Origin: Oscillospiraceae bacterium
GTDB taxonomy: Bacteria; Bacillota; Clostridia; Oscillospirales; CAG-272
Reading direction: 5' to 3'
Length of the DNA: 64,000 nucleotides
NCBI GenBank assembly: GCA_015063485.1
Contig: SVUA01000001.1
Span: forward strand, 62,001 to 126,000
Below are positions 1 through 64,000 of this stretch, in pieces. Position numbers and translations under genes: made by a program. Below the pieces are notes generated by a model that was given only the letters and a program-made list of their open reading frames with translations, made no database searches and was not told where the DNA came from. Each line of letters starts with the position of its first letter. Within the stretch, counting starts at the first letter, position 1.

Positions 1-32
1 CTCCTTTTTTTATTTATTAAAATAATATATAT

Positions 33-61
33 ATTGTATCAAAAAATTTTATTCTTGTCAA
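33..61 (-). promoter_or_regulatory. Sigma-A type promoter for a gene left of the window
   Basis: Read on the minus strand there is TTGACA (56-61), a 17-base spacer and TACAAT (33-38). A GGAG ribosome binding sequence lies at the very edge (1-4). A minus-strand gene therefore probably starts just outside the window. The stretch between this promoter and the araC-like gene at 157 shows nothing else recognisable. Confidence 0.65.
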
Positions 62-156
62 TAAATATTTTAAAGCTTTGGCGTTTTCGGATTTTTATTA
101 TAAATTGTTATTAAAAAGATGATTAAAATATCTTATCAAAGTAAAGAAAAACGGGT

Positions 157-921
157 TTAGCGAGTTGCTCTGAACTCGCTGGGTGTAACGCCCATTATGG
201 ATTTGAAATTTCGATTAAAGCTTCGAAGAGACTCAAATCCGCAGTCGTAGGCTATCTGCAAAATATTCGTATCGCTGTTTTTGAGGATATATCCCGCCTC
301 GTTCACGCGGTATCTGTTTACGTAATCGGTGTACGAAAGTCCCGTGCAACGCTTGAAATATCTTGACAGATATACGCTATGATAGGATATATGCTCGGAA
401 AGTGCATCAAGTGTACAGGTTTTATTGTAATTGGTTTCGACAAACTGAAATATCTTTAGAAGCAGATTTTCTTTTTCGCTGTCATGGTCTGTATAAACGG
501 CGTTTGAATCAAATTCGTCGCAAAGTGAATACAAAAGCCCCTTGGCTTTAAGAGAGCTTTTGCGGTAAACAAACTCCGAAAGCTGTTTTATATAAAAACT
601 GTCAGGATAGAATTTATGATCGACGGGACGCTTGGCAAGAAATACGTTGCTATATGCTTGAACTAACTTCGGAGAAAATATGCAAAGCAAGTGGCGGCTA
701 TGCTCGGGAGTTGAAAGCGAGTGCATTTGATTCGGAAAAATCAAGAGTGCTTCTCCGTCTTTGAGAGAATATTGCTTTTTGTCTACATTTACCAGCATTT
801 CTCCGTCGGTCACCGTCACAAATTCAAAGCTTGAGTGCAGGTGTGGCGGAAATGAGAAATCCTCTCCCGTTTCGATTTTTAAGAGATCACTGTAAAGCGA
901 GTTATGTGATTCGTAAAACAC
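157..921 (-). CDS. AraC-family transcriptional regulator, probably of xylose use
   Basis: Cytoplasmic DNA-binding regulator of about 254 residues. The N-terminal half is a cupin-like sensor domain (PPHLHSSFEFVTV, then a glycine-rich turn). The C-terminal hundred residues are a typical pair of AraC helix-turn-helices ending in FESLRSFNRNFKSIMGVTPSEFR. The frame is open back to an ATG at 990, but that ATG lies inside the gene's own promoter (962-990). A GTG at 921 sits six bases after AAAGGAGAG and is the better start. It diverges from xylB, so control of the xylose/xylosidase operon is the natural inference. The effector (xylose or a xylo-oligosaccharide) is not shown by the sequence. Confidence 0.88.
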   Translation of the reverse strand: MFYESHNSLYSDLLKIETGEDFSFPPHLHSSFEFVTVTDGEMLVNVDKKQYSLKDGEALLIFPNQMHSLSTPEHSRHLLCIFSPKLVQAYSNVFLAKRPVDHKFYPDSFYIKQLSEFVYRKSSLKAKGLLYSLCDEFDSNAVYTDHDSEKENLLLKIFQFVETNYNKTCTLDALSEHISYHSVYLSRYFKRCTGLSYTDYVNRYRVNEAGYILKNSDTNILQIAYDCGFESLRSFNRNFKSIMGVTPSEFRATR

Positions 922-961
922 GGCGTTCTCTCCTTTGAAAAAAGTTAAATATTGTCTACTT

Positions 962-990
962 ATTATACGGTATTTGGCGTGATTTGTCAA
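962..990 (-). promoter_or_regulatory. Promoter of the araC-type regulator
   Basis: TTGACA (985-990 on the minus strand), exactly 17 bases, then TATAAT (962-967). This perfect consensus sits in the 125-base divergent spacer with xylB and sets the regulator's start downstream of 961. Confidence 0.75.
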
Positions 991-1012
991 GGCGGATTTG
1001 ATAAAATAAACT
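984..1012 (+). promoter_or_regulatory. Possible promoter of the xylB-xylA-xylosidase operon
   Basis: On the plus strand TTGTCA (984-989), 17 bases and TAAACT (1007-1012) make a weak promoter overlapping the regulator's own -35 box. A second weak alternative is TTGATA (998-1003) with TATTTT (1022-1027). A poor promoter facing away from an AraC-type gene is what one expects if activation is required. Confidence 0.35.
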
Positions 1013-1046
1013 TGTAAACTATATTTTATAAAAACAAGGAGGCTTT

Positions 1047-2528
1047 ATGGAATATTACATTGGTATAGATCTCGGCACGTCATCGGTAAAGCTTATGCTT
1101 TGCAACGGCGACGGAGAGATACTGAACACTGTTACGCGTGAATACCCCGTAAGCTACCCCCGTCCCTCTTGGAGCGAGCAATCACCTATCGATTGGTGGG
1201 AGGCTATATGCGATGCTTTTCCTTGCTTGATCAAAGGAATTGACGGTTCTTGTGTTAAGGGTATCGGAGTTGCGGGACAGATGCACGGACTTGTAGCGCT
1301 TGATAAGTATGACAATGTTATTCGTCCGACGATTCTTTGGAATGACGGAAGAACCGATAAAGAAACGGCTTATCTTAACGAGGTCATAGGCAAAAAAAGA
1401 CTCTTTAATGATACGGGAAATATAGCTTTTGCGGGATTTACCGCACCGAAGCTCTTATGGCTTCGCGAAAACGAGCCCGAGAACTTTAAAAAGATACGCA
1501 AGATAATGCTCCCCAAGGATTATGTAAACTATCGTCTTACGGGTGTGTTTGCTACTGACCTATCAGATGCTTCGGGAATGCTTTTGCTCGATGTTAAAAA
1601 CAGATGCTGGTCGAAGGAGATGCTTGATATTTGCGGCGTGACTGAAGCGCAGATGCCCGCGCTTTACGAAAGCTTTGAGCCTATAGGCACGGTATCTAAG
1701 GGTATTGCTTCACAGTTTGGAATATCCCAAAATGCGATAGTTACCGCGGGTGCGGGAGATAATGCCGCGGCGGCGGTCGGCACGGGAACTGTCGGCGAGG
1801 GCAAATGCAATATTTCTCTCGGAACTTCGGGAACTGTGTTCGTATCGAGTGAGCATTTTTCGGGTGACGCGGAACAGGCGATACATTCCTTCTGCCACTC
1901 GGACGGCGGATATCATCTTATGGGCTGTATACTCTCTGCCGCTTCGTGCAACAAGTGGTTTTGCGATGAGATCTTGAACACCAAGAATTACAGAGCAGAA
2001 GAGGACGCTATAACCAACGATATGTTAGGCAAAAACGAGGTCATCTTCCTGCCCTATCTTATGGGTGAGAGAGGACCTATAAACGATACGAACGCGACTG
2101 GAATGTTTATAGGACTTCGTCCGAATACGAGCCGCGCGCAAATGTATCAAGCGGTGCTTGAGGGTGTTGCATTCGCAATAAAGCATAATATTGATGAGAT
2201 GGCGTCTCTTGGTGTTTTGGTAAAGGAAAGCTGTCTTTGCGGCGGCGGAGCTAAATCAAAGCTTTGGAGAGATATCCTTTGCAACGTGCTTGATATAGAT
2301 CTCAATCTTCCCGTTACAGAGCAAGGTCCGGGATATGGCGCAGTGATACTTTCGATGGTTGCCGCAGGTAAATTTGATACCGTAAAGCAAGGCGCGGAAG
2401 CGTTCTTTAAGATAAAGGAGACCGTGTCCCCTGATAAGGAGCTTGTAAAATTGTACGCTTCTAAATATGAAAAATACCGCAAGATATATCCTGCGGTCAA
2501 GAATTTATACAAAGAACTAAAAAAATAA
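1047..2528 (+). CDS. xylB: Xylulokinase
   Basis: Phosphorylates D-xylulose with ATP to xylulose 5-phosphate, which enters the pentose phosphate pathway. The 493 residues match the usual length of FGGY-family sugar kinases. The N-terminal phosphate-binding motif [14 protein letters not shown] is at residues 5-18, the substrate region [10 protein letters not shown] is near 74, and the C-terminal [14 protein letters not shown] is near 396. AAGGAGG lies seven bases before the ATG. It is the first gene of the operon, 16 bases before xylA. Xylulokinase rather than another FGGY kinase is preferred because xylA follows. Confidence 0.94.
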
Positions 2529-2544
2529 AAAAGGAGAAAAAACA

Positions 2545-3861
2545 ATGAAAGAAATTTTTAAGAACATTCCCGAAATAAAGTATGAGGGCAGAGATACGAA
2601 GAATCCCCTCGCGTTCAGATACTATGACGCAGACAGAGTAATTATGGGCAAGAAGATGAGCGAGCATCTTCCTTTCGCTATGGCTTGGTGGCACAACCTT
2701 TGCGCCGCAGGTACGGATATGTTTGGCAGAGACACCGCGGACAAGAGCTTTGACGTTGAAAAAGGCACAATGGAGCACGCAAAGGCAAAGGTTGACGCAG
2801 GCTTTGAGTTTATGAAGAAGCTCGGCATCAAGTATTTCTGCTTCCACGACGTTGATATCGTTCCCGAGGCAGAGGATATAAACGAGACAAACCGCCGTCT
2901 TGACGAGATAACCGACTATATTCTCGAAAAGATGCAGGGCACTGATATCAAGTGTCTCTGGGGTACGGCAAATATGTTCTCTAACCCCCGTTTTATGTGC
3001 GGCGCAGGAAGCACTTCGTCGGCAGACGCTTACTGCTTTGCAGCAGCTCAGGTAAAGAAAGCCCTTGAGCTTACCGTTAAGCTCGGCGGTAAGGGCTACG
3101 TATTCTGGGGCGGAAGAGAGGGATATGAAACTCTCCTTAACACTGACGTTAAGTTCGAGCAGGAGAACATCGCAAACCTTATGAGAATGGCTGTTGAGTA
3201 CGGAAGAAGCATCGGATTTACGGGTGACTTTTATATTGAGCCCAAGCCCAAAGAGCCTATGAAGCATCAGTACGACTTTGACGCGGCAACCGCTATCGGT
3301 TTCCTCCGTCAGTATGGACTTGACAAGGACTTCAAGATGAATATCGAGGCTAACCACGCAACTCTTGCGGGACATACCTTCCAGCACGAATTGAGAATCT
3401 CCGCTATTAACGGTATGCTCGGCTCTATCGACGCAAATCAGGGTGACTATCTGCTCGGTTGGGATACCGACGAGTTCCCCTACGACGTTTACGAAAGCAC
3501 TATGTGTATGTACGAGGTGCTTAAGGCAGGCGGACTTACGGGTGGATTCAACTTTGACGCAAAGAACCGCAGACCCAGCAATACATACGAGGATATGTTC
3601 CACGCCTACATTCTCGGAATGGATACATTCGCTCTCGGTCTTATAAAGGCGGCAGAGCTTATCGAAAAAGGAGAGCTTGACGCGTTTGTTGAAAAGAAAT
3701 ATTCCAGTTTCAATAGCGAGATAGGTCAGAAGATAAGAAGCGGCAAGTCCACTCTTTGCGAGCTTGCGGCGCACGCTGAAAAGCTCGGGGTATGTCCTCC
3801 CGTACAGAGCGGCAGACAGGAATATCTTGAGAGCGTTGTAAACAGAGCTTTGTTTGGCTGA
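2545..3861 (+). CDS. xylA: Xylose isomerase
   Basis: Converts D-xylose to D-xylulose, the substrate of the kinase just upstream. At 438 residues it is a class II (long) metal-dependent TIM-barrel isomerase. Typical motifs are [11 protein letters not shown] (about residue 98), [14 protein letters not shown] (about 188) with the metal and sugar ligands, [15 protein letters not shown] (about 231) and [15 protein letters not shown] (about 268). AAAAGGAG precedes the ATG. Co-transcribed with xylB upstream and the xylosidase genes 36 bases downstream, so xylose released inside the cell is used at once. Confidence 0.97.
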
Positions 3862-3897
3862 TAACGCAACATAAAAATATAAAGCAAGGAGAAAACC

Positions 3898-5823
3898 ATG
3901 ATCTATTACGTATCGACGAATGGAAACGACGGAGCTTTAGGTACAAAAGAATCACCCTTTCGCACGATAAACCATGCGGCGCAGATAGCTGTCGCGGGAG
4001 ATACTGTGCGTGTATTTGGCGGAACTTACAGAGAAAGAGTTTCTCCTAAAAACAGCGGCGAGGAAAACGCTCGCATTACTTACGAAGCGGTTGAGGGTGA
4101 AAAGCCTGTTATCAAGGGCTCTGAAGTAGTTACCGATTGGGAGAGAGTCGAGGGAACTGTTTGGAAAAAGGTCCTTCCCAATGAATTTTTCGGTGATTTT
4201 AACCCTTACGCTACCGCTCTTTTTGGAGACTGGCTCATAAAGCCCGAGGACTACGCGGTCCACACGGGAGACGTGTATATTGATGGGAAGTCGATGTATG
4301 AGGCTTCTTCTATGAGCGATCTTTATGAAGCGAAGATCAGAAATACGGGTATGCGTAATAGCAGCACTATGCCCGGTATTCTTCATCCCGAAGATACCGT
4401 ATACCGTTGGTTCGCAGAGGTCAATGAAGATAATACAGTAATTTACGGAAACTTCCAAGAAAAAGACCCTAACGCTTGCTTTGTCGAGATAAACGTTCGC
4501 CTTGCGTGCTTCTTCCCCGATAAGCTTCACGTAAACTATATAACGGTTCGCGGCTTTGAGATGGCGCAGGCGGCAACGCAGTGGGCGCCTCCCACCGCGT
4601 CACAGATAGGTATGATAGGCCCTCGTTGGTCAAAGGGCTGGATAATTGAAAATAACGATCTACACGACTCGAAGTGTTGCGCTATCAGTATCGGACGCGA
4701 TGCGCTTGAGGGAGAGAATCTTTCTGCAAAGTTTTGCAGAAAATCGGGTCACAGATATCAGGTAGAGGCTACTTATGAAGCATTGAACGAGGGTTGGTCG
4801 AAGGAGACCGTCGGCTCTCATATCATAAGAAATAACGAGATACACGACTGCGGTCAGTGCGGCATTGTCGGAAATCTCGGAGGAGTTTTCAGTAGAATTG
4901 AACACAATCATATTTATAATATCAGAGCAAAGCAGGAATTCTGGGGTCACGAGCAGGGCGGCATCAAGCTACATTGTTCTATTGACGTAATTATCGAGGG
5001 CAACCGCTTCCACCATTGCTTTACACACGGAATCTGGCTTGACTGGCAGGCGCAGGGCACTCGCGTAACGAAGAACGTTTTTTACAACAACGCGCCTGAT
5101 TTTATGGTAGAGGTAACTCACGGTCCTTGCGTCGTTGATAATAATTTGTTCTTGTCACCCTATGCGTTTATAAATCACGCGGAAGGAACTGCGTTCGTTC
5201 ATAACGTTATTGCAGGATACGTGTATCAAAAAGAGCATAAGCAGAGAGCAACTCCTTATCACTATCCTCACAGAACCTTCCCGAAGGGATTTGTTGCAAC
5301 GCTTGGCGGAGACGATAGAGTTTACGGAAATATCATTCTCGGTGAAAAGTTGTGCCCGAAGAACAGAGTTTATTTTTCGGCTTGCTACGATAATTACGTG
5401 ACAAGCGAGGAATACGCGAACATAAAGTGGAAATATAAGTATATCGGTCTTAATGAGATAGTGGAAAAGCCGCAGGTCGTTTATATTGCCGAAAACGTTT
5501 ACGGTGGCTTGGCAAGTCCGTTCCGTCAGGAGATAGGCGCGTTGAGAGCCGACGACGTAAGCTTCTCCGTAAAAGAAGAAAACGGCGAGGTCGTATTTGC
5601 GATAAACATTCCGAAAAAGGTTGCCGATATGAGAATAACTCCTACCACGACGGAACGACTTGGTCAGCCTCGTGTGGTTGAGCAGAATTATGAAAGCGCA
5701 GACGGAACGCCTATTGATTTTACCATTGACATTCTCGGAAACAAGAGAGGCGAGAGCATCGTCGCAGGACCTTTCGCAACTCTTTGCGAGGGTGAAAACA
5801 AATTTGTGGTTTGGAAAAAGTAA
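3898..5823 (+). CDS. GH120-type beta-xylosidase, tandem copy 1
   Basis: Predicted to release D-xylose from xylo-oligosaccharides inside the cell; there is no signal peptide. The 641-residue right-handed beta-helix resembles the GH120 beta-xylosidase XylC of Thermoanaerobacterium from its start (MIYYVSTNGND) to the end (ENKFVVWKK). From memory of that family the nucleophile is Asp382 and the acid/base Glu405. Here WLDWQAQG gives Asp382 and VEVTHGP gives Glu405, the same numbering. It belongs with copies 2 and 5 in having GPRWSKGW and IGRDALEGENLS in the active-site region. AAGGAG precedes the start. Annotation pipelines may call it a generic right-handed beta-helix or DUF1565 protein. Confidence 0.88.
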   Translation: MIYYVSTNGNDGALGTKESPFRTINHAAQIAVAGDTVRVFGGTYRERVSPKNSGEENARITYEAVEGEKPVIKGSEVVTDWERVEGTVWKKVLPNEFFGDFNPYATALFGDWLIKPEDYAVHTGDVYIDGKSMYEASSMSDLYEAKIRNTGMRNSSTMPGILHPEDTVYRWFAEVNEDNTVIYGNFQEKDPNACFVEINVRLACFFPDKLHVNYITVRGFEMAQAATQWAPPTASQIGMIGPRWSKGWIIENNDLHDSKCCAISIGRDALEGENLSAKFCRKSGHRYQVEATYEALNEGWSKETVGSHIIRNNEIHDCGQCGIVGNLGGVFSRIEHNHIYNIRAKQEFWGHEQGGIKLHCSIDVIIEGNRFHHCFTHGIWLDWQAQGTRVTKNVFYNNAPDFMVEVTHGPCVVDNNLFLSPYAFINHAEGTAFVHNVIAGYVYQKEHKQRATPYHYPHRTFPKGFVATLGGDDRVYGNIILGEKLCPKNRVYFSACYDNYVTSEEYANIKWKYKYIGLNEIVEKPQVVYIAENVYGGLASPFRQEIGALRADDVSFSVKEENGEVVFAINIPKKVADMRITPTTTERLGQPRVVEQNYESADGTPIDFTIDILGNKRGESIVAGPFATLCEGENKFVVWKK

Positions 5824-5863
5824 AACGCAAAATTTTCAATACAACTGAAAAGGAGAAACGAAA

Positions 5864-7798
5864 ATGATCTATTACGTATCAACAAACGGTAACGATAACG
5901 CTCTCGGAACAAAAGAATCACCCTTTCGCACGATAAACCATGCGGCGCAGGTAGCCGTTGCGGGAGATACTGTGCGTGTATTTGGCGGAACTTACAGAGA
6001 AAGAGTTTCTCCTAAAAACAGCGGCGAGGAAAACGCTCGCATTACTTACGAAGCGGTTGAGGGTGAAAAGCCGATAATAAAAGGCTCGGAAATAGTTACC
6101 GACTGGGAGCTTGTAGATGGAACGGTTTGGAAAAAGACTCTTCCGAACTCTGTGTTTGGAAAATTCAATCCTTTTGCTACTATTATGTGGGGCGACTGGT
6201 TTGAAAAGCCTGCCGATTACAAGGTGCATCTTGGCGACGTTTATGTTGATGGAAAATCTATGTACGAGGCATCTTCTATGGAAGACCTATTTGAAGCCAA
6301 GAAGCGTATTATCGGTATGCGCTGGAGTTCTATGCAGTTTAAAGTTGAGGGGATATATTTTCCCGATGATACGGTTTATCGCTGGTTTGCGGAGGTAAAC
6401 GAGAATGAAACTGTAATTTACGGAAACTTTCAGGAAAAAGACCCGAACGCATGTCTTACCGAGATAAACGTTCGTCCTACGTGTATTTATCCTGAAAAAT
6501 TGAATGTAAATTACATAACTATTCGCGGGTTTGAGATAGCGCAAGCAGCAACACAATGGGCGCCGCCTACCGCTTCACAGATAGGTATGGTAGGTCCTCG
6601 TTGGTCAAAGGGCTGGATAATCGAGAACAACGACCTGCACGACGCTAAATGTTGTGCTATAAGTCTCGGACGCGATGCGCTCGAGGGCGAGAATCTTTCT
6701 TATCAGTTTTGCAGAAAATCAGGTCACAGATATCAGGTCGAGACAACTTACGAGGCTCTTGAGGCCGGTTGGTCAAAGGAGAATATAGGTTCTCATATCA
6801 TAAGAAATAATGAGATACACGACTGCGGACAGTGCGGTATCGTTGGAAATCTTGGCGGAGTATTCAGCCGCATCGAGCATAATCATATCCATCATATCGC
6901 GGGAAAGCAGGAGTTTTGGGGACACGAGATAGCGGGAATAAAGCTTCACGCGTCTATAGACGTAACTATCGAGGGTAACTATTTCCACCATTGCCCCACA
7001 CACGGAATCTGGCTTGACTGGCAGGCGCAGGGTACGCGCGTAACGAAAAACGTGTTCCACGATAACTTCCCCGATCTTATGATGGAGGTGACTCACGGAC
7101 CTCTTACTGTTGATAATAATCTGTTTTTATCTCCCTATGCTTTTATTGATAGTGCGCAAGGAACCGCTTTCGTTCATAACGTTATCGCGGGATACGTGCT
7201 TCAGAAGGAACACAAGAAAAGAGCGACGCCTTATCACTATCCTCACAGAACCTTACCCAAGGGATTTGTTGCAACGCTTGGCGGAGATGATAGGGTTTAC
7301 GGAAATATTATTCTCGGCACGGAGCCGTGTCCGAAGAGTAGAGCTTATTTCTCTACTTGCTACGATAATTACGTAACAAGTGAGGAATATGCGAACATAA
7401 AGTGGAAATATAAGTATATCGGTCTTGATGAGATCGTGGAAAAGCCGCAGGTCGTTTATATTGCCGAAAACGTTTACGGTGGCTTGGCAAGTCCGTTCCG
7501 TCAGGAGATAGGCGCGTTGAGAGCTGATGATATAAGCTTTTCTATCGCGCAAGAAAACGGTGATGCGGTGCTTACTATCAACGTTCCGGAGAAGGTTGCA
7601 AATATGAGAATAACTCCTACCACTACCGAGCGTCTCGGAACTCCTCGTGTGGTTGAGCAACCGTATGAAAATCCCGATGGAACGCCTATCGATTTCACTC
7701 TTGATATACAAGGTAATAAGAGAGATGACGATATAGTCGCAGGGCCTTTTGCGCATCTTTGTGCAGGTGAAAATAAATTTGTGGTTTGGAAAAAGTAA
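5864..7798 (+). CDS. GH120-type beta-xylosidase, tandem copy 2
   Basis: Second paralogue, 644 residues, 40 bases after copy 1 with its own AAGGAG site. The predicted catalytic pair is Asp385 (WLDWQAQG) and Glu408 (MEVTHGP). It is the closest relative of copy 1. Blocks of DNA are identical or nearly so, for example the first 200 bases of the gene and the stretch near 7438-7525 against 5461-5549, while the region around residues 90-160 differs. That mosaic suggests gene conversion or recent duplication. Like copy 1 it has GPRWSKGW and IGRDALEGENLS, so its substrate preference is probably close to copies 1 and 5. Cytoplasmic. Confidence 0.88.
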   Translation: MIYYVSTNGNDNALGTKESPFRTINHAAQVAVAGDTVRVFGGTYRERVSPKNSGEENARITYEAVEGEKPIIKGSEIVTDWELVDGTVWKKTLPNSVFGKFNPFATIMWGDWFEKPADYKVHLGDVYVDGKSMYEASSMEDLFEAKKRIIGMRWSSMQFKVEGIYFPDDTVYRWFAEVNENETVIYGNFQEKDPNACLTEINVRPTCIYPEKLNVNYITIRGFEIAQAATQWAPPTASQIGMVGPRWSKGWIIENNDLHDAKCCAISLGRDALEGENLSYQFCRKSGHRYQVETTYEALEAGWSKENIGSHIIRNNEIHDCGQCGIVGNLGGVFSRIEHNHIHHIAGKQEFWGHEIAGIKLHASIDVTIEGNYFHHCPTHGIWLDWQAQGTRVTKNVFHDNFPDLMMEVTHGPLTVDNNLFLSPYAFIDSAQGTAFVHNVIAGYVLQKEHKKRATPYHYPHRTLPKGFVATLGGDDRVYGNIILGTEPCPKSRAYFSTCYDNYVTSEEYANIKWKYKYIGLDEIVEKPQVVYIAENVYGGLASPFRQEIGALRADDISFSIAQENGDAVLTINVPEKVANMRITPTTTERLGTPRVVEQPYENPDGTPIDFTLDIQGNKRDDDIVAGPFAHLCAGENKFVVWKK

Positions 7799-7841
7799 AA
7801 CCGCAAACATTTCAGTAAAAATGAAATAAAGGAGAAAACAA

Positions 7842-9758
7842 ATGATCTATTACGTATCGACAAAAGGAAATGACAGCGCTCTTGGCACAAAGGAAGCGCC
7901 ATTTCGTACGATAAATCACGCAGCGCAAATTGCCGTTGCGGGTGATACGGTAAAGGTATTTGGCGGCGTATATCGCGAATGGGTAGATCCCAAAAACGCA
8001 GGAACAGAAGATGCCCGTATCACTTACGAGGCAGTCGAGGGTGAAAAGCCTGTCATCAAGGGCTCTGAAATAGTTACCGACTGGGAAAAGGTCGAGGGAA
8101 CTGTATGGAAAAAGACACTTCCAAATTCCATGTTTGGTGATTGGAATCCTTACTCTCGAAGGGTTGAGGGAGACTGGCTTATGAAGCCGAAGGATTACAG
8201 CGTTCACCTCGGAGACGTGTACATAAACGGCGTGTCGATGTACGAGGCTTCTTCGATGGAGGATCTCTATGAGGCAAAAATAAGATATTCGGGCTGTCAG
8301 CGCTCGTCGCCTCCAATAGTAGAGCAGATACCCGACCCCGAAAATACTATATATCGCTGGTATGCGCAGGTAGACGAAAAGGAAACGACGATCCTTTGCA
8401 ATTTCCACGCAATAGATCCCAATCGCGAAACTATTGAGATAAACGTTAGAAAATGCTGCTTCTATCCGACGAATACGGGCAGAAACTATATAACTCTGCG
8501 CGGCTTTGAGATAGCGCAGGCGGCATGCCCATGGACTCCTCCGACATCTAATCAGGTCGGAATGGTCGGCGCAAACTGGTCTAAGGGTTGGATAATTGAA
8601 AACAACGAGCTTCACGATGCGAAGTGCTCTGCTATCAGTATAGGAAAAGAAGCAAGCACGGGCGATAACGAGGCTATGAAAAAGCACAATAAGCATTCTC
8701 ATTACTATCAGACCGAGGCGGTATTCCTTGGTTTGCTTAAGGGGTGGAATAAAGACACCGTAGGCTCTCATCTCGTTCGTAATAACGTTATTCACGATTG
8801 CGGACAGAACGGTGTTGTCGGACATATGGGCTGCGCGTTTAGCAGGATAGAGCATAACCATATATACCGTATCTCTACGAAGCACGAATTTCACGGCGCG
8901 GAGATAGCGGGAATCAAATTTCACGCCGCTATCGACGTTGTTATTGAAAATAACAGCATCCACGACACTACGCGCGGAATCTGGCTTGATTGGCAGATAC
9001 AGGGCGCACGTGTAACGAAGAACCTTCTTTATAACAACGCAAGATGTGACCTTATGATAGAGGTTACCCACGGTCCTTGCACCGTAGACAACAACGTATT
9101 GCTCTCTGAGAGAGCTATGGAGAACGTTGCTCAGGGTACGGCGTTCGTGCATAATATTATCGCGGGCAACGTAACGCAAAAGGACGTTCCCGATCGCGAA
9201 ACGCCTTACCACTTCCCTCACAGTACGCTTGTAAAGGGTATGACCAAGGTCCTCGGCGGAGACGATCGCGTATTGAATAATATCATTCTCGGCGCGTATC
9301 CCTCGGCAAGCTCAAGCTTTATTGCGTGGTGCAGTATTTACAATAAATATCTTACTCCCGAGGTATTCTATGAAAAAATGAAGAAAAACGTTGAGCGTAT
9401 TCCCGTTCAGCCCGTATGGATAGACGGCAACGCGTACGCAGGCTACGCTTCCGCGTTCCGCGCGGAAGAAAATACGGCGCGCGTTGACGGTACTGCGTTT
9501 TCAATAGAAGAAACTGCGGACGGATTTGTTTTGACGTTGAACGTTCCCGCTACTTTGAGTCAGTTTACCTGCAAAGCGGTTACCTCCGAAAGACTCGGCG
9601 CACCTATATTTACGGAAGAAAAATATGAAAATTCCGACGGAACTCCTATTGATTTCACTATCGATATTCTCGGCAACAAGAGAGACGAGAACGTCATCGC
9701 AGGACCTTTCGCAACTCTTTGCGAGGGTGAAAACAAATTTGTGGTTTGGAAAAAGTAA
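7842..9758 (+). CDS. GH120-type beta-xylosidase, tandem copy 3
   Basis: Third paralogue, 638 residues, 43 bases after copy 2. The predicted catalytic pair is Asp383 (WLDWQIQG) and Glu407 (IEVTHGP). With copy 4 it forms a second subgroup marked by CPW/CPF TPPT, GAxWSKGW and a GKEASTGDN loop in place of GRDALEGEN. This subgroup is nearer the sequence I recall for the characterised Thermoanaerobacterium XylC (GKEATTGN). The C-terminal domain differs from its neighbours (ITQ-like YNKYLTPEVFYEKMKKN segment). Different specificity within xylo-oligosaccharides, for instance substituted ones, is possible but cannot be read from the sequence. Confidence 0.88.
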   Translation: MIYYVSTKGNDSALGTKEAPFRTINHAAQIAVAGDTVKVFGGVYREWVDPKNAGTEDARITYEAVEGEKPVIKGSEIVTDWEKVEGTVWKKTLPNSMFGDWNPYSRRVEGDWLMKPKDYSVHLGDVYINGVSMYEASSMEDLYEAKIRYSGCQRSSPPIVEQIPDPENTIYRWYAQVDEKETTILCNFHAIDPNRETIEINVRKCCFYPTNTGRNYITLRGFEIAQAACPWTPPTSNQVGMVGANWSKGWIIENNELHDAKCSAISIGKEASTGDNEAMKKHNKHSHYYQTEAVFLGLLKGWNKDTVGSHLVRNNVIHDCGQNGVVGHMGCAFSRIEHNHIYRISTKHEFHGAEIAGIKFHAAIDVVIENNSIHDTTRGIWLDWQIQGARVTKNLLYNNARCDLMIEVTHGPCTVDNNVLLSERAMENVAQGTAFVHNIIAGNVTQKDVPDRETPYHFPHSTLVKGMTKVLGGDDRVLNNIILGAYPSASSSFIAWCSIYNKYLTPEVFYEKMKKNVERIPVQPVWIDGNAYAGYASAFRAEENTARVDGTAFSIEETADGFVLTLNVPATLSQFTCKAVTSERLGAPIFTEEKYENSDGTPIDFTIDILGNKRDENVIAGPFATLCEGENKFVVWKK

Positions 9759-9798
9759 AACACAAAATTTTCAATACAACCGAAAAGGAGAAGCAAAA

Positions 9799-11742
9799 AT
9801 GATCTATTACGTATCAACAAACGGTAACGATAACGCTCTCGGAACAAAAGAATCACCCTTTCGCACGATAAACCATGCGGCGCAGATAGCTGTCGCGGGA
9901 GACACCGTCCGTGTTTTTGGCGGAGTGTATCGCGAATGGGTAGATCCCCGAAACAGCGGCGAAGAAAACGCTCGCATTATATATGAAGCGGTTGAAGGCG
10001 AAAATCCGATAATCAAGGGTTCGGAGATAATCACCGATTGGGAACGCGTCGAGGGAACTGTTTGGAAAAAGGTTCTCCCCAACACATTTTTCGGAGATTT
10101 CAACCCGTACAAAAAAATGCTTGAGGGCGACTGGCTTACCTCTCCCCGTAAAAAAATACACGTTGGTGACGTGTACATAAACGGAAAATCCATGTACGAG
10201 GCTCACACTTACGCAGATATGGTTCGCGCGGAAAAGCGAATTATATGGGAGCAAAACGGTTGGAAGTCTAATAGAACAGAGTATGTATTAGAACCTGAAA
10301 AGACCGTATATCAGTGGTATGCGGAGGTCGATGATGAAAATACGACTATCTGGTGCAATTTCCAAGAGTTTGACCCGAACAAAGAAACAATAGAGATAAA
10401 CGTTCGTCAGAGCTGCTTCTATCCTTCGAAATCCGGCGTAAATTACATTACCTTGCGCGGCTTTGAGATAGCACAGGCGGCGTGTCCGTTTACTCCTCCC
10501 ACCGCCGATCAGATCGGTATGGTAGGCGCGCATTGGTCAAAGGGCTGGATAATTGAGAACAACATCATGCACGACGCAAAGTGCTCCGCTATCAGTATCG
10601 GTAAGGATGCGGCTACGGGAGATAATAACAGCCTCCGCACAGGCAGAAAATCGGGACATCGCTATCAGGCAGAGGCGGTATTCCTCGGGCTTCGTATGGG
10701 CTGGAACAAGGAGACTGTCGGCTCTCACATCATTCGCAACAACGTAATTTACGACTGCGGACAAAACGGAATCGTAGGACACATGGGTTGTGCGTTCTGT
10801 ATCATTGAGCATAACGAGATATACAATATCGCTATGAAGCGAGAATTCTGGGGACACGAGATAGGCGGTATCAAATTCCATGCGCCTATCGATACGGTCA
10901 TAGAAAATAACAATATCCACCACTGTATGCTCGGAACTTGGCTTGACTGGCAGTCGCAGGGTCTGCGCTTGACTAAAAACGTATACCATCACAACGATCG
11001 TGACCTTATGATAGAGGTAACGCACGGACCTTGTACTGTTGATAACAACCTCTTCCTTTCGGAATTTTCTCTTGACAATCATGCGCAAGGTACGGCTTAT
11101 GTTCATAACGTGTTTGCGGGCGGAGCTCGCTTGATAAAGGTTCATGACCGCGCAACCCCCTACCACTTCCCTCATACTACCGAGGTTGCGGGTTATCTGC
11201 CTGTGTACGGAGGAGACGACCGTATCTATAACAATATGATGCTTGGTGTAAACGAGGGGTGTGGAAGCGGTCACCGTCCTGTCGGAAACCTTGGTTCGAA
11301 CTATAACGCGTATTATACGCCGGAGGAGTATCCTCTCGCTCCCGGAAAGAATGCCTATTCTGTCGGAAATGCTCTGTTTATTAAGGAGTCTCAGCCCGTT
11401 TGGATAGAGGGTAACGCTTATTCGGGATATGCATTCCCCTACCGCGCGGAGAAATACGCGGCGGTGGCAAGCGGAATGACGGCAGACGTAGAGGAAAACA
11501 ATGGCGAGTGGGTATTGACCATAAACGTTCCCGAAGCAGTTGTAACCGCATCTTGTACGCCCGTTACAACAGAACGTCTCGGCACTCCTCGTGTTACCGA
11601 AGAGCCGTATGAAAACGCGGATGGAACACCGATTGACTTTACTGTCGATTATCTTGGAAATATCCGTACGCAAGACGTTATCCCCGGACCTTTTGCGACA
11701 CTCTGCGAAGGTGAAAACAAATTTGTGGTTTGGAAAAAATAA
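9799..11742 (+). CDS. GH120-type beta-xylosidase, tandem copy 4
   Basis: Fourth paralogue, 647 residues from the ATG at 9799. The frame is open further upstream through the end of copy 3, but the conserved MIYYVSTNGND start and the AAGGAG site fix 9799. The predicted catalytic pair is Asp383 (WLDWQSQG) and Glu406 (IEVTHGP). It belongs with copy 3 (GAHWSKGW, GKDAATGDN). However, its first hundred bases and the intergenic DNA before it are almost identical to those of copy 2, so the start of the gene has been copied between units. Cytoplasmic and co-transcribed. Confidence 0.88.
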   Translation: MIYYVSTNGNDNALGTKESPFRTINHAAQIAVAGDTVRVFGGVYREWVDPRNSGEENARIIYEAVEGENPIIKGSEIITDWERVEGTVWKKVLPNTFFGDFNPYKKMLEGDWLTSPRKKIHVGDVYINGKSMYEAHTYADMVRAEKRIIWEQNGWKSNRTEYVLEPEKTVYQWYAEVDDENTTIWCNFQEFDPNKETIEINVRQSCFYPSKSGVNYITLRGFEIAQAACPFTPPTADQIGMVGAHWSKGWIIENNIMHDAKCSAISIGKDAATGDNNSLRTGRKSGHRYQAEAVFLGLRMGWNKETVGSHIIRNNVIYDCGQNGIVGHMGCAFCIIEHNEIYNIAMKREFWGHEIGGIKFHAPIDTVIENNNIHHCMLGTWLDWQSQGLRLTKNVYHHNDRDLMIEVTHGPCTVDNNLFLSEFSLDNHAQGTAYVHNVFAGGARLIKVHDRATPYHFPHTTEVAGYLPVYGGDDRIYNNMMLGVNEGCGSGHRPVGNLGSNYNAYYTPEEYPLAPGKNAYSVGNALFIKESQPVWIEGNAYSGYAFPYRAEKYAAVASGMTADVEENNGEWVLTINVPEAVVTASCTPVTTERLGTPRVTEEPYENADGTPIDFTVDYLGNIRTQDVIPGPFATLCEGENKFVVWKK

Positions 11743-11783
11743 AATATAAATTTTCAATACAACTGAAAAAGGAGAAACGAAAA

Positions 11784-13721
11784 ATGATCTATTACGTATC
11801 AACAAGTGGTAACGACAGTGCGCTTGGTACAAAAGAAGCGCCTTTTAAAACAATAAACCACGCGGCGCAGGTAGCCGTTGCGGGCGACACGGTATGTGTT
11901 TTCGGCGGTGTATATCGCGAGAGAGTTTGCCCCAAAAACAGCGGTGAGGAAAACGCTCGCATTACTTATGAAGCGGTCGAGGGCGAATGCCCCGTTATAA
12001 AAGGCTCGGAGATCGTCACCGATTGGGAAAAAGTTGAAGGAACTGTCTGGAAAAAGGTTATTCCTAACAGCTTTTTTGGTGACTTTAACCCCTATGAAAC
12101 CGTGCTTTTCGGAGACTGGTACAGAGTCCCTCACGAAAAAGGTTACGACGTTCACCTTGGTGACGTATATATCGACGGAAGATCTATGTTTGAGGCTTCG
12201 TCAAAGGAAGATCTTTACGAAGCAAAGATACGCTACAAGGGAATGTATGCGGGAGACTCTTTCACTCAAGCGCCTATGGTTTTTGCTAAAGAATCTGTTT
12301 ACCGTTGGTATGCGGAGGTCGACGAAGAAAACACCGTTATTTACGGAAACTTTCAGGATAAAGACCCGAACGCTTGCCTTATCGAGATAAACGTTCGTCC
12401 CGCGTGCTTCTATCCCGACAAATTGCACGTAAATTACATCACCGTCCGCGGCTTTGAGATGGCTCATGCCGCAACACAGTGGGCGCCTCCCACGGCTTCA
12501 CAGATCGGTATGATAGGTCCTCGCTGGTCAAAGGGCTGGATAATCGAGAATAACCATCTCCACGATTCAAAGTGTTGTGCTGTAAGTATCGGACGTGATG
12601 CTCTTGAGGGTGAAAACCTTTCTCAGAAATATTGCAGAAAATCTGGCCATATTTATCAGCTCGAGGCAACGTACGAGGCTCTTAAAGAGGGTTGGTCTAA
12701 AGAGACTGTCGGCTCTCATATCGTAAGAAACAACGAGATACACGACTGCGGTCAGTGCGGTGTCGTTGGAAACCTTGGTTGCGTATTCAGCCGCATTGAG
12801 CATAATAATATTTACAATATCGCAAGAAAGCAGGAGTTCTGGGGACACGAGCTTGGCGGTATCAAGCTTCACTCTCCTATCGACGTAGTGATCGAGGATA
12901 ACTATATCCACCAGTGCTCTACGTTCGGAACTTGGATAGACTGGCAGGATCAGGGCTTGCGTATAACCAAGAACGTTTACTTCGATAACATAGGCGACCT
13001 CAAGGTAGAGGTGTCTCACGGTCCTTGTACTATTGACAATAACCTCTTCTTGTCTCAGTATTCGCTTATAAATCACGCTCAGGGAACGGCTTACGTTAAC
13101 AACCTTTTTGCCGGATATGTATATCCTTTGGAGCATAGAAACCGCGCGACACCTTATCACTATCCTCATAGCACTTTCCCCAAGGGATATGCTGTTATGC
13201 TTGGCGGTGACGACAGAGTGTTCGGTAATATCATTATAGGCGCATCGCAGATGCCTCCTAGAACTGCGTATTTCTCGTCGTATTACAACAAATATATGAC
13301 GTGTGAGCAATACTTCCAGTCGAATGGCAGCAACAGATATTTTGGAAATGCAGAAGAAGATGCAAGACCTCAGCCCGTATATATCGAGGAAAATGTTTAC
13401 GTAGGATTCGCAAAGCCTTTCCGTGAGGAAAAGGGTGCGCTTAAGACCGACTATATAAGCTTTGAGCTTTCCGAGGAAAACGGCGAGACGATATTCACTC
13501 TTACCGTTCCCTCGGAGGTTGCTGATAAGAGAATAACTCCCACAACTACCGAGCGTCTCGGTCAGCCTCGTATTGTTGAGCAGAATTATGAAAATGCGGA
13601 CGGAACGCCCATCGACTTTAATGTCGACTATCTCGGAAATATCCGTACGTCAAACGTTATCCCGGGACCTTTCGCTCGTCTTTCTGCGGGAGAGAACAAA
13701 TTTGTAGTTTGGAAGAAGTAA
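11784..13721 (+). CDS. GH120-type beta-xylosidase, tandem copy 5
   Basis: Fifth paralogue, 645 residues from the ATG at 11784. The open frame reaches back to 11730, but AAGGAG and the family start MIYYVSTSGND support 11784. The predicted catalytic residues are Asp386 and Glu409. The motif around the first is WIDWQDQG instead of WLDWQ, and around the second VEVSHGP, so the pair is retained with small changes next to it. It groups with copies 1 and 2 (GPRWSKGW, GRDALEGENLS). It is the last complete copy and is followed after 21 bases by the stub of a sixth. Confidence 0.87.
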   Translation: MIYYVSTSGNDSALGTKEAPFKTINHAAQVAVAGDTVCVFGGVYRERVCPKNSGEENARITYEAVEGECPVIKGSEIVTDWEKVEGTVWKKVIPNSFFGDFNPYETVLFGDWYRVPHEKGYDVHLGDVYIDGRSMFEASSKEDLYEAKIRYKGMYAGDSFTQAPMVFAKESVYRWYAEVDEENTVIYGNFQDKDPNACLIEINVRPACFYPDKLHVNYITVRGFEMAHAATQWAPPTASQIGMIGPRWSKGWIIENNHLHDSKCCAVSIGRDALEGENLSQKYCRKSGHIYQLEATYEALKEGWSKETVGSHIVRNNEIHDCGQCGVVGNLGCVFSRIEHNNIYNIARKQEFWGHELGGIKLHSPIDVVIEDNYIHQCSTFGTWIDWQDQGLRITKNVYFDNIGDLKVEVSHGPCTIDNNLFLSQYSLINHAQGTAYVNNLFAGYVYPLEHRNRATPYHYPHSTFPKGYAVMLGGDDRVFGNIIIGASQMPPRTAYFSSYYNKYMTCEQYFQSNGSNRYFGNAEEDARPQPVYIEENVYVGFAKPFREEKGALKTDYISFELSEENGETIFTLTVPSEVADKRITPTTTERLGQPRIVEQNYENADGTPIDFNVDYLGNIRTSNVIPGPFARLSAGENKFVVWKK

Positions 13722-13742
13722 AAATACATAAGGAGAAAAACA

Positions 13743-13784
13743 ATGATCTATTACGTATCAACAAGTGGTAACGATAACATCTAA
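13743..13784 (+). pseudogene. Stub of a sixth GH120-type copy
   Basis: AAGGAG, ATG and then 13 codons reading MIYYVSTSGNDNI before a stop. Eleven of these residues are the start of copy 5. The similarity stops abruptly and the operon terminator follows six bases later. This is the 5' remnant of another tandem unit, left by deletion or by an unfinished duplication. It has a good ribosome binding site and is probably translated into a useless peptide. Confidence 0.8.
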
Positions 13785-13789
13785 AAAAT

Positions 13790-13815
13790 GATTGGGCTGA
13801 AAAATCAGCCCAATC
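13790..13815. terminator. Bidirectional terminator after the xylosidase operon
   Basis: An 11-base perfect stem (GATTGGGCTGA / TCAGCCCAATC) with an AAAA loop, preceded by an A-run on the side that becomes U-rich for the minus strand. It serves the converging lipoprotein gene, whose stop codon lies in the stem, and probably also ends the xyl operon. Confidence 0.7.
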
Positions 13816-14890
13816 CAATCGTAAACAACGGTATCAAGGTATATATATCCCGCAAGGGTGTTGTATCCCAACCGGACTTAGAGGGATTATAATAGATCTT
13901 CACACTTTCCACAGGCGTAGCAAAATCAATAAATTTACCGTTACCGATTTGAGGCGCGTTACCTTCAAAATAGATCTCTTTCAGGTTTGCACAATCCCAA
14001 AAAGCACCTGATGAAATAAGCTCGACACTTGCCGGAATTCTCAACGTTTCTATCTTTCCGTTATAACATAAAACATTTTCCACACCACCAATTTGTTTCA
14101 AACCGTCTTCAAAGATAATTTCTGTAACAGATGCGGACGCGGGAAAAGGATAGTATCCCCATTTTTCCAATGTTTTTGGAATCCAAATCTTTTTAACGTT
14201 AAAACAGTTCAAGAAAGCTTGTTCTCCAATCTCTTGAAGATTCTTGGGGAGAATTATTTCCTCAAGCGATGCACAGCCGAAAAAAGCTTTATCGCCTATC
14301 AATATAACGTTATCTCCGAATTTTACTGTTTTCAGATTTTCACAACCGGAAAACGCCTCCTCGTCTATGTATTTAAGAGAACTCATCGAAAGATCAATAC
14401 TAGTAAGAGATTTACAGTCGTGAAATGCTGCCAATGAAACAGTAATCAGTGATGAACTCATCTTGATATCTTTTAAATTTTTGCAGCCGTTAAACGCTCC
14501 AAATGAAGTATATTTTATGGTATCCGGCATCACAAGAGCTTCAACGAGAGATCCCGAAAAAGCACTCATTCCAATTACAGTAACCGTTTTACCATCTATC
14601 TTTTTCGGTATAACAACGTTTTTGTCGTTCCCTATGTATTTTGTAATCTCAAATTCCCCATCGTCCCTGATTTTATACTCAAAATCCGACTCGGGATTTG
14701 CATCTTCATCGGGATAACTTTCAGTCGTATTATTGGGTATATCGGGGCGAGAATTTGTTACTTTATTTGTCGTACTGTCGGTTATATGATTCGTTGTATC
14801 ATTAAGCGGGGCTTCTGTGATGTCATTACACCCAATCAACAAAAGCCAAATCAAAACAAACATTAAAAATACGCTTATAATTTTTTTCAT
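13805..14890 (-). CDS. BspA-type leucine-rich-repeat surface lipoprotein
   Basis: 361 residues. The N-terminus is a lipoprotein signal (MKKIISVFLMF...LLLIGC) with the lipobox Cys at residue 21. A Thr/Asn/Pro-rich linker of about 45 residues follows, then a short beta-rich segment (YKIRDDGEFEITKY), then about eight irregular 22-24-residue repeats of the LRR_5/BspA kind (for example FNGCKNLKDIKM, FSGCENLKTVKF, FFGCASLEEIIL). Such proteins are anchored outside the membrane and in other species bind host or microbial surfaces; the ligand here is unknown. It converges with the xyl operon and shares its terminator. No link to xylan use is evident. Confidence 0.8.
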   Translation of the reverse strand: MKKIISVFLMFVLIWLLLIGCNDITEAPLNDTTNHITDSTTNKVTNSRPDIPNNTTESYPDEDANPESDFEYKIRDDGEFEITKYIGNDKNVVIPKKIDGKTVTVIGMSAFSGSLVEALVMPDTIKYTSFGAFNGCKNLKDIKMSSSLITVSLAAFHDCKSLTSIDLSMSSLKYIDEEAFSGCENLKTVKFGDNVILIGDKAFFGCASLEEIILPKNLQEIGEQAFLNCFNVKKIWIPKTLEKWGYYPFPASASVTEIIFEDGLKQIGGVENVLCYNGKIETLRIPASVELISSGAFWDCANLKEIYFEGNAPQIGNGKFIDFATPVESVKIYYNPSKSGWDTTPLRDIYTLIPLFTIGLG

Positions 14891-15220
14891 TAGATATCTC
14901 CATTTTTAATGAGTTCATATTTATTATATACCAAAATATAGTAAGTGTCAATAACGAATACTTAAATACGTTAAAATTAAGGAGTAAAACCGAAGTATGG
15001 CGCACTGTTATGTTGCAGAAGTAACTATGTACCTTTATAAGTATAGTAATACAGTTGTGCGCTTGTAGTGCAGGGCGTTTTTAATATCAACAAAGGGGAG
15101 GCGAGCAACCAACGCCGCCTGAAAACAAAAAAGCACGCATTTCTGCGTGCTACCAGTAAGGGAAATCGTGATTTTGGGGTGCGTATGGGATTGTAAGGGA
15201 TTTTTCAGCTACGAAAATGA
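14891..15220. other. Intergenic stretch without a recognised gene
   Basis: About 330 bases of AT-rich DNA between the lipoprotein and the terminators of the next gene. One 23-codon frame (14997-15068, plus strand, MAHCYVAEVTMYLY...) has AAGGAG twelve bases before its ATG but no family resemblance; I treat it as unproven. Nothing else was recognised. Confidence 0.4.
15121..15151 (-). terminator. Terminator of the HELTH-motif gene (distal)
   Basis: An 8-base stem AGCACGCA / TGCGTGCT (132-139 with 144-151 of the 15 kb block) with a T-rich minus-strand tail, typical of a factor-independent terminator for transcription coming from 15793. Confidence 0.6.
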
Positions 15221-15249
15221 AAAAAGTCCTTGAAAATCAAGGACTTTTT
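15221..15249. terminator. Bidirectional terminator with CCTTGAAAATCAAGG core
   Basis: A perfect 13-base stem with AAA loop flanked by A- and T-runs, 31 bases beyond the stop of the HELTH-motif gene. Its 15-base core is identical to the core of the terminator at 20109-20151 on the other side of the putative mobile element. Confidence 0.7.
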
Positions 15250-15280
15250 CTGACTAATGACTGTAATTTTGATACAAAAA

Positions 15281-15793
15281 TTATTGTCCGTGGCAACCTT
15301 GGCATGAATTGTCAGGCTCTTTACAATGGTAATTACAATAATCTTCTAAAATTCGAGTTGCATATTTTGATGCCTGGATTTCAAGTGAGCGATCACCTTT
15401 TTTGTTATCGTCTAAAAAGTACCACTGAAAATAATGTGTTAGCTCGTGCGAGAGCGAATGATAAACGGAAAACAAATCCATATTTGCAGGTATGTATATC
15501 TGCGGATAAATGCGCCCGGCGCTTTCCTCATTAGAGTAAAAGATGCCGTAGCAATAGCCTCCTTTTGAGGAATGAAACTTTTCTTGATTGCAAAAATAAA
15601 CGTTGCATCTTATCGGAAAGAAAAACTCTTTCCTTAAATAGCGAACAAAACTGCAAATGTTGTTTTTTGTGTCGCGATCAATAGCAGATGCAAAATGAAG
15701 TGATAGGTTAGATTTAGGGGCGGAATTTGAATAAAAGCGAATGTTTTCTTCTTTATTTGTTATCCACAAAAAATCTTTTGACAATGAAAACAC
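15281..15793 (-). CDS. Putative zinc metallopeptidase-like protein (orphan)
   Basis: 170 residues from a GTG start with AAGGGACG before it; a -10 TATAAT lies at 15827-15832 on the minus strand. I do not recognise the family. The visible signature is SHELTHYFQW near residue 115, an HExxH zinc-binding motif, followed about 20 residues later by LEIQASKYA, which could supply the third ligand (Glu), as in IrrE/ImmA- and SprT-like peptidases. There is no signal peptide. The tail has several Cys and His (CNYHCKEPDNSCQGCHG). It is AT-rich and sits on the opposite strand at the edge of the rolling-circle element, where it could be cargo or an insertion. Confidence 0.6.
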   Translation of the reverse strand: MFSLSKDFLWITNKEENIRFYSNSAPKSNLSLHFASAIDRDTKNNICSFVRYLRKEFFFPIRCNVYFCNQEKFHSSKGGYCYGIFYSNEESAGRIYPQIYIPANMDLFSVYHSLSHELTHYFQWYFLDDNKKGDRSLEIQASKYATRILEDYCNYHCKEPDNSCQGCHGQ

Positions 15794-15825
15794 CGTCCCT
15801 TCACTATGACTTGTTCTTACAATGA

Positions 15826-15948
15826 TATTATATCACAAAAACACAAAAACCGCAATCCCTTTGTATTGTTGATTTTGGAGAAACACCTCAGCCTGTATCT
15901 ATTGAATTTTGGAAGTTTTTGAAAGAGACTACGACCAAAGCTTCGTGA
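15826..15948 (+). pseudogene. Truncated reading frame before the membrane ATPase gene
   Basis: An open frame of 40 codons with no start codon, ending in QPVSIEFWKFLKETTTKAS and a stop that is followed immediately by the next ATG (TGATATG). The tight coupling and direction suggest the C-terminal end of a lost gene of the element, cut off near 15.82 kb where the promoter of the opposite-strand gene now lies. The function is unknown. Confidence 0.3.
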
Positions 15949-15949
15949 T

Positions 15950-16033
15950 ATGCCCACATTTTTAAAAGCATTAATAATAGGTCTTAGCGCGTATCTTGTC
16001 GGATATTCCGTGTACGTATTCGCTATGATCTGA
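15950..16033 (+). CDS. 27-residue membrane peptide
   Basis: Reads MPTFLKALIIGLSAYLVGYSVYVFAMI: one short hydrophobic helix with a single lysine at the N-terminal side. Its ATG overlaps the stop of the preceding frame and its stop is ten bases before the ATPase gene. No separate ribosome binding site is visible, so translational coupling is likely. Filamentous phages carry minor coat proteins of about this size and kind next to their assembly ATPase. That role is an inference from position only. Confidence 0.4.
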   Translation: MPTFLKALIIGLSAYLVGYSVYVFAMI

Positions 16034-16043
16034 AAGGAGAATT

Positions 16044-18329
16044 ATGAAAAGGTTAAAAAGGCTCTGTGAGACTTATAACGACGCTGACGTTCGTTTTCAC
16101 GTTAGCTTGATACTTGTATCGCTATCTATATTTTTATTGACGTTAAGATACGCTATACCCGCTCAGCGTTTATATGACGCCATTATAGATTTTGGCTTAT
16201 CGATAGCTTATTGGTTTGTTTTTATTACCGAGCCAATGTGGGAAAATTTTCTTGGTTACGTCCCGCAAATATCGACCTCCCGCCGAAAACTTCCAAGCAT
16301 CGATTTTGAAAAAGTTTTTCCTTTTTCATTCGATGAGATAGTGGACAAGTTCTCAAATTTTTTTGCGGGTCTTTTTAACCTTGATAATTTTCTTGACTAT
16401 AATCTTTTTATTCTCGAACTTCTTTACAACGTTACACTTTACGGTTCAATGTTGATCCCGTCGGCTGTAATGATGTGGCAAATGTTTAGAGATTCTCTTG
16501 TAAAGGATAAAGAAAATCCCGTAGGCTCTTTTACACAGAGCGTGGAGATCGTTCTCACGGCGGTGCGTACAACAGTGCGCCCCGTCGTGTCGGCGGTTCG
16601 CGGGCTTGTATTGTATATCTATGATCACCCGTGGATATGGCGTACGTTGCTTGTAACGTGGCTTCTGAATCTCAATATCTTTACGATAATATTTGAGTTT
16701 TTTGGATTTTATTTTTACTTTATATCGAGCGCGGACCTTATTTCTTTTTTCTTTCAGATCATAAAGCTTCTTGTTGACGTCGTTATAATGTTTGACGGTC
16801 TGCCGCTTATTCTTTGGATACCTATTATATTTGCTATCTATTGGGCGTATTGCTCTTACGTAGGTTTAGATACCCTACGGCACTTTGACGCCATGAATTG
16901 CGGCTTTTTGAAGTCGATAGCGTACATATCTCTTCTTATAGGAGCTCCCGGCGTTGGTAAAACTACGCTTTTGACGTCGTTTTCTCTTTACTTTGTAAAT
17001 ATTTATAAAAAGGATTCTTTTGATACTCTTTACGACGTCGAAATGACGTTTCCCGCATTTCCGTTCCCGGCGTTCCGCAAGGAGCTTGATGAACGCATAA
17101 AGTCGGGAGTTATATATAATATACCAAAAGCAAGGCAATATGTTGATCATATTGAAGAGGTTTATAAGGCTAAGCCTTCGCCGAGCGTGTTGTTTGGCTA
17201 TGATGAAGATCTCTTTGCTATGGAGAAAAATGAAAGCACGCGAATCCGTTCTCTCTTTTCGGCTTTGCGCGAATATGCTTCCGCGTATTTTATTTATCGT
17301 TGTGAGAATCCTAATCTTTCTAATTATCCTATACGCTTTGACGGTAAATTTGATGATTCTACATATCTTCCGTTATGGAACGGAGACTTCTATTCTCGTG
17401 ATCCTCGCAAACGCAAAGAGGAATCGAGATATTCTCATATTCTCGACCAAGATATACTTCGTCCCGGAAAGAAAGTTGATCCTGATAATAAAAATATAGG
17501 TTGTTTTGGTTTTGGTATCTATTCAAATACCGAGTGGGGTAAAGCTCGAGGAAATCAGCTTACTACGGTCGACGAGGATAAAGCGTCCGAGATAGCAAAC
17601 AGAAAAAACGATCTTTATTCGTATAGTTTGAAAATGTCGCGCCATGCGAATACTACCGTTGCCAATAAAGTATATTTCCGCTTTCTTGGTGACGAACAGC
17701 GTCCTGAATCTCTCGCTGCCGATCAGCGTGAGCTTTGTGACGTTATATCTATCATAGATAAGTCTGAAATTAAGCTTGCTCTGCCGCACTTTAAGTGGCT
17801 GGACAAGCTTTATGATAAGGTCTATGAGCCTTTTAAGGACTTCTGGGCGGAATATTCAAACGCCCGCGGTGATACTTGTCTCACCGTATTTCTTCTTAAG
17901 CTTGCCGTAGGCGGCTTTTCTAACGTGTATAAGCGTATTTACAATAAATACGGTTATTACACTATCACGCTTTCTCTGAAAGACGGAAGATCCTACGGTA
18001 ACTCTAAAGACTCCGCAAATGCCGAACGCATTGTGGAGTATAATATGCCCGTTATGCAGGTCTATAGCGAAAGATATAATACTGACTGCTTTAGCGGTTT
18101 CTTTACCAAAGCACAGCTTGATTGCGCTGTCGGTATCAATGACCTTGAATGTTTCACGGGTCTTACTCAAACTAATAAACAAATGGTTGCGCAGCATGAC
18201 TTTTTCCTTGATGAATATATGGGAACTATGGAAAAGCATTGCGGCGAACCTGCTAAACGAACGAAAAGAACGAGCGCAAACACGGAAAATAACCGTGTTC
18301 AGCCAAACATAATTTTTAAAACCTTTTGA
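16044..18329 (+). CDS. Multi-pass membrane P-loop ATPase (phage-assembly or coupling-protein-like)
   Basis: 761 residues with AAAGGAG before the ATG. The first 270 residues are membrane-rich, with segments near 20-40, 45-65, 120-150, 200-230 and 235-275. A Walker A motif GAPGVGKTT follows at residues 300-308, then a long cytoplasmic ATPase domain (a possible Walker B is SVLFGYDED near 380). The partner is a rolling-circle Rep gene nine bases downstream. Together these recall the Zot/pI assembly ATPases of filamentous phages, but there the ATPase is N-terminal and the membrane helix C-terminal; here the order is reversed, as in conjugative coupling proteins. I cannot choose between the two from sequence alone. 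Confidence 0.6.
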   Translation: MKRLKRLCETYNDADVRFHVSLILVSLSIFLLTLRYAIPAQRLYDAIIDFGLSIAYWFVFITEPMWENFLGYVPQISTSRRKLPSIDFEKVFPFSFDEIVDKFSNFFAGLFNLDNFLDYNLFILELLYNVTLYGSMLIPSAVMMWQMFRDSLVKDKENPVGSFTQSVEIVLTAVRTTVRPVVSAVRGLVLYIYDHPWIWRTLLVTWLLNLNIFTIIFEFFGFYFYFISSADLISFFFQIIKLLVDVVIMFDGLPLILWIPIIFAIYWAYCSYVGLDTLRHFDAMNCGFLKSIAYISLLIGAPGVGKTTLLTSFSLYFVNIYKKDSFDTLYDVEMTFPAFPFPAFRKELDERIKSGVIYNIPKARQYVDHIEEVYKAKPSPSVLFGYDEDLFAMEKNESTRIRSLFSALREYASAYFIYRCENPNLSNYPIRFDGKFDDSTYLPLWNGDFYSRDPRKRKEESRYSHILDQDILRPGKKVDPDNKNIGCFGFGIYSNTEWGKARGNQLTTVDEDKASEIANRKNDLYSYSLKMSRHANTTVANKVYFRFLGDEQRPESLAADQRELCDVISIIDKSEIKLALPHFKWLDKLYDKVYEPFKDFWAEYSNARGDTCLTVFLLKLAVGGFSNVYKRIYNKYGYYTITLSLKDGRSYGNSKDSANAERIVEYNMPVMQVYSERYNTDCFSGFFTKAQLDCAVGINDLECFTGLTQTNKQMVAQHDFFLDEYMGTMEKHCGEPAKRTKRTSANTENNRVQPNIIFKTF

Positions 18330-18338
18330 GGTACATAT

Positions 18339-19340
18339 ATGATATTTGAAAATTGTAAGGTAACGAATGACGGATCTCATTACGTCGCGTCTATCCCATT
18401 TTCTTGGGGTGGACACGGCGGCGGTTATTCTCCCCGCAAAGCTGATTCTATTCTTTTTGATGAATATTATCAGAAAGCACAGCTTGAGGGTGTCTCTGAT
18501 AAAAGAATAGCGTCATACGTTGAGGAGGAAATAAGACGTGATAGAGATATTGAAGATTGGATTCCTTCCGAACGTTGCGCGGAGCTTCTTAAGAATAAGC
18601 GTAGATCTGTGCATAAACGTTATAAGCGTTATGAAGGTAAGCTTATGCTTACGGCTTTTAATTGGTACGTCACGTTTACGTATGATGATGAGAAAGAGAC
18701 GCCTGAAAAATTCGAAAAGAAATTGAAAAGGTGCTTTTCAAATTTTAAATGCCGTAAGAATTGGCGTGTTGTCGGCGTTCCTGAAGAAGGAGAAGAAAAA
18801 GGGCGTCTTCATTGGCACTGCTTTCTTCGTATACCTGAGGGCGCGATGGTTGGAAAGCTTTTTCTCAATAAGGCGTATTCCACTAAGCGCAAAAAATATG
18901 AGACGTGGACTGATAATGAGTATTTTAATAAGCGCTTCGGAAATTCGGTTTGGGAAGCGATCACTCCCGCGGATCTTCGTAATGGCGGAGCGCTGCGCCG
19001 ATACCTTTTAAAATATCTTCAAAAAAGCGGACATAAAATGTTTTATAGCCGCGATCTCCCCCATGAGCTTCGTGTTGACGTCAATACGGAAACCGACGTT
19101 GCGTGTACTTATTTTAATTTTGGATATAAAAGCATATTGTATAATAGCGTAATTAATAAAGAACCTGAGGAAAAGGCTGAAAGCAATGATAAATATAATT
19201 ATACGTTTCCCGTGGAGAAAGGACACGGATTTAACGTTAAAGAATTGCTTGAGAAATATAAATATCCTATTCAATATCCGAAAGGCTATAAGCCTGAAAA
19301 CGCTTCTGTAGGAACGTTTGTGCCTGTACTCCTTTATTAA
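18339..19340 (+). CDS. HUH-type rolling-circle replication initiator (Rep)
   Basis: 333 residues, starting nine bases after the ATPase gene with GAGG before the ATG. The three motifs of HUH endonucleases are present: motif 1 WYVTFTYDD (about residue 107), motif 2 GRLHWHCFL (about 155) with the metal-binding His-x-His, and motif 3 RYLLKYLQKSG (about 225) with the catalytic Tyr and nearby Lys. A single Tyr at the active site fits replication initiators of small ssDNA phages and plasmids. It would nick one strand at the element's origin, probably in the structured DNA just downstream (19.4-20.0 kb). Confidence 0.82.
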   Translation: MIFENCKVTNDGSHYVASIPFSWGGHGGGYSPRKADSILFDEYYQKAQLEGVSDKRIASYVEEEIRRDRDIEDWIPSERCAELLKNKRRSVHKRYKRYEGKLMLTAFNWYVTFTYDDEKETPEKFEKKLKRCFSNFKCRKNWRVVGVPEEGEEKGRLHWHCFLRIPEGAMVGKLFLNKAYSTKRKKYETWTDNEYFNKRFGNSVWEAITPADLRNGGALRRYLLKYLQKSGHKMFYSRDLPHELRVDVNTETDVACTYFNFGYKSILYNSVINKEPEEKAESNDKYNYTFPVEKGHGFNVKELLEKYKYPIQYPKGYKPENASVGTFVPVLLY

Positions 19341-19518
19341 CTCGCCCGCAGGGCAAAAGCGAAAGGTACGGGATAGCCGAACGCAAGAAGCGAAAATCGA
19401 ATATTTTTTGAAAGCCGACTAAGCTCGGTCTTTTCGTGTTTGTGGTGATGGTACGAAAAATGAGAAAAACAGCGTAGAAATTGAACGGGTTAGTGAAATC
19501 GAACGCTTTCGAATCGTC

Positions 19519-19570
19519 CGACACCGCGGGGCGCGGCGAAGCCGCGCCCCCTCGATAATACAAGGTGTCG
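19519..19570. repeat. GC-rich hairpin nested in a second stem
   Basis: An outer stem CGACACC (19519-19525) pairs with GGTGTCG (19564-19570). Inside it lies a perfect ten-base all-GC stem GGGGCGCGGC / GCCGCGCCCC (19528-19537 with 19541-19550) with a GAA loop. Such a stable structure next to an HUH Rep gene could be a nick site, a single-strand origin or a packaging signal. Confidence 0.55.
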
Positions 19571-19711
19571 TATAATGCTCAAATGCTCATGGAACGAGAA
19601 AAAACATATTTGATATTTAAGATTTTTAATAAAAAATAAAAGAATTTTTCTTTTTAAAAAAATGTGGATAAGTGCAAAAATTCGTGTTGACACGAACTTT
19701 TTGCCCCTCGC

Positions 19712-19827
19712 CTGTGGTAAAGTTGTGGTAAAGGTTGTTGTAAAGTGCTGGCTGTGGTTAAGGCTGTGGTAAAGACTGTGGTAAAGACACGGGCTGTGGT
19801 AAAGCTGTGTGTAAACTCGTGGTAAAG
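19712..19827. repeat. Array A: nine TGTGGTAAAG-type units in three triplets
   Basis: Units start at 19713, 19724, 19736; 19753, 19765, 19777; 19795, 19806 and 19818. Spacing within a triplet is 11-12 bases and between triplets 17-18. The consensus is GCTGTGGTAAAG. Unit 3 reads TGTTGTAAAG and unit 8 ends in AAAC; both variants recur at the matching places in array B. Confidence 0.75.
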
Positions 19828-19901
19828 TCGAACTATGTAAACAAATATGAATGAGAGCAGAGAGTATCGATAAACGAAAGAAGATAAGAGAGCTATTGTG
19901 A

Positions 19902-20018
19902 CTTTTCCACGTGTTTTCCATCAGCTTTTCCATGGTTCGCGTCTTTTCCATAGTTTTTTCCATAGGCTTTTCCATCAGACGTACTTTTCAATAGCCTTTT
20001 CCATCAGCTTTTCCACAG
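19902..20018. repeat. Array B: inverted counterpart of array A
   Basis: Units of CTTTTCCATAG type start (TTTTCC) at 19903, 19914, 19926; 19944, 19956, 19968; 19985, 19997 and 20009. Read on the minus strand the array aligns with array A along its whole length at roughly 70-75% identity, including triplet spacing and unit-specific variants. It differs systematically: GGAAAA for GGTAAA, and mostly ATGG for GTGG. Confidence 0.75.
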
Positions 20019-20108
20019 TTCTAAAAATAAAGTTACTTTATTTGACATCATTTTGACATCATTCAAGGCGATATTTGACATCACTTGAGGATATTTAAGG
20101 ACATAATG

Positions 20109-20151
20109 AAAACCCCGCAAAGCCTTGAAAATCAAGGCTTTGCGGGGTTTT
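20109..20151. terminator. Strong bidirectional terminator beside tRNA-Ser
   Basis: A perfect 20-base stem (20109-20128 with 20132-20151) with AAA loop, A-run on one side and T-run on the other. It follows the tRNA-Ser on the minus strand and closes the Rep element on the plus strand. Confidence 0.8.
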
Positions 20152-20156
20152 GCTCG

Positions 20157-20249
20157 TGGCGGAGAAGGAGAGATTTGAACTCTCGCGCCGGTTAAATCCG
20201 ACCTACACCCTTAGCAGGGGCGCCTCTTCGGCCTCTTGAGTACTTCTCC
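20157..20249 (-). tRNA. tRNA-Ser (anticodon GCU)
   Basis: A 93-base class II tRNA including an encoded CCA. The acceptor stem is GGAGAAG / CTTCTCC with G discriminator, there is a long variable arm, the T loop is GTTCAAATC, and the anticodon loop CTGCTAA gives GCU, reading AGC/AGU serine codons. A consensus promoter lies 47 bases upstream. tRNA genes are common integration sites; the Rep element abuts its 3' end, though I found no duplicate of that end at the far side. Confidence 0.95.
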
Positions 20250-20295
20250 GTATAAATTTTATACGCGCAAGTCGCCGTTTCAAACTTGCCTAATT

Positions 20296-20324
20296 ATTAT
20301 ACTCCATTTTAATCGATTTGTCAA
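20296..20324 (-). promoter_or_regulatory. Promoter of tRNA-Ser(GCU)
   Basis: TTGACA (20319-20324), 17 bases, TATAAT (20296-20301) on the minus strand: perfect consensus, as expected for a stable RNA gene. Confidence 0.8.
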
Positions 20325-20336
20325 TATCTTTTTGCT

Positions 20337-20394
20337 ATCTTTCGCCGCAATTTTTATATTTTTCTCTTTTTTATCTTTATTTGCGGCGAAAGAT
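20337..20394 (-). terminator. Long stem-loop after the GtrA-family gene
   Basis: A 14-base perfect stem ATCTTTCGCCGCAA / TTGCGGCGAAAGAT with a U-rich loop of about 30 bases, located between the end of the GtrA gene and the tRNA promoter. It probably separates the two transcripts. Confidence 0.5.
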
Positions 20395-20424
20395 ATAGCT
20401 TTTGTCGTTTTTTGCGGAGCTTTA

Positions 20425-20958
20425 TTAGTTCAATTCTTTTGTTACCTGATTTTTCTTCCTGAATACGATAAGCTTACTGATATAGTAATTCGTGATGACT
20501 ACGATTATTGACGACGCCACTTTTGCCCATATTCTTGAGCTTAACTCAAAATCCATAAATCCAAGCGGGATTATCGGCGCGTTATAGCTAAACAAGTCGT
20601 CCAAAAGCGCGATGATTCCCAAATTTATGAGCCATTCGATAAAAAACGTGCCAACGCGCGAGCCCGAAAATACAAATAGCTGCTTAAACGTTGCACGCGC
20701 TCCCTTTTCGGCATTTGTAAACACCCACAGCTTATTGGTAAAGAAGGCGACGAGCACTCCGACTATCCACTGCGTTATGCTTCCGAGAGAGTCGGCAATA
20801 GCGTTCGGATCTCCGTTTTCGTCATGCCATATGAGAGAGGCGGCTTTTACTGTTATATAACACGCGACCAAAGAAAGGATCGTCGTGATCAATCCGAAAA
20901 ACAGATATCGAATTATCAATTTATGCTTTTCATATATATCTTTTATTTTTTTGATCAT
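20425..20958 (-). CDS. GtrA-family membrane protein
   Basis: 177 residues with four predicted membrane helices (about 18-40, 60-85, 95-120 and 145-165), the standard size and pattern of GtrA-like proteins. The family helps move undecaprenyl-linked sugars across the membrane or otherwise serves cell-surface glycosylation. Motifs are FGLITTILSLVACY near the start and FFTNKLWVF in the middle, both typical. It is the last gene of the minus-strand block, 20 bases after rarA. No glycosyltransferase is adjacent, so its lipid-linked substrate is unknown. Confidence 0.85.
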   Translation of the reverse strand: MIKKIKDIYEKHKLIIRYLFFGLITTILSLVACYITVKAASLIWHDENGDPNAIADSLGSITQWIVGVLVAFFTNKLWVFTNAEKGARATFKQLFVFSGSRVGTFFIEWLINLGIIALLDDLFSYNAPIIPLGFMDFELSSRIWAKVASSIIVVITNYYISKLIVFRKKNQVTKELN

Positions 20959-20978
20959 TGGTTTACCTCAACGGTGTT

Positions 20979-22196
20979 TTATTCACCTTTTATCTTTTGA
21001 GCAAACTGCTTTGCGGCTTGCTCCATTTTGTTGTCGCCCCAATCATAATATCGCTTATCCTTAAGGTCGTTTGGAAGATACTGTTGGCGAACGTAATGAT
21101 TCGGATAGTCGTGAGGATATTTATATCCTTTGAATAAAGGACTTTGCAGGTGAGCGGGGATATTTATTCCCATTCCCTTTTCAATATCCTCCATGGCTGA
21201 ATTTACCGCCATATACGCCGAATTTGATTTGGGCGACGTAGCAAGCAGTATTGCCGCGTGCGCAAGCGGAATTCTTGCCTCGGGCATTCCGAGCTCCTTT
21301 GCCGACTCGCAGCACGCGCGTGTTACGACAGCCGCCATGGGATAAGCAAGTCCTACGTCTTCGTTTGCTATGACCTGAAGTCTGCGGCAGACCGAGATAA
21401 TCTCTCCAAGAGAGAGAAGCTTTGCGACGTAGAATGCCGCCGCGTCGGGATCAGAACCGCGAATAGACTTTTGCAGGCAAGAGAGTAGGTCGAAATGCGT
21501 ATCGGTATCAAAGTTACCGATCGGAACGTGGAAGGAATCCACCGCTTCGCGCGTTATCATATCCTCTGCCGAAAAATAAGCGTTTTCAAGCAATACGAGC
21601 GCATGGCGCACGTCTCCGTGCGTTGAGCGCGCGATATAATCGAGGACTCCGTCCTCGCACGTCTTGCTCTTCCCTTCACTGCCGTTCAAGTATTCTACTG
21701 CGCGCATAAGCGCCTTTTGACAAGCGACAGACGGTACGGGCTTGAACTCGAACAGAGAGGAACGCGAGATTATCGCGTTATAGATATAAAAATGCGGATT
21801 TTCGGTAGTCGAGGTTATCAGCGTAACGCGTCCGTCTTCGATATATTCAAGGAGCGCCTGTTGCTGCTTTTTATTAAAATACTGTATCTCGTCGATATAA
21901 AGAAGTATTCCGCCCGTTGAAAATATGTTATTCGTAGAGCTTAATATCTCCTTAACGTCGGATAGAGACGCCGTGGTTGCGTTAAGGCGGTGGAAAACCA
22001 TATCGGACTCACGCGCGATTATTTCGGCGGCGGTCGTTTTTCCCGTTCCGGGAGGACCGTAGAAGATCATATTCGTGATCCTACCCGACGATATCATGCG
22101 CCGTATAACCCCGCGCTCGCCAAAAAGATGCTCTTGTCCGACTATCTCGTCAAATGTTTTTGGACGAAGCTTTTCTGCGATTCTTGTGCTATTCAT
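20979..22196 (-). CDS. rarA: Replication-associated recombination protein A (AAA+ ATPase)
   Basis: 405 residues, cytoplasmic; acts on stalled replication forks and single-stranded ends. The AAA+ core has Walker A GPPGTGKTT at about residue 46, Walker B LLYIDEIQYFNKKQQQALL with sensor STTENP after it, and the RarA/MgsA-type C-terminal tetramerisation region (PLAHAAILLATSPKSNSAY, then KYPHDYPNHYVRQQYLP). Length is close to the usual 420. The ribosome binding site is weak (GGAAAA). It sits in the chromosome-maintenance block downstream of serS. Confidence 0.94.
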   Translation of the reverse strand: MNSTRIAEKLRPKTFDEIVGQEHLFGERGVIRRMISSGRITNMIFYGPPGTGKTTAAEIIARESDMVFHRLNATTASLSDVKEILSSTNNIFSTGGILLYIDEIQYFNKKQQQALLEYIEDGRVTLITSTTENPHFYIYNAIISRSSLFEFKPVPSVACQKALMRAVEYLNGSEGKSKTCEDGVLDYIARSTHGDVRHALVLLENAYFSAEDMITREAVDSFHVPIGNFDTDTHFDLLSCLQKSIRGSDPDAAAFYVAKLLSLGEIISVCRRLQVIANEDVGLAYPMAAVVTRACCESAKELGMPEARIPLAHAAILLATSPKSNSAYMAVNSAMEDIEKGMGINIPAHLQSPLFKGYKYPHDYPNHYVRQQYLPNDLKDKRYYDWGDNKMEQAAKQFAQKIKGE

Positions 22197-22211
22197 AAAA
22201 TTTTCCGTTTT

Positions 22212-22907
22212 TTAAAGAATATTGTCTTTTCCCATGCTTGAAAATCCGCCTACAAAGTTGTCAAGCATCTGGAATATATCGGGTAAAAACGCAATGAGCG
22301 CAACGAACACGATCGCCATAATTATTACGAAGAGTATCGCGCCAAGCCAAGTAGTGCCGCGGCTTTCGAATTTTACGTCCGCCATATACTTCATTTCCTC
22401 GGGTATGTAAAAGTGGTCGTTTGCGGTATCTATCTCGAATTTTTCTTCGCGGAATGCGGATTTTTTGTTGCTTTTGTTTGCCTCTTCGAATTCAAGACGC
22501 CGCTTTTCTTGCTCGGCTAAAAATTCTTCTTCTTCCACGCAACGAACGACTCGGCGGAGGCTTACGCTTTTTCTTACGGCGTTTCTGATGGCGTAATTTT
22601 GCATTACGCCGAGCTCGCCGAGTGTTTTTGCGCTTCCTTTAGATAGGCACTCCTCGCGCAAAAGCTTGCGCACAAAATTTCCAAGAACACGTTTGTTGTA
22701 AACTGTTGCGAAAGCGGCTATACAGAGACCTATGAAAATACCTAAGATCACGTTTTTGACAAATATCAGAGAGTCGCTATCCATGTTGAGATTCGGATAG
22801 TAAGCATTATTTCCATAATCAGAGTAATAAAAAGCTCTGAAAATCTCCTCCAATAAGGACCTTTCGTCTTCTTCAGGTGTTGTCAGAGCGGTCTGAAGAA
22901 ATCTCAT
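22212..22907 (-). CDS. Uncharacterised two-helix membrane protein
   Basis: 231 residues; I do not recognise a family. The N-terminus is acidic (TTPEEDERSLLEEI), a membrane helix lies at about 48-68 (VILGIFIGLCIAAFATVY), the middle is highly charged and partly coiled-coil-like (about 110-160, EEEEFLAEQEKRRLEFEEANK), and a second helix is at about 190-212. Both ends would be outside or the loop cytoplasmic, depending on topology. It lies between serS and rarA, 15 bases before rarA, and so is probably co-transcribed with the chromosome-maintenance genes. Confidence 0.7.
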   Translation of the reverse strand: MRFLQTALTTPEEDERSLLEEIFRAFYYSDYGNNAYYPNLNMDSDSLIFVKNVILGIFIGLCIAAFATVYNKRVLGNFVRKLLREECLSKGSAKTLGELGVMQNYAIRNAVRKSVSLRRVVRCVEEEEFLAEQEKRRLEFEEANKSNKKSAFREEKFEIDTANDHFYIPEEMKYMADVKFESRGTTWLGAILFVIIMAIVFVALIAFLPDIFQMLDNFVGGFSSMGKDNIL

Positions 22908-22946
22908 AACAGTCTCCTTTCGTTGTTTTTTGTACGATTTTATTGA

Positions 22947-24227
22947 TTATTTCTTGATAACGTCTACGCCGATATACTTGCGAAGCACCTCGGGAACGAC
23001 GACAGAGCCGTCAGCGAGCTGGTTCTGCTCAACGAGAGCGGGCAAAATGCGGCTCGTTGCAAGACCCGAACCGTTAAGAGTGTGCATAAATTCGGTCTTT
23101 CCGTTTTCTCTGCGAACACGCATCATACCTCTGCGCGCCTGATAATCTCTTGCGTTGGAGACGGAGGAAACTTCCTTGTATCCGTTCATGGAAGGAATGC
23201 TGATCTCTATGTCATAGGTTCTCGCCATAGAAGCCGAGCAGTCCTCTGCCGCAAGCTTTACGGTGCGGAAGTGGAAGCCGAGACCTTTTACAAGGTTCTC
23301 TGCCTTCATTACGAGCTCGTCGAAAGCCTCGTCGCTCTTTTCGGGGAGAGTGTATTGGAACATTTCGACCTTGTTGAACTGATGTCCGCGAACCATTCCG
23401 CGTTCGTCGGAGCGGTAAGAACCTGCCTCACGTCTGAAGCAAGGCGTGTAGCTGACGAGCTTCTTGGGAAGGTCTGCCTCGGTGAGTATCTCGTTTCTGT
23501 AAAGAGACGCAAGAGCAGCCTCTGCCGTGGGAAGCATATAACGGCTTCTGTTATCGGTGTTATTCTCTATTTTGAATACCTCGTCGGCAAATTTCGGGAA
23601 CTGACCTGCCGTTACTCCGCATTCATATTCAAGCATATGAGGGGGGAGTATCAATTCATAGCCGTCTTGGAGGTGAGTGTCGATGAAATAGTTGAGCAAC
23701 GCCCACTCAAGACGCGCGCCCATGCCTCTGTATATCCAGAAGCCAGAGCCCGAAAGCTTTGTTCCTCTGTCGTAATCGACAAGTCCGAGGTCTGTACAAA
23801 GATCTACGTGGTTCTTAGGCTCAAAATCAAACTTTTTGGGCTCTCCGAAATAGCGGAGAGGCTCATTGTTCTCTTTTCCGCCGGGCAAAAGATCCTCGTC
23901 GGGAAGGTTCGGCAGACCGAGCATTACAGACGTGAGCTGAGTTTCGATCTCCTTGAGCTTTTCGTCGATAGTCTTTGTCTTTGCGCCCAATTCCTTCATC
24001 TGCGCGAAGATGGCGCTTACGTCTTTGCCCTCTTTTTTGTACTGCGGTATGAGCTTATTTACCTTGTTCTGCTCGGCCTTTATTGCCTCTGTTTCGGCAA
24101 TAAGCGCTCTTCTTTCGCCGTCGAGCGTAAGTATCTGTTCTATCTCTTCTTTTGCGTCCTTGCCTTTCTTTGCAAGTCTTGCAAGTACTTCTTCGGGTCT
24201 TTCCTTAATGTATTTAATATCAAGCAT
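22947..24227 (-). CDS. serS: Serine--tRNA ligase
   Basis: 426 residues, the normal length. It charges tRNA-Ser; two tRNA-Ser genes occur in this window. The N-terminal coiled-coil arm (about 25-100) is followed by the class II catalytic domain. Motif 2 is FRREAGSYRSDERGMVRGHQF (with a few flanking residues) near 265, and motif 3 LNGSGLATSRILPALVE near 390. The 71-base gap from parB has no room for a T-box leader, so it is likely read from the par operon rather than controlled by uncharged tRNA. Confidence 0.97.
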   Translation of the reverse strand: MLDIKYIKERPEEVLARLAKKGKDAKEEIEQILTLDGERRALIAETEAIKAEQNKVNKLIPQYKKEGKDVSAIFAQMKELGAKTKTIDEKLKEIETQLTSVMLGLPNLPDEDLLPGGKENNEPLRYFGEPKKFDFEPKNHVDLCTDLGLVDYDRGTKLSGSGFWIYRGMGARLEWALLNYFIDTHLQDGYELILPPHMLEYECGVTAGQFPKFADEVFKIENNTDNRSRYMLPTAEAALASLYRNEILTEADLPKKLVSYTPCFRREAGSYRSDERGMVRGHQFNKVEMFQYTLPEKSDEAFDELVMKAENLVKGLGFHFRTVKLAAEDCSASMARTYDIEISIPSMNGYKEVSSVSNARDYQARRGMMRVRRENGKTEFMHTLNGSGLATSRILPALVEQNQLADGSVVVPEVLRKYIGVDVIKK

Positions 24228-24298
24228 TTTATTTTACCTCTTTCATTTTTTATTTTTAAATGGAAAAATATGGAAATATTTGTCGTTTTTTGTAAAAA

Positions 24299-25198
24299 TC
24301 ATTCAACTGTTTCTGCGAATATATTTTCTCCGCAAAGTGAGAGGAGCAATGTCTCAAGGTCCTCGTCGTTGTCGTAAGTCAATTCAACGACTTTCTTTCT
24401 TGAAGAGCGTGAAATGCGCACTTTTCTTCCAAGAGTTGACATAGCTCTGCGTTCAAGCTCCTTCATGTGCGTTTTGACCTGAGGATCTACCTTTTCCTCT
24501 TCCTCCTCGAGCTCTTCTTTTGACTCATTTATGCGCTTGACCGCATTTTCGGTATCTCTTACCGAAAGAACTCGTTCGATTATTTTACTCGCAAGATCTA
24601 TCATGTCCTGCTCGTCCTCGAGTCCGAGAAGCGCACGCGCATGACCTGTTGATAGCTCTCCGTTTTTGAGAAGCTCGAGCACTTCTTTTGGAAGCTCTAA
24701 AAGGCGGAGCATATTTGTTATAGTCGAACGGCTTTTTCCTACCTGCTTTGCTACCTGATCCTGCGTAAGACCGAAACGCTCGATAAGCGCGCCGTATCCG
24801 AGTGCTTCTTCGACGGGATTGAGGTCCTCTCTTTGAATGTTTTCTATCAAGGAGACTTGCGCGGCTTTCAATTCGTCGCCCTCGAAAACGATTGCTGGAA
24901 TTTCTGAAAGTCCTGCCATTTTTGAGGCTCTCCAACGGCGTTCCCCCGCGATTATTTCATAAGTGCCGGGGGTATGCTCGTTTTCACGTACTATTATAGG
25001 CTGTAAAACTCCGTGCTCCGCAATAGAGTCGGCAAGTGTTTGAAGCGCTTCGCGCTCAAAGGTCTTTCTCGGCTGGTCGCGTCTCGGTTCTACGTCCGAA
25101 ATGCGAAGCATTTCGCCAGCTCCCTTTTTTGATTCAAGCGAATTGTCGTCAAAAATATCGTAAAAGCCTCTGCCGAGGCCTCGCGGTGATTTTGCCAT
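24299..25198 (-). CDS. parB: Chromosome partitioning protein ParB (Spo0J)
   Basis: 299 residues. It loads at parS and spreads as a CTP-dependent clamp, and stimulates ParA. The N-terminal ParA-activating tail is RGLGRGFYDIF; the CTP-binding ParB/Srx domain (about 35-125) contains AGERRWRASKMAG; the HTH is at about 150-180 (TQDQVAKQVGKSRSTITN). At the positions reported to decide specificity it has Arg (SRS) and Gly (STGHARAL), the ParB rather than Noc pattern. The C-terminal dimer domain follows an acidic KEELEEEEEKVD linker. Lies downstream of parA with a small gene between. Confidence 0.95.
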   Translation of the reverse strand: MAKSPRGLGRGFYDIFDDNSLESKKGAGEMLRISDVEPRRDQPRKTFEREALQTLADSIAEHGVLQPIIVRENEHTPGTYEIIAGERRWRASKMAGLSEIPAIVFEGDELKAAQVSLIENIQREDLNPVEEALGYGALIERFGLTQDQVAKQVGKSRSTITNMLRLLELPKEVLELLKNGELSTGHARALLGLEDEQDMIDLASKIIERVLSVRDTENAVKRINESKEELEEEEEKVDPQVKTHMKELERRAMSTLGRKVRISRSSRKKVVELTYDNDEDLETLLLSLCGENIFAETVE

Positions 25199-25247
25199 TA
25201 TTATTACCTACCTTATGGTTTTATATTATATTTTGTGTTTGTTTCGG

Positions 25248-25454
25248 TTATTTTAAGCTTTTGTTTCGGGGTTTTGATTCGAATAACGGTTTCGGGGTGG
25301 TGTCATAGAGACTGTTATTGGAAATGGGCTTGGATTTCACCTTTTCCTCGTTACCTCTGACGATTACATAAGGATTTTGAGAACGGATAGTCGGGCTGTT
25401 GTCGTCGAGAAGATCACCAAGACCTCTTCCAAGCCTTGAAGGTTTGTCTGTCAT
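25248..25454 (-). CDS. Small protein carrying only a ParB-like N-terminal tail
   Basis: 68 residues, AAGGAGG five bases before the ATG, 17 bases after parA and 49 before parB. Its start MTDKPSRLGRGLGDLLDDNS parallels the start of the neighbouring ParB (PRGLGRGFYDIFDDNS). In ParB this basic LGRG segment stimulates ParA's ATPase. The rest (Asn-, Ser-, Pro- and Lys-rich, NPYVIVRGNEEK, PKPLFESKPRNK) looks disordered. No CTP-binding, HTH or dimer domain remains. It could be a second ParA activator, an adaptor that links ParA to something else, or a decaying duplicate of parB. The strong ribosome binding site argues against decay. Confidence 0.7.
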   Translation of the reverse strand: MTDKPSRLGRGLGDLLDDNSPTIRSQNPYVIVRGNEEKVKSKPISNNSLYDTTPKPLFESKPRNKSLK

Positions 25455-25471
25455 GATTGCCTCCTTACCGC

Positions 25472-26233
25472 TTAAATTCGAGTAATAAGCTCTTTGGCGA
25501 CTTCAACATACTCTTTTGCGCCCTTTGAGTTGCGGTCATGATAAAAAGCGGGTTTCCCAAAGCCGGGAGCTTCGGTAAGCTTTACGTTTCTCGATATCTT
25601 TGTGTCGAAAAGTTTGTCAGAATAATGCTTTTGCAATTCTGCGATGACCTGCATGGACAACAAGAGTCTTCCGTTGTACATTGTAATAAGTATTCCGCAT
25701 ACGTTGAGATCGGGGTTGTATTTTCTCTTTATGCCATTAATGGTTATCATAAGCTGAGAAAGCCCCTCGAGCGCGTAGAATTCGCACTGCATAGGCACAA
25801 TGATCCCGTCGCTTGCCGTAAAAGCATTTCCCGTAAGCTGACCCAAAGAAGGCGGACAATCTATAAGAATATAGTCAAATTCGTCCTTTATGGGAGCAAG
25901 AACCGTTTTCATGCGATATTCGCTGTCATCAAAATCAAGAAGATCGAACTCTGCGCCTGCCAATGTCGTGTTGGTCGGAATTACCCAAAGATTTTCAAAC
26001 GGTGTTTCGAGCATTACCTCTTTTGCGGAAAGCTCACCATTTAAAAGCTCTCTTGTAGTTCCCTTCAATCCTCTTTTTGAAACTCCGACACCGCTTGTGG
26101 TGTTTCCCTGTGGGTCAAGGTCTATAATAAGAACTTTGTGCCCGAGTATGCCAAGCGAAGCAGCGATATTTACGCAAGAAGTGGTCTTTCCTACTCCGCC
26201 TTTTTGATTGGCAAAGGATATGATTTTTCCCAT
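25472..26233 (-). CDS. parA: Chromosome partitioning ATPase ParA (Soj)
   Basis: 253 residues, a deviant Walker ATPase that binds DNA non-specifically as an ATP dimer and is released by ParB. The motifs are KGGVGKTTSCVN (residues 10-21, with the signature Lys), DLDPQGNTTSGVG (about 40) and IDCPPSLGQLT (about 123). Length and start (MGKIISFANQKGG) are standard for Soj. First of the parA / small gene / parB group and downstream of noc, from which it is separated by a 48-base palindrome containing parS. Confidence 0.97.
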   Translation of the reverse strand: MGKIISFANQKGGVGKTTSCVNIAASLGILGHKVLIIDLDPQGNTTSGVGVSKRGLKGTTRELLNGELSAKEVMLETPFENLWVIPTNTTLAGAEFDLLDFDDSEYRMKTVLAPIKDEFDYILIDCPPSLGQLTGNAFTASDGIIVPMQCEFYALEGLSQLMITINGIKRKYNPDLNVCGILITMYNGRLLLSMQVIAELQKHYSDKLFDTKISRNVKLTEAPGFGKPAFYHDRNSKGAKEYVEVAKELITRI

Positions 26234-26350
26234 CTATATTTAATTTCCTTTCGTAAAATAAACTATTTATAATATTATATCACAAAAAACTTCTCAATGC
26301 AAGAGATTAAGAAAGTTTTTTGTGATTTTTCATGCTCTTTTTTGAATTTT

Positions 26351-26398
26351 AGCAAGCAAAACGCAATGTTTCACGTGAAACATTGCGTTTTGCTTGCT
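26351..26398. promoter_or_regulatory. 48-base perfect palindrome containing a parS site
   Basis: The central 16 bases, 26367-26382, are TGTTTCACGTGAAACA, the ParB-binding parS consensus. The symmetry extends perfectly to 24 bases on each side (arms from AGCAAGCAAAACG). It sits two bases after the noc stop codon and about 118 bases before parA. No U-run follows on either strand, so it is not a standard terminator, though the transcript would form a long hairpin. Confidence 0.93.
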
Positions 26399-26400
26399 CG

Positions 26401-27255
26401 TCATTTCGCGATACGTATAGTTATATCTACGGTATGTATGTTTTGAACTATGTTTACGGAGGCTTTTTTGCCTTGTTTCTTGAGATTGTCTATGTGTTGC
26501 TGAAGCTTTTGCATTATTATATCCGCTTCGTTTATAGAAGAGCGAATACTTCTTTCTTCCTTCTTTTCTTGATTGTTTTTTGAGGCGGCATTGACTTTGT
26601 TAAAAATAAGACAATCTATATATTCTTCTGCTTGACGTACGTTTAACTTATCTGTGGCTATGCGTCTTATGGCTTCGGAACGGGATTCGGGGTCGTCAAG
26701 CCTTAAAAGCGCTCTTGCGTGGCGTTCTGTTAGGTTTGTTTCCAATATTAATTTTTGTTCTTCGAAGGACAATTTTAGCAATCGGAGCTTGTTTGCTACT
26801 GCTGACTGACTTAAAGACATTCTTCTTGCCACCTCGTCTTGCGTTAAAGAATGGTTTTCTATCAGTTTTTTGAATCCGTATGCTTGTTCGAACATATTGA
26901 GATCTTCTCGCAAAAGGTTTTCTATTATCGCCATTTCTGCCGACGTTGACTCGTCTACACTCAATATCACACACGGAACGGTAAAATAACCTAACATTTT
27001 TGCTGCTCTTAATCGTCGTTCGCCGGCGATCAACTCGTAGGAGTACAGATCATCATCTTCTGCGGGTCTTACGGTCAAGGGTTGCAGTATTCCGTATCGA
27101 CGGATCGAATCTGCGAGTCTGATTATTGCGTTGTTGTCAAAAGTCGCTCTTGGCTGCGCGCGGTTTGGGCGAATGCTATCCGCTCGTATCTGGTATATCT
27201 CTGACGGAAAAGATTCGTCGATCCGCTGCTTTTTTGAAAATTTAAATTCGTTCAT
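26401..27255 (-). CDS. noc: Nucleoid occlusion protein Noc (ParB paralogue)
   Basis: 284 residues from the ATG at 27255, which follows GAAAGGAGAAAG; the open frame extends to 27426 but crosses the parS site and lacks a ribosome site. ParB/Srx domain with AGERRLRAAKMLG, then HTH TQDEVARRMSLSQSAVANK. At the specificity positions described for ParB/Noc it has Gln (SQS), Lys (ANK), Lys (LLK) and Arg (TERHARAL), the Noc pattern. Noc binds DNA and the membrane to keep division off the nucleoid. Position between rsmG and parA matches Bacillus noc. Confidence 0.88.
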   Translation of the reverse strand: MNEFKFSKKQRIDESFPSEIYQIRADSIRPNRAQPRATFDNNAIIRLADSIRRYGILQPLTVRPAEDDDLYSYELIAGERRLRAAKMLGYFTVPCVILSVDESTSAEMAIIENLLREDLNMFEQAYGFKKLIENHSLTQDEVARRMSLSQSAVANKLRLLKLSFEEQKLILETNLTERHARALLRLDDPESRSEAIRRIATDKLNVRQAEEYIDCLIFNKVNAASKNNQEKKEERSIRSSINEADIIMQKLQQHIDNLKKQGKKASVNIVQNIHTVDITIRIAK

Positions 27256-27280
27256 TTTCTTTCTCCTTTCTTGTGACAAA

Positions 27281-27296
27281 TGTTTCACGTGAAACA
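27281..27296. promoter_or_regulatory. parS site in the noc leader
   Basis: TGTTTCACGTGAAACA, exact parS consensus, inside a 26-base palindrome (27276-27301), 26 bases upstream of the noc start codon. ParB bound here could affect noc expression. Confidence 0.93.
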
Positions 27297-27432
27297 TTTG
27301 TGGCTTTCTGCTACAATTATACCATTTATAGAAAGAGAAAATGCGCTTATTGTGTAGGTCAAATAATGTAGATTTGGGTTGGGATATAGCCACAAAAGAA
27401 AGGAAATGGAAATAATTGCGTATCACGAAAAG

Positions 27433-27459
27433 AAAAAACCGCTTTTAAAGCGGTTTTTT
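27433..27459 (-). terminator. Terminator overlapping the end of rsmG
   Basis: A 12-base perfect stem AAAAAACCGCTT / AAGCGGTTTTTT with a TTA loop; that loop is the rsmG stop codon on the minus strand. It can work in both directions. Confidence 0.65.
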
Positions 27460-28176
27460 GGATATTTTGGAGAAATGTCTTGGATAATTTTGGGGAGTGG
27501 CGGATAATTTATCTATTTGTATTAAATATCTTGTTTCAAGCGAACCGTCTTGGTTTATAAGAGATGGACGCAAAATTTCTCGCGTTTTTCCGCCGCATGT
27601 TTGTATGGCTTTTTGAGATGCTGCAAATTCCTCGTCCGCTTTTGAGCCTTTCATGGCGATAAAAGAGCCGCCGTTTTTAACGAGAGGCAAGCAGAGCTCG
27701 GATAATATTGGCAATGAGGCGACAGCTCTTGCTGTGGCTATATCGAAGCTTTCTCTGTAAGCGTGATCGTGTCCCAACTCCTCGGCTCTTGCCGCGATAG
27801 CGGTTACGTTGTCTAATTCAAGCTTTTTTGAGGTTGAATTCACATAATCTATTCTTTTTGCGGTGGAGTCTACAGCGGTTATCGATAGATCGTGGCGAAA
27901 GATCGCTAACGGTAAGGTCGGAAATCCCGCTCCGCAACCTATGTCTATCACTTTTGAGTTTTTGGGGATCAATTGCGAAATTAACAGGGAATCGACATAA
28001 TGGCGCAAAATTATGGAATTTTCTTCTTTTATTGCGGTTAAATTCATGACTTTGTTGGTTTCTAACATGATATTTGTTAAATCGAACAGCTTCAGAGCCT
28101 CTTCTTTCGATGGCGAAGAAAGGGAATTGAGCTCAAAAAGCTTTTTACAGTTTCCAAAAAATGTTTCAAAAATCAT
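27445..28176 (-). CDS. rsmG: 16S rRNA (guanine-N7) methyltransferase RsmG
   Basis: 243 residues, the usual length. It methylates a guanine (G527 in E. coli numbering) in 16S rRNA using S-adenosylmethionine. The Rossmann motif VIDIGCGAGFPTLPLAIF is near residue 70, and AVDSTAKRIDYVNS and ATARAVASLPILSELCLPLVKNGG follow. Lies 39 bases after mnmG on the same strand, the conserved gidA-gidB arrangement, with a parS site in between. Confidence 0.95.
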   Translation of the reverse strand: MIFETFFGNCKKLFELNSLSSPSKEEALKLFDLTNIMLETNKVMNLTAIKEENSIILRHYVDSLLISQLIPKNSKVIDIGCGAGFPTLPLAIFRHDLSITAVDSTAKRIDYVNSTSKKLELDNVTAIAARAEELGHDHAYRESFDIATARAVASLPILSELCLPLVKNGGSFIAMKGSKADEEFAASQKAIQTCGGKTREILRPSLINQDGSLETRYLIQIDKLSATPQNYPRHFSKISKKPL

Positions 28177-28199
28177 TTTGTTATTTCCTTTGCGTTGAA

Positions 28200-28215
28200 T
28201 GTTTCACGTGAAACA
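28200..28215. promoter_or_regulatory. parS site between mnmG and rsmG
   Basis: TGTTTCACGTGAAACA, exact consensus, ending one base before the mnmG stop codon (28216-28218) and extended to a 20-base palindrome (28198-28217). Third parS within 1.9 kb. Confidence 0.93.
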
Positions 28216-30078
28216 TTATTTCATTCCGAAGTATATAAGGAGCACGGAAATATCAGCAGGGCTTACTCCGCTGATTCGAGAAGCTTGTCCTATCGTTAAA
28301 GGCTTGACTTTGTTTAACTTTTGCGCCGCCTCTATTCTTAATCCTTTTATAGCCTCGTAATTGATATCGTTTGAAAGGGGTCTGCTTTCGAGTTTCTCGC
28401 GGCGTTTTACTTCTGCTATCTGGCGTTTGATATATCCTTCATACTTCACGGTCACTTCTGCCGTTAAAACGACTCTTGGCGGCAAGCTTTTGCGTGATGG
28501 GTCTATTTCTTCGAGGTCTTTATAGGTTAATTGGGGTCTTCTTAACAGATCTGCCAACGAATATCCCGAATTGACCTCGGGCATATCATGTTTTTTTAAA
28601 AAATCGTTTAGGATCAACGGGGAAATGTGGGTGTTGTTAAGCCTTTCTATTTCTTCTTCCACAAGTTTTTGCTTTTCGATAAACAAGGAATACTGCTCAT
28701 TTGTTACAAGACCTGCTTCGTAACCTTTTTTTGTAAGTCGCGCATCGGCGTTATCCTGACGGAGCAGAAGTCTGTATTCCGAGCGAGAGGTCATCATTCT
28801 ATAAGGCTCGTTTGTGCCTTTTGTTACGAGATCGTCGATCAAAGTACCGATATAGCTCTCCGAACGGGTGAGTATTAACGGCTCTTTGCCACGAAGCTTT
28901 AGTGAGGCGTTCAACCCCGCTATCAAGCCTTGCGCCGCGGCTTCCTCGTAACCCGACGTTCCGTTGAATTGACCCGCACCGTAAAGACCGTTTATGGATT
29001 TAAATTCAAGTGTAGCTAATAGCTGAGTCGGATCTGCGCAATCATATTCTATTGCGTATGCATATCTCATTATCTGTGCATTTTCAAAGCCTTTTAGAGA
29101 GTGAAGCATCTTGTGCTGAACGTCGAGGGGGAGGGAAGTGGAAAAGCCTTGTATATACATCTCCTCGGTACTTGCGCCTACCGGCTCAACAAAGAGCTGA
29201 TGACGCTCCTTGTCAGAGAAACGCACGAGCTTATCCTCTATTGATGGACAATAACGCGGTCCTGTTCCGTGAATATGTCCCGAATACATAGCGGAGCGTG
29301 TTATGTTGTCGCGTATTATTTTGTGTGTTTCTGCATTTGTATATACGATATGGCAAGGGATCTGTTCTATGCTTTCAAAAAAAATGTCGCTTGTCATGCA
29401 AGAATAGGGAATTATTGGAAATTCTCCGTCTTGGCGTTCGAGCTCTTCGAAATTTATTGAGCGTCTGCTAACGCGCGCGGGAGTGCCCGTTTTAAAGCGC
29501 ATAAGGCGTATTCCAAGCGATTCGAGGCACGACGAAAGTCCTTTTGAAGCAAGAAAACCGTCAGGGCCGCTTTCATAGTTTACGTCTCCGACAAAAATAC
29601 GGCTCTCAAGATACGTTCCTGAACAGATTATAGCCGCCTTGCACTCCCAGACCTCGCCAAGATGAGTAGTTACCGAGCAAACATTTCCGTTTTCAACTCC
29701 GATAGATACTATCTCGGCTTGAACGAGACGCAGATTTTCTGTCGTTTCGAGTGTCTGCTTCATTATGCGGTGATATTCTTTTCTGTCGGCTTGTATTCTT
29801 TTTGAGTGAACAGCCGCGCCTTTGCCGAGATTGAGCGTACGCGATTGCAGGGTCACCTTGTCTGCGGCGCGCCCCATTTCTCCTCCGAGCGCATCTATCT
29901 CGTAGACGAGATGACCTTTTCCCGTGCCGCCTATCGAAGGGTTGCAAGGCATATTTGCGATGGATTCAAGAGACATGGTGAAAAGAACAGTGTCTATTCC
30001 TGTTCTTGCTGCGGCAAGCGCTGCCTCTATTCCGGCGTGTCCTGCGCCTATTATGGCAATTTCTGTAATTTCTGACAT
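28216..30078 (-). CDS. mnmG: tRNA uridine-5-carboxymethylaminomethyl modification enzyme MnmG (GidA)
   Basis: 620 residues, normal length. With MnmE it modifies the wobble uridine of several tRNAs, using FAD and a folate donor. The FAD-binding motif IIGAGHAGIEAALAAARTG is at the N-terminus; the signature GPRYCPSIEDKLVRF is near 275; the C-terminal tRNA/MnmE-binding domain contains YKDLEEIDPSRKSLPPRV and ISGVSPADISVLLIYF. MnmE is not upstream here: the neighbouring gene is divergent, so the usual mnmE-mnmG operon is broken at this point. Confidence 0.97.
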   Translation of the reverse strand: MSEITEIAIIGAGHAGIEAALAAARTGIDTVLFTMSLESIANMPCNPSIGGTGKGHLVYEIDALGGEMGRAADKVTLQSRTLNLGKGAAVHSKRIQADRKEYHRIMKQTLETTENLRLVQAEIVSIGVENGNVCSVTTHLGEVWECKAAIICSGTYLESRIFVGDVNYESGPDGFLASKGLSSCLESLGIRLMRFKTGTPARVSRRSINFEELERQDGEFPIIPYSCMTSDIFFESIEQIPCHIVYTNAETHKIIRDNITRSAMYSGHIHGTGPRYCPSIEDKLVRFSDKERHQLFVEPVGASTEEMYIQGFSTSLPLDVQHKMLHSLKGFENAQIMRYAYAIEYDCADPTQLLATLEFKSINGLYGAGQFNGTSGYEEAAAQGLIAGLNASLKLRGKEPLILTRSESYIGTLIDDLVTKGTNEPYRMMTSRSEYRLLLRQDNADARLTKKGYEAGLVTNEQYSLFIEKQKLVEEEIERLNNTHISPLILNDFLKKHDMPEVNSGYSLADLLRRPQLTYKDLEEIDPSRKSLPPRVVLTAEVTVKYEGYIKRQIAEVKRREKLESRPLSNDINYEAIKGLRIEAAQKLNKVKPLTIGQASRISGVSPADISVLLIYFGMK

Positions 30079-30115
30079 TTATTAGTGCCTTTCGTAGCGA
30101 TTTATATTCGAATAT

Positions 30116-30144
30116 ATTGTAGCAGAAAATCTTTGTAAAGTCAA
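30116..30144 (-). promoter_or_regulatory. Promoter of the mnmG-rsmG-noc-par block
   Basis: TTGACT (30139-30144), 17 bases, TACAAT (30116-30121) on the minus strand, about 38 bases before the mnmG start codon. Confidence 0.65.
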
Positions 30145-30275
30145 GTGTTTGCTTTATTATAAAAATGAAAAACGTTGTTCGATGCTTGGGCGATGTGATT
30201 GGTTTTGTGGAGCTTTGACAAGAGAGGTTTTTGATAGAACTGCCATATGTTGTAAAAATCGCCATGTATTGTTTC

Positions 30276-30304
30276 TTGAATTTTTAACGGAAATACAGTA
30301 TAAT
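30276..30304 (+). promoter_or_regulatory. Promoter of the SleB-type hydrolase gene
   Basis: TTGAAT (30276-30281), 17 bases, TATAAT (30299-30304). It looks like a vegetative rather than a sporulation promoter, which bears on the hydrolase's role. Confidence 0.65.
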
Positions 30305-30359
30305 TAAGTATCGCAGGGCAATATTTACTGCGAAAAAAGCAAAAAAGGAGGTAAAAATT

Positions 30360-31244
30360 TTGCTAACTATGAAAAAGACTGCAAGGCGATTTGTTATGTT
30401 TTTCGTCAGTGTGTGTATGCTTGCTATGGCGTTAGCTCCGGCAGCTGCGGCGGCGCAGAGAGAAGTTTACGTATTTCCTGAAGGCTCGGCTTCGGTAAAC
30501 GTCACGCTTGACGGAAAAACGATACTCGAAGGAAAGGCGGCTATAATTAATTCTGTCACGTACGTCCCTCTTCGTGAATTTTCCGAGCTTGCGGGCGCTG
30601 AAAGTGTAAAATGGAACGCCCAAACACGAACCGCAACTGTGAAAAAAGGAAACGTCACGCTTTACGTGACCGATGGAGGATATTACATATCCGCGCTTGA
30701 CCGCTATTTCTACACGGGAGAGAAAGTTTTGAACATAAACGGCAGACTTTTTGTTCCGATAAGATCACTCTCGCAGGTGTTTTCGCTAAACGTTGATTGG
30801 AACGCGCAGACGAGAACTGCGGTTTTGACGAGTACGGGCAAGACTCTTAAGAGCGGCGCGGCGTATTATAACGCGGACGACCTTTATTGGCTCTCGCGTA
30901 TAATTTATGCCGAGGCGGGCGGAGAGTCGCTCGTAGGTCAGATAGCGGTCGGAAACGTGGTGTTGAACAGAAAGGCTCATACTTCTTATCCGAACACGGT
31001 ATACGGAGTCATTTTTGACCGCAAGGGCGGAACACAGTTTACACCCGTTGCGATAGGAACTATCTACAAAACACCCAGCAACGCGGCGGTCATCGCGGCG
31101 AAGATATGTCTTGAGGGAACTACTGTGTCGACGGAAGCCTTGTTCTTTATGAATCCGAGGATCGCTACGAGTAATTGGATATCGCGTAATTGCAAATTTC
31201 TCTTTACGATAGGCAATCACGATTTCTACGGACTTTGGAAATGA
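30360..31244 (+). CDS. Secreted SleB-type cell wall hydrolase with copper-amine-oxidase-like N-terminal domain
   Basis: 294 residues. A TTG at 30360 lies eight bases after AAGGAGG; the ATG at 30369 is too far away, so TTG is probably the start. A signal peptide ends near AAAAAQRE. Residues 35-150 form the small repeated domain seen at the N-terminus of many Gram-positive wall proteins (VPLREFSELAGAESVKWNAQTRTATV and FVPIRSLSQVFSLNVDWNAQTRTAVL, each longer in full). Residues 170-294 are the SleB catalytic domain (LSRIIYAEAGGESLVGQIAV, with likely catalytic Glu). SleB-type domains cleave peptidoglycan, in spores or in vegetative walls. Confidence 0.85.
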   Translation: MLTMKKTARRFVMFFVSVCMLAMALAPAAAAAQREVYVFPEGSASVNVTLDGKTILEGKAAIINSVTYVPLREFSELAGAESVKWNAQTRTATVKKGNVTLYVTDGGYYISALDRYFYTGEKVLNINGRLFVPIRSLSQVFSLNVDWNAQTRTAVLTSTGKTLKSGAAYYNADDLYWLSRIIYAEAGGESLVGQIAVGNVVLNRKAHTSYPNTVYGVIFDRKGGTQFTPVAIGTIYKTPSNAAVIAAKICLEGTTVSTEALFFMNPRIATSNWISRNCKFLFTIGNHDFYGLWK

Positions 31245-31264
31245 AATAAAAGCCAAGAGCTTTT

Positions 31265-31293
31265 CTCCCTTCGAATTTTCGAGGGGAGTTTTT
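31265..31293 (+). terminator. Terminator of the SleB-type gene
   Basis: A ten-base stem CTCCCTTCGA / TCGAGGGGAG with an ATTT loop, followed by TTTTT. Confidence 0.7.
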
Positions 31294-31448
31294 GCATGTT
31301 TCATCAAATATTCACATAAAAATCAACTTAAAATTTGAGAAAAAGAACAAACATTCACAAAATGTTTATAATTGTATGTTATAATGTATTCTGTATTAGT
31401 GTAAAAACCGCTAATTTGACAAAAAATTAAGGAAAGGAATTCCTCATT

Positions 31449-32519
31449 ATGATAAAAATTGAGCATCTTGTGAAGAATTATGGCTCAAACTGTGCCGTAG
31501 ACGATATCAGCTTTGAGGTCAAAAAAGGCGAGATCGTTGGTTTTCTTGGACCGAACGGAGCAGGAAAAAGTACAACGATGAATATTTTAACGGGATATCT
31601 TTCGTCTACATCGGGAAGCGTGTCGATCGCGGGGATTGACGTTCTGGACAACCCTCTTGAAGCTAAAAAGCATATAGGATATCTGCCCGAGCAGCCTCCT
31701 CTGTATCTTGATATGACGGTTGAGGAGTATCTTATATTCAATTACAACTTAAAGGGCTGTAAGCTTAACAGAGATAAGCACTTGATGGAGATATGCGACG
31801 TTGTTAAGATAAGAGACGTTTATAAGCGCGTTATAAAGAATCTTTCTAAAGGTTATCGCCAAAGAGTAGGTATCGCACAGGCGCTTATCGGAAGCCCCGA
31901 GGTCATTATCTTCGACGAGCCTACGGTGGGACTTGACCCCAAGCAGATAATCGAGGTCAGAAACCTTCTCAGAAACCTCGGAAAAGACCATACGGTCATT
32001 CTTTCAACGCATATTTTGCAAGAGGTTCAAGCGGTATGCGACAGAATAGTTATTATAAACAAGGGTAGGATAGTTGCGGACGAGCTTACCGAGAACATAA
32101 CGCGCGCGGTAGAGAACAACCGCCGCTTTAACGTTAAGATATGCGGACCTCAAAAGGAGGTCCTCGCAATGCTTCGCTCACGCCCCGGTATCGTTTATGC
32201 GGAATTGCTTCCGCAAAGAGACGGCGACGCTTATTGCTATATGATCGAGAGCGAGGTAGGGGTCGATATTCGAAAGAGCCTTTTCTATACTCTTGCAGAG
32301 AAGAAATGGGCGCTTATCGGACTTGAGGCGATGGGTATGAGCCTTGAGGAAATATTTATCGCGATAGTAGACCAAGCGAATCCCTCTAACAAGAATAAGC
32401 ATGAGCGCAAGAATCGCCGCGCGGGCGCGGAGCGCGAGGTCGCAAAGACCATCATGGAAAACACGGGCAGATCGCAGGGCGGAGAGTATTCCGCACTCTT
32501 CGGCGATGACGATAAATGA
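31449..32519 (+). CDS. ABC transporter ATP-binding protein (Gld-like exporter)
   Basis: 356 residues, with a complete ABC domain in the first 230: Walker A GPNGAGKST (about 36), signature NLSKGYRQRVGIAQAL (about 134), Walker B VIIFDEPTVGLDP (about 155) and switch His in LSTHIL. The remaining 120 residues are a C-terminal domain ending in a basic segment (NKNKHERKNRRAGAERE). AAAGGAATTCCTCATT precedes the ATG. First gene of a four-gene operon with a permease, a GldG-like protein and a DUF4340-type protein. In Bacteroidetes the homologous GldA-F-G set is linked to gliding; in Clostridia the cargo is unknown. Confidence 0.88.
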   Translation: MIKIEHLVKNYGSNCAVDDISFEVKKGEIVGFLGPNGAGKSTTMNILTGYLSSTSGSVSIAGIDVLDNPLEAKKHIGYLPEQPPLYLDMTVEEYLIFNYNLKGCKLNRDKHLMEICDVVKIRDVYKRVIKNLSKGYRQRVGIAQALIGSPEVIIFDEPTVGLDPKQIIEVRNLLRNLGKDHTVILSTHILQEVQAVCDRIVIINKGRIVADELTENITRAVENNRRFNVKICGPQKEVLAMLRSRPGIVYAELLPQRDGDAYCYMIESEVGVDIRKSLFYTLAEKKWALIGLEAMGMSLEEIFIAIVDQANPSNKNKHERKNRRAGAEREVAKTIMENTGRSQGGEYSALFGDDDK

Positions 32520-32581
32520 TAAAACGCGTTTGACAATGAATATGAAAGGAGCTGTACCGTACATAAACGGTCAAAAATAAA

Positions 32582-33328
32582 ATGTTTGCTATTTTCAAAA
32601 AAGAATTGCGTTCATATTTCATAAACGCAATAGGATATGTCTTTGTAGGCGTGTTCTTGGCGGTGGCGGCGCTTCTTTGCTGCTATACGACTCTCGGAGC
32701 GAGAACCTATAATACCTCATCCTATTTCCAGATGATGATATTTTCTTTTATAATCCTCATTCCTTTGCTTACCATGAAGCTTTTCGCGGAGGAGAAAAAG
32801 CTTCGCACGGAGCAGCTTTTGCTTACCGCTCCCGTATCTATTCCGGGAATGATATTGGGAAAATATTTTGCCGCATTTACTCTTTTCCTTGGATGCGTTC
32901 TCGTATCCTGCATAAATTTCTTCCCGCTTTATTCCTACGCGAATATTGAAGCCGCGGGGAAGAGCTATGCAGACGAGCACGTTGGACCCGCTACCGCCGA
33001 GATAATCTCTTGTCTTGTAGGTATCATACTTATCGGAGCGGCGTTCATAGCGATAGGATTGTTTGTGTCCTCGCTTACCGAAAATCAGCTTGCGGCTGCG
33101 GTAATTACTGTTTCAATTATTTTCGTTATGCTCGTTCTTGACATGCTTAATAAGTACATTGACGTGTATGCGATAAGATTCGTTATAAGCTGGTTCTGCG
33201 TCATTAGCAGATTTTCGTATTTCACGTCGGGAATACTTGATTTTGCGTCGATATTATACTATATTTCAATCACGGCAGTTTTCCTGCTTTTGACGGTGCG
33301 CGTTTACGATAAACGCCGCTGGGGTTGA
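32582..33328 (+). CDS. ABC transporter permease (GldF-like)
   Basis: 248 residues with six predicted membrane helices, starting MFAIFKKELRSYFINAIGY, the usual start of ABC-2 type permeases of this kind. LRTEQLLLTAPVSIPGMILGK (in part) is the conserved cytoplasmic segment. The AAAGGAG ribosome site is unusually far (about 27 bases) from the ATG; an ACCGT / ACGGT stem between them could bring it closer. Forms the membrane channel with the preceding ATPase. Confidence 0.86.
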   Translation: MFAIFKKELRSYFINAIGYVFVGVFLAVAALLCCYTTLGARTYNTSSYFQMMIFSFIILIPLLTMKLFAEEKKLRTEQLLLTAPVSIPGMILGKYFAAFTLFLGCVLVSCINFFPLYSYANIEAAGKSYADEHVGPATAEIISCLVGIILIGAAFIAIGLFVSSLTENQLAAAVITVSIIFVMLVLDMLNKYIDVYAIRFVISWFCVISRFSYFTSGILDFASILYYISITAVFLLLTVRVYDKRRWG

Positions 33329-33348
33329 TAGAAGGGCAGGTGTGAAAA

Positions 33349-35055
33349 ATGAAAATGAAAACGTCAACCGGTAAAAAGCTTCGTTACGGAGGCATTTCCG
33401 CACTTGTTACCGCGGTAATTATTGCCGCTATTATCCTTTTTAACGTTATATTTTCCGCGCTTTCGTATAAATTTACGTGGTATGCGGATCTGACTCCCGA
33501 CCTCCTCTTCACCCTTTCGGAAAACTGTATAGACCTTATCCGTAACGGTGACGATGAATTTGAGGAAAGCTCTTCTCCTATCGAAATGGTAGACAAGATA
33601 AGAGCAGAGAACAAGCAATATAATGCTGATAACGGTCTGTCCGAGGGTATGGAGGGTTATCGCGATGAAAATATTATGATAAACCTCATATTCTGTGATG
33701 ACCCTGACGTATGGCAGGGTGATAAGATGATGAATTACGTCTACAACACAGCTACCGAGATCCAGGCAGAATTTCCCGACTATATTTCTATCAAAAATCC
33801 GAATATAGTTCACAATCCGTCATCTGTTACAAAGTATAAGGTGAACACTATGTCCACTATCGCTCCGACGAGCGTTATTATCGAGTTTGGTACAGAGTAC
33901 AGAATACGCGCTCTTGATAGCTTCTATACCACCAATACCGAAGACGATACAATATGGGCGTATAACGGAGAAAAGGCATTTGCGGCGTCCATTCTTTCTG
34001 TTACAAGGGCAGAATCTCCCCTTGCATGTGTTACGGTAAATCACCGAGAGGGCTTTGCTGATACGGCACTTCTTCAAACGCTTAGCGACGCAGGATATAA
34101 GATAGATGACGTAGACCTTAAAAACGAGGAAATTCCCGAGGATTGCAGACTTCTCGTTATATTTGACCCCAAGGACGATTTTCTTGTTAAAGACGGAACG
34201 TCGGACATTGATGAGATAGCTAAGATAGATAAGTTCCTCGATGAGACCAATTCCATGATGGTATTCGTATCTCCCGAAACTCCCGTGCTTAAAAATCTTG
34301 AGGAGTATCTTGCGGAGTGGGGAATAAAGTTTGACAGACATACCGATACGGCGGGAAATGAGCATTCTTACATGATAAAGGATACTCAGAATTCTCTTAC
34401 TTCAAACGGATTTACTGTCGTTTCCGAGTACGTTACTGATAATCCCTTGACCTCTATCACTAAAACCATGAGAAGCCGGCCTGTTCCTCAAAGCGTTATA
34501 TTCCCGAATGCGATGTCGATATCTTATTCCGATATCTACTCGCCGCAACGCTACATTGACGAAGAGGATCCAAGTGTTGCGTATAATTACGCGTCTTATA
34601 GAGCAGACGGATTTTCACGCTCTATATATAATCTATTTACTACCGGTGCGACCGCCTCGGCTTTTGCAAACGGAAGCGAAGTGGAAAAGGCATCTGAAAA
34701 CAATAAGCTTGCGCTTATGACGATATCGGTGGAGGATAGAACGGTTCAGGAATCGAACTATACTACTATAAACGAGGCATCTTACGTTATCGCGTGCGGT
34801 TCTACCGACTTCGTAAGTAAAGACTTCCTTGAATCAAACGCTTACGGTAATACCGACCTTATGCTCTCTGCTTGCCGTTCTATCGGTCAGGAGCCCGTAC
34901 CCGTAGGACTTGGCTTTAAGCCCTTTGCCGATTTTACCATCGATACAGTAACTACAAAGGAGGCAACGCAATATACCGTAGTGCTTACGGTAGTGCCTGT
35001 TGTTGCATCGATAGTTGCAGGAATCGTTGTTCTCGTTAGGAGAAAGCACAGATGA
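33349..35055 (+). CDS. GldG-like ABC auxiliary membrane protein
   Basis: 568 residues. One membrane helix near the N-terminus (about 12-35) and one at the C-terminus (about 540-562), with a large extracytoplasmic domain between them of the kind found in GldG/ABC-type uncharacterised transport proteins. Typical segments are FTLSENCIDLIR near the start, LLVIFDPKDDF near 265 and the helix-rich KIDKFLDETNSMMVFVSPET. It lies 20 bases after the permease and overlaps the next gene by four bases. Predicted to work with the transporter outside the membrane; mechanism unknown. Confidence 0.82.
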   Translation: MKMKTSTGKKLRYGGISALVTAVIIAAIILFNVIFSALSYKFTWYADLTPDLLFTLSENCIDLIRNGDDEFEESSSPIEMVDKIRAENKQYNADNGLSEGMEGYRDENIMINLIFCDDPDVWQGDKMMNYVYNTATEIQAEFPDYISIKNPNIVHNPSSVTKYKVNTMSTIAPTSVIIEFGTEYRIRALDSFYTTNTEDDTIWAYNGEKAFAASILSVTRAESPLACVTVNHREGFADTALLQTLSDAGYKIDDVDLKNEEIPEDCRLLVIFDPKDDFLVKDGTSDIDEIAKIDKFLDETNSMMVFVSPETPVLKNLEEYLAEWGIKFDRHTDTAGNEHSYMIKDTQNSLTSNGFTVVSEYVTDNPLTSITKTMRSRPVPQSVIFPNAMSISYSDIYSPQRYIDEEDPSVAYNYASYRADGFSRSIYNLFTTGATASAFANGSEVEKASENNKLALMTISVEDRTVQESNYTTINEASYVIACGSTDFVSKDFLESNAYGNTDLMLSACRSIGQEPVPVGLGFKPFADFTIDTVTTKEATQYTVVLTVVPVVASIVAGIVVLVRRKHR

Positions 35056-37322
35056 TGAATGCCGAAGAAAAAAAGCGTATGACAACGATGAAACGGCGCA
35101 AGATAACTGTTATGATCGCGGCTATACTTGTTGCGATCATGTCCGTCGCGCTGGTGTTCGTCTACGATTACGTTCAAACAACGACAGTTATAGACCCTGC
35201 GGATAACGCAGAGTATTACGTCAGATATAAGAATAAAGAGTACGGGCTTTACTATTCTGACAAAAAGACCAAGCTTCCCGTGGATTCGGAGTACGGCTAT
35301 TACGTAACTCGAGCGCAGACTTTGATAGAAGTAGATGCGGAAACGGGAAAATATACAATTCAAGCGGTATTGGAGGACCTTCTTACAGAGGGGAATGAAG
35401 CGGTTGATTACGGCTTCAGACTCTTGCTGTTTCCTCATATTGAAAAGGAAAAGATCCGTTCTCTTGAGGTCCATAATGAGACGGGAACATATACCTTTGC
35501 GCGTGTTAATGAGCAGGGAGAGATAAGTAATAACGGTGATTTTGTCATACTCGGTTCTCCTTTGACGACCTATAGTCAAGAGCTCTTTGCGGAGCTTCAC
35601 GTAAGCGCGGGATATACCTTGTCCTCTCAAAAGATAAAGGATCCCATTAAGGACGAAAACGGACAGTTTACCGAATACGGACTCGTTCCGATAGCAAACA
35701 GAGAGCGTGTTCTCGAGGATGGAACGGTAGAGGTATATGATTATACCCCCGCGTATTATCTTCTTACCGATACGAGCGGAAACAAATATAAGGTCCTTAT
35801 AGGCGACCGTCTCGTTACGGGCGGCGGATATTACGTTCAGTACGTAGATATAAAGGACGGCAAGGAAACTCCAAGAGACGCTGTATACGTTTTGAGCAGT
35901 CAAATAGAAAGTTCGCTTTTAGCGCCTATTGAGGATTATATAACTCCGCTTATAAGCTATCCTATGACGATGAACACGTATTTTGACGTTGAGAACTTTA
36001 CTGTTCTTAAACGTGATGAAAACAGACCTGATGGCGATAAATATGAGGAGACGGTATCCTTTACGTATATCGATATCGCGGACCGTCAGAATACTATCTA
36101 TTCGTCCGAGCCATACATTTTCACTTCAAGCAGCTTGTCACCCGCGGCAAAGCTGGACGGATATCAGGCGTCCTCTGATAATATAAGCGAGGTACTTTCG
36201 GCTATTTATTCGCCGACGTACATCGGTGTACACAAATTTGCTCCAAGTGACGAGGATCTTGCAAAAGTAGGACTTTCGCGCGTGGTCGTTGATAAAAACG
36301 GCGAGCCCGTTCTTGATAAAAACGGTAAAAAGACCTATGAGGTCTGCGCAAAATATATGGTCAGCTTCAATTACGATATCGTTGAAGACGGAAAATTCAT
36401 TGAAACTATTCAGCAGATAATACTTGTAAGCGAGAAAAATGAAAACGGAAACTATTATGTTTTCACTTCTGTATATTCTCCCGCTAAAGAAGAAGGAAAA
36501 AAGGCGGATTATCTTTACGATTATAATATGATCGTTGAGATAGAAGGACATTCGCTCGGCTTTGTTGAATGGGATGCATACGATTGGATACAAAGTAATT
36601 ACGTCAACTTTAATATCGCTTTCGTGGATTCTATCAAGATAGAAAGTCCTGATTATAACGCCGAGTTCAAGCTCGACAACTCTATGTCGGATCAAAGTAC
36701 TCAGACAAATTCCAATCTTTTGCAGATAATGGCGAGTGATTCTAAAGGACACTCGACAACGACGTTTTCACAAAAGATAGTTACCGACGTAAACGGAATT
36801 ACTTGGGTCATAACCGCTACCGAGATCAAAGCGTACGACTCCATGGGAGTTGAAAAAACGATTTCCTCGAGCCGATATGAATACAATAAGCTTGGAACAC
36901 AGGTAAGGGTAGATACGGGCGGTATCAAGGATAGAAACGGTGACGTGGTGTACGTTGAAGCGGATCGTATAAAGGTCGCGCATCCTAATGGAACGACCGA
37001 TGAGATATGCCGCTTTGATTCCTCACTCTTCCGCAAATTCTATCAGACGCTTCTTGCGGCTACGATCATAGATTCGTATCCCACTACTGACGCGGAACGA
37101 GAAGAGATACTTGCGGGCGGTCCTATGTTGACGCTTACCTTAAAGACTACTGAGGGTAAGGAATACGTATACCGTTTCTATGAGATAACTACGCGTAAGT
37201 CGTATATTACGGTCAATGGCAACGGCGGATTCTATGTATCGCCTAACAGAGTTCAAAAATTTATTACCGATGCGCAGAGATTCTTTGCTCTTGAGCTTAT
37301 CGATGCATCTGATAAATTCTAA
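35052..37322 (+). CDS. DUF4340-type membrane-anchored protein of the Gld-like operon
   Basis: 756 residues, start codon overlapping the stop of the preceding gene (ATGA). One N-terminal helix (about 12-35) anchors a large external domain made of repeated beta-rich units. The YKNKEYGLYYSDKKTKLPVD segment and the pattern of tyrosine-rich strands fit DUF4340 proteins, which regularly follow GldG-like genes in Clostridia. It is longer than most. The role is presumably as an accessory to the exporter; nothing in the sequence identifies a substrate. Confidence 0.72.
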   Translation: MMNAEEKKRMTTMKRRKITVMIAAILVAIMSVALVFVYDYVQTTTVIDPADNAEYYVRYKNKEYGLYYSDKKTKLPVDSEYGYYVTRAQTLIEVDAETGKYTIQAVLEDLLTEGNEAVDYGFRLLLFPHIEKEKIRSLEVHNETGTYTFARVNEQGEISNNGDFVILGSPLTTYSQELFAELHVSAGYTLSSQKIKDPIKDENGQFTEYGLVPIANRERVLEDGTVEVYDYTPAYYLLTDTSGNKYKVLIGDRLVTGGGYYVQYVDIKDGKETPRDAVYVLSSQIESSLLAPIEDYITPLISYPMTMNTYFDVENFTVLKRDENRPDGDKYEETVSFTYIDIADRQNTIYSSEPYIFTSSSLSPAAKLDGYQASSDNISEVLSAIYSPTYIGVHKFAPSDEDLAKVGLSRVVVDKNGEPVLDKNGKKTYEVCAKYMVSFNYDIVEDGKFIETIQQIILVSEKNENGNYYVFTSVYSPAKEEGKKADYLYDYNMIVEIEGHSLGFVEWDAYDWIQSNYVNFNIAFVDSIKIESPDYNAEFKLDNSMSDQSTQTNSNLLQIMASDSKGHSTTTFSQKIVTDVNGITWVITATEIKAYDSMGVEKTISSSRYEYNKLGTQVRVDTGGIKDRNGDVVYVEADRIKVAHPNGTTDEICRFDSSLFRKFYQTLLAATIIDSYPTTDAEREEILAGGPMLTLTLKTTEGKEYVYRFYEITTRKSYITVNGNGGFYVSPNRVQKFITDAQRFFALELIDASDKF

Positions 37323-37346
37323 AGAATATATCTTATATAAAAACAA

Positions 37347-37380
37347 CGCCAAAGCTTTTTGAAGCTTTGGCGCTTGTTTT
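37347..37380. terminator. Bidirectional terminator
   Basis: An 11-base stem CGCCAAAGCTT / AAGCTTTGGCG with a TTTG loop and a T-rich tail. It ends the Gld-like operon; the opposite-strand zinc-ribbon gene ends five bases beyond it. Confidence 0.75.
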
Positions 37381-37384
37381 TATA

Positions 37385-38029
37385 TTATTCCAATTCAAGC
37401 CTATCGGCATTTAAAAATTCATGAGCGCTGATGAGAGAATTTGCGGGAATAAGCTTGGTCGCTCCGCAACGTCTGCAAGTGACCCTTACGCCGTCTTCAA
37501 GTATCTCGGCATCATATTCGCTGTCCTTGCTGTCACAAGGGGCGCAACGGCAGCTTATTTTGCCTTCCTCGTCAAGCTCTCGTATAACGTAAGTTATTAT
37601 ATCAAGAACCTGCGGGTCGGTAAGAAAGTTGTCTGTGTGAAGAGATTCAAAGCTATCGATCCCGTTTTTCTCAAGCATATCAAGGAGCTCAAGCTCCGAG
37701 CGTGAAAGCTCGGCTTTTACGTGATCCTCGCTTCCCATTACGGCGATATTTATATCGGAATAAGGGCAGGGAAGAAGGAAAAGCTCTTTTGAAAATACGA
37801 CGGACGAGCTCACCGTAAAGGAATGGGGGTTGGGGCAGAGCAGACACGGAACTGTAAATCTTATTTTTCCGTCAGAGGTGCGGACCATAGACATTTCGCT
37901 ATGACCGCAGGAGCATTTCAGCTTCATCATCTCTGCGGATAGGCTGAAAACACCTACAACGCTCATAACTCCTGCGCCGCAATGAGGACAACGGTAAGCT
38001 ACCGTCGTTTGTTTTGTATCAAGTACCAT
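37385..38029 (-). CDS. Zinc-ribbon protein of unknown function
   Basis: 214 residues, no signal or membrane segment. It has CPHCGAG (about 15), CSCGHSE (about 40), CLLCPNPH (about 58) and near the C-terminus CAPC and CRRCGATKLI, forming probably two or three zinc ribbons around a helical middle (SRSELELLDMLEKNGID). I do not recognise it beyond this. It is converging with the Gld-like operon and lies 70 bases downstream of the foldase gene, with a terminator between. Nucleic-acid binding is possible but not shown. Confidence 0.75.
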   Translation of the reverse strand: MVLDTKQTTVAYRCPHCGAGVMSVVGVFSLSAEMMKLKCSCGHSEMSMVRTSDGKIRFTVPCLLCPNPHSFTVSSSVVFSKELFLLPCPYSDINIAVMGSEDHVKAELSRSELELLDMLEKNGIDSFESLHTDNFLTDPQVLDIITYVIRELDEEGKISCRCAPCDSKDSEYDAEILEDGVRVTCRRCGATKLIPANSLISAHEFLNADRLELE

Positions 38030-38060
38030 GATTTGATCCTTATTTATAAATAATTTAATT

Positions 38061-38087
38061 AACGCCGCGGAAACTATCCGCGGCGTT
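38061..38087 (-). terminator. Terminator of the foldase gene
   Basis: An 11-base stem AACGCCGCGGA / TCCGCGGCGTT with AACTA loop, 13 bases beyond the stop codon; the tail on the minus strand is AATTAAATTA, so termination may be partial. Confidence 0.6.
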
Positions 38088-38099
38088 TTGAAAAGCTTA

Positions 38100-39968
38100 T
38101 CAGTTGGCTGCCTTTGCGCAGACTTTATCGTTTACTTTTATAGAGGGAGAATATGTTGTTTCCATCTCTGCGGTAAATGCCGCGAAATCTTCCTCAAGAA
38201 GAGTGGTCTTAACGTTTACGCGCCAAGCCTCATCACCTTCGGATACATAGAGGAATACACCGTACGAGCCGTCGCTGAGAGAAATAGGCGTTTTTGTGTA
38301 CGAGCCCAAAACGGTAGCATCGTCATAGAGCCAGGTATCGAAGCTTGCGACTCCGAGATCACCCTTTAAGTAGTCCTCGTAATCACTGTAAGAGGGTGAG
38401 CTGAGCTCTCCTGCTATGCGATTGAATATATCTTTGTTTACGGAAGCTTCTGCGTTCAAGGTGTCAATAGCGGCTCTTGCTTCTTCTGCGCTTGAGAAGA
38501 GCATGTAGGATACGTTACGAGCCTTAACGTTGTTGACGTACTGAGTCTTGCGGAGGAGATAAACGCTCGCGTAGAAGAACTTGTCGTTTGCGGTGATCTC
38601 TTTTCCTTCTTCAGAGCCGTCGCCTGTGTATATGGTATCTGTCTCTCCCGCGTTTCTGGAGTCATCAAATGCCCAGGTCGAGAACTCGTCGTTTTCAACG
38701 AAGGCTGCGCCGTCCTTAATGTAAGTAGACTGGCCCGAAAGGAGAGTGTCGAATATAGCGCCTTTTACCGTGTCGAATATCTCAGCCCAAGCCTCAGTTA
38801 CCTCTACGCCGTAAACTGTGTACTTATCGTCTGTCTTAACGGCTGCCTTGTCGGTCTCCTTTTTGTCTTCCATAATTTCTTTGACGAGAGCCTCAGCCAT
38901 TGCGTTTTTAATGGTTTCGATCTGAGCGTCCTCAGGCTTACCTTCGGTCACGGATTTACTTGCGGTCTCAAGCTCACCCTCAAACTCGTCCTTTGCAACG
39001 TAGTCAAGGTAATACTTCTCGAATTCGTTGGGATCGGTCTTTGATCCGAGCTCTCTTGCTTTTTGCTTTGCGTCCTGTATTGCGGTCTTATATGCGTTGA
39101 GTATGTCGTCTGCGGTCGCATCTGCATTAGCATTTTTAACTTCCGATTCAATGTCGGAGTAATTTATACGAAAGGTGTAGTAGGTATAATCGATAACGTC
39201 AAAAAGCTTCTTGTTTTCATTGTACTTGGTTTCGATCCTTTCGGACGTGATCTTACCGTCGAGCTCCTCTGCGATAGCTGTCATAGCTTTGGAAGAGAGC
39301 GAAGATATCTCCATAGCGGAGCGAACGTCCTTTTCGGATATACCCTTACCGAAGGTGAGAGAGAGGTAAGCGTTAGTAGTATATCCCGCGGTTTCTGCGG
39401 TCATACGGATAGATTCGATAGAAGAGTCGATGATCTGCTTATCGCTATCATCAAGAGAGATGTTGCGCTTGTCAGCCTCTTCGCAGTAGTAGAGCATATT
39501 TCTTACTTCCGACTGAGTCTGATCCATAAAGTAATCGTACCAGGTCTTTCCCTCATACTCTGCGCCGACTATCGCGGTATCGATAGCGTTTGCATTTGCG
39601 GAGGTATCGCCTATCGTTTGATCCTTGAGAGATTTCGAGGTATCAAGGCTTAAGTAACTCATGTAGCTTTCATAGTTGGTAGCGAAATTCTGATAAGTGG
39701 TCTGGAAATAATACTTCATCATGTTTCCGCTGATCTTGTAGTTGTCGGATGCCATAGCGGTGCGAACACGCATTACAAGTCCGCTTGAAGAAAGCGCAAT
39801 AACTGCGACAGACAGGAGAATAGCGACGGTAACAACTATTGAAATAAGGTTTATTGCCCAGTTAGGCATACCTTTCTTTTTTGGTTTGCTGTAATCGTTG
39901 AGAGACATCGCTTTTTCGTTTTGCTTTTTTTGTTTGATTCTGTTTGATTTTCCCATGAGGGTATCCAC
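38100..39968 (-). CDS. Membrane-anchored SurA/PpiC-like peptidyl-prolyl isomerase
   Basis: 622 residues. A charged cytoplasmic start (KSNRIKQKKQNEK) is followed by one membrane helix at about 36-60 (INLISIVVTVAILLSVAVIA) and a long external part. The early SurA_N-like helical region (ISLDDSDKQIIDSSIESIR, near 170) is followed by a parvulin-like stretch (NVKARNVSYMLFSSAEEARAAI, near 480, given in part) and a second domain with SYGVFLYVSEGDEAW. A helper for folding exported proteins is the likely role. The catalytic residues of PpiC domains are not clearly all present, so a pure chaperone role is possible. Confidence 0.75.
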   Translation of the reverse strand: MDTLMGKSNRIKQKKQNEKAMSLNDYSKPKKKGMPNWAINLISIVVTVAILLSVAVIALSSSGLVMRVRTAMASDNYKISGNMMKYYFQTTYQNFATNYESYMSYLSLDTSKSLKDQTIGDTSANANAIDTAIVGAEYEGKTWYDYFMDQTQSEVRNMLYYCEEADKRNISLDDSDKQIIDSSIESIRMTAETAGYTTNAYLSLTFGKGISEKDVRSAMEISSLSSKAMTAIAEELDGKITSERIETKYNENKKLFDVIDYTYYTFRINYSDIESEVKNANADATADDILNAYKTAIQDAKQKARELGSKTDPNEFEKYYLDYVAKDEFEGELETASKSVTEGKPEDAQIETIKNAMAEALVKEIMEDKKETDKAAVKTDDKYTVYGVEVTEAWAEIFDTVKGAIFDTLLSGQSTYIKDGAAFVENDEFSTWAFDDSRNAGETDTIYTGDGSEEGKEITANDKFFYASVYLLRKTQYVNNVKARNVSYMLFSSAEEARAAIDTLNAEASVNKDIFNRIAGELSSPSYSDYEDYLKGDLGVASFDTWLYDDATVLGSYTKTPISLSDGSYGVFLYVSEGDEAWRVNVKTTLLEEDFAAFTAEMETTYSPSIKVNDKVCAKAAN

Positions 39969-40107
39969 CTTTATTTTTTTATTTGACTTCGGCTCTGACC
40001 GAAAAAAGATAACTATACTATTATACAGTTATACCGTGATAAAAAATTAAACTATATATGAACATTTTTTGAATTTAAACGATATTTGGTGTAATTAACA
40101 AAAAATT

Positions 40108-41784
40108 TTAGATATTCATAATAACGGGAAGCACCATAGGCTTACGTTTTGTTTTTGCGTAGAGATATTTTGAAAGGTCGTCGCGTACGCGAGTCTTTAG
40201 CTCCATGCGGTCGACGTGCTCTCCTCGCATAAGACAATCATTTATGGCATCGGCTGCTATCTGACGGGTCTCTTCCATAAGCTCCTCGGATTCTCGAACG
40301 TAAACGAAGCCTCTTGATACTATATCCGGACCTGAAAGAAGCAAACGCGCATCGGTATCCACTGATGCTACGACGACGATAAGACCGTCCTGGGACAGAT
40401 GGCGTCTGTCACGAAGAACTATATTTCCGACGTCGCCCACGCCGTATCCGTCAACGAGTATCTTGCCCGCGGGAACAGTTCCCGCAAAGCGAGCGCCTTT
40501 GCTATCTATCTCAAGTATCTTTCCTACGTCTGAAATAAAGACGTTTTTAGCTTCAATGCCCATATCTATCGCAAGCTCGCGGTTAGCTGCGAGATGGCGG
40601 TATTCTCCGTGGATAGGCATATAATATTTCGGCTTGGTAAGCGCTTGCATGAGCTTTATCTCTTCTTGACACGCGTGACCCGAAACGTGAACCTCGACTA
40701 CTGCATCATGAAGAACGCTGACTCCGTTTTTGGAAAGCTCGTTTATGACTCGGCTTACCAGCTTTTCGTTGCCGGGAATTGCACTTGCCGAGAGTATAAC
40801 GAGGTCGTTGTGACCGAGCGATACTTGAGCGTGGTCGGAGAATGCCATGCGGTAGAGAGCCGACATTGGTTCTCCTTGAGTTCCCGTGGTGATAAGTGTT
40901 ATTTGTTCGGGCTTATAGCGTTTTATCTCATTTATATCGATAAGAAGACCCTCGGGAACGGTCATGTATCCAAGCTCGACGGCAGCGCCTACGATATTGA
41001 GCATACTTCTTCCCGTGATAGCGACCTTTCTGCCATGTCTTGCGCTGATATCGATTATCTGTTGTACTCGATGTACGTTTGACGAGAACGTAGCTATAAC
41101 TATTCGTTTTTCGGGATTAGCGGTAAAGATATATTCAAGAGATCTTCCGACGTTCTTTTCGGACGGAGTGTATCCCGCGCGCTCGGCGTTTGTCGATTCA
41201 CACATCAAAAGCAAAACGCCCTTTTTACCAAGCTCTCCAAGACGGGTAATATCCATCATGTCACCGTCTATGGGAGAAACGTCGAGCTTGAAGTCGCCCG
41301 TGTGTATAACTATTCCAAGAGGAGTTGCGATGGCAAGAGAACAAGCATCTGCTATCGAATGGTTTGCGTGTATAAATTCGACGGAGAGCTCTCCAAGGCG
41401 AACCGTTTGTCCCGCTTCCACGCAAATGAGCTCGGGAGTGAAGGGAAGCTCATGCTCTTCGAGCTTATTCTTTATGATACCAAGCGTTAGCTTCGTGCCG
41501 TATATTTTTGGGTTTATCTGGCGCAAAACGTAAGGGATAGCGCCTATATGGTCCTCGTGACCGTGTGTCAGTACGATTCCGCGGATCTTATCTTTGTTGG
41601 CTTCAAGATAAGAAATATCGGGAATAACGAGGTCTACTCCGGGCATATCCTCGTCGGGAAAGCCAAGACCGCAGTCGATAATGATGATATCCTCTCCGTA
41701 TTCAAGGACCGTCATATTTTTTCCGATCTCATTAAGTCCTCCGAGAGGGATTATATTAAGCTTACCTTTTTCTTTTTTGGGCAT
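40108..41784 (-). CDS. rnj: Ribonuclease J
   Basis: 558 residues, the normal length. A 5'-3' exonuclease and endonuclease that matures and degrades RNA in Gram-positive bacteria. Metallo-beta-lactamase motif LTHGHEDHIGAIPYVL near residue 73, VHTGDFKLD near 160, the beta-CASP domain (ATFSSNVHRVQQI near 235), and the C-terminal VSGHACQEEIKLM and MPIHGEYRHL near 370-395. Starts after AGGAG. It is preceded by a leader of about 180 bases from a very strong promoter. Confidence 0.95.
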   Translation of the reverse strand: MPKKEKGKLNIIPLGGLNEIGKNMTVLEYGEDIIIIDCGLGFPDEDMPGVDLVIPDISYLEANKDKIRGIVLTHGHEDHIGAIPYVLRQINPKIYGTKLTLGIIKNKLEEHELPFTPELICVEAGQTVRLGELSVEFIHANHSIADACSLAIATPLGIVIHTGDFKLDVSPIDGDMMDITRLGELGKKGVLLLMCESTNAERAGYTPSEKNVGRSLEYIFTANPEKRIVIATFSSNVHRVQQIIDISARHGRKVAITGRSMLNIVGAAVELGYMTVPEGLLIDINEIKRYKPEQITLITTGTQGEPMSALYRMAFSDHAQVSLGHNDLVILSASAIPGNEKLVSRVINELSKNGVSVLHDAVVEVHVSGHACQEEIKLMQALTKPKYYMPIHGEYRHLAANRELAIDMGIEAKNVFISDVGKILEIDSKGARFAGTVPAGKILVDGYGVGDVGNIVLRDRRHLSQDGLIVVVASVDTDARLLLSGPDIVSRGFVYVRESEELMEETRQIAADAINDCLMRGEHVDRMELKTRVRDDLSKYLYAKTKRKPMVLPVIMNI

Positions 41785-41966
41785 ATATTCTCCTATTCTT
41801 CTGTGAATTTATGTAAAACGATGTAATAATGAAAAGGCAAAAAAGCCTTATTGAGTCTTTGGACGACAAAAATGAAGTCCTGCAAAATAAGCGCGCAGAA
41901 ACCGACCTTTTAAAAACGTGATACCGCTCCTCACATTTTCAGAGAAGGTCCTATGAATTTAACCTT
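41785..41966 (-). ncRNA. Structured leader or small RNA upstream of RNase J
   Basis: The DNA between the promoter at 41973-42001 and the rnj start is transcribed as about 180 bases with several possible pairings: GACCTT with AAGGTC, GTGA with TCAC around GGAGCGGTA, GGAC with GTCC, and AAGGC with GCCTT just before a U-rich run (near 41832-41852). That last hairpin could end a free RNA of about 130 bases (6S-like in size) or act as an attenuator. I could not assign it to a known RNA family. Confidence 0.35.
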
Positions 41967-41972
41967 ACTATA

Positions 41973-42001
41973 ATTATAGCATACAAAGAGCATCGTGTCA
42001 A
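41973..42001 (-). promoter_or_regulatory. Very strong promoter upstream of RNase J
   Basis: TTGACA (41996-42001), exactly 17 bases, TATAAT (41973-41978), with an extended -10 (TGCTATAAT). One of the best promoters in the window, more like those of stable RNAs than of an mRNA. Confidence 0.8.
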
Positions 42002-42076
42002 GCGTTTATTTTGTCGATGCTCTCTTTAGGATAAACTAAGAGGAGCTATCGCGCTCACAGTCCGTTTATGCTGCTT

Positions 42077-42358
42077 TTAGCCAACTATGATCCAGAGCAT
42101 TCCTATCATCGCCGCGCCGCAAAAAATTCCTATTATTAATGAAAGCGTTACGGCGGCAAAGTTTTTCGCGCTTTTTTTCTGCTTTTGGCTTTTTCTTGAA
42201 CGATCGCTTTCTGCGATTATTCTTTGCGCTTCTATCAGCATAGCATCGTCAGCCGTCGTCTGCGGTAAGTCGTTGCGGAGAACGAAAAAAGCACTTTCGA
42301 AATAAGAGCATTGTTGAGTTTGTATAACGATTATTCGCTTTTGAATTCCTTTTGGCAC
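42077..42358 (-). CDS. Small membrane protein of unknown function
   Basis: 93 residues from a GTG at 42358, which follows AAGGAGG by seven bases; the open frame continues upstream to 42445 but without a ribosome site. The N-terminal part is mixed (PKGIQKRIIVIQTQQCSYFE), the middle is basic (SRKSQKQKKSAKN) and a single hydrophobic helix ends the protein (VTLSLIIGIFCGAAMIGML). A tail-anchored arrangement is likely. No family recognised. It lies upstream of the rnj promoter on the same strand. Confidence 0.6.
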   Translation of the reverse strand: MPKGIQKRIIVIQTQQCSYFESAFFVLRNDLPQTTADDAMLIEAQRIIAESDRSRKSQKQKKSAKNFAAVTLSLIIGIFCGAAMIGMLWIIVG

Positions 42359-42481
42359 GGGGGATCCTCCTTGGATCAATGTACTTAAGATTATTATATC
42401 CCTATTTTTGCCGTTAAACCACTCAAACTGGTGACGAAATACCAAAAAATGTAAACAATTAATGAATTATCAAAAATGCTA

Positions 42482-42510
42482 TTGACATTTTTTTACAGTT
42501 GATGTATAAT
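42482..42510 (+). promoter_or_regulatory. Promoter of the AbrB-like regulator
   Basis: TTGACA (42482-42487), 17 bases, TATAAT (42505-42510): perfect consensus, 75 bases before the start codon. Confidence 0.78.
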
Positions 42511-42584
42511 AAAAATGTCGAAAAATTACGAACGATGCAGAAAAAACAATAAAATCAAAAAATATACGAACAAGGAGGAGAATC

Positions 42585-42830
42585 ATGAAATCGACAGGTG
42601 TTGTAAGAAAGGTTGACGAGCTTGGAAGAATAGTTCTTCCCATCGAGATCCGAAAGGTTCTTGATATTAACCAGAAGGACGCTATTGAAATATTTACCGA
42701 TGATGATAAAATAATTCTTCAAAAGTATCAGCCTGCGTGCATATTCTGCAATAACGTAGAAAATATCGTTTATTTCAACGGAAAGCGTATTTGCGCGGAT
42801 TGTGTAGCTAAAATGAAGGAACAGCTTTGA
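42585..42830 (+). CDS. AbrB/SpoVT-family regulator with a cysteine-rich tail
   Basis: 81 residues, AAGGAGG before the ATG. Residues 1-50 are the swapped-hairpin DNA-binding domain of AbrB transition-state regulators (GVVRKVDELGRIVLPIEIRK, DAIEIFTDDDKIILQKY). The tail has CIFC (about 53) and CADC (about 74), two CxxC pairs that could bind one zinc. AbrB itself is about 95 residues; the cysteine tail is a known clostridial variant. It probably controls growth-phase-dependent genes. Monocistronic, with its own strong promoter and terminator. Confidence 0.88.
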   Translation: MKSTGVVRKVDELGRIVLPIEIRKVLDINQKDAIEIFTDDDKIILQKYQPACIFCNNVENIVYFNGKRICADCVAKMKEQL

Positions 42831-42840
42831 TCTAAATACA

Positions 42841-42879
42841 AAAAGGGCCGTGTCAACAAAAATGACGCGGTCCTTTTTG
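42841..42879 (+). terminator. Terminator of the AbrB-like gene
   Basis: A 15-base stem with two G-T pairs (AAAAGGGCCGTGTCA / TGACGCGGTCCTTTT) followed by T-rich sequence. It can also end the converging liv operon, whose last stop codon is seven bases away. Confidence 0.72.
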
Positions 42880-42885
42880 CGTGTT

Positions 42886-43599
42886 TTATTCTCCGAGATA
42901 AGCTTTTTTAATGCTTTCGTCGTTTATGAGGTCGGAGGCTTTGCCTTCCATAGCGACCGTACCCGTTTCAAGAACGTAAACTCTGTCCGAAATGGACATA
43001 GCTTTTTTCGCGTTCTGCTCAACGAGAAGGACTGTCTTACCCGCTTCTCTGATAGATCTTATTATATCAAAGACCTCGGAAACGAGGAGAGGGGAAAGAC
43101 CCATAGAGGGCTCGTCCATAACGATCATTTCGCCGCCCGAAAGGAGCGCGCGTCCCATAGCGAGCATCTGTTGCTCACCGCCGGAAAGCGTTCCCGCCAT
43201 CTGTGTTTTGCGCTCTTCAAGTCTTGGGAAAAGCTCGTAAACGTGTTTAAGATCCTTTGCGATATCCGCCTTGTCCTTACGTGTATAAGAACCCATCATC
43301 AAGTTTTCCGCAACGGTAAGGTTTTGGAATATGCGGCGGCCTTCGGGAACGTGAACAAGACCTTTTGTAACTATTTTGTGCGCAGGAGTTTTGGTTATAT
43401 CCTCTCCCTTGAAGACGATAGAGCCTTCCTTTGCGCGTATAAGACCCGTAACGGTATGAAGAGTAGTAGTCTTACCTGCGCCGTTTGCGCCGATGAGAGA
43501 TACTATCTCTCCCTTATCTACCTTAAAAGATATGCCTTTAAGAGCGCGGATCATACCATAGTTGACCACGAGGTTATTAACTTCAAGTAACGATGCCAT
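42886..43599 (-). CDS. livF: Branched-chain amino acid ABC transporter, ATPase LivF
   Basis: 237 residues from the ATG at 43599 (MASLLEVNN), which has AAAGGA eight bases upstream. The open frame extends to 43638, overlapping livG, but without a better site. Walker A GANGAGKTT, signature TLSGGEQQMLAMGRAL, Walker B MIVMDEPSMGLSP. The NYGMIRALKGIS start and AEREN-like region (EGRRIFQNLTVAENL) are typical of LivF. Last gene of the operon; it pairs with LivG to energise import. Confidence 0.92.
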   Translation of the reverse strand: MASLLEVNNLVVNYGMIRALKGISFKVDKGEIVSLIGANGAGKTTTLHTVTGLIRAKEGSIVFKGEDITKTPAHKIVTKGLVHVPEGRRIFQNLTVAENLMMGSYTRKDKADIAKDLKHVYELFPRLEERKTQMAGTLSGGEQQMLAMGRALLSGGEMIVMDEPSMGLSPLLVSEVFDIIRSIREAGKTVLLVEQNAKKAMSISDRVYVLETGTVAMEGKASDLINDESIKKAYLGE

Positions 43600-43634
43600 A
43601 GTATCATTCCTTTCTGATATCTTGTTTCTGCGGT

Positions 43635-44447
43635 TCAATCGCCGAGATACGCCTTAATGACGTCAGGCTGATTGAGGACTTCCGAGGTCTCTCCGCTTGC
43701 AAGGTCAGTTCCGAAGTTGAGAACGGTAACTCTCTCGCAAATACCGCTGACCAAGCGCATATCATGCTCGATCAAAAGGATGGTGATCCCGAATTCCTTG
43801 CGTATAAACGTGATATCGTCCATAAGCTCCTGTGTCTCGTTGGGGTTCATGCCCGCAGCGGGCTCGTCAAGAAGAAGGAGCTTGGGGTTTGTCGCCATAG
43901 CGCGCGCTATTTCAAGCTTTCTCTGCTTACCGTATGGCAGGTTTGCCGCCTTGTAATCCTTGAACTCGTCAAGCTTGAATATCTTGAGAAGCTCAAGTGC
44001 GCGGTCATAGTATTCCTTTTCGCTCTTCTTGTGCTTTGGCAGACGCAATACCGAGCTTACAACAGAGCAGGGGATCTGATTTGACAGACCTATCATAACG
44101 TTTTCGATAACGGTGAGGTTATTGAAAAGTCGAATATTCTGGAATGTACGCGCGATACCGTTTTTGTTGACTTCAATGGGAGACTTGCCCGTAAGCTCTT
44201 TTCCGCAAAGATAAAATCTTCCCGAGGTAGGCTTGTAAACGCCCGTCAAGAGATTGAACACGGTAGTCTTACCCGCACCGTTAGGACCGATAAGACCGTA
44301 AAGCTCGCCTTCCTTGATCTCAAGATTTACGTCGTCAACGGCTTTAAGACCGCCGAACTGTATGCAGAGATGTTCTGTTTTCAGAACGATCTCGCGACCG
44401 TCGTCAGCGAAGAATTTCTGATCGTTAGTGTTTTTTGACGTTGCCAT
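43635..44447 (-). CDS. livG: Branched-chain amino acid ABC transporter, ATPase LivG
   Basis: 270 residues. Walker A GPNGAGKTT near residue 55, the LivG-type insertion after ARTFQNIRLFNNLTVIENV, signature in NLPYGKQRKLEIARAMATNP, Walker B LLLLDEPAAGMNP, and the LivG C-terminus LNFGTDLASGETSEVLNQPDVIKAYLGD (in part). Its stop overlaps the upstream frame of livF; livM ends two bases before its start. Confidence 0.93.
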   Translation of the reverse strand: MATSKNTNDQKFFADDGREIVLKTEHLCIQFGGLKAVDDVNLEIKEGELYGLIGPNGAGKTTVFNLLTGVYKPTSGRFYLCGKELTGKSPIEVNKNGIARTFQNIRLFNNLTVIENVMIGLSNQIPCSVVSSVLRLPKHKKSEKEYYDRALELLKIFKLDEFKDYKAANLPYGKQRKLEIARAMATNPKLLLLDEPAAGMNPNETQELMDDITFIRKEFGITILLIEHDMRLVSGICERVTVLNFGTDLASGETSEVLNQPDVIKAYLGD

Positions 44448-44449
44448 GA

Positions 44450-45475
44450 TCAGTTATCCTCCTTTTTGACGGATTTTTTCTTTTTAAGCTTCGCTACAAG
44501 CACTCCGAAATTGTATTTCTCTCTGAAATTCTTAAGACCCGGTGCATTTCTGTAAATAACGAAAACGATAAGTATTAGGGCGAAGAAGAGGTCTTGAAGT
44601 ACCGCAAGATCGCCGCCGAGCTTTATCTGAAGAAGGTTGCGCAACCATGTAATGAGCGCCGCCGCAATAAGAGAGCCGTTGATGCTTCCCATGCCGCCGA
44701 GAACTACCATAACGAGTATCTCGATGGAATAGTTGTAGTCAAAGGTTGCGCTTTGTACGTTAGACATGGTATAGCTGAAGAGAACGCCCGCGATACCCGC
44801 GAAAGCAGAGGATATCGTGAAAACGAGCAGCTTATACTTAGTGATATCAATACCCATAGCTCTTGCCGCGATCTCGTTGTCGCGTATAGCTGTTATAGCG
44901 CGTCCGTGCTTACTTTTGATAAGATTCTGCGTTACCGCAAGGCAAATCAAAAGGAAAACGAAGCCTATAATAAAGAGATATTTGTTGTTGAAACGGGGAG
45001 TTTTAAGTCCGAGTGTTCCTCCGAACAATTCGGGTGGGAGATTCATTATAACAGTACGCACGATCTCACCGAAGGCAAGAGTAACTATCGCAAGATAGTC
45101 TCCGCGCAGACGAAGTGCGGGCAGACCGATAATAAATCCAAAGAGAGCTGCAACGCAACCGCCGACGAGAACAGAGATTATAAGTGCGGGTATGCTGTTA
45201 TCTCCGCCCATCATAGGCGCGAGGATAGTTGATACCTTACCGCCGATAAAAGCGCCTACGCACATAAATCCTGCGTGGCCGAGGCTAAGCTCACCAAGAA
45301 ATCCGACTACCATTGAAAGCGATACCGCAAGTATTGCCGCTATGGTTATCTTTTCAAAGAGAGGAAGCATAGTTCTTGATGCCATTCCTGTAATAGACAT
45401 TACAGAGAAAACGATCGCGAATGCGATAACGATGATATAATTAAGATAATTTTTGATAAACGATCTTGATCTCAT
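44450..45475 (-). CDS. livM: Branched-chain amino acid ABC transporter, permease LivM
   Basis: 341 residues with about ten membrane helices. Conserved LivM segments are GELSLGHAGFMCVGAFIGG (near 65), LRLRGDYLAIVTLAFGEIVR (near 125) and GRAITAIRDNEIAARAMGID (near 195), then the C-terminal VLGGMGSINGSLIAAAL. The tail is Lys-rich (KLKKKKSVKKEDN). Its start overlaps the livH stop by four bases, so the two permeases are translated together. Confidence 0.93.
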   Translation of the reverse strand: MRSRSFIKNYLNYIIVIAFAIVFSVMSITGMASRTMLPLFEKITIAAILAVSLSMVVGFLGELSLGHAGFMCVGAFIGGKVSTILAPMMGGDNSIPALIISVLVGGCVAALFGFIIGLPALRLRGDYLAIVTLAFGEIVRTVIMNLPPELFGGTLGLKTPRFNNKYLFIIGFVFLLICLAVTQNLIKSKHGRAITAIRDNEIAARAMGIDITKYKLLVFTISSAFAGIAGVLFSYTMSNVQSATFDYNYSIEILVMVVLGGMGSINGSLIAAALITWLRNLLQIKLGGDLAVLQDLFFALILIVFVIYRNAPGLKNFREKYNFGVLVAKLKKKKSVKKEDN

Positions 45476-46347
45476 ACCTTCTCCCTCCTCATTTTTCCGA
45501 GAATACCCGACGGTTTAACGAGAAGAATAACGATAAGTATAGAAAACTCGACCGCGTCGGTGTAGGGAGCTATTGCGGGAATACTGTTTGATATAGATTC
45601 AACGACGCCGAGAAGGATTCCGCCGAGCATTGCTCCGGGAATAGAACCGATACCTCCGATTACTGCCGCAGTGAAGGCTTTGATACCGGGCATTGCTCCA
45701 AGCGTATTTGAAAGGCTGGGGGATTTTGCGAGCATAAGATATCCCGCAACCGCCGCAAGAGCCGAACCTATAGCGAATGTGATAGCAATTATCTTATTTA
45801 CGTTGATACCCATAAGCAGAGCCGCACCCTTGTCTTCGGATACCGCAACCATCGCGCGTCCCGTCTTTGAATATTTTATAAAGAGAGACAGCGCTATCAT
45901 TATAACGATAGTGATCGCAAGAGTTATGAGTGTGCTGACTGCTATTTTCATAGACCCGACCGAGATCATGCCGTTTATCTGAAGCGCGGACATAGAGCGA
46001 GGAGCAGAGCCGAAAATGAGCTGTGCAAGGCTCTGAAGAAGATAACTTACACCAATGGCGGTGATAAGTACCGCGAGCGACGATGCGCCGCGCAAGGGCT
46101 TGTACGCAACGCGTTCTATTAAAATTCCCAAAAGCACACAGAAAACGATTGCTACGGCAAGCGCGAGAATGGGCAACTTGCATAACAAAAGAGTGACGAA
46201 CATTGCGTATCCGCCTACCATTATTACGTCTCCGTGCGCAAAATTAAGCATCTTTGCGATACCGTATACCATAGTGTAGCCAAGAGCTATCATAGCGTAC
46301 GTACCGCCCGCGCTTAATCCGTTAAGGATAGCTGTTAAGAAGTTCAT
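45472..46347 (-). CDS. livH: Branched-chain amino acid ABC transporter, permease LivH
   Basis: 291 residues with eight or more membrane helices. GYTMVYGIAKMLNFAHGDVI (near 22) and GRAMVAVSEDKGAALLMGIN (near 165) are typical LivH, and AAVIGGIGSIPGAMLGGILL near 235 is the EAA-like loop that contacts the ATPase. Starts 96 bases after the binding protein gene, with a hairpin in that gap that may reduce its expression relative to livJ. Confidence 0.93.
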   Translation of the reverse strand: MNFLTAILNGLSAGGTYAMIALGYTMVYGIAKMLNFAHGDVIMVGGYAMFVTLLLCKLPILALAVAIVFCVLLGILIERVAYKPLRGASSLAVLITAIGVSYLLQSLAQLIFGSAPRSMSALQINGMISVGSMKIAVSTLITLAITIVIMIALSLFIKYSKTGRAMVAVSEDKGAALLMGINVNKIIAITFAIGSALAAVAGYLMLAKSPSLSNTLGAMPGIKAFTAAVIGGIGSIPGAMLGGILLGVVESISNSIPAIAPYTDAVEFSILIVILLVKPSGILGKMRREKV

Positions 46348-46381
46348 AAGTTTACCTTAAATATATGTAATTTATGACAAA

Positions 46382-46408
46382 TTGCTGACACGTGTGGCGT
46401 GTCAGCAA
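46382..46408 (-). promoter_or_regulatory. Intercistronic hairpin between livJ and livH
   Basis: An 11-base perfect stem (TTGCTGACACG / CGTGTCAGCAA) with a five-base loop. It has no U-run on the minus strand, so it is a better candidate for mRNA protection or partial attenuation, giving more binding protein than permease. Confidence 0.5.
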
Positions 46409-46443
46409 AATGTTTGGTATTGTTTTTTGTTAAGATGCTTAAA

Positions 46444-47595
46444 TTAAGCGTTCTTTTCCTTGATAACGTAAGCTACAGCTGCCTTTTCAACGAAGCCGTT
46501 TGTCTGCCACTTAATGTCAGTTCCTGTAGCACCGCTGAACTTAAAGTCGCCGTTGAACTGCTCCTTGAGGATCTCGCAGAGATCGGAAGCGGAAGTGTCA
46601 GCGTCTATCTTCTTGCCTGCCTTGATAGCAGCGTCCATAGCAGCGTGGAGAGCGTAGATGCAGTCATAAGCTGCAGCGCCGAACTGGTTGAGAGTATCAG
46701 TTCCGAACTTTTCGGTGTACTTCTTTACGAAATCAGCAGCCTTACCGTCGGTAGCCTTAGAGTTGAAGTGAGAGAGCATGATGATCTGCTGAGGAATGGT
46801 GGGCATATCTTCGCCGAGCTGACCTTCAAGACCGTCGAAACCGTCGCAACCGTAGTAGATAGCGTCAGCAGCGATAATAGCCTTAGCCTGCTTCATAAAT
46901 ATAGAAGCGGGAGTATAGTAGATAGGCATAAAGATGAACTTGCAGTTCTTAACGAGTTCGATCTGAGCGGTGAAGTCATTTGCTTCGCCTGTGAAAGCTG
47001 CATCAACAGTTTTAATGCCGTCCTTGAGGTTATCCTTGAACTGATCGTAGATTCCCTTAGAATATGGGTCGTCGGACTTGTAGAAAATACCGATCTCGGT
47101 GTAGGAGAGTCCGTTTACGTACTCAGCTGCAACTTTACCCTGGTTACCGTCTGCAAAGCACATCTGGTAGCCGTTATCAAACTCAGGGATCTTGTCGCCC
47201 GAAGCGGAGGGGGTAAGGAAGAAAACGTTGTCGTTCTTAGCGAGAGCCTTGAACTCGAGACCGGGAGCAGTGGTAACTGTTCCGAGAGAAACCTGCATAC
47301 CCTTATCCATAAGGGTGTTGTAGTTGGTCTCTACAAGAGAAGGGTCGTGCTTGTCATCGGTAGATTCGAGCTTGAGCGGAATACCGTTAAGACCGCCTGC
47401 TGCGTTGATCTCTTCAACTGCCATTTCTGCGGAGTTCTTAACTGCGGTACCGTAAACGGCAGCCGCGCCGGTGAGAGGACCGGAGAATCCAATCACGATT
47501 GCTTCTTCCTCTTTCTTGTTACATCCGGCGAAAATTGCGCCGACCATAACGAGACAGAGGCAAAGAGCGAGAGCTTTGAAAAATACGTTTTTCAT
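46444..47595 (-). CDS. livJ: Branched-chain amino acid-binding lipoprotein (LivJ/LivK type)
   Basis: 383 residues. Lipoprotein signal MKNVFFKALALCLCLVMVG with lipobox AGC (Cys near 24) and an acidic KKEEEAI linker. The mature protein is a type I periplasmic-binding fold: GFSGPLTGAAAVYGTAVKNSAEMAVEEIN (in part), KDGIKTVDAAFTGEANDFTA and AAYDCIYALHAAMDAAIKAGK. It captures leucine, isoleucine, valine or related amino acids outside the membrane. First gene of the livJ-H-M-G-F operon. Confidence 0.93.
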   Translation of the reverse strand: MKNVFFKALALCLCLVMVGAIFAGCNKKEEEAIVIGFSGPLTGAAAVYGTAVKNSAEMAVEEINAAGGLNGIPLKLESTDDKHDPSLVETNYNTLMDKGMQVSLGTVTTAPGLEFKALAKNDNVFFLTPSASGDKIPEFDNGYQMCFADGNQGKVAAEYVNGLSYTEIGIFYKSDDPYSKGIYDQFKDNLKDGIKTVDAAFTGEANDFTAQIELVKNCKFIFMPIYYTPASIFMKQAKAIIAADAIYYGCDGFDGLEGQLGEDMPTIPQQIIMLSHFNSKATDGKAADFVKKYTEKFGTDTLNQFGAAAYDCIYALHAAMDAAIKAGKKIDADTSASDLCEILKEQFNGDFKFSGATGTDIKWQTNGFVEKAAVAYVIKEKNA

Positions 47596-47671
47596 GATTT
47601 TTTACCTCATATTGAATTTTTTTAGGCATCAAGAAATATGCCAATGCAATTCCTTGCCTATTATAAAGATA

Positions 47672-47700
47672 AATATATCACATATATTTGAAAATGTCAA
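47672..47700 (-). promoter_or_regulatory. Promoter of the liv operon
   Basis: TTGACA (47695-47700), 17 bases, TATATT (47672-47677) on the minus strand, about 75 bases before the livJ start codon. Confidence 0.7.
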
Positions 47701-48003
47701 GATATTTTTAAAAAAAAATAGATTTTTTGAAAAAATATTCAATATTTTATATAACATTTAATGAAGAATATTGATTTTATTTTTTTTATTGTTTTTCTTG
47801 GATTATAACTAACGCAAACGATGTGTTCGGATTTTAATTGCAAAAATGGTGATGAAAAATGCAAAGAAAATATTCAGAATATCACAAAACTCAATTGATA
47901 TTCGTTGATAAAACAGATAAATAATACAATTTCAAAAGAAGGAAAGAAAAATTTCAAAAATTCTATACTTTTATAGAAAAAATCTATATTTTTTCACAAA
48001 CCC
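47701..48003. other. AT-rich spacer without a recognised gene
   Basis: About 300 bases of very AT-rich DNA between the liv promoter and the tRNA-Ser promoter. No open frame with a ribosome site, no strong hairpin and no known RNA motif was seen. Confidence 0.5.
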
Positions 48004-48032
48004 TTGACATTTGATAAAATATGTGATAAAAT
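48004..48032 (+). promoter_or_regulatory. Promoter of tRNA-Ser(UGA)
   Basis: TTGACA (48004-48009), 17 bases, TAAAAT (48027-48032), 40 bases before the tRNA. Confidence 0.75.
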
Positions 48033-48071
48033 ATTAAAAGCGATGTGAATGTCGTTGGATTCAATATCTAT

Positions 48072-48159
48072 GGAGGGATATCGAAGTGGTCATAACGAGG
48101 CGGTCTTGAAAACCGTTTGCCCTCTGGGCACGTGGGTTCGAATCCCACTCCCTCCGCCA
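48072..48159 (+). tRNA. tRNA-Ser (anticodon UGA)
   Basis: An 88-base class II tRNA with encoded CCA. Acceptor stem GGAGGGA / TCCCTCC with G discriminator, T loop GTTCGAATC, anticodon loop CTTGAAA (UGA, reading UCA and related serine codons), and a variable arm GCCCTCTGGGC. Followed 25 bases later by a terminator. Confidence 0.96.
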
Positions 48160-48183
48160 AAATAGCGCCTGAAAACCGCATTT

Positions 48184-48212
48184 AGCCGCAAGGAAAACCT
48201 TGCGGCTTTATT
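48184..48212 (+). terminator. Terminator of tRNA-Ser(UGA)
   Basis: A ten-base stem AGCCGCAAGG / CCTTGCGGCT with AAAA loop followed by TTATT. Confidence 0.75.
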
Positions 48213-48241
48213 CTTAAATTGTACTTTTGGGAGGTTTATTT

Positions 48242-48754
48242 ATGGAAACAAAAATCGAAGCCGCTTATGTTCGAGACGAAAAATTTGCGAAAGAATATTT
48301 TTCTTACCACTCCTATAAGCGTCCTTCAGGCATTATCTTTACCGTTATCTGTATATTAGCCATCGTAAGTGGAATAATAAATGTTTTTGCATATAAAGAA
48401 TATTTGGCTATTATCGTTATTGTGCTCGGTATATACCTTTTTGTTTTAAGAGTTGTACGTGTAAAAAAGAGTATTAAAATAGCTCTTGAGAGAGATAAAG
48501 AAAGCAACCATGGCAAGTTCGTATCAGTGCAAAATCTTGTAACAGAAAATTCGATAATTGTAAAATCATCAACAAACGAATCGGGCACAGAATTTGAGAT
48601 GCCTTGTATTGAAAAGGCATATCGCTCGAAAAATTATATTTATTTAATAACTAAAGCTAAATTGGCAATTGTTTTCGATATAAATAATTTTTCAAAAGGA
48701 ACACCTGAAGAACTTGTTGAGTTCATATCTCAAAAAGGCATCAAAATCAAATAA
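48242..48754 (+). CDS. YcxB-like membrane protein
   Basis: 170 residues from the ATG at 48242, which follows GGGAGG; an in-frame ATG 15 bases earlier lies inside the ribosome site. Two adjacent membrane helices (about 27-47 and 50-72) are followed by a cytoplasmic beta-rich domain containing ENSIIVKSSTNESGTEFEMP and ending in TKAKLAIVFDIN, the layout of YcxB-like proteins. The function is not known. Monocistronic, with its own terminator. Confidence 0.68.
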   Translation: METKIEAAYVRDEKFAKEYFSYHSYKRPSGIIFTVICILAIVSGIINVFAYKEYLAIIVIVLGIYLFVLRVVRVKKSIKIALERDKESNHGKFVSVQNLVTENSIIVKSSTNESGTEFEMPCIEKAYRSKNYIYLITKAKLAIVFDINNFSKGTPEELVEFISQKGIKIK

Positions 48755-48759
48755 ATTTC

Positions 48760-48790
48760 AGCCGAAATCTTTATGGTTTCGGCTTTTTAT
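48760..48790 (+). terminator. Terminator of the YcxB-like gene
   Basis: A nine-base stem GCCGAAATC / GGTTTCGGC with one G-T pair, followed by TTTTTAT. Confidence 0.7.
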
Positions 48791-48897
48791 ATTTGCTATT
48801 CATTTTTGAATTTCAATATCAAATTTTCGTGCCACCCCGTTTTCTGCGTATTTTTAAATGCCTTATCGGTGGCGAGGTAGTTTATAATTCGTATCAT

Positions 48898-48945
48898 CAA
48901 AAAAACCCCACAGTCCGAGTCAAGCGACTCGGTTCTGCGAGGGTT
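48898..48945 (-). terminator. Terminator of the cupin gene
   Basis: A seven-base stem CCGAGTC / GACTCGG with AAGC loop inside an outer AACCC / GGGTT pairing; on the minus strand it ends in GGGGTTTTTTT. Confidence 0.65.
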
Positions 48946-48997
48946 ATTTGTTTTTTGATTTTCCAATGGGTAAACGGTATCAAACTGAGGAATGATC

Positions 48998-49345
48998 TTA
49001 AGCATAAACGATGAGCGCGATAAGCTCTACGTCCTCGTCTCCCTCATTCTTTATGGAGTGTCCCGTTCCCGCGGGGGTGAGCGTTACGTCGCCTGCGTGC
49101 AAGGTTGTCTTCGTTCCGTTATCATCGTAAACAGCCGTGCCCTTTATTATGTAAAAAAGCTCACTGTCGGTTTCGTGCACGTGATAGCCGATCCCGCAAC
49201 CCGATTTGAGAACTATCTTGCCGAAAAGTCTGCCCTTATTATTGAGCTCTTCTGCCGTAACGAAGTTCGTTACCTCTACCGTTCCGTCTCCGCCGCGCAT
49301 ATTTTCGCGAAGTTCGGGGGTAAAAGAATTGAAATTTTTAACCAT
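48998..49345 (-). CDS. Single-domain cupin protein
   Basis: 115 residues forming one cupin barrel. Motif 1 is GIGYHVHETDSELFYIIKG (near 51) with His-x-His and Glu as metal ligands, and motif 2 is HAGDVTLTPAGTGHSIKN (near 83) with the last His. Starts MVKNFNSFTPELRENMRGGDG, a common start in small cupins next to metabolic genes. The ligand or reaction is unknown. It diverges from the alcohol dehydrogenase gene. Confidence 0.85.
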   Translation of the reverse strand: MVKNFNSFTPELRENMRGGDGTVEVTNFVTAEELNNKGRLFGKIVLKSGCGIGYHVHETDSELFYIIKGTAVYDDNGTKTTLHAGDVTLTPAGTGHSIKNEGDEDVELIALIVYA

Positions 49346-49459
49346 AATCGTTTTCCTCTTGATTTTTATTTTGAATTGATTTATAATTATTATATATCAA
49401 CAGAAAAGATTTTTCAAGAGCTTTATCTGAATTTTTTAGGAATGGAGAGAAATTTAACC

Positions 49460-50584
49460 GTGAATATGAATTTTTACGTTCCAGTTAATATTATTATGGG
49501 AAAGGGTTGTATAAGCGCAAATGCCGCCGTTTTTTCAAAGGCGGGGAAGAAGTGCATGATCGTTACGGGCAAAAATGCGGCAAAAAGATCGGGCGCGCTT
49601 GATGATCTGACTGCTGCGCTTGAGCGTGTGGGAATAGAATACATTGTATTTGACGGAATAGAACAAAATCCCTCGTATAGCTCCTGCCTTGCCGCCGCGA
49701 TAGAGGCAAAAAATGCAGAAGTAGATTTTATAGTAGGCATAGGAGGCGGCTCTCCGCTTGATGCCGCAAAGGCGATCGCGGTACTTACCGCTTGTGCCGA
49801 TACGTCCGAGGAGTCAATGTACTCTATGAAATGGGACGCAGAGCCTCTGCCTGTTATTGCCATAGGTACGACTGCGGGTACGGGTAGCGAGGTGACCCCT
49901 GTTGCCGTTATAACCTCTTCCGATGGACTTAAAAAGAGCTTTCGCGCGCCATCTCTTTATCCTGTTGCGGCATTTGGAGATGCCTCGTATACGATGTCTC
50001 TATCCCCTGAATTTACTCGATCTACTGCCTTGGACGCGTTGTCCCACTGTATAGAGAGCTATTTTAACCGTACCGCAAACGATATATCCAAAACGTTTGC
50101 GATAAGGGGAATCGCTATCCTTGTTGAAATGCTAGACAAAACGGCGGATTGCCATACTTCACAGCTTCCCTTTGAGGAGAGAGAAAAGCTTTATTGTGCG
50201 TCTATTTACGGAGGACTTGCAATAAGCGTTACGGGAACGGCTTTCCCTCACGCTTTGGGATATTTTCTCTCGGAGCAGTATAACATTTGTCACGGTAACG
50301 CCTGCGCTGTCTATCTTGAGGAATTTATAAATTACAACGTTAACATCGCACCCGAGGAAGCGGATAGGCTCTTCAAGGCTATTGATGCCGATAAGGAGAC
50401 GCTTATCTCGTTGATAAAGAGGAATCTGCCCGAGTTGAAGGTGGAACTTACAAATGAAAAGATCAATGAACTTTCTCCGCGATATGAAAATAACAAAAGT
50501 TTAAATAAATGTTACGGAAAGGTCGACCGTGATTTTGCCGTGGAGATCATAGGAAAGTTGTTTGTCGACTATAAGCATAAATAA
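49460..50584 (+). CDS. Iron-containing alcohol dehydrogenase
   Basis: About 374 residues. The frame is open far upstream (to 48992, across the opposite-strand cupin), but family starts lie at MNFYVPVNIIMGKGC (ATG 49466); a GTG at 49460 is ten bases after GGAGAG and is chosen here. The NAD(P) motif is IGGGSPLDAAKAIA, then GTTAGTGSEVTPVAV, and the metal-binding residues lie in DALSHCIESYF and AFPHALGYFLSEQYNICHGNAC. It reduces aldehydes or oxidises alcohols; the real substrate cannot be told. It may matter in fermentation of deoxy-sugars (see the PduL end fragment), but this is speculative. Confidence 0.88.
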   Translation: MNMNFYVPVNIIMGKGCISANAAVFSKAGKKCMIVTGKNAAKRSGALDDLTAALERVGIEYIVFDGIEQNPSYSSCLAAAIEAKNAEVDFIVGIGGGSPLDAAKAIAVLTACADTSEESMYSMKWDAEPLPVIAIGTTAGTGSEVTPVAVITSSDGLKKSFRAPSLYPVAAFGDASYTMSLSPEFTRSTALDALSHCIESYFNRTANDISKTFAIRGIAILVEMLDKTADCHTSQLPFEEREKLYCASIYGGLAISVTGTAFPHALGYFLSEQYNICHGNACAVYLEEFINYNVNIAPEEADRLFKAIDADKETLISLIKRNLPELKVELTNEKINELSPRYENNKSLNKCYGKVDRDFAVEIIGKLFVDYKHK

Positions 50585-50606
50585 TAAAAATTATAAGTTT
50601 ATAGAC

Positions 50607-50649
50607 AAGCTCACGTTAGTTTTGGGGGTAACGTGGGCTTCTCTTTTTT
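50607..50649 (+). terminator. Terminator of the alcohol dehydrogenase gene
   Basis: A 12-base stem AAGCTCACGTTA / TAACGTGGGCTT with one G-T pair and a GGGGG-containing loop, followed by TCTTTTTT. Confidence 0.75.
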
Positions 50650-50658
50650 GAAAAACTA

Positions 50659-50687
50659 TTGACTTAATTGATATTTGATGATATAAT
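50659..50687 (+). promoter_or_regulatory. Promoter of the surface polysaccharide operon
   Basis: TTGACT (50659-50664), 17 bases, TATAAT (50682-50687). It leaves a leader of about 140 bases before the first gene in which I see no strong structure. Confidence 0.7.
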
Positions 50688-50834
50688 TACTATAAATATA
50701 TGTAGCAAAACATGAAGTGATCGTTTGTGATATTGCGAAAAAACAATTATATAGTTAACCGTTTTAATTTGAGTCGTATAAGTATGGATCGGTTCAACTA
50801 AAAGAGCGCTGCTTTCGAGGAAGGATTTTTTGAA

Positions 50835-51470
50835 ATGTATAAACATTTTTTTAAAAGATTGATTGATATAATATTGTCTTTCATGGGCGGGATCGTCTTA
50901 CTGCCCGTATTTTTTGTCATTGCTATTGCGATTGTTATTGACGATCCGGGCCCTATCTTTTTCAAGCAAAAGAGAGTTGGAAAAAACAAAAAATTGTTTT
51001 GGCTTCACAAATTTCGCAGTATGAAAGTGAAAACGCCCGATGTCCCCACTCATCTTTTGGAAAATCCTGAACAGTATATTACGCGTGTGGGAAGGTTTTT
51101 GCGCAAAACAAGTTTAGATGAGTTACCTCAGGTGTATGATATTCTGTTTAATAAGATGAGTATTATAGGTCCTCGTCCTGCGCTGTGGAATCAAGATGAT
51201 CTGATAGCTGAGCGAGACAAATACGGAGCAAACGATATAAAACCCGGACTTACCGGTTGGGCGCAGATAAACGGCAGAGACGAGCTTGAGATTCCCGTTA
51301 AAGCTGCTCTTGATGGAGAATATGTAAAAAAAATGAGCTTTAGATTTGATTGCAAGTGCTTTTTTGGTACAATAAAAAGTGTTTTGAAATCTGATGGCGT
51401 CGTTGAAGGCGGCACAGGAGAGATGAAGAAGCAGGAAGAAGAGAAGGAAAAAGAAACGGTAGAAAAATGA
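50835..51470 (+). CDS. Initiating sugar-phosphate transferase (PglC/WcaJ-type)
   Basis: 211 residues. It transfers a sugar 1-phosphate from a nucleotide sugar to undecaprenyl phosphate, the first step of the repeat unit. The N-terminal membrane helix (about 8-32, IDIILSFMGGIVLLPVFFVI) is followed by the conserved catalytic domain: FFKQKRVG, FWLHKFRSMK, KTSLDELPQ with the Asp-Glu pair, NKMSIIGPRP and KPGLTGWAQINGR. Monotopic small form, so PglC-like in size. AGGAAGG precedes the start. First gene of the operon, overlapping the next by four bases. Confidence 0.93.
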   Translation: MYKHFFKRLIDIILSFMGGIVLLPVFFVIAIAIVIDDPGPIFFKQKRVGKNKKLFWLHKFRSMKVKTPDVPTHLLENPEQYITRVGRFLRKTSLDELPQVYDILFNKMSIIGPRPALWNQDDLIAERDKYGANDIKPGLTGWAQINGRDELEIPVKAALDGEYVKKMSFRFDCKCFFGTIKSVLKSDGVVEGGTGEMKKQEEEKEKETVEK

Positions 51471-52342
51471 AAAAGATATTGATTACCGGAGCTAATAGCT
51501 ACATCGGAACGTCATTTGAAAAATACATAAAAGAAAATTATCCCGACGATTATATTGTTGATACCGTAGATATGATCGATGGAACTTGGCGAGATAAGGA
51601 TTTTTCGGAGTATGATAGCATTTTTCATGTGGCTGGAATTGCGCATTCCGACAATGGTAAGATCAGTGAAGAGAAAGAAAAACTTTATTATGCAGTAAAT
51701 ACAGATCTTACTGTTGAAACAGCGAAAAAAGCAAAGTCTGACGGAGCAAAACAGTTTATTTTTATGAGCAGTGCGATAGTTTATGGAGAAAGCGCACCAA
51801 TCGGCAAAATTAAGGTGATCACAAAAGATACGGCGGTAGACCCCGCAAATTGCTACGGTGATAGCAAAGTGCAAGCAGAGAATGGCATTCTGCCGCTGAA
51901 TGACGATCCTTTTAGAGTGGTTATCCTTCGCCCGCCTATGATATATGGAAAAGGTAGTAAAGGAAATTATCCGTTGCTTGCAAAGCTTGCGTTGAAAACA
52001 CCGATCTTTCCTTATGTAAAAAATGAGCGTTCAATGCTTTATATTGAAAATTTGTGCGAGTTTGTTAGACTTATGGTTGAAAACGAAGAGCAAGGCACAT
52101 TCTGGCCGCAGAACGCCGAATACAGTAATACTAGCGAACTTGTTAAGATTATTGCCGAGACTCATGGAAAGAAAATCAAACTGGTTAAAGGCTTCGGTTG
52201 GACTCTTAAAATTATGAGCCATTGTACTAGGCTTGTAAATAAGGCGTTTGGAAGTCTATCATATGATATGAGTTTGAGCGAATATAAGGCAGATTACAGA
52301 ATATTAAGTTTAAAAGAATCAATAAAAGCAACGGAGACATAG
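51467..52342 (+). CDS. NAD-dependent epimerase/dehydratase (extended SDR)
   Basis: 291 residues. Nucleotide-binding motif ITGANSYIGTSFEKYI at the N-terminus, HVAGIAH near 48, active-site Ser in FMSSAIVYGES and the Tyr-x3-Lys pair in CYGDSKVQAE near 130. It acts on a nucleotide sugar or on the undecaprenyl-linked sugar. In many such operons this enzyme, next to the initiating transferase, supplies or modifies the first sugar. The specific product is not predictable. Confidence 0.88.
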   Translation: MKKILITGANSYIGTSFEKYIKENYPDDYIVDTVDMIDGTWRDKDFSEYDSIFHVAGIAHSDNGKISEEKEKLYYAVNTDLTVETAKKAKSDGAKQFIFMSSAIVYGESAPIGKIKVITKDTAVDPANCYGDSKVQAENGILPLNDDPFRVVILRPPMIYGKGSKGNYPLLAKLALKTPIFPYVKNERSMLYIENLCEFVRLMVENEEQGTFWPQNAEYSNTSELVKIIAETHGKKIKLVKGFGWTLKIMSHCTRLVNKAFGSLSYDMSLSEYKADYRILSLKESIKATET

Positions 52343-52346
52343 GAGT

Positions 52347-53084
52347 ATGCTTGTTAGTTTGATTACAGTTTGCTATAATAGCGAACAAACAATAAGAAAT
52401 ACCATAGAGTCTGTTTTAAACCAGACCTATTCTAAAATAGAATATATTATTGTTGATGGATTATCTAAAGACAAAACGCTTGATATCGTTCACGAATACG
52501 ATGAGAAATTCAATGAAAAAGGCTATACATACCGAGTTATAAGTGAAAAAGATAATGGTATTTATGATGCGATGAATAAAGGTATAGGTGTTGCGACAGG
52601 AGCTCTTATCGGAATTATAAATTCTGACGATTGGTATGAACCCATCGCGGTCGAAACCGCAGTCGCTACATATAAAGAAACTTCATACGATATGTTTTAT
52701 GCGGATATTAATCTTGTTAAATCAAACGGTACCGTTATGGTCAAGCATTCCAAACATGATAAATTCCCAACAAGCCGACATTGGAATCATCCAACTACGT
52801 TTGTGACAAAGAAAATATATGATGAGTTGGGTGCTTTTCGCTGCGAGGGTATACATGATGATTTTGATTTTGTTCTTCGTGTCAGAAAAGCGGGTAAAAA
52901 GATCGTTATAAAGAATCTTGTTTTAGCAAATTTTCGCACAGGTGGGGTAAGTAACAATAAAACTTTTAAGAAGTGTGTAGGTCGTTGCAAAGACAGGTAT
53001 AGATGTTACAGAAACAATAAATATAGCAGAGCGTATTTTATAGAATGTTTTGCTATCGAAGTTGCAAAATTTGTGTTAGGATAA
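52347..53084 (+). CDS. Family 2 glycosyltransferase
   Basis: 245 residues of the GT-A fold. N-terminal SLITVCYNSEQTIRNTIESV, then IEYIIVDGLSKDKT, KDNGIYDAMNKGIGVATGAL and the metal-binding NSDDWYEP near 90, with DDFDFVLRV near 165. It adds one sugar to the lipid-linked repeat unit on the cytoplasmic side. The start codon follows AGGAG and lies five bases after the epimerase gene. Confidence 0.92.
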   Translation: MLVSLITVCYNSEQTIRNTIESVLNQTYSKIEYIIVDGLSKDKTLDIVHEYDEKFNEKGYTYRVISEKDNGIYDAMNKGIGVATGALIGIINSDDWYEPIAVETAVATYKETSYDMFYADINLVKSNGTVMVKHSKHDKFPTSRHWNHPTTFVTKKIYDELGAFRCEGIHDDFDFVLRVRKAGKKIVIKNLVLANFRTGGVSNNKTFKKCVGRCKDRYRCYRNNKYSRAYFIECFAIEVAKFVLG

Positions 53085-53104
53085 AATATTTTGGAGAACT
53101 TATT

Positions 53105-54202
53105 ATGAAGGTTTTGTTCATAAACGCGGTATGCGGTACGGGCAGCACAGGTAAGATATGCGCTGAGCTTGCCGAAAGATATGAAAATGATGGGTATGAA
53201 GTAAAGATTGCATACGGCAGACATTCATATGTTCCTGAAAAATATCAAAAATATGCGGTGCGTATAGGGAATGATTTGGACGTCAAACTTCATGCGTTAA
53301 GTACTCGTTTAACGGATAGACATGGTCTGGGATCTAAAAAAGCGACCAAAGAGTTTTTAAAGTGGGCAGAGGAATATTCTCCCGACCTGCTTTGGCTGCA
53401 TAATATTCATGGATATTATATTAATTACGAAATGTTGTTTGCATGGATAAAGAAGCATCCCGAGATGGAGATAAAATGGACGTTGCACGATTGTTGGGCG
53501 TTTACAGGGCATTGCTCACATTTTACTTTCATTAACTGTAATCAGTGGAAGAAACAATGTGAAAAATGCGCACAAAAAAACAGATACCCAAAGAGTTTTG
53601 TGGACGGGTGTAAGGATAATTTCAAGAGAAAGAAAGAAGCATTTACAAATATACCGAAAATGACACTAATCACTCCATCAATGTGGTTGGGAAATTTGGT
53701 TAAAGAAAGTTTTTTTAAAAATTATCCCGTTGAAGTTGTTTATAATACGATAAATAATGAGATATTCAAACCCACTCCAAGTAATTTTCGTGAGAACAAT
53801 AAATTGACAGATAAAAAAATTATTCTCGGGGTTTCAAATATTTGGGATGACAGAAAAGGTTTATATGATTTTTATGAATTAGCTAATATGTTAGATGACA
53901 AATATGCCATAGTTTTGGTAGGCTTAAGCGAAAAGCAGTTGAAAACATTGCCTAAAAATATCATAGGCATAAAGCGCACCAATGGGCAAAAAGAGTTGGC
54001 AGAAATATATACCGCGGCAGATGTTTTTGTCAACCCAACATATGAGGATAATTATCCTACTGTTAATTTGGAGGCGCGCGCGTGCGGAACGCCTGTTATT
54101 ACTTACAGAACCGGCGGCAGTGTAGAAAGTGTTGAGCCTGAAAACATTGTTGAGGTTGGGGAGGTAGAAGGACTGTATCGAAAAATAAGGTCGTTTGGAT
54201 AA
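53105..54202 (+). CDS. Family 4 glycosyltransferase (short C-terminus)
   Basis: 365 residues from the ATG at 53105, with GGAG before it; the longer open frame overlaps the preceding gene. GT-B fold: N-terminal VLFINAVCGTGSTGKICAEL, TLHDCWAFTGHCSHFT near 130, TPSMWLGNLVKESFF near 200, and the donor-binding region AEIYTAADVFVNPTYEDNYP with NLEARACGTPVITYRTGG. It is a clear paralogue of the gene at 57806-59017 but ends after GEVEGLYRKIRSFG, lacking about 30 residues of the last helices. A frameshift was looked for but the other frame shows no good continuation. Confidence 0.88.
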   Translation: MKVLFINAVCGTGSTGKICAELAERYENDGYEVKIAYGRHSYVPEKYQKYAVRIGNDLDVKLHALSTRLTDRHGLGSKKATKEFLKWAEEYSPDLLWLHNIHGYYINYEMLFAWIKKHPEMEIKWTLHDCWAFTGHCSHFTFINCNQWKKQCEKCAQKNRYPKSFVDGCKDNFKRKKEAFTNIPKMTLITPSMWLGNLVKESFFKNYPVEVVYNTINNEIFKPTPSNFRENNKLTDKKIILGVSNIWDDRKGLYDFYELANMLDDKYAIVLVGLSEKQLKTLPKNIIGIKRTNGQKELAEIYTAADVFVNPTYEDNYPTVNLEARACGTPVITYRTGGSVESVEPENIVEVGEVEGLYRKIRSFG

Positions 54203-54310
54203 CTAAATCAAAATCAAGGATGATTTTAACGAAAGTTGTATGTTCATTTGGCAGTTGTTGCAAATAAAACAAATAGTCAGTACGTAGAGTTATAGATATA
54301 AGGGAAGAAA

Positions 54311-55474
54311 ATGAGAAATATGAAAGTAGTTTTTGTATCTAATTACTATAATCATCATCAGTCAGAATTTAGTAATGCAATGTATGAGAAAACTAATGGA
54401 AATTTTGTTTTTATTCAGATATTGCCTATGGAAGAAGAGCGTATTAATATGGGGTGGGGCGATGTAAGCAGACCCTCATATGTAAAATATAGTTATTCGA
54501 GTGATGCTGAGTATAAAGAGTGTTTGGCGTTGATATATAATGCTGATTTGATCATTGCGGGTGGATGCAGAGAGATCGAACGCATGATACGCCATAGAAT
54601 AGCCGCTAAAAAGTTGGTTTTTAGGTACTCGGAACGCTTGTATAAAAATAAAAAGCTGTATTTTCAAATTCCTTTTAGATTTATAAAGTATCATTGGGTG
54701 AATAGAGGTTCTCGGAACACCTACATGCTTTGTGCAAGTGCATATGCAGCGAAAGATTATGCTCTAACTGGTAACTTTATAAATAAAACGTATAAATTTG
54801 GATATTTTCCAAAGCTTAAAATTTATGATATCGATGAATTGATCAAAAACAAAAAGAAAAATTCTATGTTGTGGGTAGCAAGATTTATTTCGTGGAAACA
54901 TCCTGAAATAGCGATCAATGTTGCAGAGAAATTAAAAAAAGATGGATATGATTTTGAACTTAATATGATTGGAAGCGGGGAGTTGTTTGATACAATAAGA
55001 CGACTGATCATGCAAAAAGGTTTGGAAGATAGAGTGAAACTTCTTGGGTCAATGACGCCTGATCAAGTAAGAATGCATATGGAACGATCAGAGATATTTA
55101 TGTTTACGTCTGATAGGGGCGAAGGTTGGGGAGCTGTTTTAAATGAGAGCATGAACAGCGCTTGCGCAGTCGTTGCCAATTCTCAAATCGGGGCAACACC
55201 GTTTTTGATAGAAGATGGTGAAAACGGTTTAGTATATGATGGTAATGAGGATGTTTTATATTCTCAAGTTAAATCTTTATTGGATGATGATATAAAAAGA
55301 GAATCTTTGGCAAAGGCAGCAAACAATACTATAGTCAATCATTGGAACGCAGATGTTGCAGCAGAACGAGTTTTGACATTGGCAAAAAATATAACAGAAG
55401 GTAAAGATATTTCACATATATACGAATTTGGTATATGCAGTATTGCGCATAGAAATATTAAAAAGGATAAGTAA
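54311..55474 (+). CDS. Family 4 glycosyltransferase
   Basis: 387 residues of GT-B fold. N-terminus MKVVFVSNYYNHHQSEFSNAM, middle MLWVARFISWKHPEIAINVA, ELNMIGSGELFD near 220 and the donor site MFTSDRGEGWGAVLNESMNSACAVVA (in part) near 270. It adds a sugar to the repeat unit. Its stop is directly followed by the ATG of the next gene, so they are translated together. The donor sugar is unknown. Confidence 0.88.
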   Translation: MRNMKVVFVSNYYNHHQSEFSNAMYEKTNGNFVFIQILPMEEERINMGWGDVSRPSYVKYSYSSDAEYKECLALIYNADLIIAGGCREIERMIRHRIAAKKLVFRYSERLYKNKKLYFQIPFRFIKYHWVNRGSRNTYMLCASAYAAKDYALTGNFINKTYKFGYFPKLKIYDIDELIKNKKKNSMLWVARFISWKHPEIAINVAEKLKKDGYDFELNMIGSGELFDTIRRLIMQKGLEDRVKLLGSMTPDQVRMHMERSEIFMFTSDRGEGWGAVLNESMNSACAVVANSQIGATPFLIEDGENGLVYDGNEDVLYSQVKSLLDDDIKRESLAKAANNTIVNHWNADVAAERVLTLAKNITEGKDISHIYEFGICSIAHRNIKKDK

Positions 55475-56542
55475 ATGAAAATTGTTTATGTTGACACATC
55501 AATAACTGGACATCACATACCATATATGTCTTCTTTGATATCGGCTAATACAGAGGCAGATTTTGTTTTGATAACTCCCGAAAAAATTTCTAACTTGGTG
55601 TGTAAGCAGTATGTGTGTAATAAATTTAAGTCAAAAGATCCATTTGCATATATTATGTGGATGCGAGAGGTTTGCAAAATAGTTAAGAAAGAGAATCCGA
55701 ACATAGTACATTTTCTTTACGGAGACGTATTCTATCGTTATTTTGGCGTTTGTTTGAGTATGCTAAAAAGATATAAAACTATTGTTACTTTGCATTGGGC
55801 GAGAACGAAAAAAATAGAGGTTTTTAGCACGAAACGTTTATGCAAAAAGGTATCTCAAGTTGTCGTACATTCAGAATACATAAAGCAATTGTTTGAAAAA
55901 GAATACAATATTCATAACGTATGTCATATAGAATACCCTCAATTTAATTCTATAAAATGCGATAAAAAGCAGGCGTGTGATTTTTGGGGGATATCTGACA
56001 AGATAACGACGATAGCGTGTATTGGAAACACCCGATACGATAAAGGATTGGATCTGTTATTGGAAGCTTTAAAACCCGTAAAAAAGCCATATCAATTATT
56101 AGTTGCGGGAAAAGCTGAAGCTTTTGATGAAAAATATATCAGAGATAACGTGGTTGGTTCGGAAAAAGTTAAAACTCATCTTGAATATTTAAGCGATGAT
56201 GAATTGGCGTATGCTATCGGAGCGGCAGATATTATAGCGCTTCCATATAGAAGGAGCTTTAATGGAGCAAGCGGCCCCTTAGGAGAGGGCGTTGCTTTAA
56301 ACAAGTGTATAATCGGTCCTAAACATGGAGTCTTGGGATATACGATAGAACGTTATCATTTAGGATATGTATTTGATACAGAAAATTTGGAGTCGTTGTC
56401 AGAAGTGCTGGAGCGAGCTGTAGAACAGGATTTTGTTTGTGATGATCAGTATATCAAATATCAAAAAATGCTTGATAAGAACGATTTTAATAGCAAATAT
56501 TCTGCGTTATATTTAAATTGCTTGATTGAAACTAAATATTAA
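55475..56542 (+). CDS. Family 4 glycosyltransferase
   Basis: 355 residues of GT-B fold. N-terminus MKIVYVDTSITGHHIPYMSS, TIACIGNTRYDKGLDLLLEAL near 185, ELAYAIGAADIIALPYRRSFNGA near 245 (in part) and LGEGVALNKCIIGPKHG near 268. The pattern suits transferases acting on lipid-linked sugars. Its start codon abuts the stop of the previous gene. Confidence 0.86.
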   Translation: MKIVYVDTSITGHHIPYMSSLISANTEADFVLITPEKISNLVCKQYVCNKFKSKDPFAYIMWMREVCKIVKKENPNIVHFLYGDVFYRYFGVCLSMLKRYKTIVTLHWARTKKIEVFSTKRLCKKVSQVVVHSEYIKQLFEKEYNIHNVCHIEYPQFNSIKCDKKQACDFWGISDKITTIACIGNTRYDKGLDLLLEALKPVKKPYQLLVAGKAEAFDEKYIRDNVVGSEKVKTHLEYLSDDELAYAIGAADIIALPYRRSFNGASGPLGEGVALNKCIIGPKHGVLGYTIERYHLGYVFDTENLESLSEVLERAVEQDFVCDDQYIKYQKMLDKNDFNSKYSALYLNCLIETKY

Positions 56543-56600
56543 TAAGTTATATGGTCAAGGAGTTTTTGTAGAAAAAACAACAAGTTGAAAGAGAATTATT

Positions 56601-57809
56601 ATGCAAGAGCAATTAAATAAAAACAAAAAATATATAAGATGTTGCATAGCAACGTTTATGCTTCTTTTTTTACCATCAAGTTTTGTGGTTGTATATGATG
56701 TCATATCAAGTGGATTTACCATATTTTTATGGATTATTACAGCGATATTCATTACTTTTGATTTTAATTACAAATTTTCATTGAAAACATTAACCGTTTT
56801 TCTTTTGCTCGTTATTTTTATATGGGCATCTGCTTTGGTTAACAAAGAAAATATGGTGGTTAGTGCAAAAATAACTTTCGGTCTTTTTGTAGCATTTTTA
56901 TATGCAAGTACTTATAACTTCAATCAATTACATGATGCGTTTTTGATGTTAATGAAAGTATTGTGTGTTATATCTATTTTAGGGGGAATTGCTTTTCGAG
57001 TTTTTCCAAACTGGTCTGCATATAATGTCTTTGTAAATAATAATGGATTGGCAGTTAATAATGCATATATATATATTAATGCTATAAGTAGTTATAGAAA
57101 TTTTGGAATGTTTTGGGAACCAGGCGCATTTGGAGTTTTTATAAATTTCGCGCTCTTTCTTGAATTGCGAAAAAACGAAGTGAATATTATCAGTATATTA
57201 ATATATGTTGTTACAATAGTTACTACTTTTTCAACTACTGCTTTTATTGGACTTGCTGTTTTGCTAATATATTTTTTGTTTAACTTGAAGCGCTTTAGGT
57301 TGAGCACTCGTTTGTGTTTTCTGTTTATGTTAGCGGTTTTGGCTTTGGTCGCGTTTGCAAATTATAATTATTTGATAAACGGTGTTAACTCTGTTTTTGG
57401 AAAAGTTTTGTACTTTTTGAGAGGCGGAAAATCTATTTCAGCCGAGGTTAGATTTAACTCGGTCACAAAAGCTATTGAAGCAACGAAAAAAGCTCCGATT
57501 TTTGGATTAGGGCAAAATGGATTGGGTGATTTTGCAGGTGGAATGGTAACTTGTACAATGCTTAACTGGTTTGGGGCTTACGGTATCTTTTTTGGATCGT
57601 TAATGCTTGTTGGCTTCTGTAAATTTGCTAAATTTTTAGGAAAAACATTTTGGAAAACACTGTTTTGTTTTGCATTTGTTTTTTTGATTACTTTTTCAGA
57701 AGATCTTACAACTAATGCGTTTATATTACTTATAGGTATATATGGATATGATAGTGGTTTAAGAGAGGAATTAATACAAGAGTCAAAAGAAGATAAGAGG
57801 AAGACATGA
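56601..57809 (+). CDS. Polysaccharide polymerase (Wzy-like)
   Basis: 402 residues, strongly hydrophobic, with about ten to eleven membrane helices and a larger loop near residues 130-170 (FRVFPNWSAYNVFVNNNGLA). GMFWEPGAFGVFINFALFLEL and APIFGLGQNGLGDF are in the places where Wzy/O-antigen ligase-type proteins carry conserved residues. It would join repeat units outside the membrane. Very AT-rich and, as usual for Wzy, poorly conserved, so the call rests on topology and neighbours. Confidence 0.8.
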   Translation: MQEQLNKNKKYIRCCIATFMLLFLPSSFVVVYDVISSGFTIFLWIITAIFITFDFNYKFSLKTLTVFLLLVIFIWASALVNKENMVVSAKITFGLFVAFLYASTYNFNQLHDAFLMLMKVLCVISILGGIAFRVFPNWSAYNVFVNNNGLAVNNAYIYINAISSYRNFGMFWEPGAFGVFINFALFLELRKNEVNIISILIYVVTIVTTFSTTAFIGLAVLLIYFLFNLKRFRLSTRLCFLFMLAVLALVAFANYNYLINGVNSVFGKVLYFLRGGKSISAEVRFNSVTKAIEATKKAPIFGLGQNGLGDFAGGMVTCTMLNWFGAYGIFFGSLMLVGFCKFAKFLGKTFWKTLFCFAFVFLITFSEDLTTNAFILLIGIYGYDSGLREELIQESKEDKRKT

Positions 57810-59017
57810 AAAAAATAGTTCATATAAACAGTGTGAATTTTGGAAGCACCGGGAAAATAATGTTGCAAATACATGATGTATGCAAGGAAAGAAATTACAG
57901 TTCATACGTTTCCTACCCTAAGAGCAGAGATAACTTAAATAAAAAATGTGATGACGCTATTATTATAGGGAATCGCTATTTGCGGAATTTACATATTTGG
58001 TTGGCTAAATTTACAGGATTTAACGGTTATTTTTCTTGTGTTTCAACATTGTTATTTCTCAAAAAAATAAAGAAAATATCACCTGATATTATACATCTGC
58101 ATAATTTACATAATTGTTATATAAATTTACCGCTTTTGTTCAAATACGTAAAGAAAAAAAACGTGGCTGTGGTTTGGACGTTACATGATTGTTGGGCTTT
58201 TACGGGGCAGTGTCCGCACTTTACCTTAGCAAAATGTGATAAATGGAAAACGGGTTGTCATGATTGCCAATCTTATCGCGAATATCCCGAAAGCTACGTG
58301 GATAGAACCAAGGTTATGTGGAAACTAAAGAAAAAATGGTTTACGGGGGTAAAAGATATTACTATCGTTACCCCTTCTCAGTGGCTTGCAGATCTTGTTA
58401 AAGAGTCGTTTTTGAAAGAGTGTACGGTTAAGGTTATTAATAATGGAATAGATCTTTCTATTTTCCAACCCACCGAAAGCGATTTTAGAAAAAAGTATGG
58501 TATCCCGCAAAACAAAAAAATTCTTTTGGGTGTTGCTTTTGGTTGGGGTATAAGAAAAGGTTTGGATGTTTTTATCGAATTGGCAAATCGGTTGGATAAT
58601 AATGAATACCAAATCGTATTGGTTGGAACCGATGATGGTGTGGATCAACAAATACCTAAAAATATTATTTCCATACATAGAACACAGAATCAAACTGAAC
58701 TCGCTGAGATATATACAGCCGCGGATCTTTTTGTGAATCCGACAAGAGAAGATACGTATCCTACCGTAAATATGGAATCTATTGCATGCGGAACGCCTGT
58801 TTTAACGTTTAGAACCGGAGGAAGTCCTGAATGTATTGACGAGTTTAGCGGTTCTGTTGTTGAGTGTGATGACATTGATTCTTTGCTTTGCGAAATAAAA
58901 AGAATTTGTGAACAAATACCGTATAGTAGAGAATTTTGTGTTGATAGAGCTAAAGCGTTTGATATGAATGAACGTTTTAATGAGTATATTGCACTGTATG
59001 AGGCATTGATATGCTAA
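57806..59017 (+). CDS. Family 4 glycosyltransferase
   Basis: 403 residues, overlapping the polymerase gene by four bases. It is a paralogue of the gene at 53105-54202 with a full-length C-terminus: KIVHINSVNFGSTGKIMLQIH at the start (in part), TLHDCWAFTGQCPHFT near 130, TPSQWLADLVKESFL near 192, and AEIYTAADLFVNPTREDTYP with GTPVLTFRTGG near 315-335. The shared TLHDCWAFTG segment suggests that both add similar sugars. Confidence 0.9.
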   Translation: MKKIVHINSVNFGSTGKIMLQIHDVCKERNYSSYVSYPKSRDNLNKKCDDAIIIGNRYLRNLHIWLAKFTGFNGYFSCVSTLLFLKKIKKISPDIIHLHNLHNCYINLPLLFKYVKKKNVAVVWTLHDCWAFTGQCPHFTLAKCDKWKTGCHDCQSYREYPESYVDRTKVMWKLKKKWFTGVKDITIVTPSQWLADLVKESFLKECTVKVINNGIDLSIFQPTESDFRKKYGIPQNKKILLGVAFGWGIRKGLDVFIELANRLDNNEYQIVLVGTDDGVDQQIPKNIISIHRTQNQTELAEIYTAADLFVNPTREDTYPTVNMESIACGTPVLTFRTGGSPECIDEFSGSVVECDDIDSLLCEIKRICEQIPYSREFCVDRAKAFDMNERFNEYIALYEALIC

Positions 59018-60306
59018 AAAACAAAGTTGTGAAAAATGCATCATGGATAATAGGATGCAATATTCTTCAAGCTATTTGTAGCTTGGTTATTACAATGTTT
59101 ACAGCTCGATATTTAGGACCTTCTGGTTATGGATTGATAAGTTATGCCGCATCTATAGTTGCATTTGTAATTCCGGTGATGCAAGTTGGTTTGAACAATG
59201 TTCTTGTACAGGAAACGGTTCAACATCCCGAAGAAGAAGGAAAAATATATGGTTCGGCTTTGTCTGTTGGATTGGTTGGTTCTGTTGCGTGTATTATTGG
59301 CGTTTTTTCTTTTGTTTCAATTGCAAATGCAGAAGAAAGAGAAACTATAATCGTATGTGTTTTATATAGTTTGGTTTTAATATTTCAAGCATTTGACCTA
59401 ATACAATATTGGTATCAAGCAAAATATTTGTCCAAATATTCGTCAATTGTTTCTTTACTTGCCTATCTAATTGTTTCGGGATATAAAATATTTTTGCTTA
59501 TATCTCAAAAAAGCATTTATTGGTTTGCCATTTCGAATGTGTTAGATTATTTTATAATTGCTATCGCCTTATTGATTATTTACAAAAGAAAAGGAGGTCA
59601 GCGATTACAATTTTCATGGCGAGTTACTAAAAGAATGATATCTGTAAGCCGATATTATCTTATTTCTAATTTGATGATTACTGTTTTTGCGCAAACAGAT
59701 AAGATCATGTTAACAATAATGATGAATGAAGAGGCTACGGGATATTATTCTGCCGCAATTACATGCGCTGGAATGACATCGTTTGTTTTTACAGCAATTA
59801 TTGATTCTGCTCGTCCTGCAATATTAGAAAGCCTCAATGATGGAGAAGAATCATTCGAAAGGAATTTGAGTCGTTTATATTGTATAGTTATATGGTTGGC
59901 TTTGTTGCAAAGTGTAGGTATGACTATATTTGCATCATTAATTATATCTTTGATATATGGTGCAGCATATAAAGCAGCGATACCCGTATTACAAATAATA
60001 GTTTGGTATACTACTTTTTCATATTATGGCGGAGCTAAAGATGTTTGGGTTTTGGCGAAAGAGAAGCAAAAATATTTAGTATATATAAATCTTTTCGGTG
60101 CAATTGCAAATGTTGTGCTGAATGCTTTGTTAATACCTGCAATAGGTATAATTGGAGCCGCAATGGCTTCGCTTATTACTCAAATATTTAGCAATGTTGT
60201 TATGATGATTATTATAAAACCATTAAGAAGAAATAATCGAATACTTCTTAACGCAATTAATCCTAAAACTCTTGTAGAAACAATTAAGAATTTGACAAAA
60301 AAGTGA
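59011..60306 (+). CDS. Polysaccharide flippase (Wzx-like)
   Basis: 431 residues with twelve predicted membrane helices. The N-terminus KNASWIIGCNILQAICSLVI and FTARYLGPSGYGLISYA is typical of the MATE/MOP oligosaccharide flippase family; LMITVFAQTDKIMLTIMMNE near 230 carries the conserved charged pair. It moves the undecaprenyl-linked repeat unit across the membrane for Wzy. It overlaps the previous glycosyltransferase gene by seven bases and is the last gene of the AT-rich polysaccharide operon. Confidence 0.92.
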   Translation: MLKNKVVKNASWIIGCNILQAICSLVITMFTARYLGPSGYGLISYAASIVAFVIPVMQVGLNNVLVQETVQHPEEEGKIYGSALSVGLVGSVACIIGVFSFVSIANAEERETIIVCVLYSLVLIFQAFDLIQYWYQAKYLSKYSSIVSLLAYLIVSGYKIFLLISQKSIYWFAISNVLDYFIIAIALLIIYKRKGGQRLQFSWRVTKRMISVSRYYLISNLMITVFAQTDKIMLTIMMNEEATGYYSAAITCAGMTSFVFTAIIDSARPAILESLNDGEESFERNLSRLYCIVIWLALLQSVGMTIFASLIISLIYGAAYKAAIPVLQIIVWYTTFSYYGGAKDVWVLAKEKQKYLVYINLFGAIANVVLNALLIPAIGIIGAAMASLITQIFSNVVMMIIIKPLRRNNRILLNAINPKTLVETIKNLTKK

Positions 60307-60399
60307 TATAAAGGGTTCTATTGGACAGAGAAAATTTTAGGCAACAAATAAAAATAATGTTTTTGTTACAATAATATTATATCAAAGCGAGGATATATT

Positions 60400-63363
60400 A
60401 TGACCCACACATCATTATTTCTTGCGCAGTCCTATATAGACACGTGGGACGATTACAAGCGCTCGCTCACGAGAGACAACTTCGTGTGCTGGGATTACGT
60501 AATACTGACCGCTTCAAACATTCAACAGGCGCAAGGGTTTGAAGCACAAATAGAAGAGCGTAGAAAAGCAGGCTTTTTGCCTCAACGTACGCATTTTGCC
60601 GTTATTCCCGACAGAAACGGAAAACGCATCGGCAGCGGCGGAGCGACGCTCGGAGTTATAAAATATATAGCGGAGAAAACGGGAACAAGTGATTTTTCCG
60701 GACTTCGTATACTCGTTATACATAGCGGCGGAGATTCTAAGCGTGTTCCTCAGTATTCGGCGCTTGGCAAACTGTTTTCTCCTGTGCCTCGCGAACTTCC
60801 AAACGGTAGAGCGTCTACGCTTTTTGATGAATTTATGATAGCTATGTCAAGTGTTCCCTCAAGGATACGAGAGGGAATGTTGTTACTCTCGGGAGACGTG
60901 CTTTTGCTATTTAATCCGTTGCAGATAGATTTTTCAGGTAAAGGTGCAGCGGCTATCTCATTTAAGGAAGATGTTGAGACAGGCAAAAATCACGGGGTGT
61001 TTCTTGGCGGAGAAAATGATAACGTTGCTATGTTTCTTCACAAGCAAACAGTTGAGTCTCTTCGTCAACGGGGTGCTGTAAATGAACGCGGTTATGTTGA
61101 TATCGATACTGGCGCTGTGATATTTTCTTCGGAAATGCTTGCATCACTTTATTCTCTCGTTGATACCGATGATAGATATAACAAATACGTTAACGATGTA
61201 GTACGCCTTTCTCTTTACGGAGATTTTCTTTATCCTCTTGCTACGGAGTCTACACTTGAGCAGTTTTATTTAGAAAAGCCCGAAGGCGAGTTCTGTGATG
61301 AGCTTCATGAGGCTCGTACTGATGTATGGAATACTCTTCGCAAATATCGATTAAAATTGTTGCGTCTTGCTCCTGCCAAATTTATTCATTTTGGAACAAC
61401 TAACGAGATACTCAAGTTAATGTCGAACGGAATAGACACATATAAGGAGCTTGGATGGAGCAAGCATGTTAACAGTAGTGTAAGCAACTCAGTGGCAGGT
61501 TACAACAGTGTCCTCTCAAACGGTGCAAATATCGGAAAAAACTGTTACCTTGAGGTTTCTTACGTACACAGAAATGCGGTTGTAGGTGACAATGTTCTTT
61601 TGTCATATATTGATGTTCATAATAAAACTATACCATCTAATGTTGTTTTGCACGGGCTTAAACAGAAGGATGGACGATTTGTAGTACGAATCTATGGAAT
61701 AAAGGATAATCCTAAGGAAAACGTGTTTTTTGGCAGCACGCTCGAGGATTTTCTCTCGAAGAATAAACTTTCTGTAGCTGATCTCGGCGAAAATTATAAC
61801 GGAACGCTTTGGAACGCAGAGCTTTATCCCGCGTGTAAAACTATTGATGAAGCGGTGGAAGCGGCTCTTAACGTATATGATATGGCTCACGGTAAGGGCG
61901 ATGTAGAAGCGTGGAAACAAGCATCGAGAAAATCTCTTTGCTCCGGCTTCAACGAAGCTGATCCCCAAGCTATTATTGCATGGGATAAGCGTATGCAGGA
62001 GCTTGTGCAAATGGATGGAATCGCAAAGCTTATTCGTGCAGAAAAGCCTGCAAGGGAAGCTAAAGGGATATTGCAGGGAAGTGAACTTACACCGATACAG
62101 GAACAGTGGCTTGAAAAACGTCTTGAAAAGGCAGATTTCTCTGAAGCCATAAGACTTTATTATTATATTGGAACCGCACTTGGAGGATCAGAGGGTGAAA
62201 AGCTTTTCGGTAAGTGCTTTGAAACTATATCGGAAACCATCCTTAAGGGTACTATAGATAATCTGCAGTATAATGAAAATTGCAGAATAACTGTAGACAA
62301 GCATACGGTAAGATTACCCCTTCGCGTGAATTTTGGCGGAGGATGGTCAGATACTCCGCCATATTGTAACGAAAAAGGCGGAACTGTACTCAATGCGGCA
62401 ATACTTCTAAACGGTGAAAAGCCAGTTGAGGTAACGTTAGAAAAAATAGATGCCCCCAAGATAGTTTTTGATAGCAGAGATATGGATGTACATGGGGAGT
62501 TTGAAAGTATAGAGCCTTTGCAGATGACAGGTGATCCCATCGATCCGTTTGCGTTACAGAAAGCGGCACTTCTTGCTTGCGGAGTTCTTCCCAAGAAAGG
62601 CGGAGATCTTAAAGAGATACTTGCACGTCTTGGCGGTGGATTTATAATGCATTCAGAGGTTACAAACGTACCCAAAGGAAGCGGTTTGGGAACAAGCTCA
62701 ATTTTGTCAGCGGCTTGCGTTAAGGCTATATTTGAATTTATGGGAATTGATCATAACGAAGACGATCTATATCAGCATGTTCTTGTCATGGAACAGATCA
62801 TGTCTACGGGAGGCGGCTGGCAGGATCAAGTAGGCGGTGTTACGGAAGGTATTAAGTATATTACTACTATGCCGGGAATTTCTCAGGTCATAAAGGTTAC
62901 GCATATCGAAGTTTCGGAAGCAACAAAGAAAGAACTGAATGAGCGCTTTGTACTTATATATACAGGGCAACGCAGACTTGCAAGAAATCTTCTCAGAGAT
63001 GTTGTCGGTCGTTACGTTGGAAATGAACAGGATTCCTTGTTTGCGCTTAATGAAATACAGAAGGTCGCATCACTTATGCGTTTCGAGCTTGAAAGAGGCA
63101 ACGTTGACGAATTTGCAGCGCTTTTGAACTACCATTGGGAGCTTTCACAGAAGATCGACAAAGGTTCCACAAATACACTTATTGATCAAATATTTGCAAG
63201 TATTGATGACCTTGTGGCAGGAAAGCTCGTTTGCGGAGCAGGTGGCGGAGGATTTTTGCAGATCGTTCTTAAGCGTGGTGTAAGTAAGGCGGACGTGCGT
63301 ACGCGCCTTAAGGAAGTATTTCAAGATTCGTCGGTTGACGTTTGGGATTGTACCCTTATGTAA
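60400..63363 (+). CDS. fkp: Bifunctional fucokinase / GDP-L-fucose pyrophosphorylase
   Basis: 987 residues, like Bacteroides Fkp. It makes GDP-L-fucose from free L-fucose by the salvage route. The N-terminal half is the guanylyltransferase: GSGGATLGVIKYIAEK near 73, HSGGDSKRVPQYSALGKLF near 107, then a beta-helix region with SNGANIGKNCYLEVSYVHR. The C-terminal 350 residues are a GHMP kinase: LRVNFGGGWSDTPPYCNEKGG (first 20 quoted in effect) near 645, ATP loop PKGSGLGTSSILSAACVKAI near 765, and VCGAGGGGFLQIV near 945. It follows the polysaccharide operon by 93 bases. Confidence 0.93.
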   Translation: MTHTSLFLAQSYIDTWDDYKRSLTRDNFVCWDYVILTASNIQQAQGFEAQIEERRKAGFLPQRTHFAVIPDRNGKRIGSGGATLGVIKYIAEKTGTSDFSGLRILVIHSGGDSKRVPQYSALGKLFSPVPRELPNGRASTLFDEFMIAMSSVPSRIREGMLLLSGDVLLLFNPLQIDFSGKGAAAISFKEDVETGKNHGVFLGGENDNVAMFLHKQTVESLRQRGAVNERGYVDIDTGAVIFSSEMLASLYSLVDTDDRYNKYVNDVVRLSLYGDFLYPLATESTLEQFYLEKPEGEFCDELHEARTDVWNTLRKYRLKLLRLAPAKFIHFGTTNEILKLMSNGIDTYKELGWSKHVNSSVSNSVAGYNSVLSNGANIGKNCYLEVSYVHRNAVVGDNVLLSYIDVHNKTIPSNVVLHGLKQKDGRFVVRIYGIKDNPKENVFFGSTLEDFLSKNKLSVADLGENYNGTLWNAELYPACKTIDEAVEAALNVYDMAHGKGDVEAWKQASRKSLCSGFNEADPQAIIAWDKRMQELVQMDGIAKLIRAEKPAREAKGILQGSELTPIQEQWLEKRLEKADFSEAIRLYYYIGTALGGSEGEKLFGKCFETISETILKGTIDNLQYNENCRITVDKHTVRLPLRVNFGGGWSDTPPYCNEKGGTVLNAAILLNGEKPVEVTLEKIDAPKIVFDSRDMDVHGEFESIEPLQMTGDPIDPFALQKAALLACGVLPKKGGDLKEILARLGGGFIMHSEVTNVPKGSGLGTSSILSAACVKAIFEFMGIDHNEDDLYQHVLVMEQIMSTGGGWQDQVGGVTEGIKYITTMPGISQVIKVTHIEVSEATKKELNERFVLIYTGQRRLARNLLRDVVGRYVGNEQDSLFALNEIQKVASLMRFELERGNVDEFAALLNYHWELSQKIDKGSTNTLIDQIFASIDDLVAGKLVCGAGGGGFLQIVLKRGVSKADVRTRLKEVFQDSSVDVWDCTLM

Positions 63364-63375
63364 AGGAGGAAAGAT

Positions 63376-63804
63376 ATGCTTAAAAATGTATCACCAATAA
63401 TTTCACCCATGTTGCTCAAGGTGTTGTGCGAGATGGGGCACTGTGACGAGATAGTTCTTGCCGATGCAAACTTTCCGGCTGAAAGTATAGCGCATAATAA
63501 TCAGATCATACGTGCGGACGGACTAGGAGTTCTTGATCTTTTGAACGCAATACTTCCGCTCTTTCCGCTGGATCAGTACGATGAAGAGAATTTTATTGTT
63601 ATGCAGGCCGAAAAAGGAGATCCAGATCCTGAAATTTGGGAAGACTTTCAGCAGATCATACAAAAGTACGAGCCTGAATGTAAAATGACTTTTATTGATC
63701 GCTTTGAATATTATGAGCGTTCTAAAAGTGCGTATGCGGTTATCGCTACTGGTGAAAAAGCACAGTATGCTAATGTTATCCTGAAAAAAGGTGTAATTTA
63801 TTGA
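63376..63804 (+). CDS. fucU: L-fucose mutarotase (FucU/RbsD family)
   Basis: 142 residues. It interconverts alpha and beta anomers of L-fucose. The N-terminus is LKNVSPIISPMLLKVLCEMGH with the family motif GHCDEIVLADANFPA (active-site His) and the C-terminal YERSKSAYAVIATGEKAQYANVILKKG (in part) with the conserved Tyr and Tyr/Asn. AAAGGAGG precedes the ATG, 12 bases after fkp, so the two are one unit: the mutarotase would supply the anomer that the kinase uses. RbsD-like ribose activity is less likely in this context. Confidence 0.92.
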   Translation: MLKNVSPIISPMLLKVLCEMGHCDEIVLADANFPAESIAHNNQIIRADGLGVLDLLNAILPLFPLDQYDEENFIVMQAEKGDPDPEIWEDFQQIIQKYEPECKMTFIDRFEYYERSKSAYAVIATGEKAQYANVILKKGVIY

Positions 63805-63850
63805 TTTTTACAATCTTGACAAAGCTGTCTTTTTCACGGTGTTGAAAAAA

Positions 63851-63891
63851 TATAACCCTATCAAATGTTAACCTCATTTGATAGGGTTATA
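63851..63891. terminator. Bidirectional terminator after fucU
   Basis: A 17-base perfect stem (63851-63867 with 63875-63891, TATAACCCTATCAAATG arm) with a seven-base loop, A-run before and T-run after. It ends fkp-fucU and the opposite gene at the window edge. Confidence 0.85.
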
Positions 63892-63907
63892 TTTTTATTA
63901 ATCTGTG

Positions 63908-64000
63908 TTAATCCATCTTCAAAAGCTTAGCCTTAAAGCCATTACCTACTCCAGCGGCGTTTGCATCGTCGGTATCGATATGCATCTCGAGGCGGAACGC
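63908..64000 (-). CDS. pduL: C-terminal end of a PduL-type phosphotransacylase (cut by window edge)
   Basis: The minus strand codes for 30 residues, AFRLEMHIDTDDANAAGVGN and ten more, ending in a stop at 63908. RLEMHIDTDEANAAG is the well-known C-terminal sequence of PduL, which exchanges phosphate and CoA on propionyl or acetyl groups. In Clostridia the enzyme serves either propanediol microcompartments or as the general phosphotransacetylase. Its proximity to fucose genes is suggestive only. Most of the gene lies outside the window. Confidence 0.75.
   Translation of the reverse strand, partial: AFRLEMHIDTDDANAAGVGNGFKAKLLKMD

Follow-up and report, generated by a model that had tools for sequence, protein, structure and literature searches.

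A long mismatched hairpin at positions 19712–20018 of the window (the 64,000-nt stretch of DNA analysed here) consists of two inverted arms with nine short units each. We read it best as the origin at which an integrated ssDNA, rolling-circle element starts its complementary strand (minus-strand origin; sso or ssi), enlarged to nine units, and give this reading about an even chance. The array terminates what looks like a truncated prophage, in the order membrane ATPase, HUH Rep, array and tRNA-Ser. Coordinates are listed in Table 1.

Table 1. The hairpin array and the features of the element around it (positions in the window)
Feature	Position	Strand	Remarks
Membrane P-loop ATPase, 761 aa	16044..18329	+	hydrophobic N-terminal part and GAPGVGKTT, by eye
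Rep, 333 aa, PF23343 REP_ORF2-G2P	18339..19340	+	E 1.6e-10
Candidate plus-strand origin (dso-like): GC-rich hairpin and TAATACAAGGTG	about 19487..19585	+	by-eye comparison
DnaA-box consensus, perfect (TGTGGATAA on +)	19663..19671	-	40 bp before arm A
Terminator-like stem, then CTTTTT	19681..19696	+	directly before array; weak
Whole mismatched hairpin, two nine-unit inverted arms around purine-rich loop	19712..20018	+	
Arm A, units TGTGGTAAA (A-type strand)	19712..19835	+	
Arm A unit starts	19713,19724,19736,19753,19765,19777,19795,19806,19818	+	
Loop, 58 nt, purine-rich, between arms	19836..19893	+	
Arm B, units TTTTCCA[TC][AC] (B-type strand)	19894..20018	+	
Arm B unit right ends	20017,20005,19993,19976,19964,19952,19934,19922,19911	+	
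TTGACATCATTTTGACATCA direct repeats	20042..20061	+	also near right end in L023
CCTTGAAAATCAAGG	20123..20137	+	second copy at 15228
tRNA-Ser (GCT), right-hand neighbour of element	20157..20249	-	

The anatomy of the array is established with high confidence. An earlier note on this DNA had described two arms with regular spacings, and recomputation gave 11,12,17,12,12,18,11,12 from the unit starts of arm A and 12,12,17,12,12,18,12,11 from the unit ends of arm B in reverse reading. The paired arm A and arm B unit positions, entered by hand, sum to 39729 ± 1. The odd units are matched between the arms as described, with TTG in unit 3 and an AAAC end of unit 8 in both. A repeated unit is present, but of the 12 bases proposed for it only 9–10 per unit are conserved. 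ATGG had been given as the arm B form, but B1 and B9 carry GTGG. The G.T wobble claimed for each unit is found at position 2 in 4/8 window units, the others having G-C. With up to one mismatch, TGTGGTAAAG occurs 12 times on the two strands of the window (2.86 expected), 9 of these inside the array, and CTTTTCCATMR occurs 23 times (6.67 expected), 8 of these in arm B. An inverted-repeat scan of the window that took spans of up to 420 bases scored the array at 122 on the plus strand and 81 on the minus strand, and the next-best hairpin at 74. Loops resembling that of the window array are seen by eye, unscored, in L017, L018 and L143.

The plus strand of the array folds as a single long stem with 105 Watson-Crick and 13 G.T pairs. 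Folded as DNA, the plus strand has an energy of -64.2 kcal/mol (z -9.4) and the minus strand -50.5 kcal/mol (z -6.4); folded as RNA, the values are -135.6 (plus) and -92.2 (minus). None of 100 shuffles matched the DNA or RNA folding energy of the array on either strand. The unequal fold stability proposed for the two strands is therefore real in that the plus strand is clearly better, yet both strands far exceed the shuffles.

A survey of related elements started from 82 regions after ATPase genes, of which 3 were too short and 79 were scanned, plus 39 further loci. Arrays are present in 4/79 of the regions and 5/39 of the loci, three places being in both sets. Hairpins of the same kind are found in six elements (the window, L017, L018, L023, L144 and L145), distributed over two ATPase clades; those of L149 and L152 look by eye like another type. 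Each of the six has its more stable fold on the sense strand. With an arm alignment that is strand-neutral, G.T and A.C being scored alike, the pooled sense strands display 66 G.T versus 16 A.C, and 33 T.T versus 7 A.A. Per element the G.T/A.C counts are 12/1, 6/0, 10/2, 13/1, 7/4 and 18/8, the last two, from L144 and L145 (p 0.08 for the latter), being individually non-significant. A control hairpin in L143, long but without units, has G.T/A.C of 9/9 and T.T/A.A of 1/1. Thus the keto-keto mismatches (G.T, T.T) predicted for the sense strand are upheld as a bias across the six arrays, and the identity of unit position 6 recurs in other replicons. The 3x3 triplet spacing, which had been expected to be conserved, is found solely in the window element; unit number ranges from one to nine and spacing is variable, and a conserved arrangement of this type is rejected.

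Nearly every sense-strand unit can pair an A-type TGTKGKAAA with a B-type TTTTCMAYR. The composition of 29 paired units from the six arrays was tabulated with a search pattern that leaves position 6 open and keeps most of the remaining A-type strand fixed; an unpaired L145 unit was left out, and window unit 8 does not match the pattern. Position 6 is T.T in 20 units and G.T in 8, with 1 unassigned. Position 4 is G-C in 22 and T-A in 7, and position 9 is A-T in 26 and G-C in 3, both sides changing together in each case. Position 2 is G-C in 13, G.T in 15 and A-T in 1. The complement of the sense strand has A.C and A.A where the sense strand has G.T and T.T. The joint changes at positions 4 and 9 support the view that pairing is upheld, and the near-fixed mismatch at position 6 points to recognition. 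A looser count over 14 hairpins, with 57 entries reduced by hand to 50 distinct-register units by removal of 7 one-base-shifted duplicates, has T.T or G.T at position 6 in 46/50 and a Watson-Crick pair in 4.

The window copy of the element is probably a truncated prophage, because the left part of the element is missing. The tRNA-Ser gene is the probable integration site, the TTGACATCATTTTGACATCA direct repeats are probable integrase arm sites, and the CCTTGAAAATCAAGG repeat is a possible remnant of an attachment site. The REP_ORF2-G2P domain marks the Rep as an HUH rolling-circle protein, and the view of the array as a single-strand-type site beside an HUH Rep gene agrees with its strand-biased mismatches and with the PF23343 Rep just upstream. 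The dso-like layout 3′ of Rep resembles by eye that in L017, L018 and L023. Rep relatives are found in 11/196 genomes of the same family and ATPase relatives in 37/395 genomes, the window's own being included in both counts. An alignment scan found an ATPase relative encoded in 126/135 candidate stretches of GTDB genomes and recovered one viral contig with a relative; single-protein scans of genome contigs and viral contigs gave no matches. By tblastn the window ATPase protein matches 1/50,697 phage records and 0 plasmid records. This large ATPase family is common in Clostridia genomes, yet the collections of phages, plasmids and viral contigs that were searched contain hardly any members. A 57-kb unannotated human fecal phage record, MT835493.1, carries relatives of both ATPase and Rep at 30805–33573.

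Complete relatives are about 15–20 kb long, e.g., 19.8 kb between 46-bp tRNA repeats in G180; the relative in G028 has about 14.6 kb between longer repeats. Their gene order is integrase, probable repressor, small secreted proteins, large surface protein, ATPase, Rep, array and tRNA, with functions assigned by eye except for the integrase (PF00589 in G180) and Rep. This order recalls that of inoviruses, yet there is no Zot-family match: a profile search of the window ATPase found no Zot (PF05707), and a scan of nine ATPase family members to E 1 did not list PF05707. Inoviruses of gut Clostridia (Enterocloster) share with the window element an integrated state, an ATPase gene for assembly (pI) and attachment sites made of direct repeats, and are mostly 6.5–8.5 kb with one of 16 kb (PMC10061712, seen in part); the window ATPase, in contrast, gave no Zot-family match, and the complete relatives of the element are about 15–20 kb. 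In G180, integrase-arm-like repeats and a tRNA-Met repeat each occur twice (L179, about 830 and 1201), a sign that elements may stand in tandem at a single tRNA. What by eye resembles a type I toxin-antitoxin pair, a small hydrophobic ORF opposed by a TTGACA/TATAAT promoter, lies between Rep/ATPase and array in L017 (8110–8340), L018 (1560–1750), L023 (9540–9720), L144 (about 7340–7540) and L145 (5360–5560); none was seen in this interval of the window.

Smaller versions of the unit hairpin are also found beside other replication genes. In L241 (G370) it is flanked by an ATPase gene and a Rep gene; it lies in L242 (G377) in an element with Rep_1 (PF01446) and an integrase, and in L292 (G026) next to another P-loop ATPase ORF (by eye). 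It is present 3′ of the Mob gene (Mob_Pre) of the Clostridioides difficile plasmid pCd13_cfrC, found through a 100% match to a 92-nt query from genome locus L307, in the Pusillibacter plasmid pMM59_02, and in three Microviridae-type genomes (MG945688.1, bajarodmic virus 789 and viral contig L258). One L258 unit has a flipped position-5 pair and retains T.T. The Reps of the carriers are thus of several types: PF23343, Rep_1, microvirus Reps, and a plasmid protein that has no Pfam match but is related to proteins with an HTH or replication annotation. A Rep iteron field, one of the functions first suggested for the array, is rejected because the units sit beside these different Reps. Copies in L266, L268 and L408 are on contigs whose genes by eye resemble those of dsDNA phage. 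These three contigs and the Rep-ATPase element L241 share, with small variations, an extended module, GTGCGGGGTGAAT-[unit hairpin]-AGAGGGGATAGCCCC.

Sixteen replicons were scanned with position 6 and its partner open; 13 of them had been selected for carrying the hairpin, and the scan is thus a test of strand and mismatch, not of frequency. The sense strand yielded 14 T.T, 7 G.T and 16 other stems, and the other strand 1 T.T, 1 G.T and 27 others, i.e., T.T or G.T in 21/37 versus 2/29 candidate stems. The 11 A.A among those 27 are expected because they are the same stems read backwards. The T.T or G.T stems come from 11/16 replicons; the relatives L396, L397 and L398 gave none, and the scan is incomplete, missing L018 and L392, whose hairpins do hold such units. 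The energy difference between strands is not universal, because in bajarodmic virus 789 and in both L258 hairpins it is the complement that has the slightly more stable fold, and the difference in L242 is small. L203 has three units without clear strand bias; L230, which folds better on one strand, was set aside, as were L201 and L213. It should be noted that the unit sequence pattern alone is not diagnostic, because a viral scan with position 6 and the partner of position 2 open yielded mostly perfect palindromes (165 readings with A/C versus 6 others). Pattern searches of genomes and viral contigs gave many chance matches without flanking pairing, and in one genome search a backwards control pattern also matched many genomes; part of the matches were inspected, and solely those with extended pairing were used.

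An origin had been among the functions suggested for the array. It fits best as a complementary-strand origin rather than as the site nicked by Rep, for which the dso-like hairpin upstream, recognised by eye, is the candidate. Rep would nick at this dso, and the sense strand would be displaced, or would enter a new cell, and then fold. The mismatched blocks would arise only upon this folding, being absent from either double-stranded arm. RNA polymerase, a primosome protein, primase or DnaA would be the host factor that binds the folded hairpin and primes the second strand. Owing to the keto-keto mismatches, the correct strand would be marked and the prophage arms would fall short of a perfect palindrome; the mismatches may also serve as the feature that is recognised.

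An sso is favoured because the carriers differ in Rep, ATPase, capsid and mobilisation genes, yet share a single-stranded stage. Second-strand synthesis by host enzymes would be the need common to all of them, and an sso the shared cis function. The module indeed accompanies Reps of PF23343, PF01446 and the HTH/replication-annotated plasmid type, and the sense strand, which we infer to be the displaced one, folds into an extended stem-loop. The folding and mismatch bias of the window array are consistent with orientation-specific action. The motif CS-6 (TAGCGT), conserved in sso's of the ssoA/U/T/W type, is missing from 19712–20018 by a reading by eye. Five sso classes are on record, and known sso's are single-strand-specific, orientation-specific, flexible in position and host-limited (PMC4595007 and PMC5703833, as far as their available text goes). 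The array is like the sso's of Gram-positive rolling-circle replicons (ssoA, ssoU, ssoT, ssoW, ssoL; ICEBs1 sso1) in that these too are ssDNA stem-loops, orientation-specific and position-flexible, occurring in diverse plasmids (PMC5703833, PMC4595007, same portions). It differs from them, apart from CS-6, in having one to nine 9-bp units with a nearly fixed non-Watson-Crick pair. Counted against an sso are the missing CS-6, the copies in the dsDNA-phage-like contigs L266, L268 and L408, the strand energy difference that does not hold in every carrier, and the small number of arrays (4/79 regions, 5/39 loci). We know of no copy in a replicon with a mapped sso.

More tentatively, the units may represent a new class of ssDNA initiation signal, with a near-obligatory keto-keto mismatch within a short paired block, present in gut Clostridia on inovirus-like prophages, on microviruses and on mobilisable plasmids. 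One host factor might read it by sensing the mismatched duplex, a structure confined to the folded sense strand, and this prophage would have amplified it to nine blocks at about one per helical turn. To our knowledge, little work has gone into how the ssDNA phages of gut Clostridia, and their rolling-circle plasmids, start the second strand. No mismatch-hairpin single-strand origins are evident in the titles and abstract beginnings of the literature searched, and the inovirus literature, judged from its listings, describes no such hairpin arrays. Such a shared signal, with its conserved mismatch, would offer direct access to the host factor, link otherwise unrelated replicons and provide a sequence tag by which ssDNA replicons could be recognised in metagenomes. 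If true, it would be an unusual case of selection retaining a specific mismatched pair in DNA.

A functional role at the RNA level is the alternative that survives best, and it is an unlikely one. The sense transcript would fold as a long dsRNA-like hairpin acting on expression or RNA stability. G.U and U.U pairs are tolerated in RNA, which together with the strongly strand-biased RNA folding fits such a role, and the joint unit changes suit RNA equally as ssDNA. However, among 11 related loci only tRNAs reach the Rfam gathering score, and nothing does so in window positions 19300–20200. Phages and plasmids also have copies flanked by unrelated genes, and the terminator-like site directly before the array speaks weakly against transcription into it, 4 such sites being found versus 2.2 expected. 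A known RNA family was rejected: 19300–20200 has sub-gathering matches only, and these fall mainly on the terminator hairpin at the tRNA side.

A packaging signal, the remaining function suggested at the outset, is nearly as improbable, weakened by the copies in plasmids and microviruses. As in f1, coat proteins or the membrane ATPase of a filamentous-phage-like particle would recognise the folded hairpin as its leading tip. The f1/M13 intergenic region has hairpins near its plus origin and Rep, and a minus-strand origin. The array is present in ATPase-bearing elements, its keto mismatches lie on one strand, and the f1 packaging signal is likewise a hairpin (PMC10175506, part of the text). However, the array stem is far longer and has repeated units, and the arrays belong to two ATPase clades. 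The unit is not confined to filamentous elements, occurring in two plasmids and three Microviridae-type genomes, and no relative of the window ATPase is found in those records (tblastn of phage and plasmid collections; profile search of L258).

Slightly less probable again is a DnaA-box-like array, in which DnaA would bind the folded units, as in an A-site of the ABC-primosome type, or the double-stranded arms. The commonest A- and B-strand forms are each one substitution away from TTTTCCACA, a DnaA-box form, the unit spacing is about one turn, and the DnaA box at 19663 is perfect. Paired TTWTCCACA boxes are found in 4/7 genomes of the host group, and none in the window's own incomplete genome. 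Against this, several units break the core of TTTTCCACA (7/29 have TTG/CAA in the DnaA-box core, and one L258 hairpin has GC there), and the arms as double strands largely depart from the consensus. Loading of DnaB on ssDNA by a DnaA-box hairpin is possible (PMC6127211, in part), and the A-site of the ABC primosome resembles the array as a short protein-site-like sequence in an ssDNA hairpin (same source and portion). The array differs from it in its many units, which resemble a DnaA box yet in most copies are off-consensus on both strands.

Least probable of these is a spread palindromic repeat (REP-like, or the ends of a small mobile element) with no role in its carrier. Similar modules in the unrelated carriers L241, L266, L268 and L408, and one identical 27-mer in four genomes, would be expected of it, but searches with two patterns found no copy elsewhere in the window's genome (the three matches of one pattern are the array, and the other has none), and the mismatch is retained while the surrounding sequence varies.

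Other features of the window lie outside the element. To its left is a BspA-type leucine-rich-repeat protein (PF13306, 13805–14890), and a 170-aa ORF on the minus strand (15281–15793), without match in Pfam, PHROGs or NCBIfam, has by eye a HELTH (HExxH-like) stretch. A second long AT-rich inverted repeat at 47676–48028 adjoins another tRNA-Ser (48072–48159), and its arms resemble by eye two facing TTGACA-type promoter sequences. This repeat folds about equally on the two strands (-44.6 and -45.7) and is of a different kind from the array.
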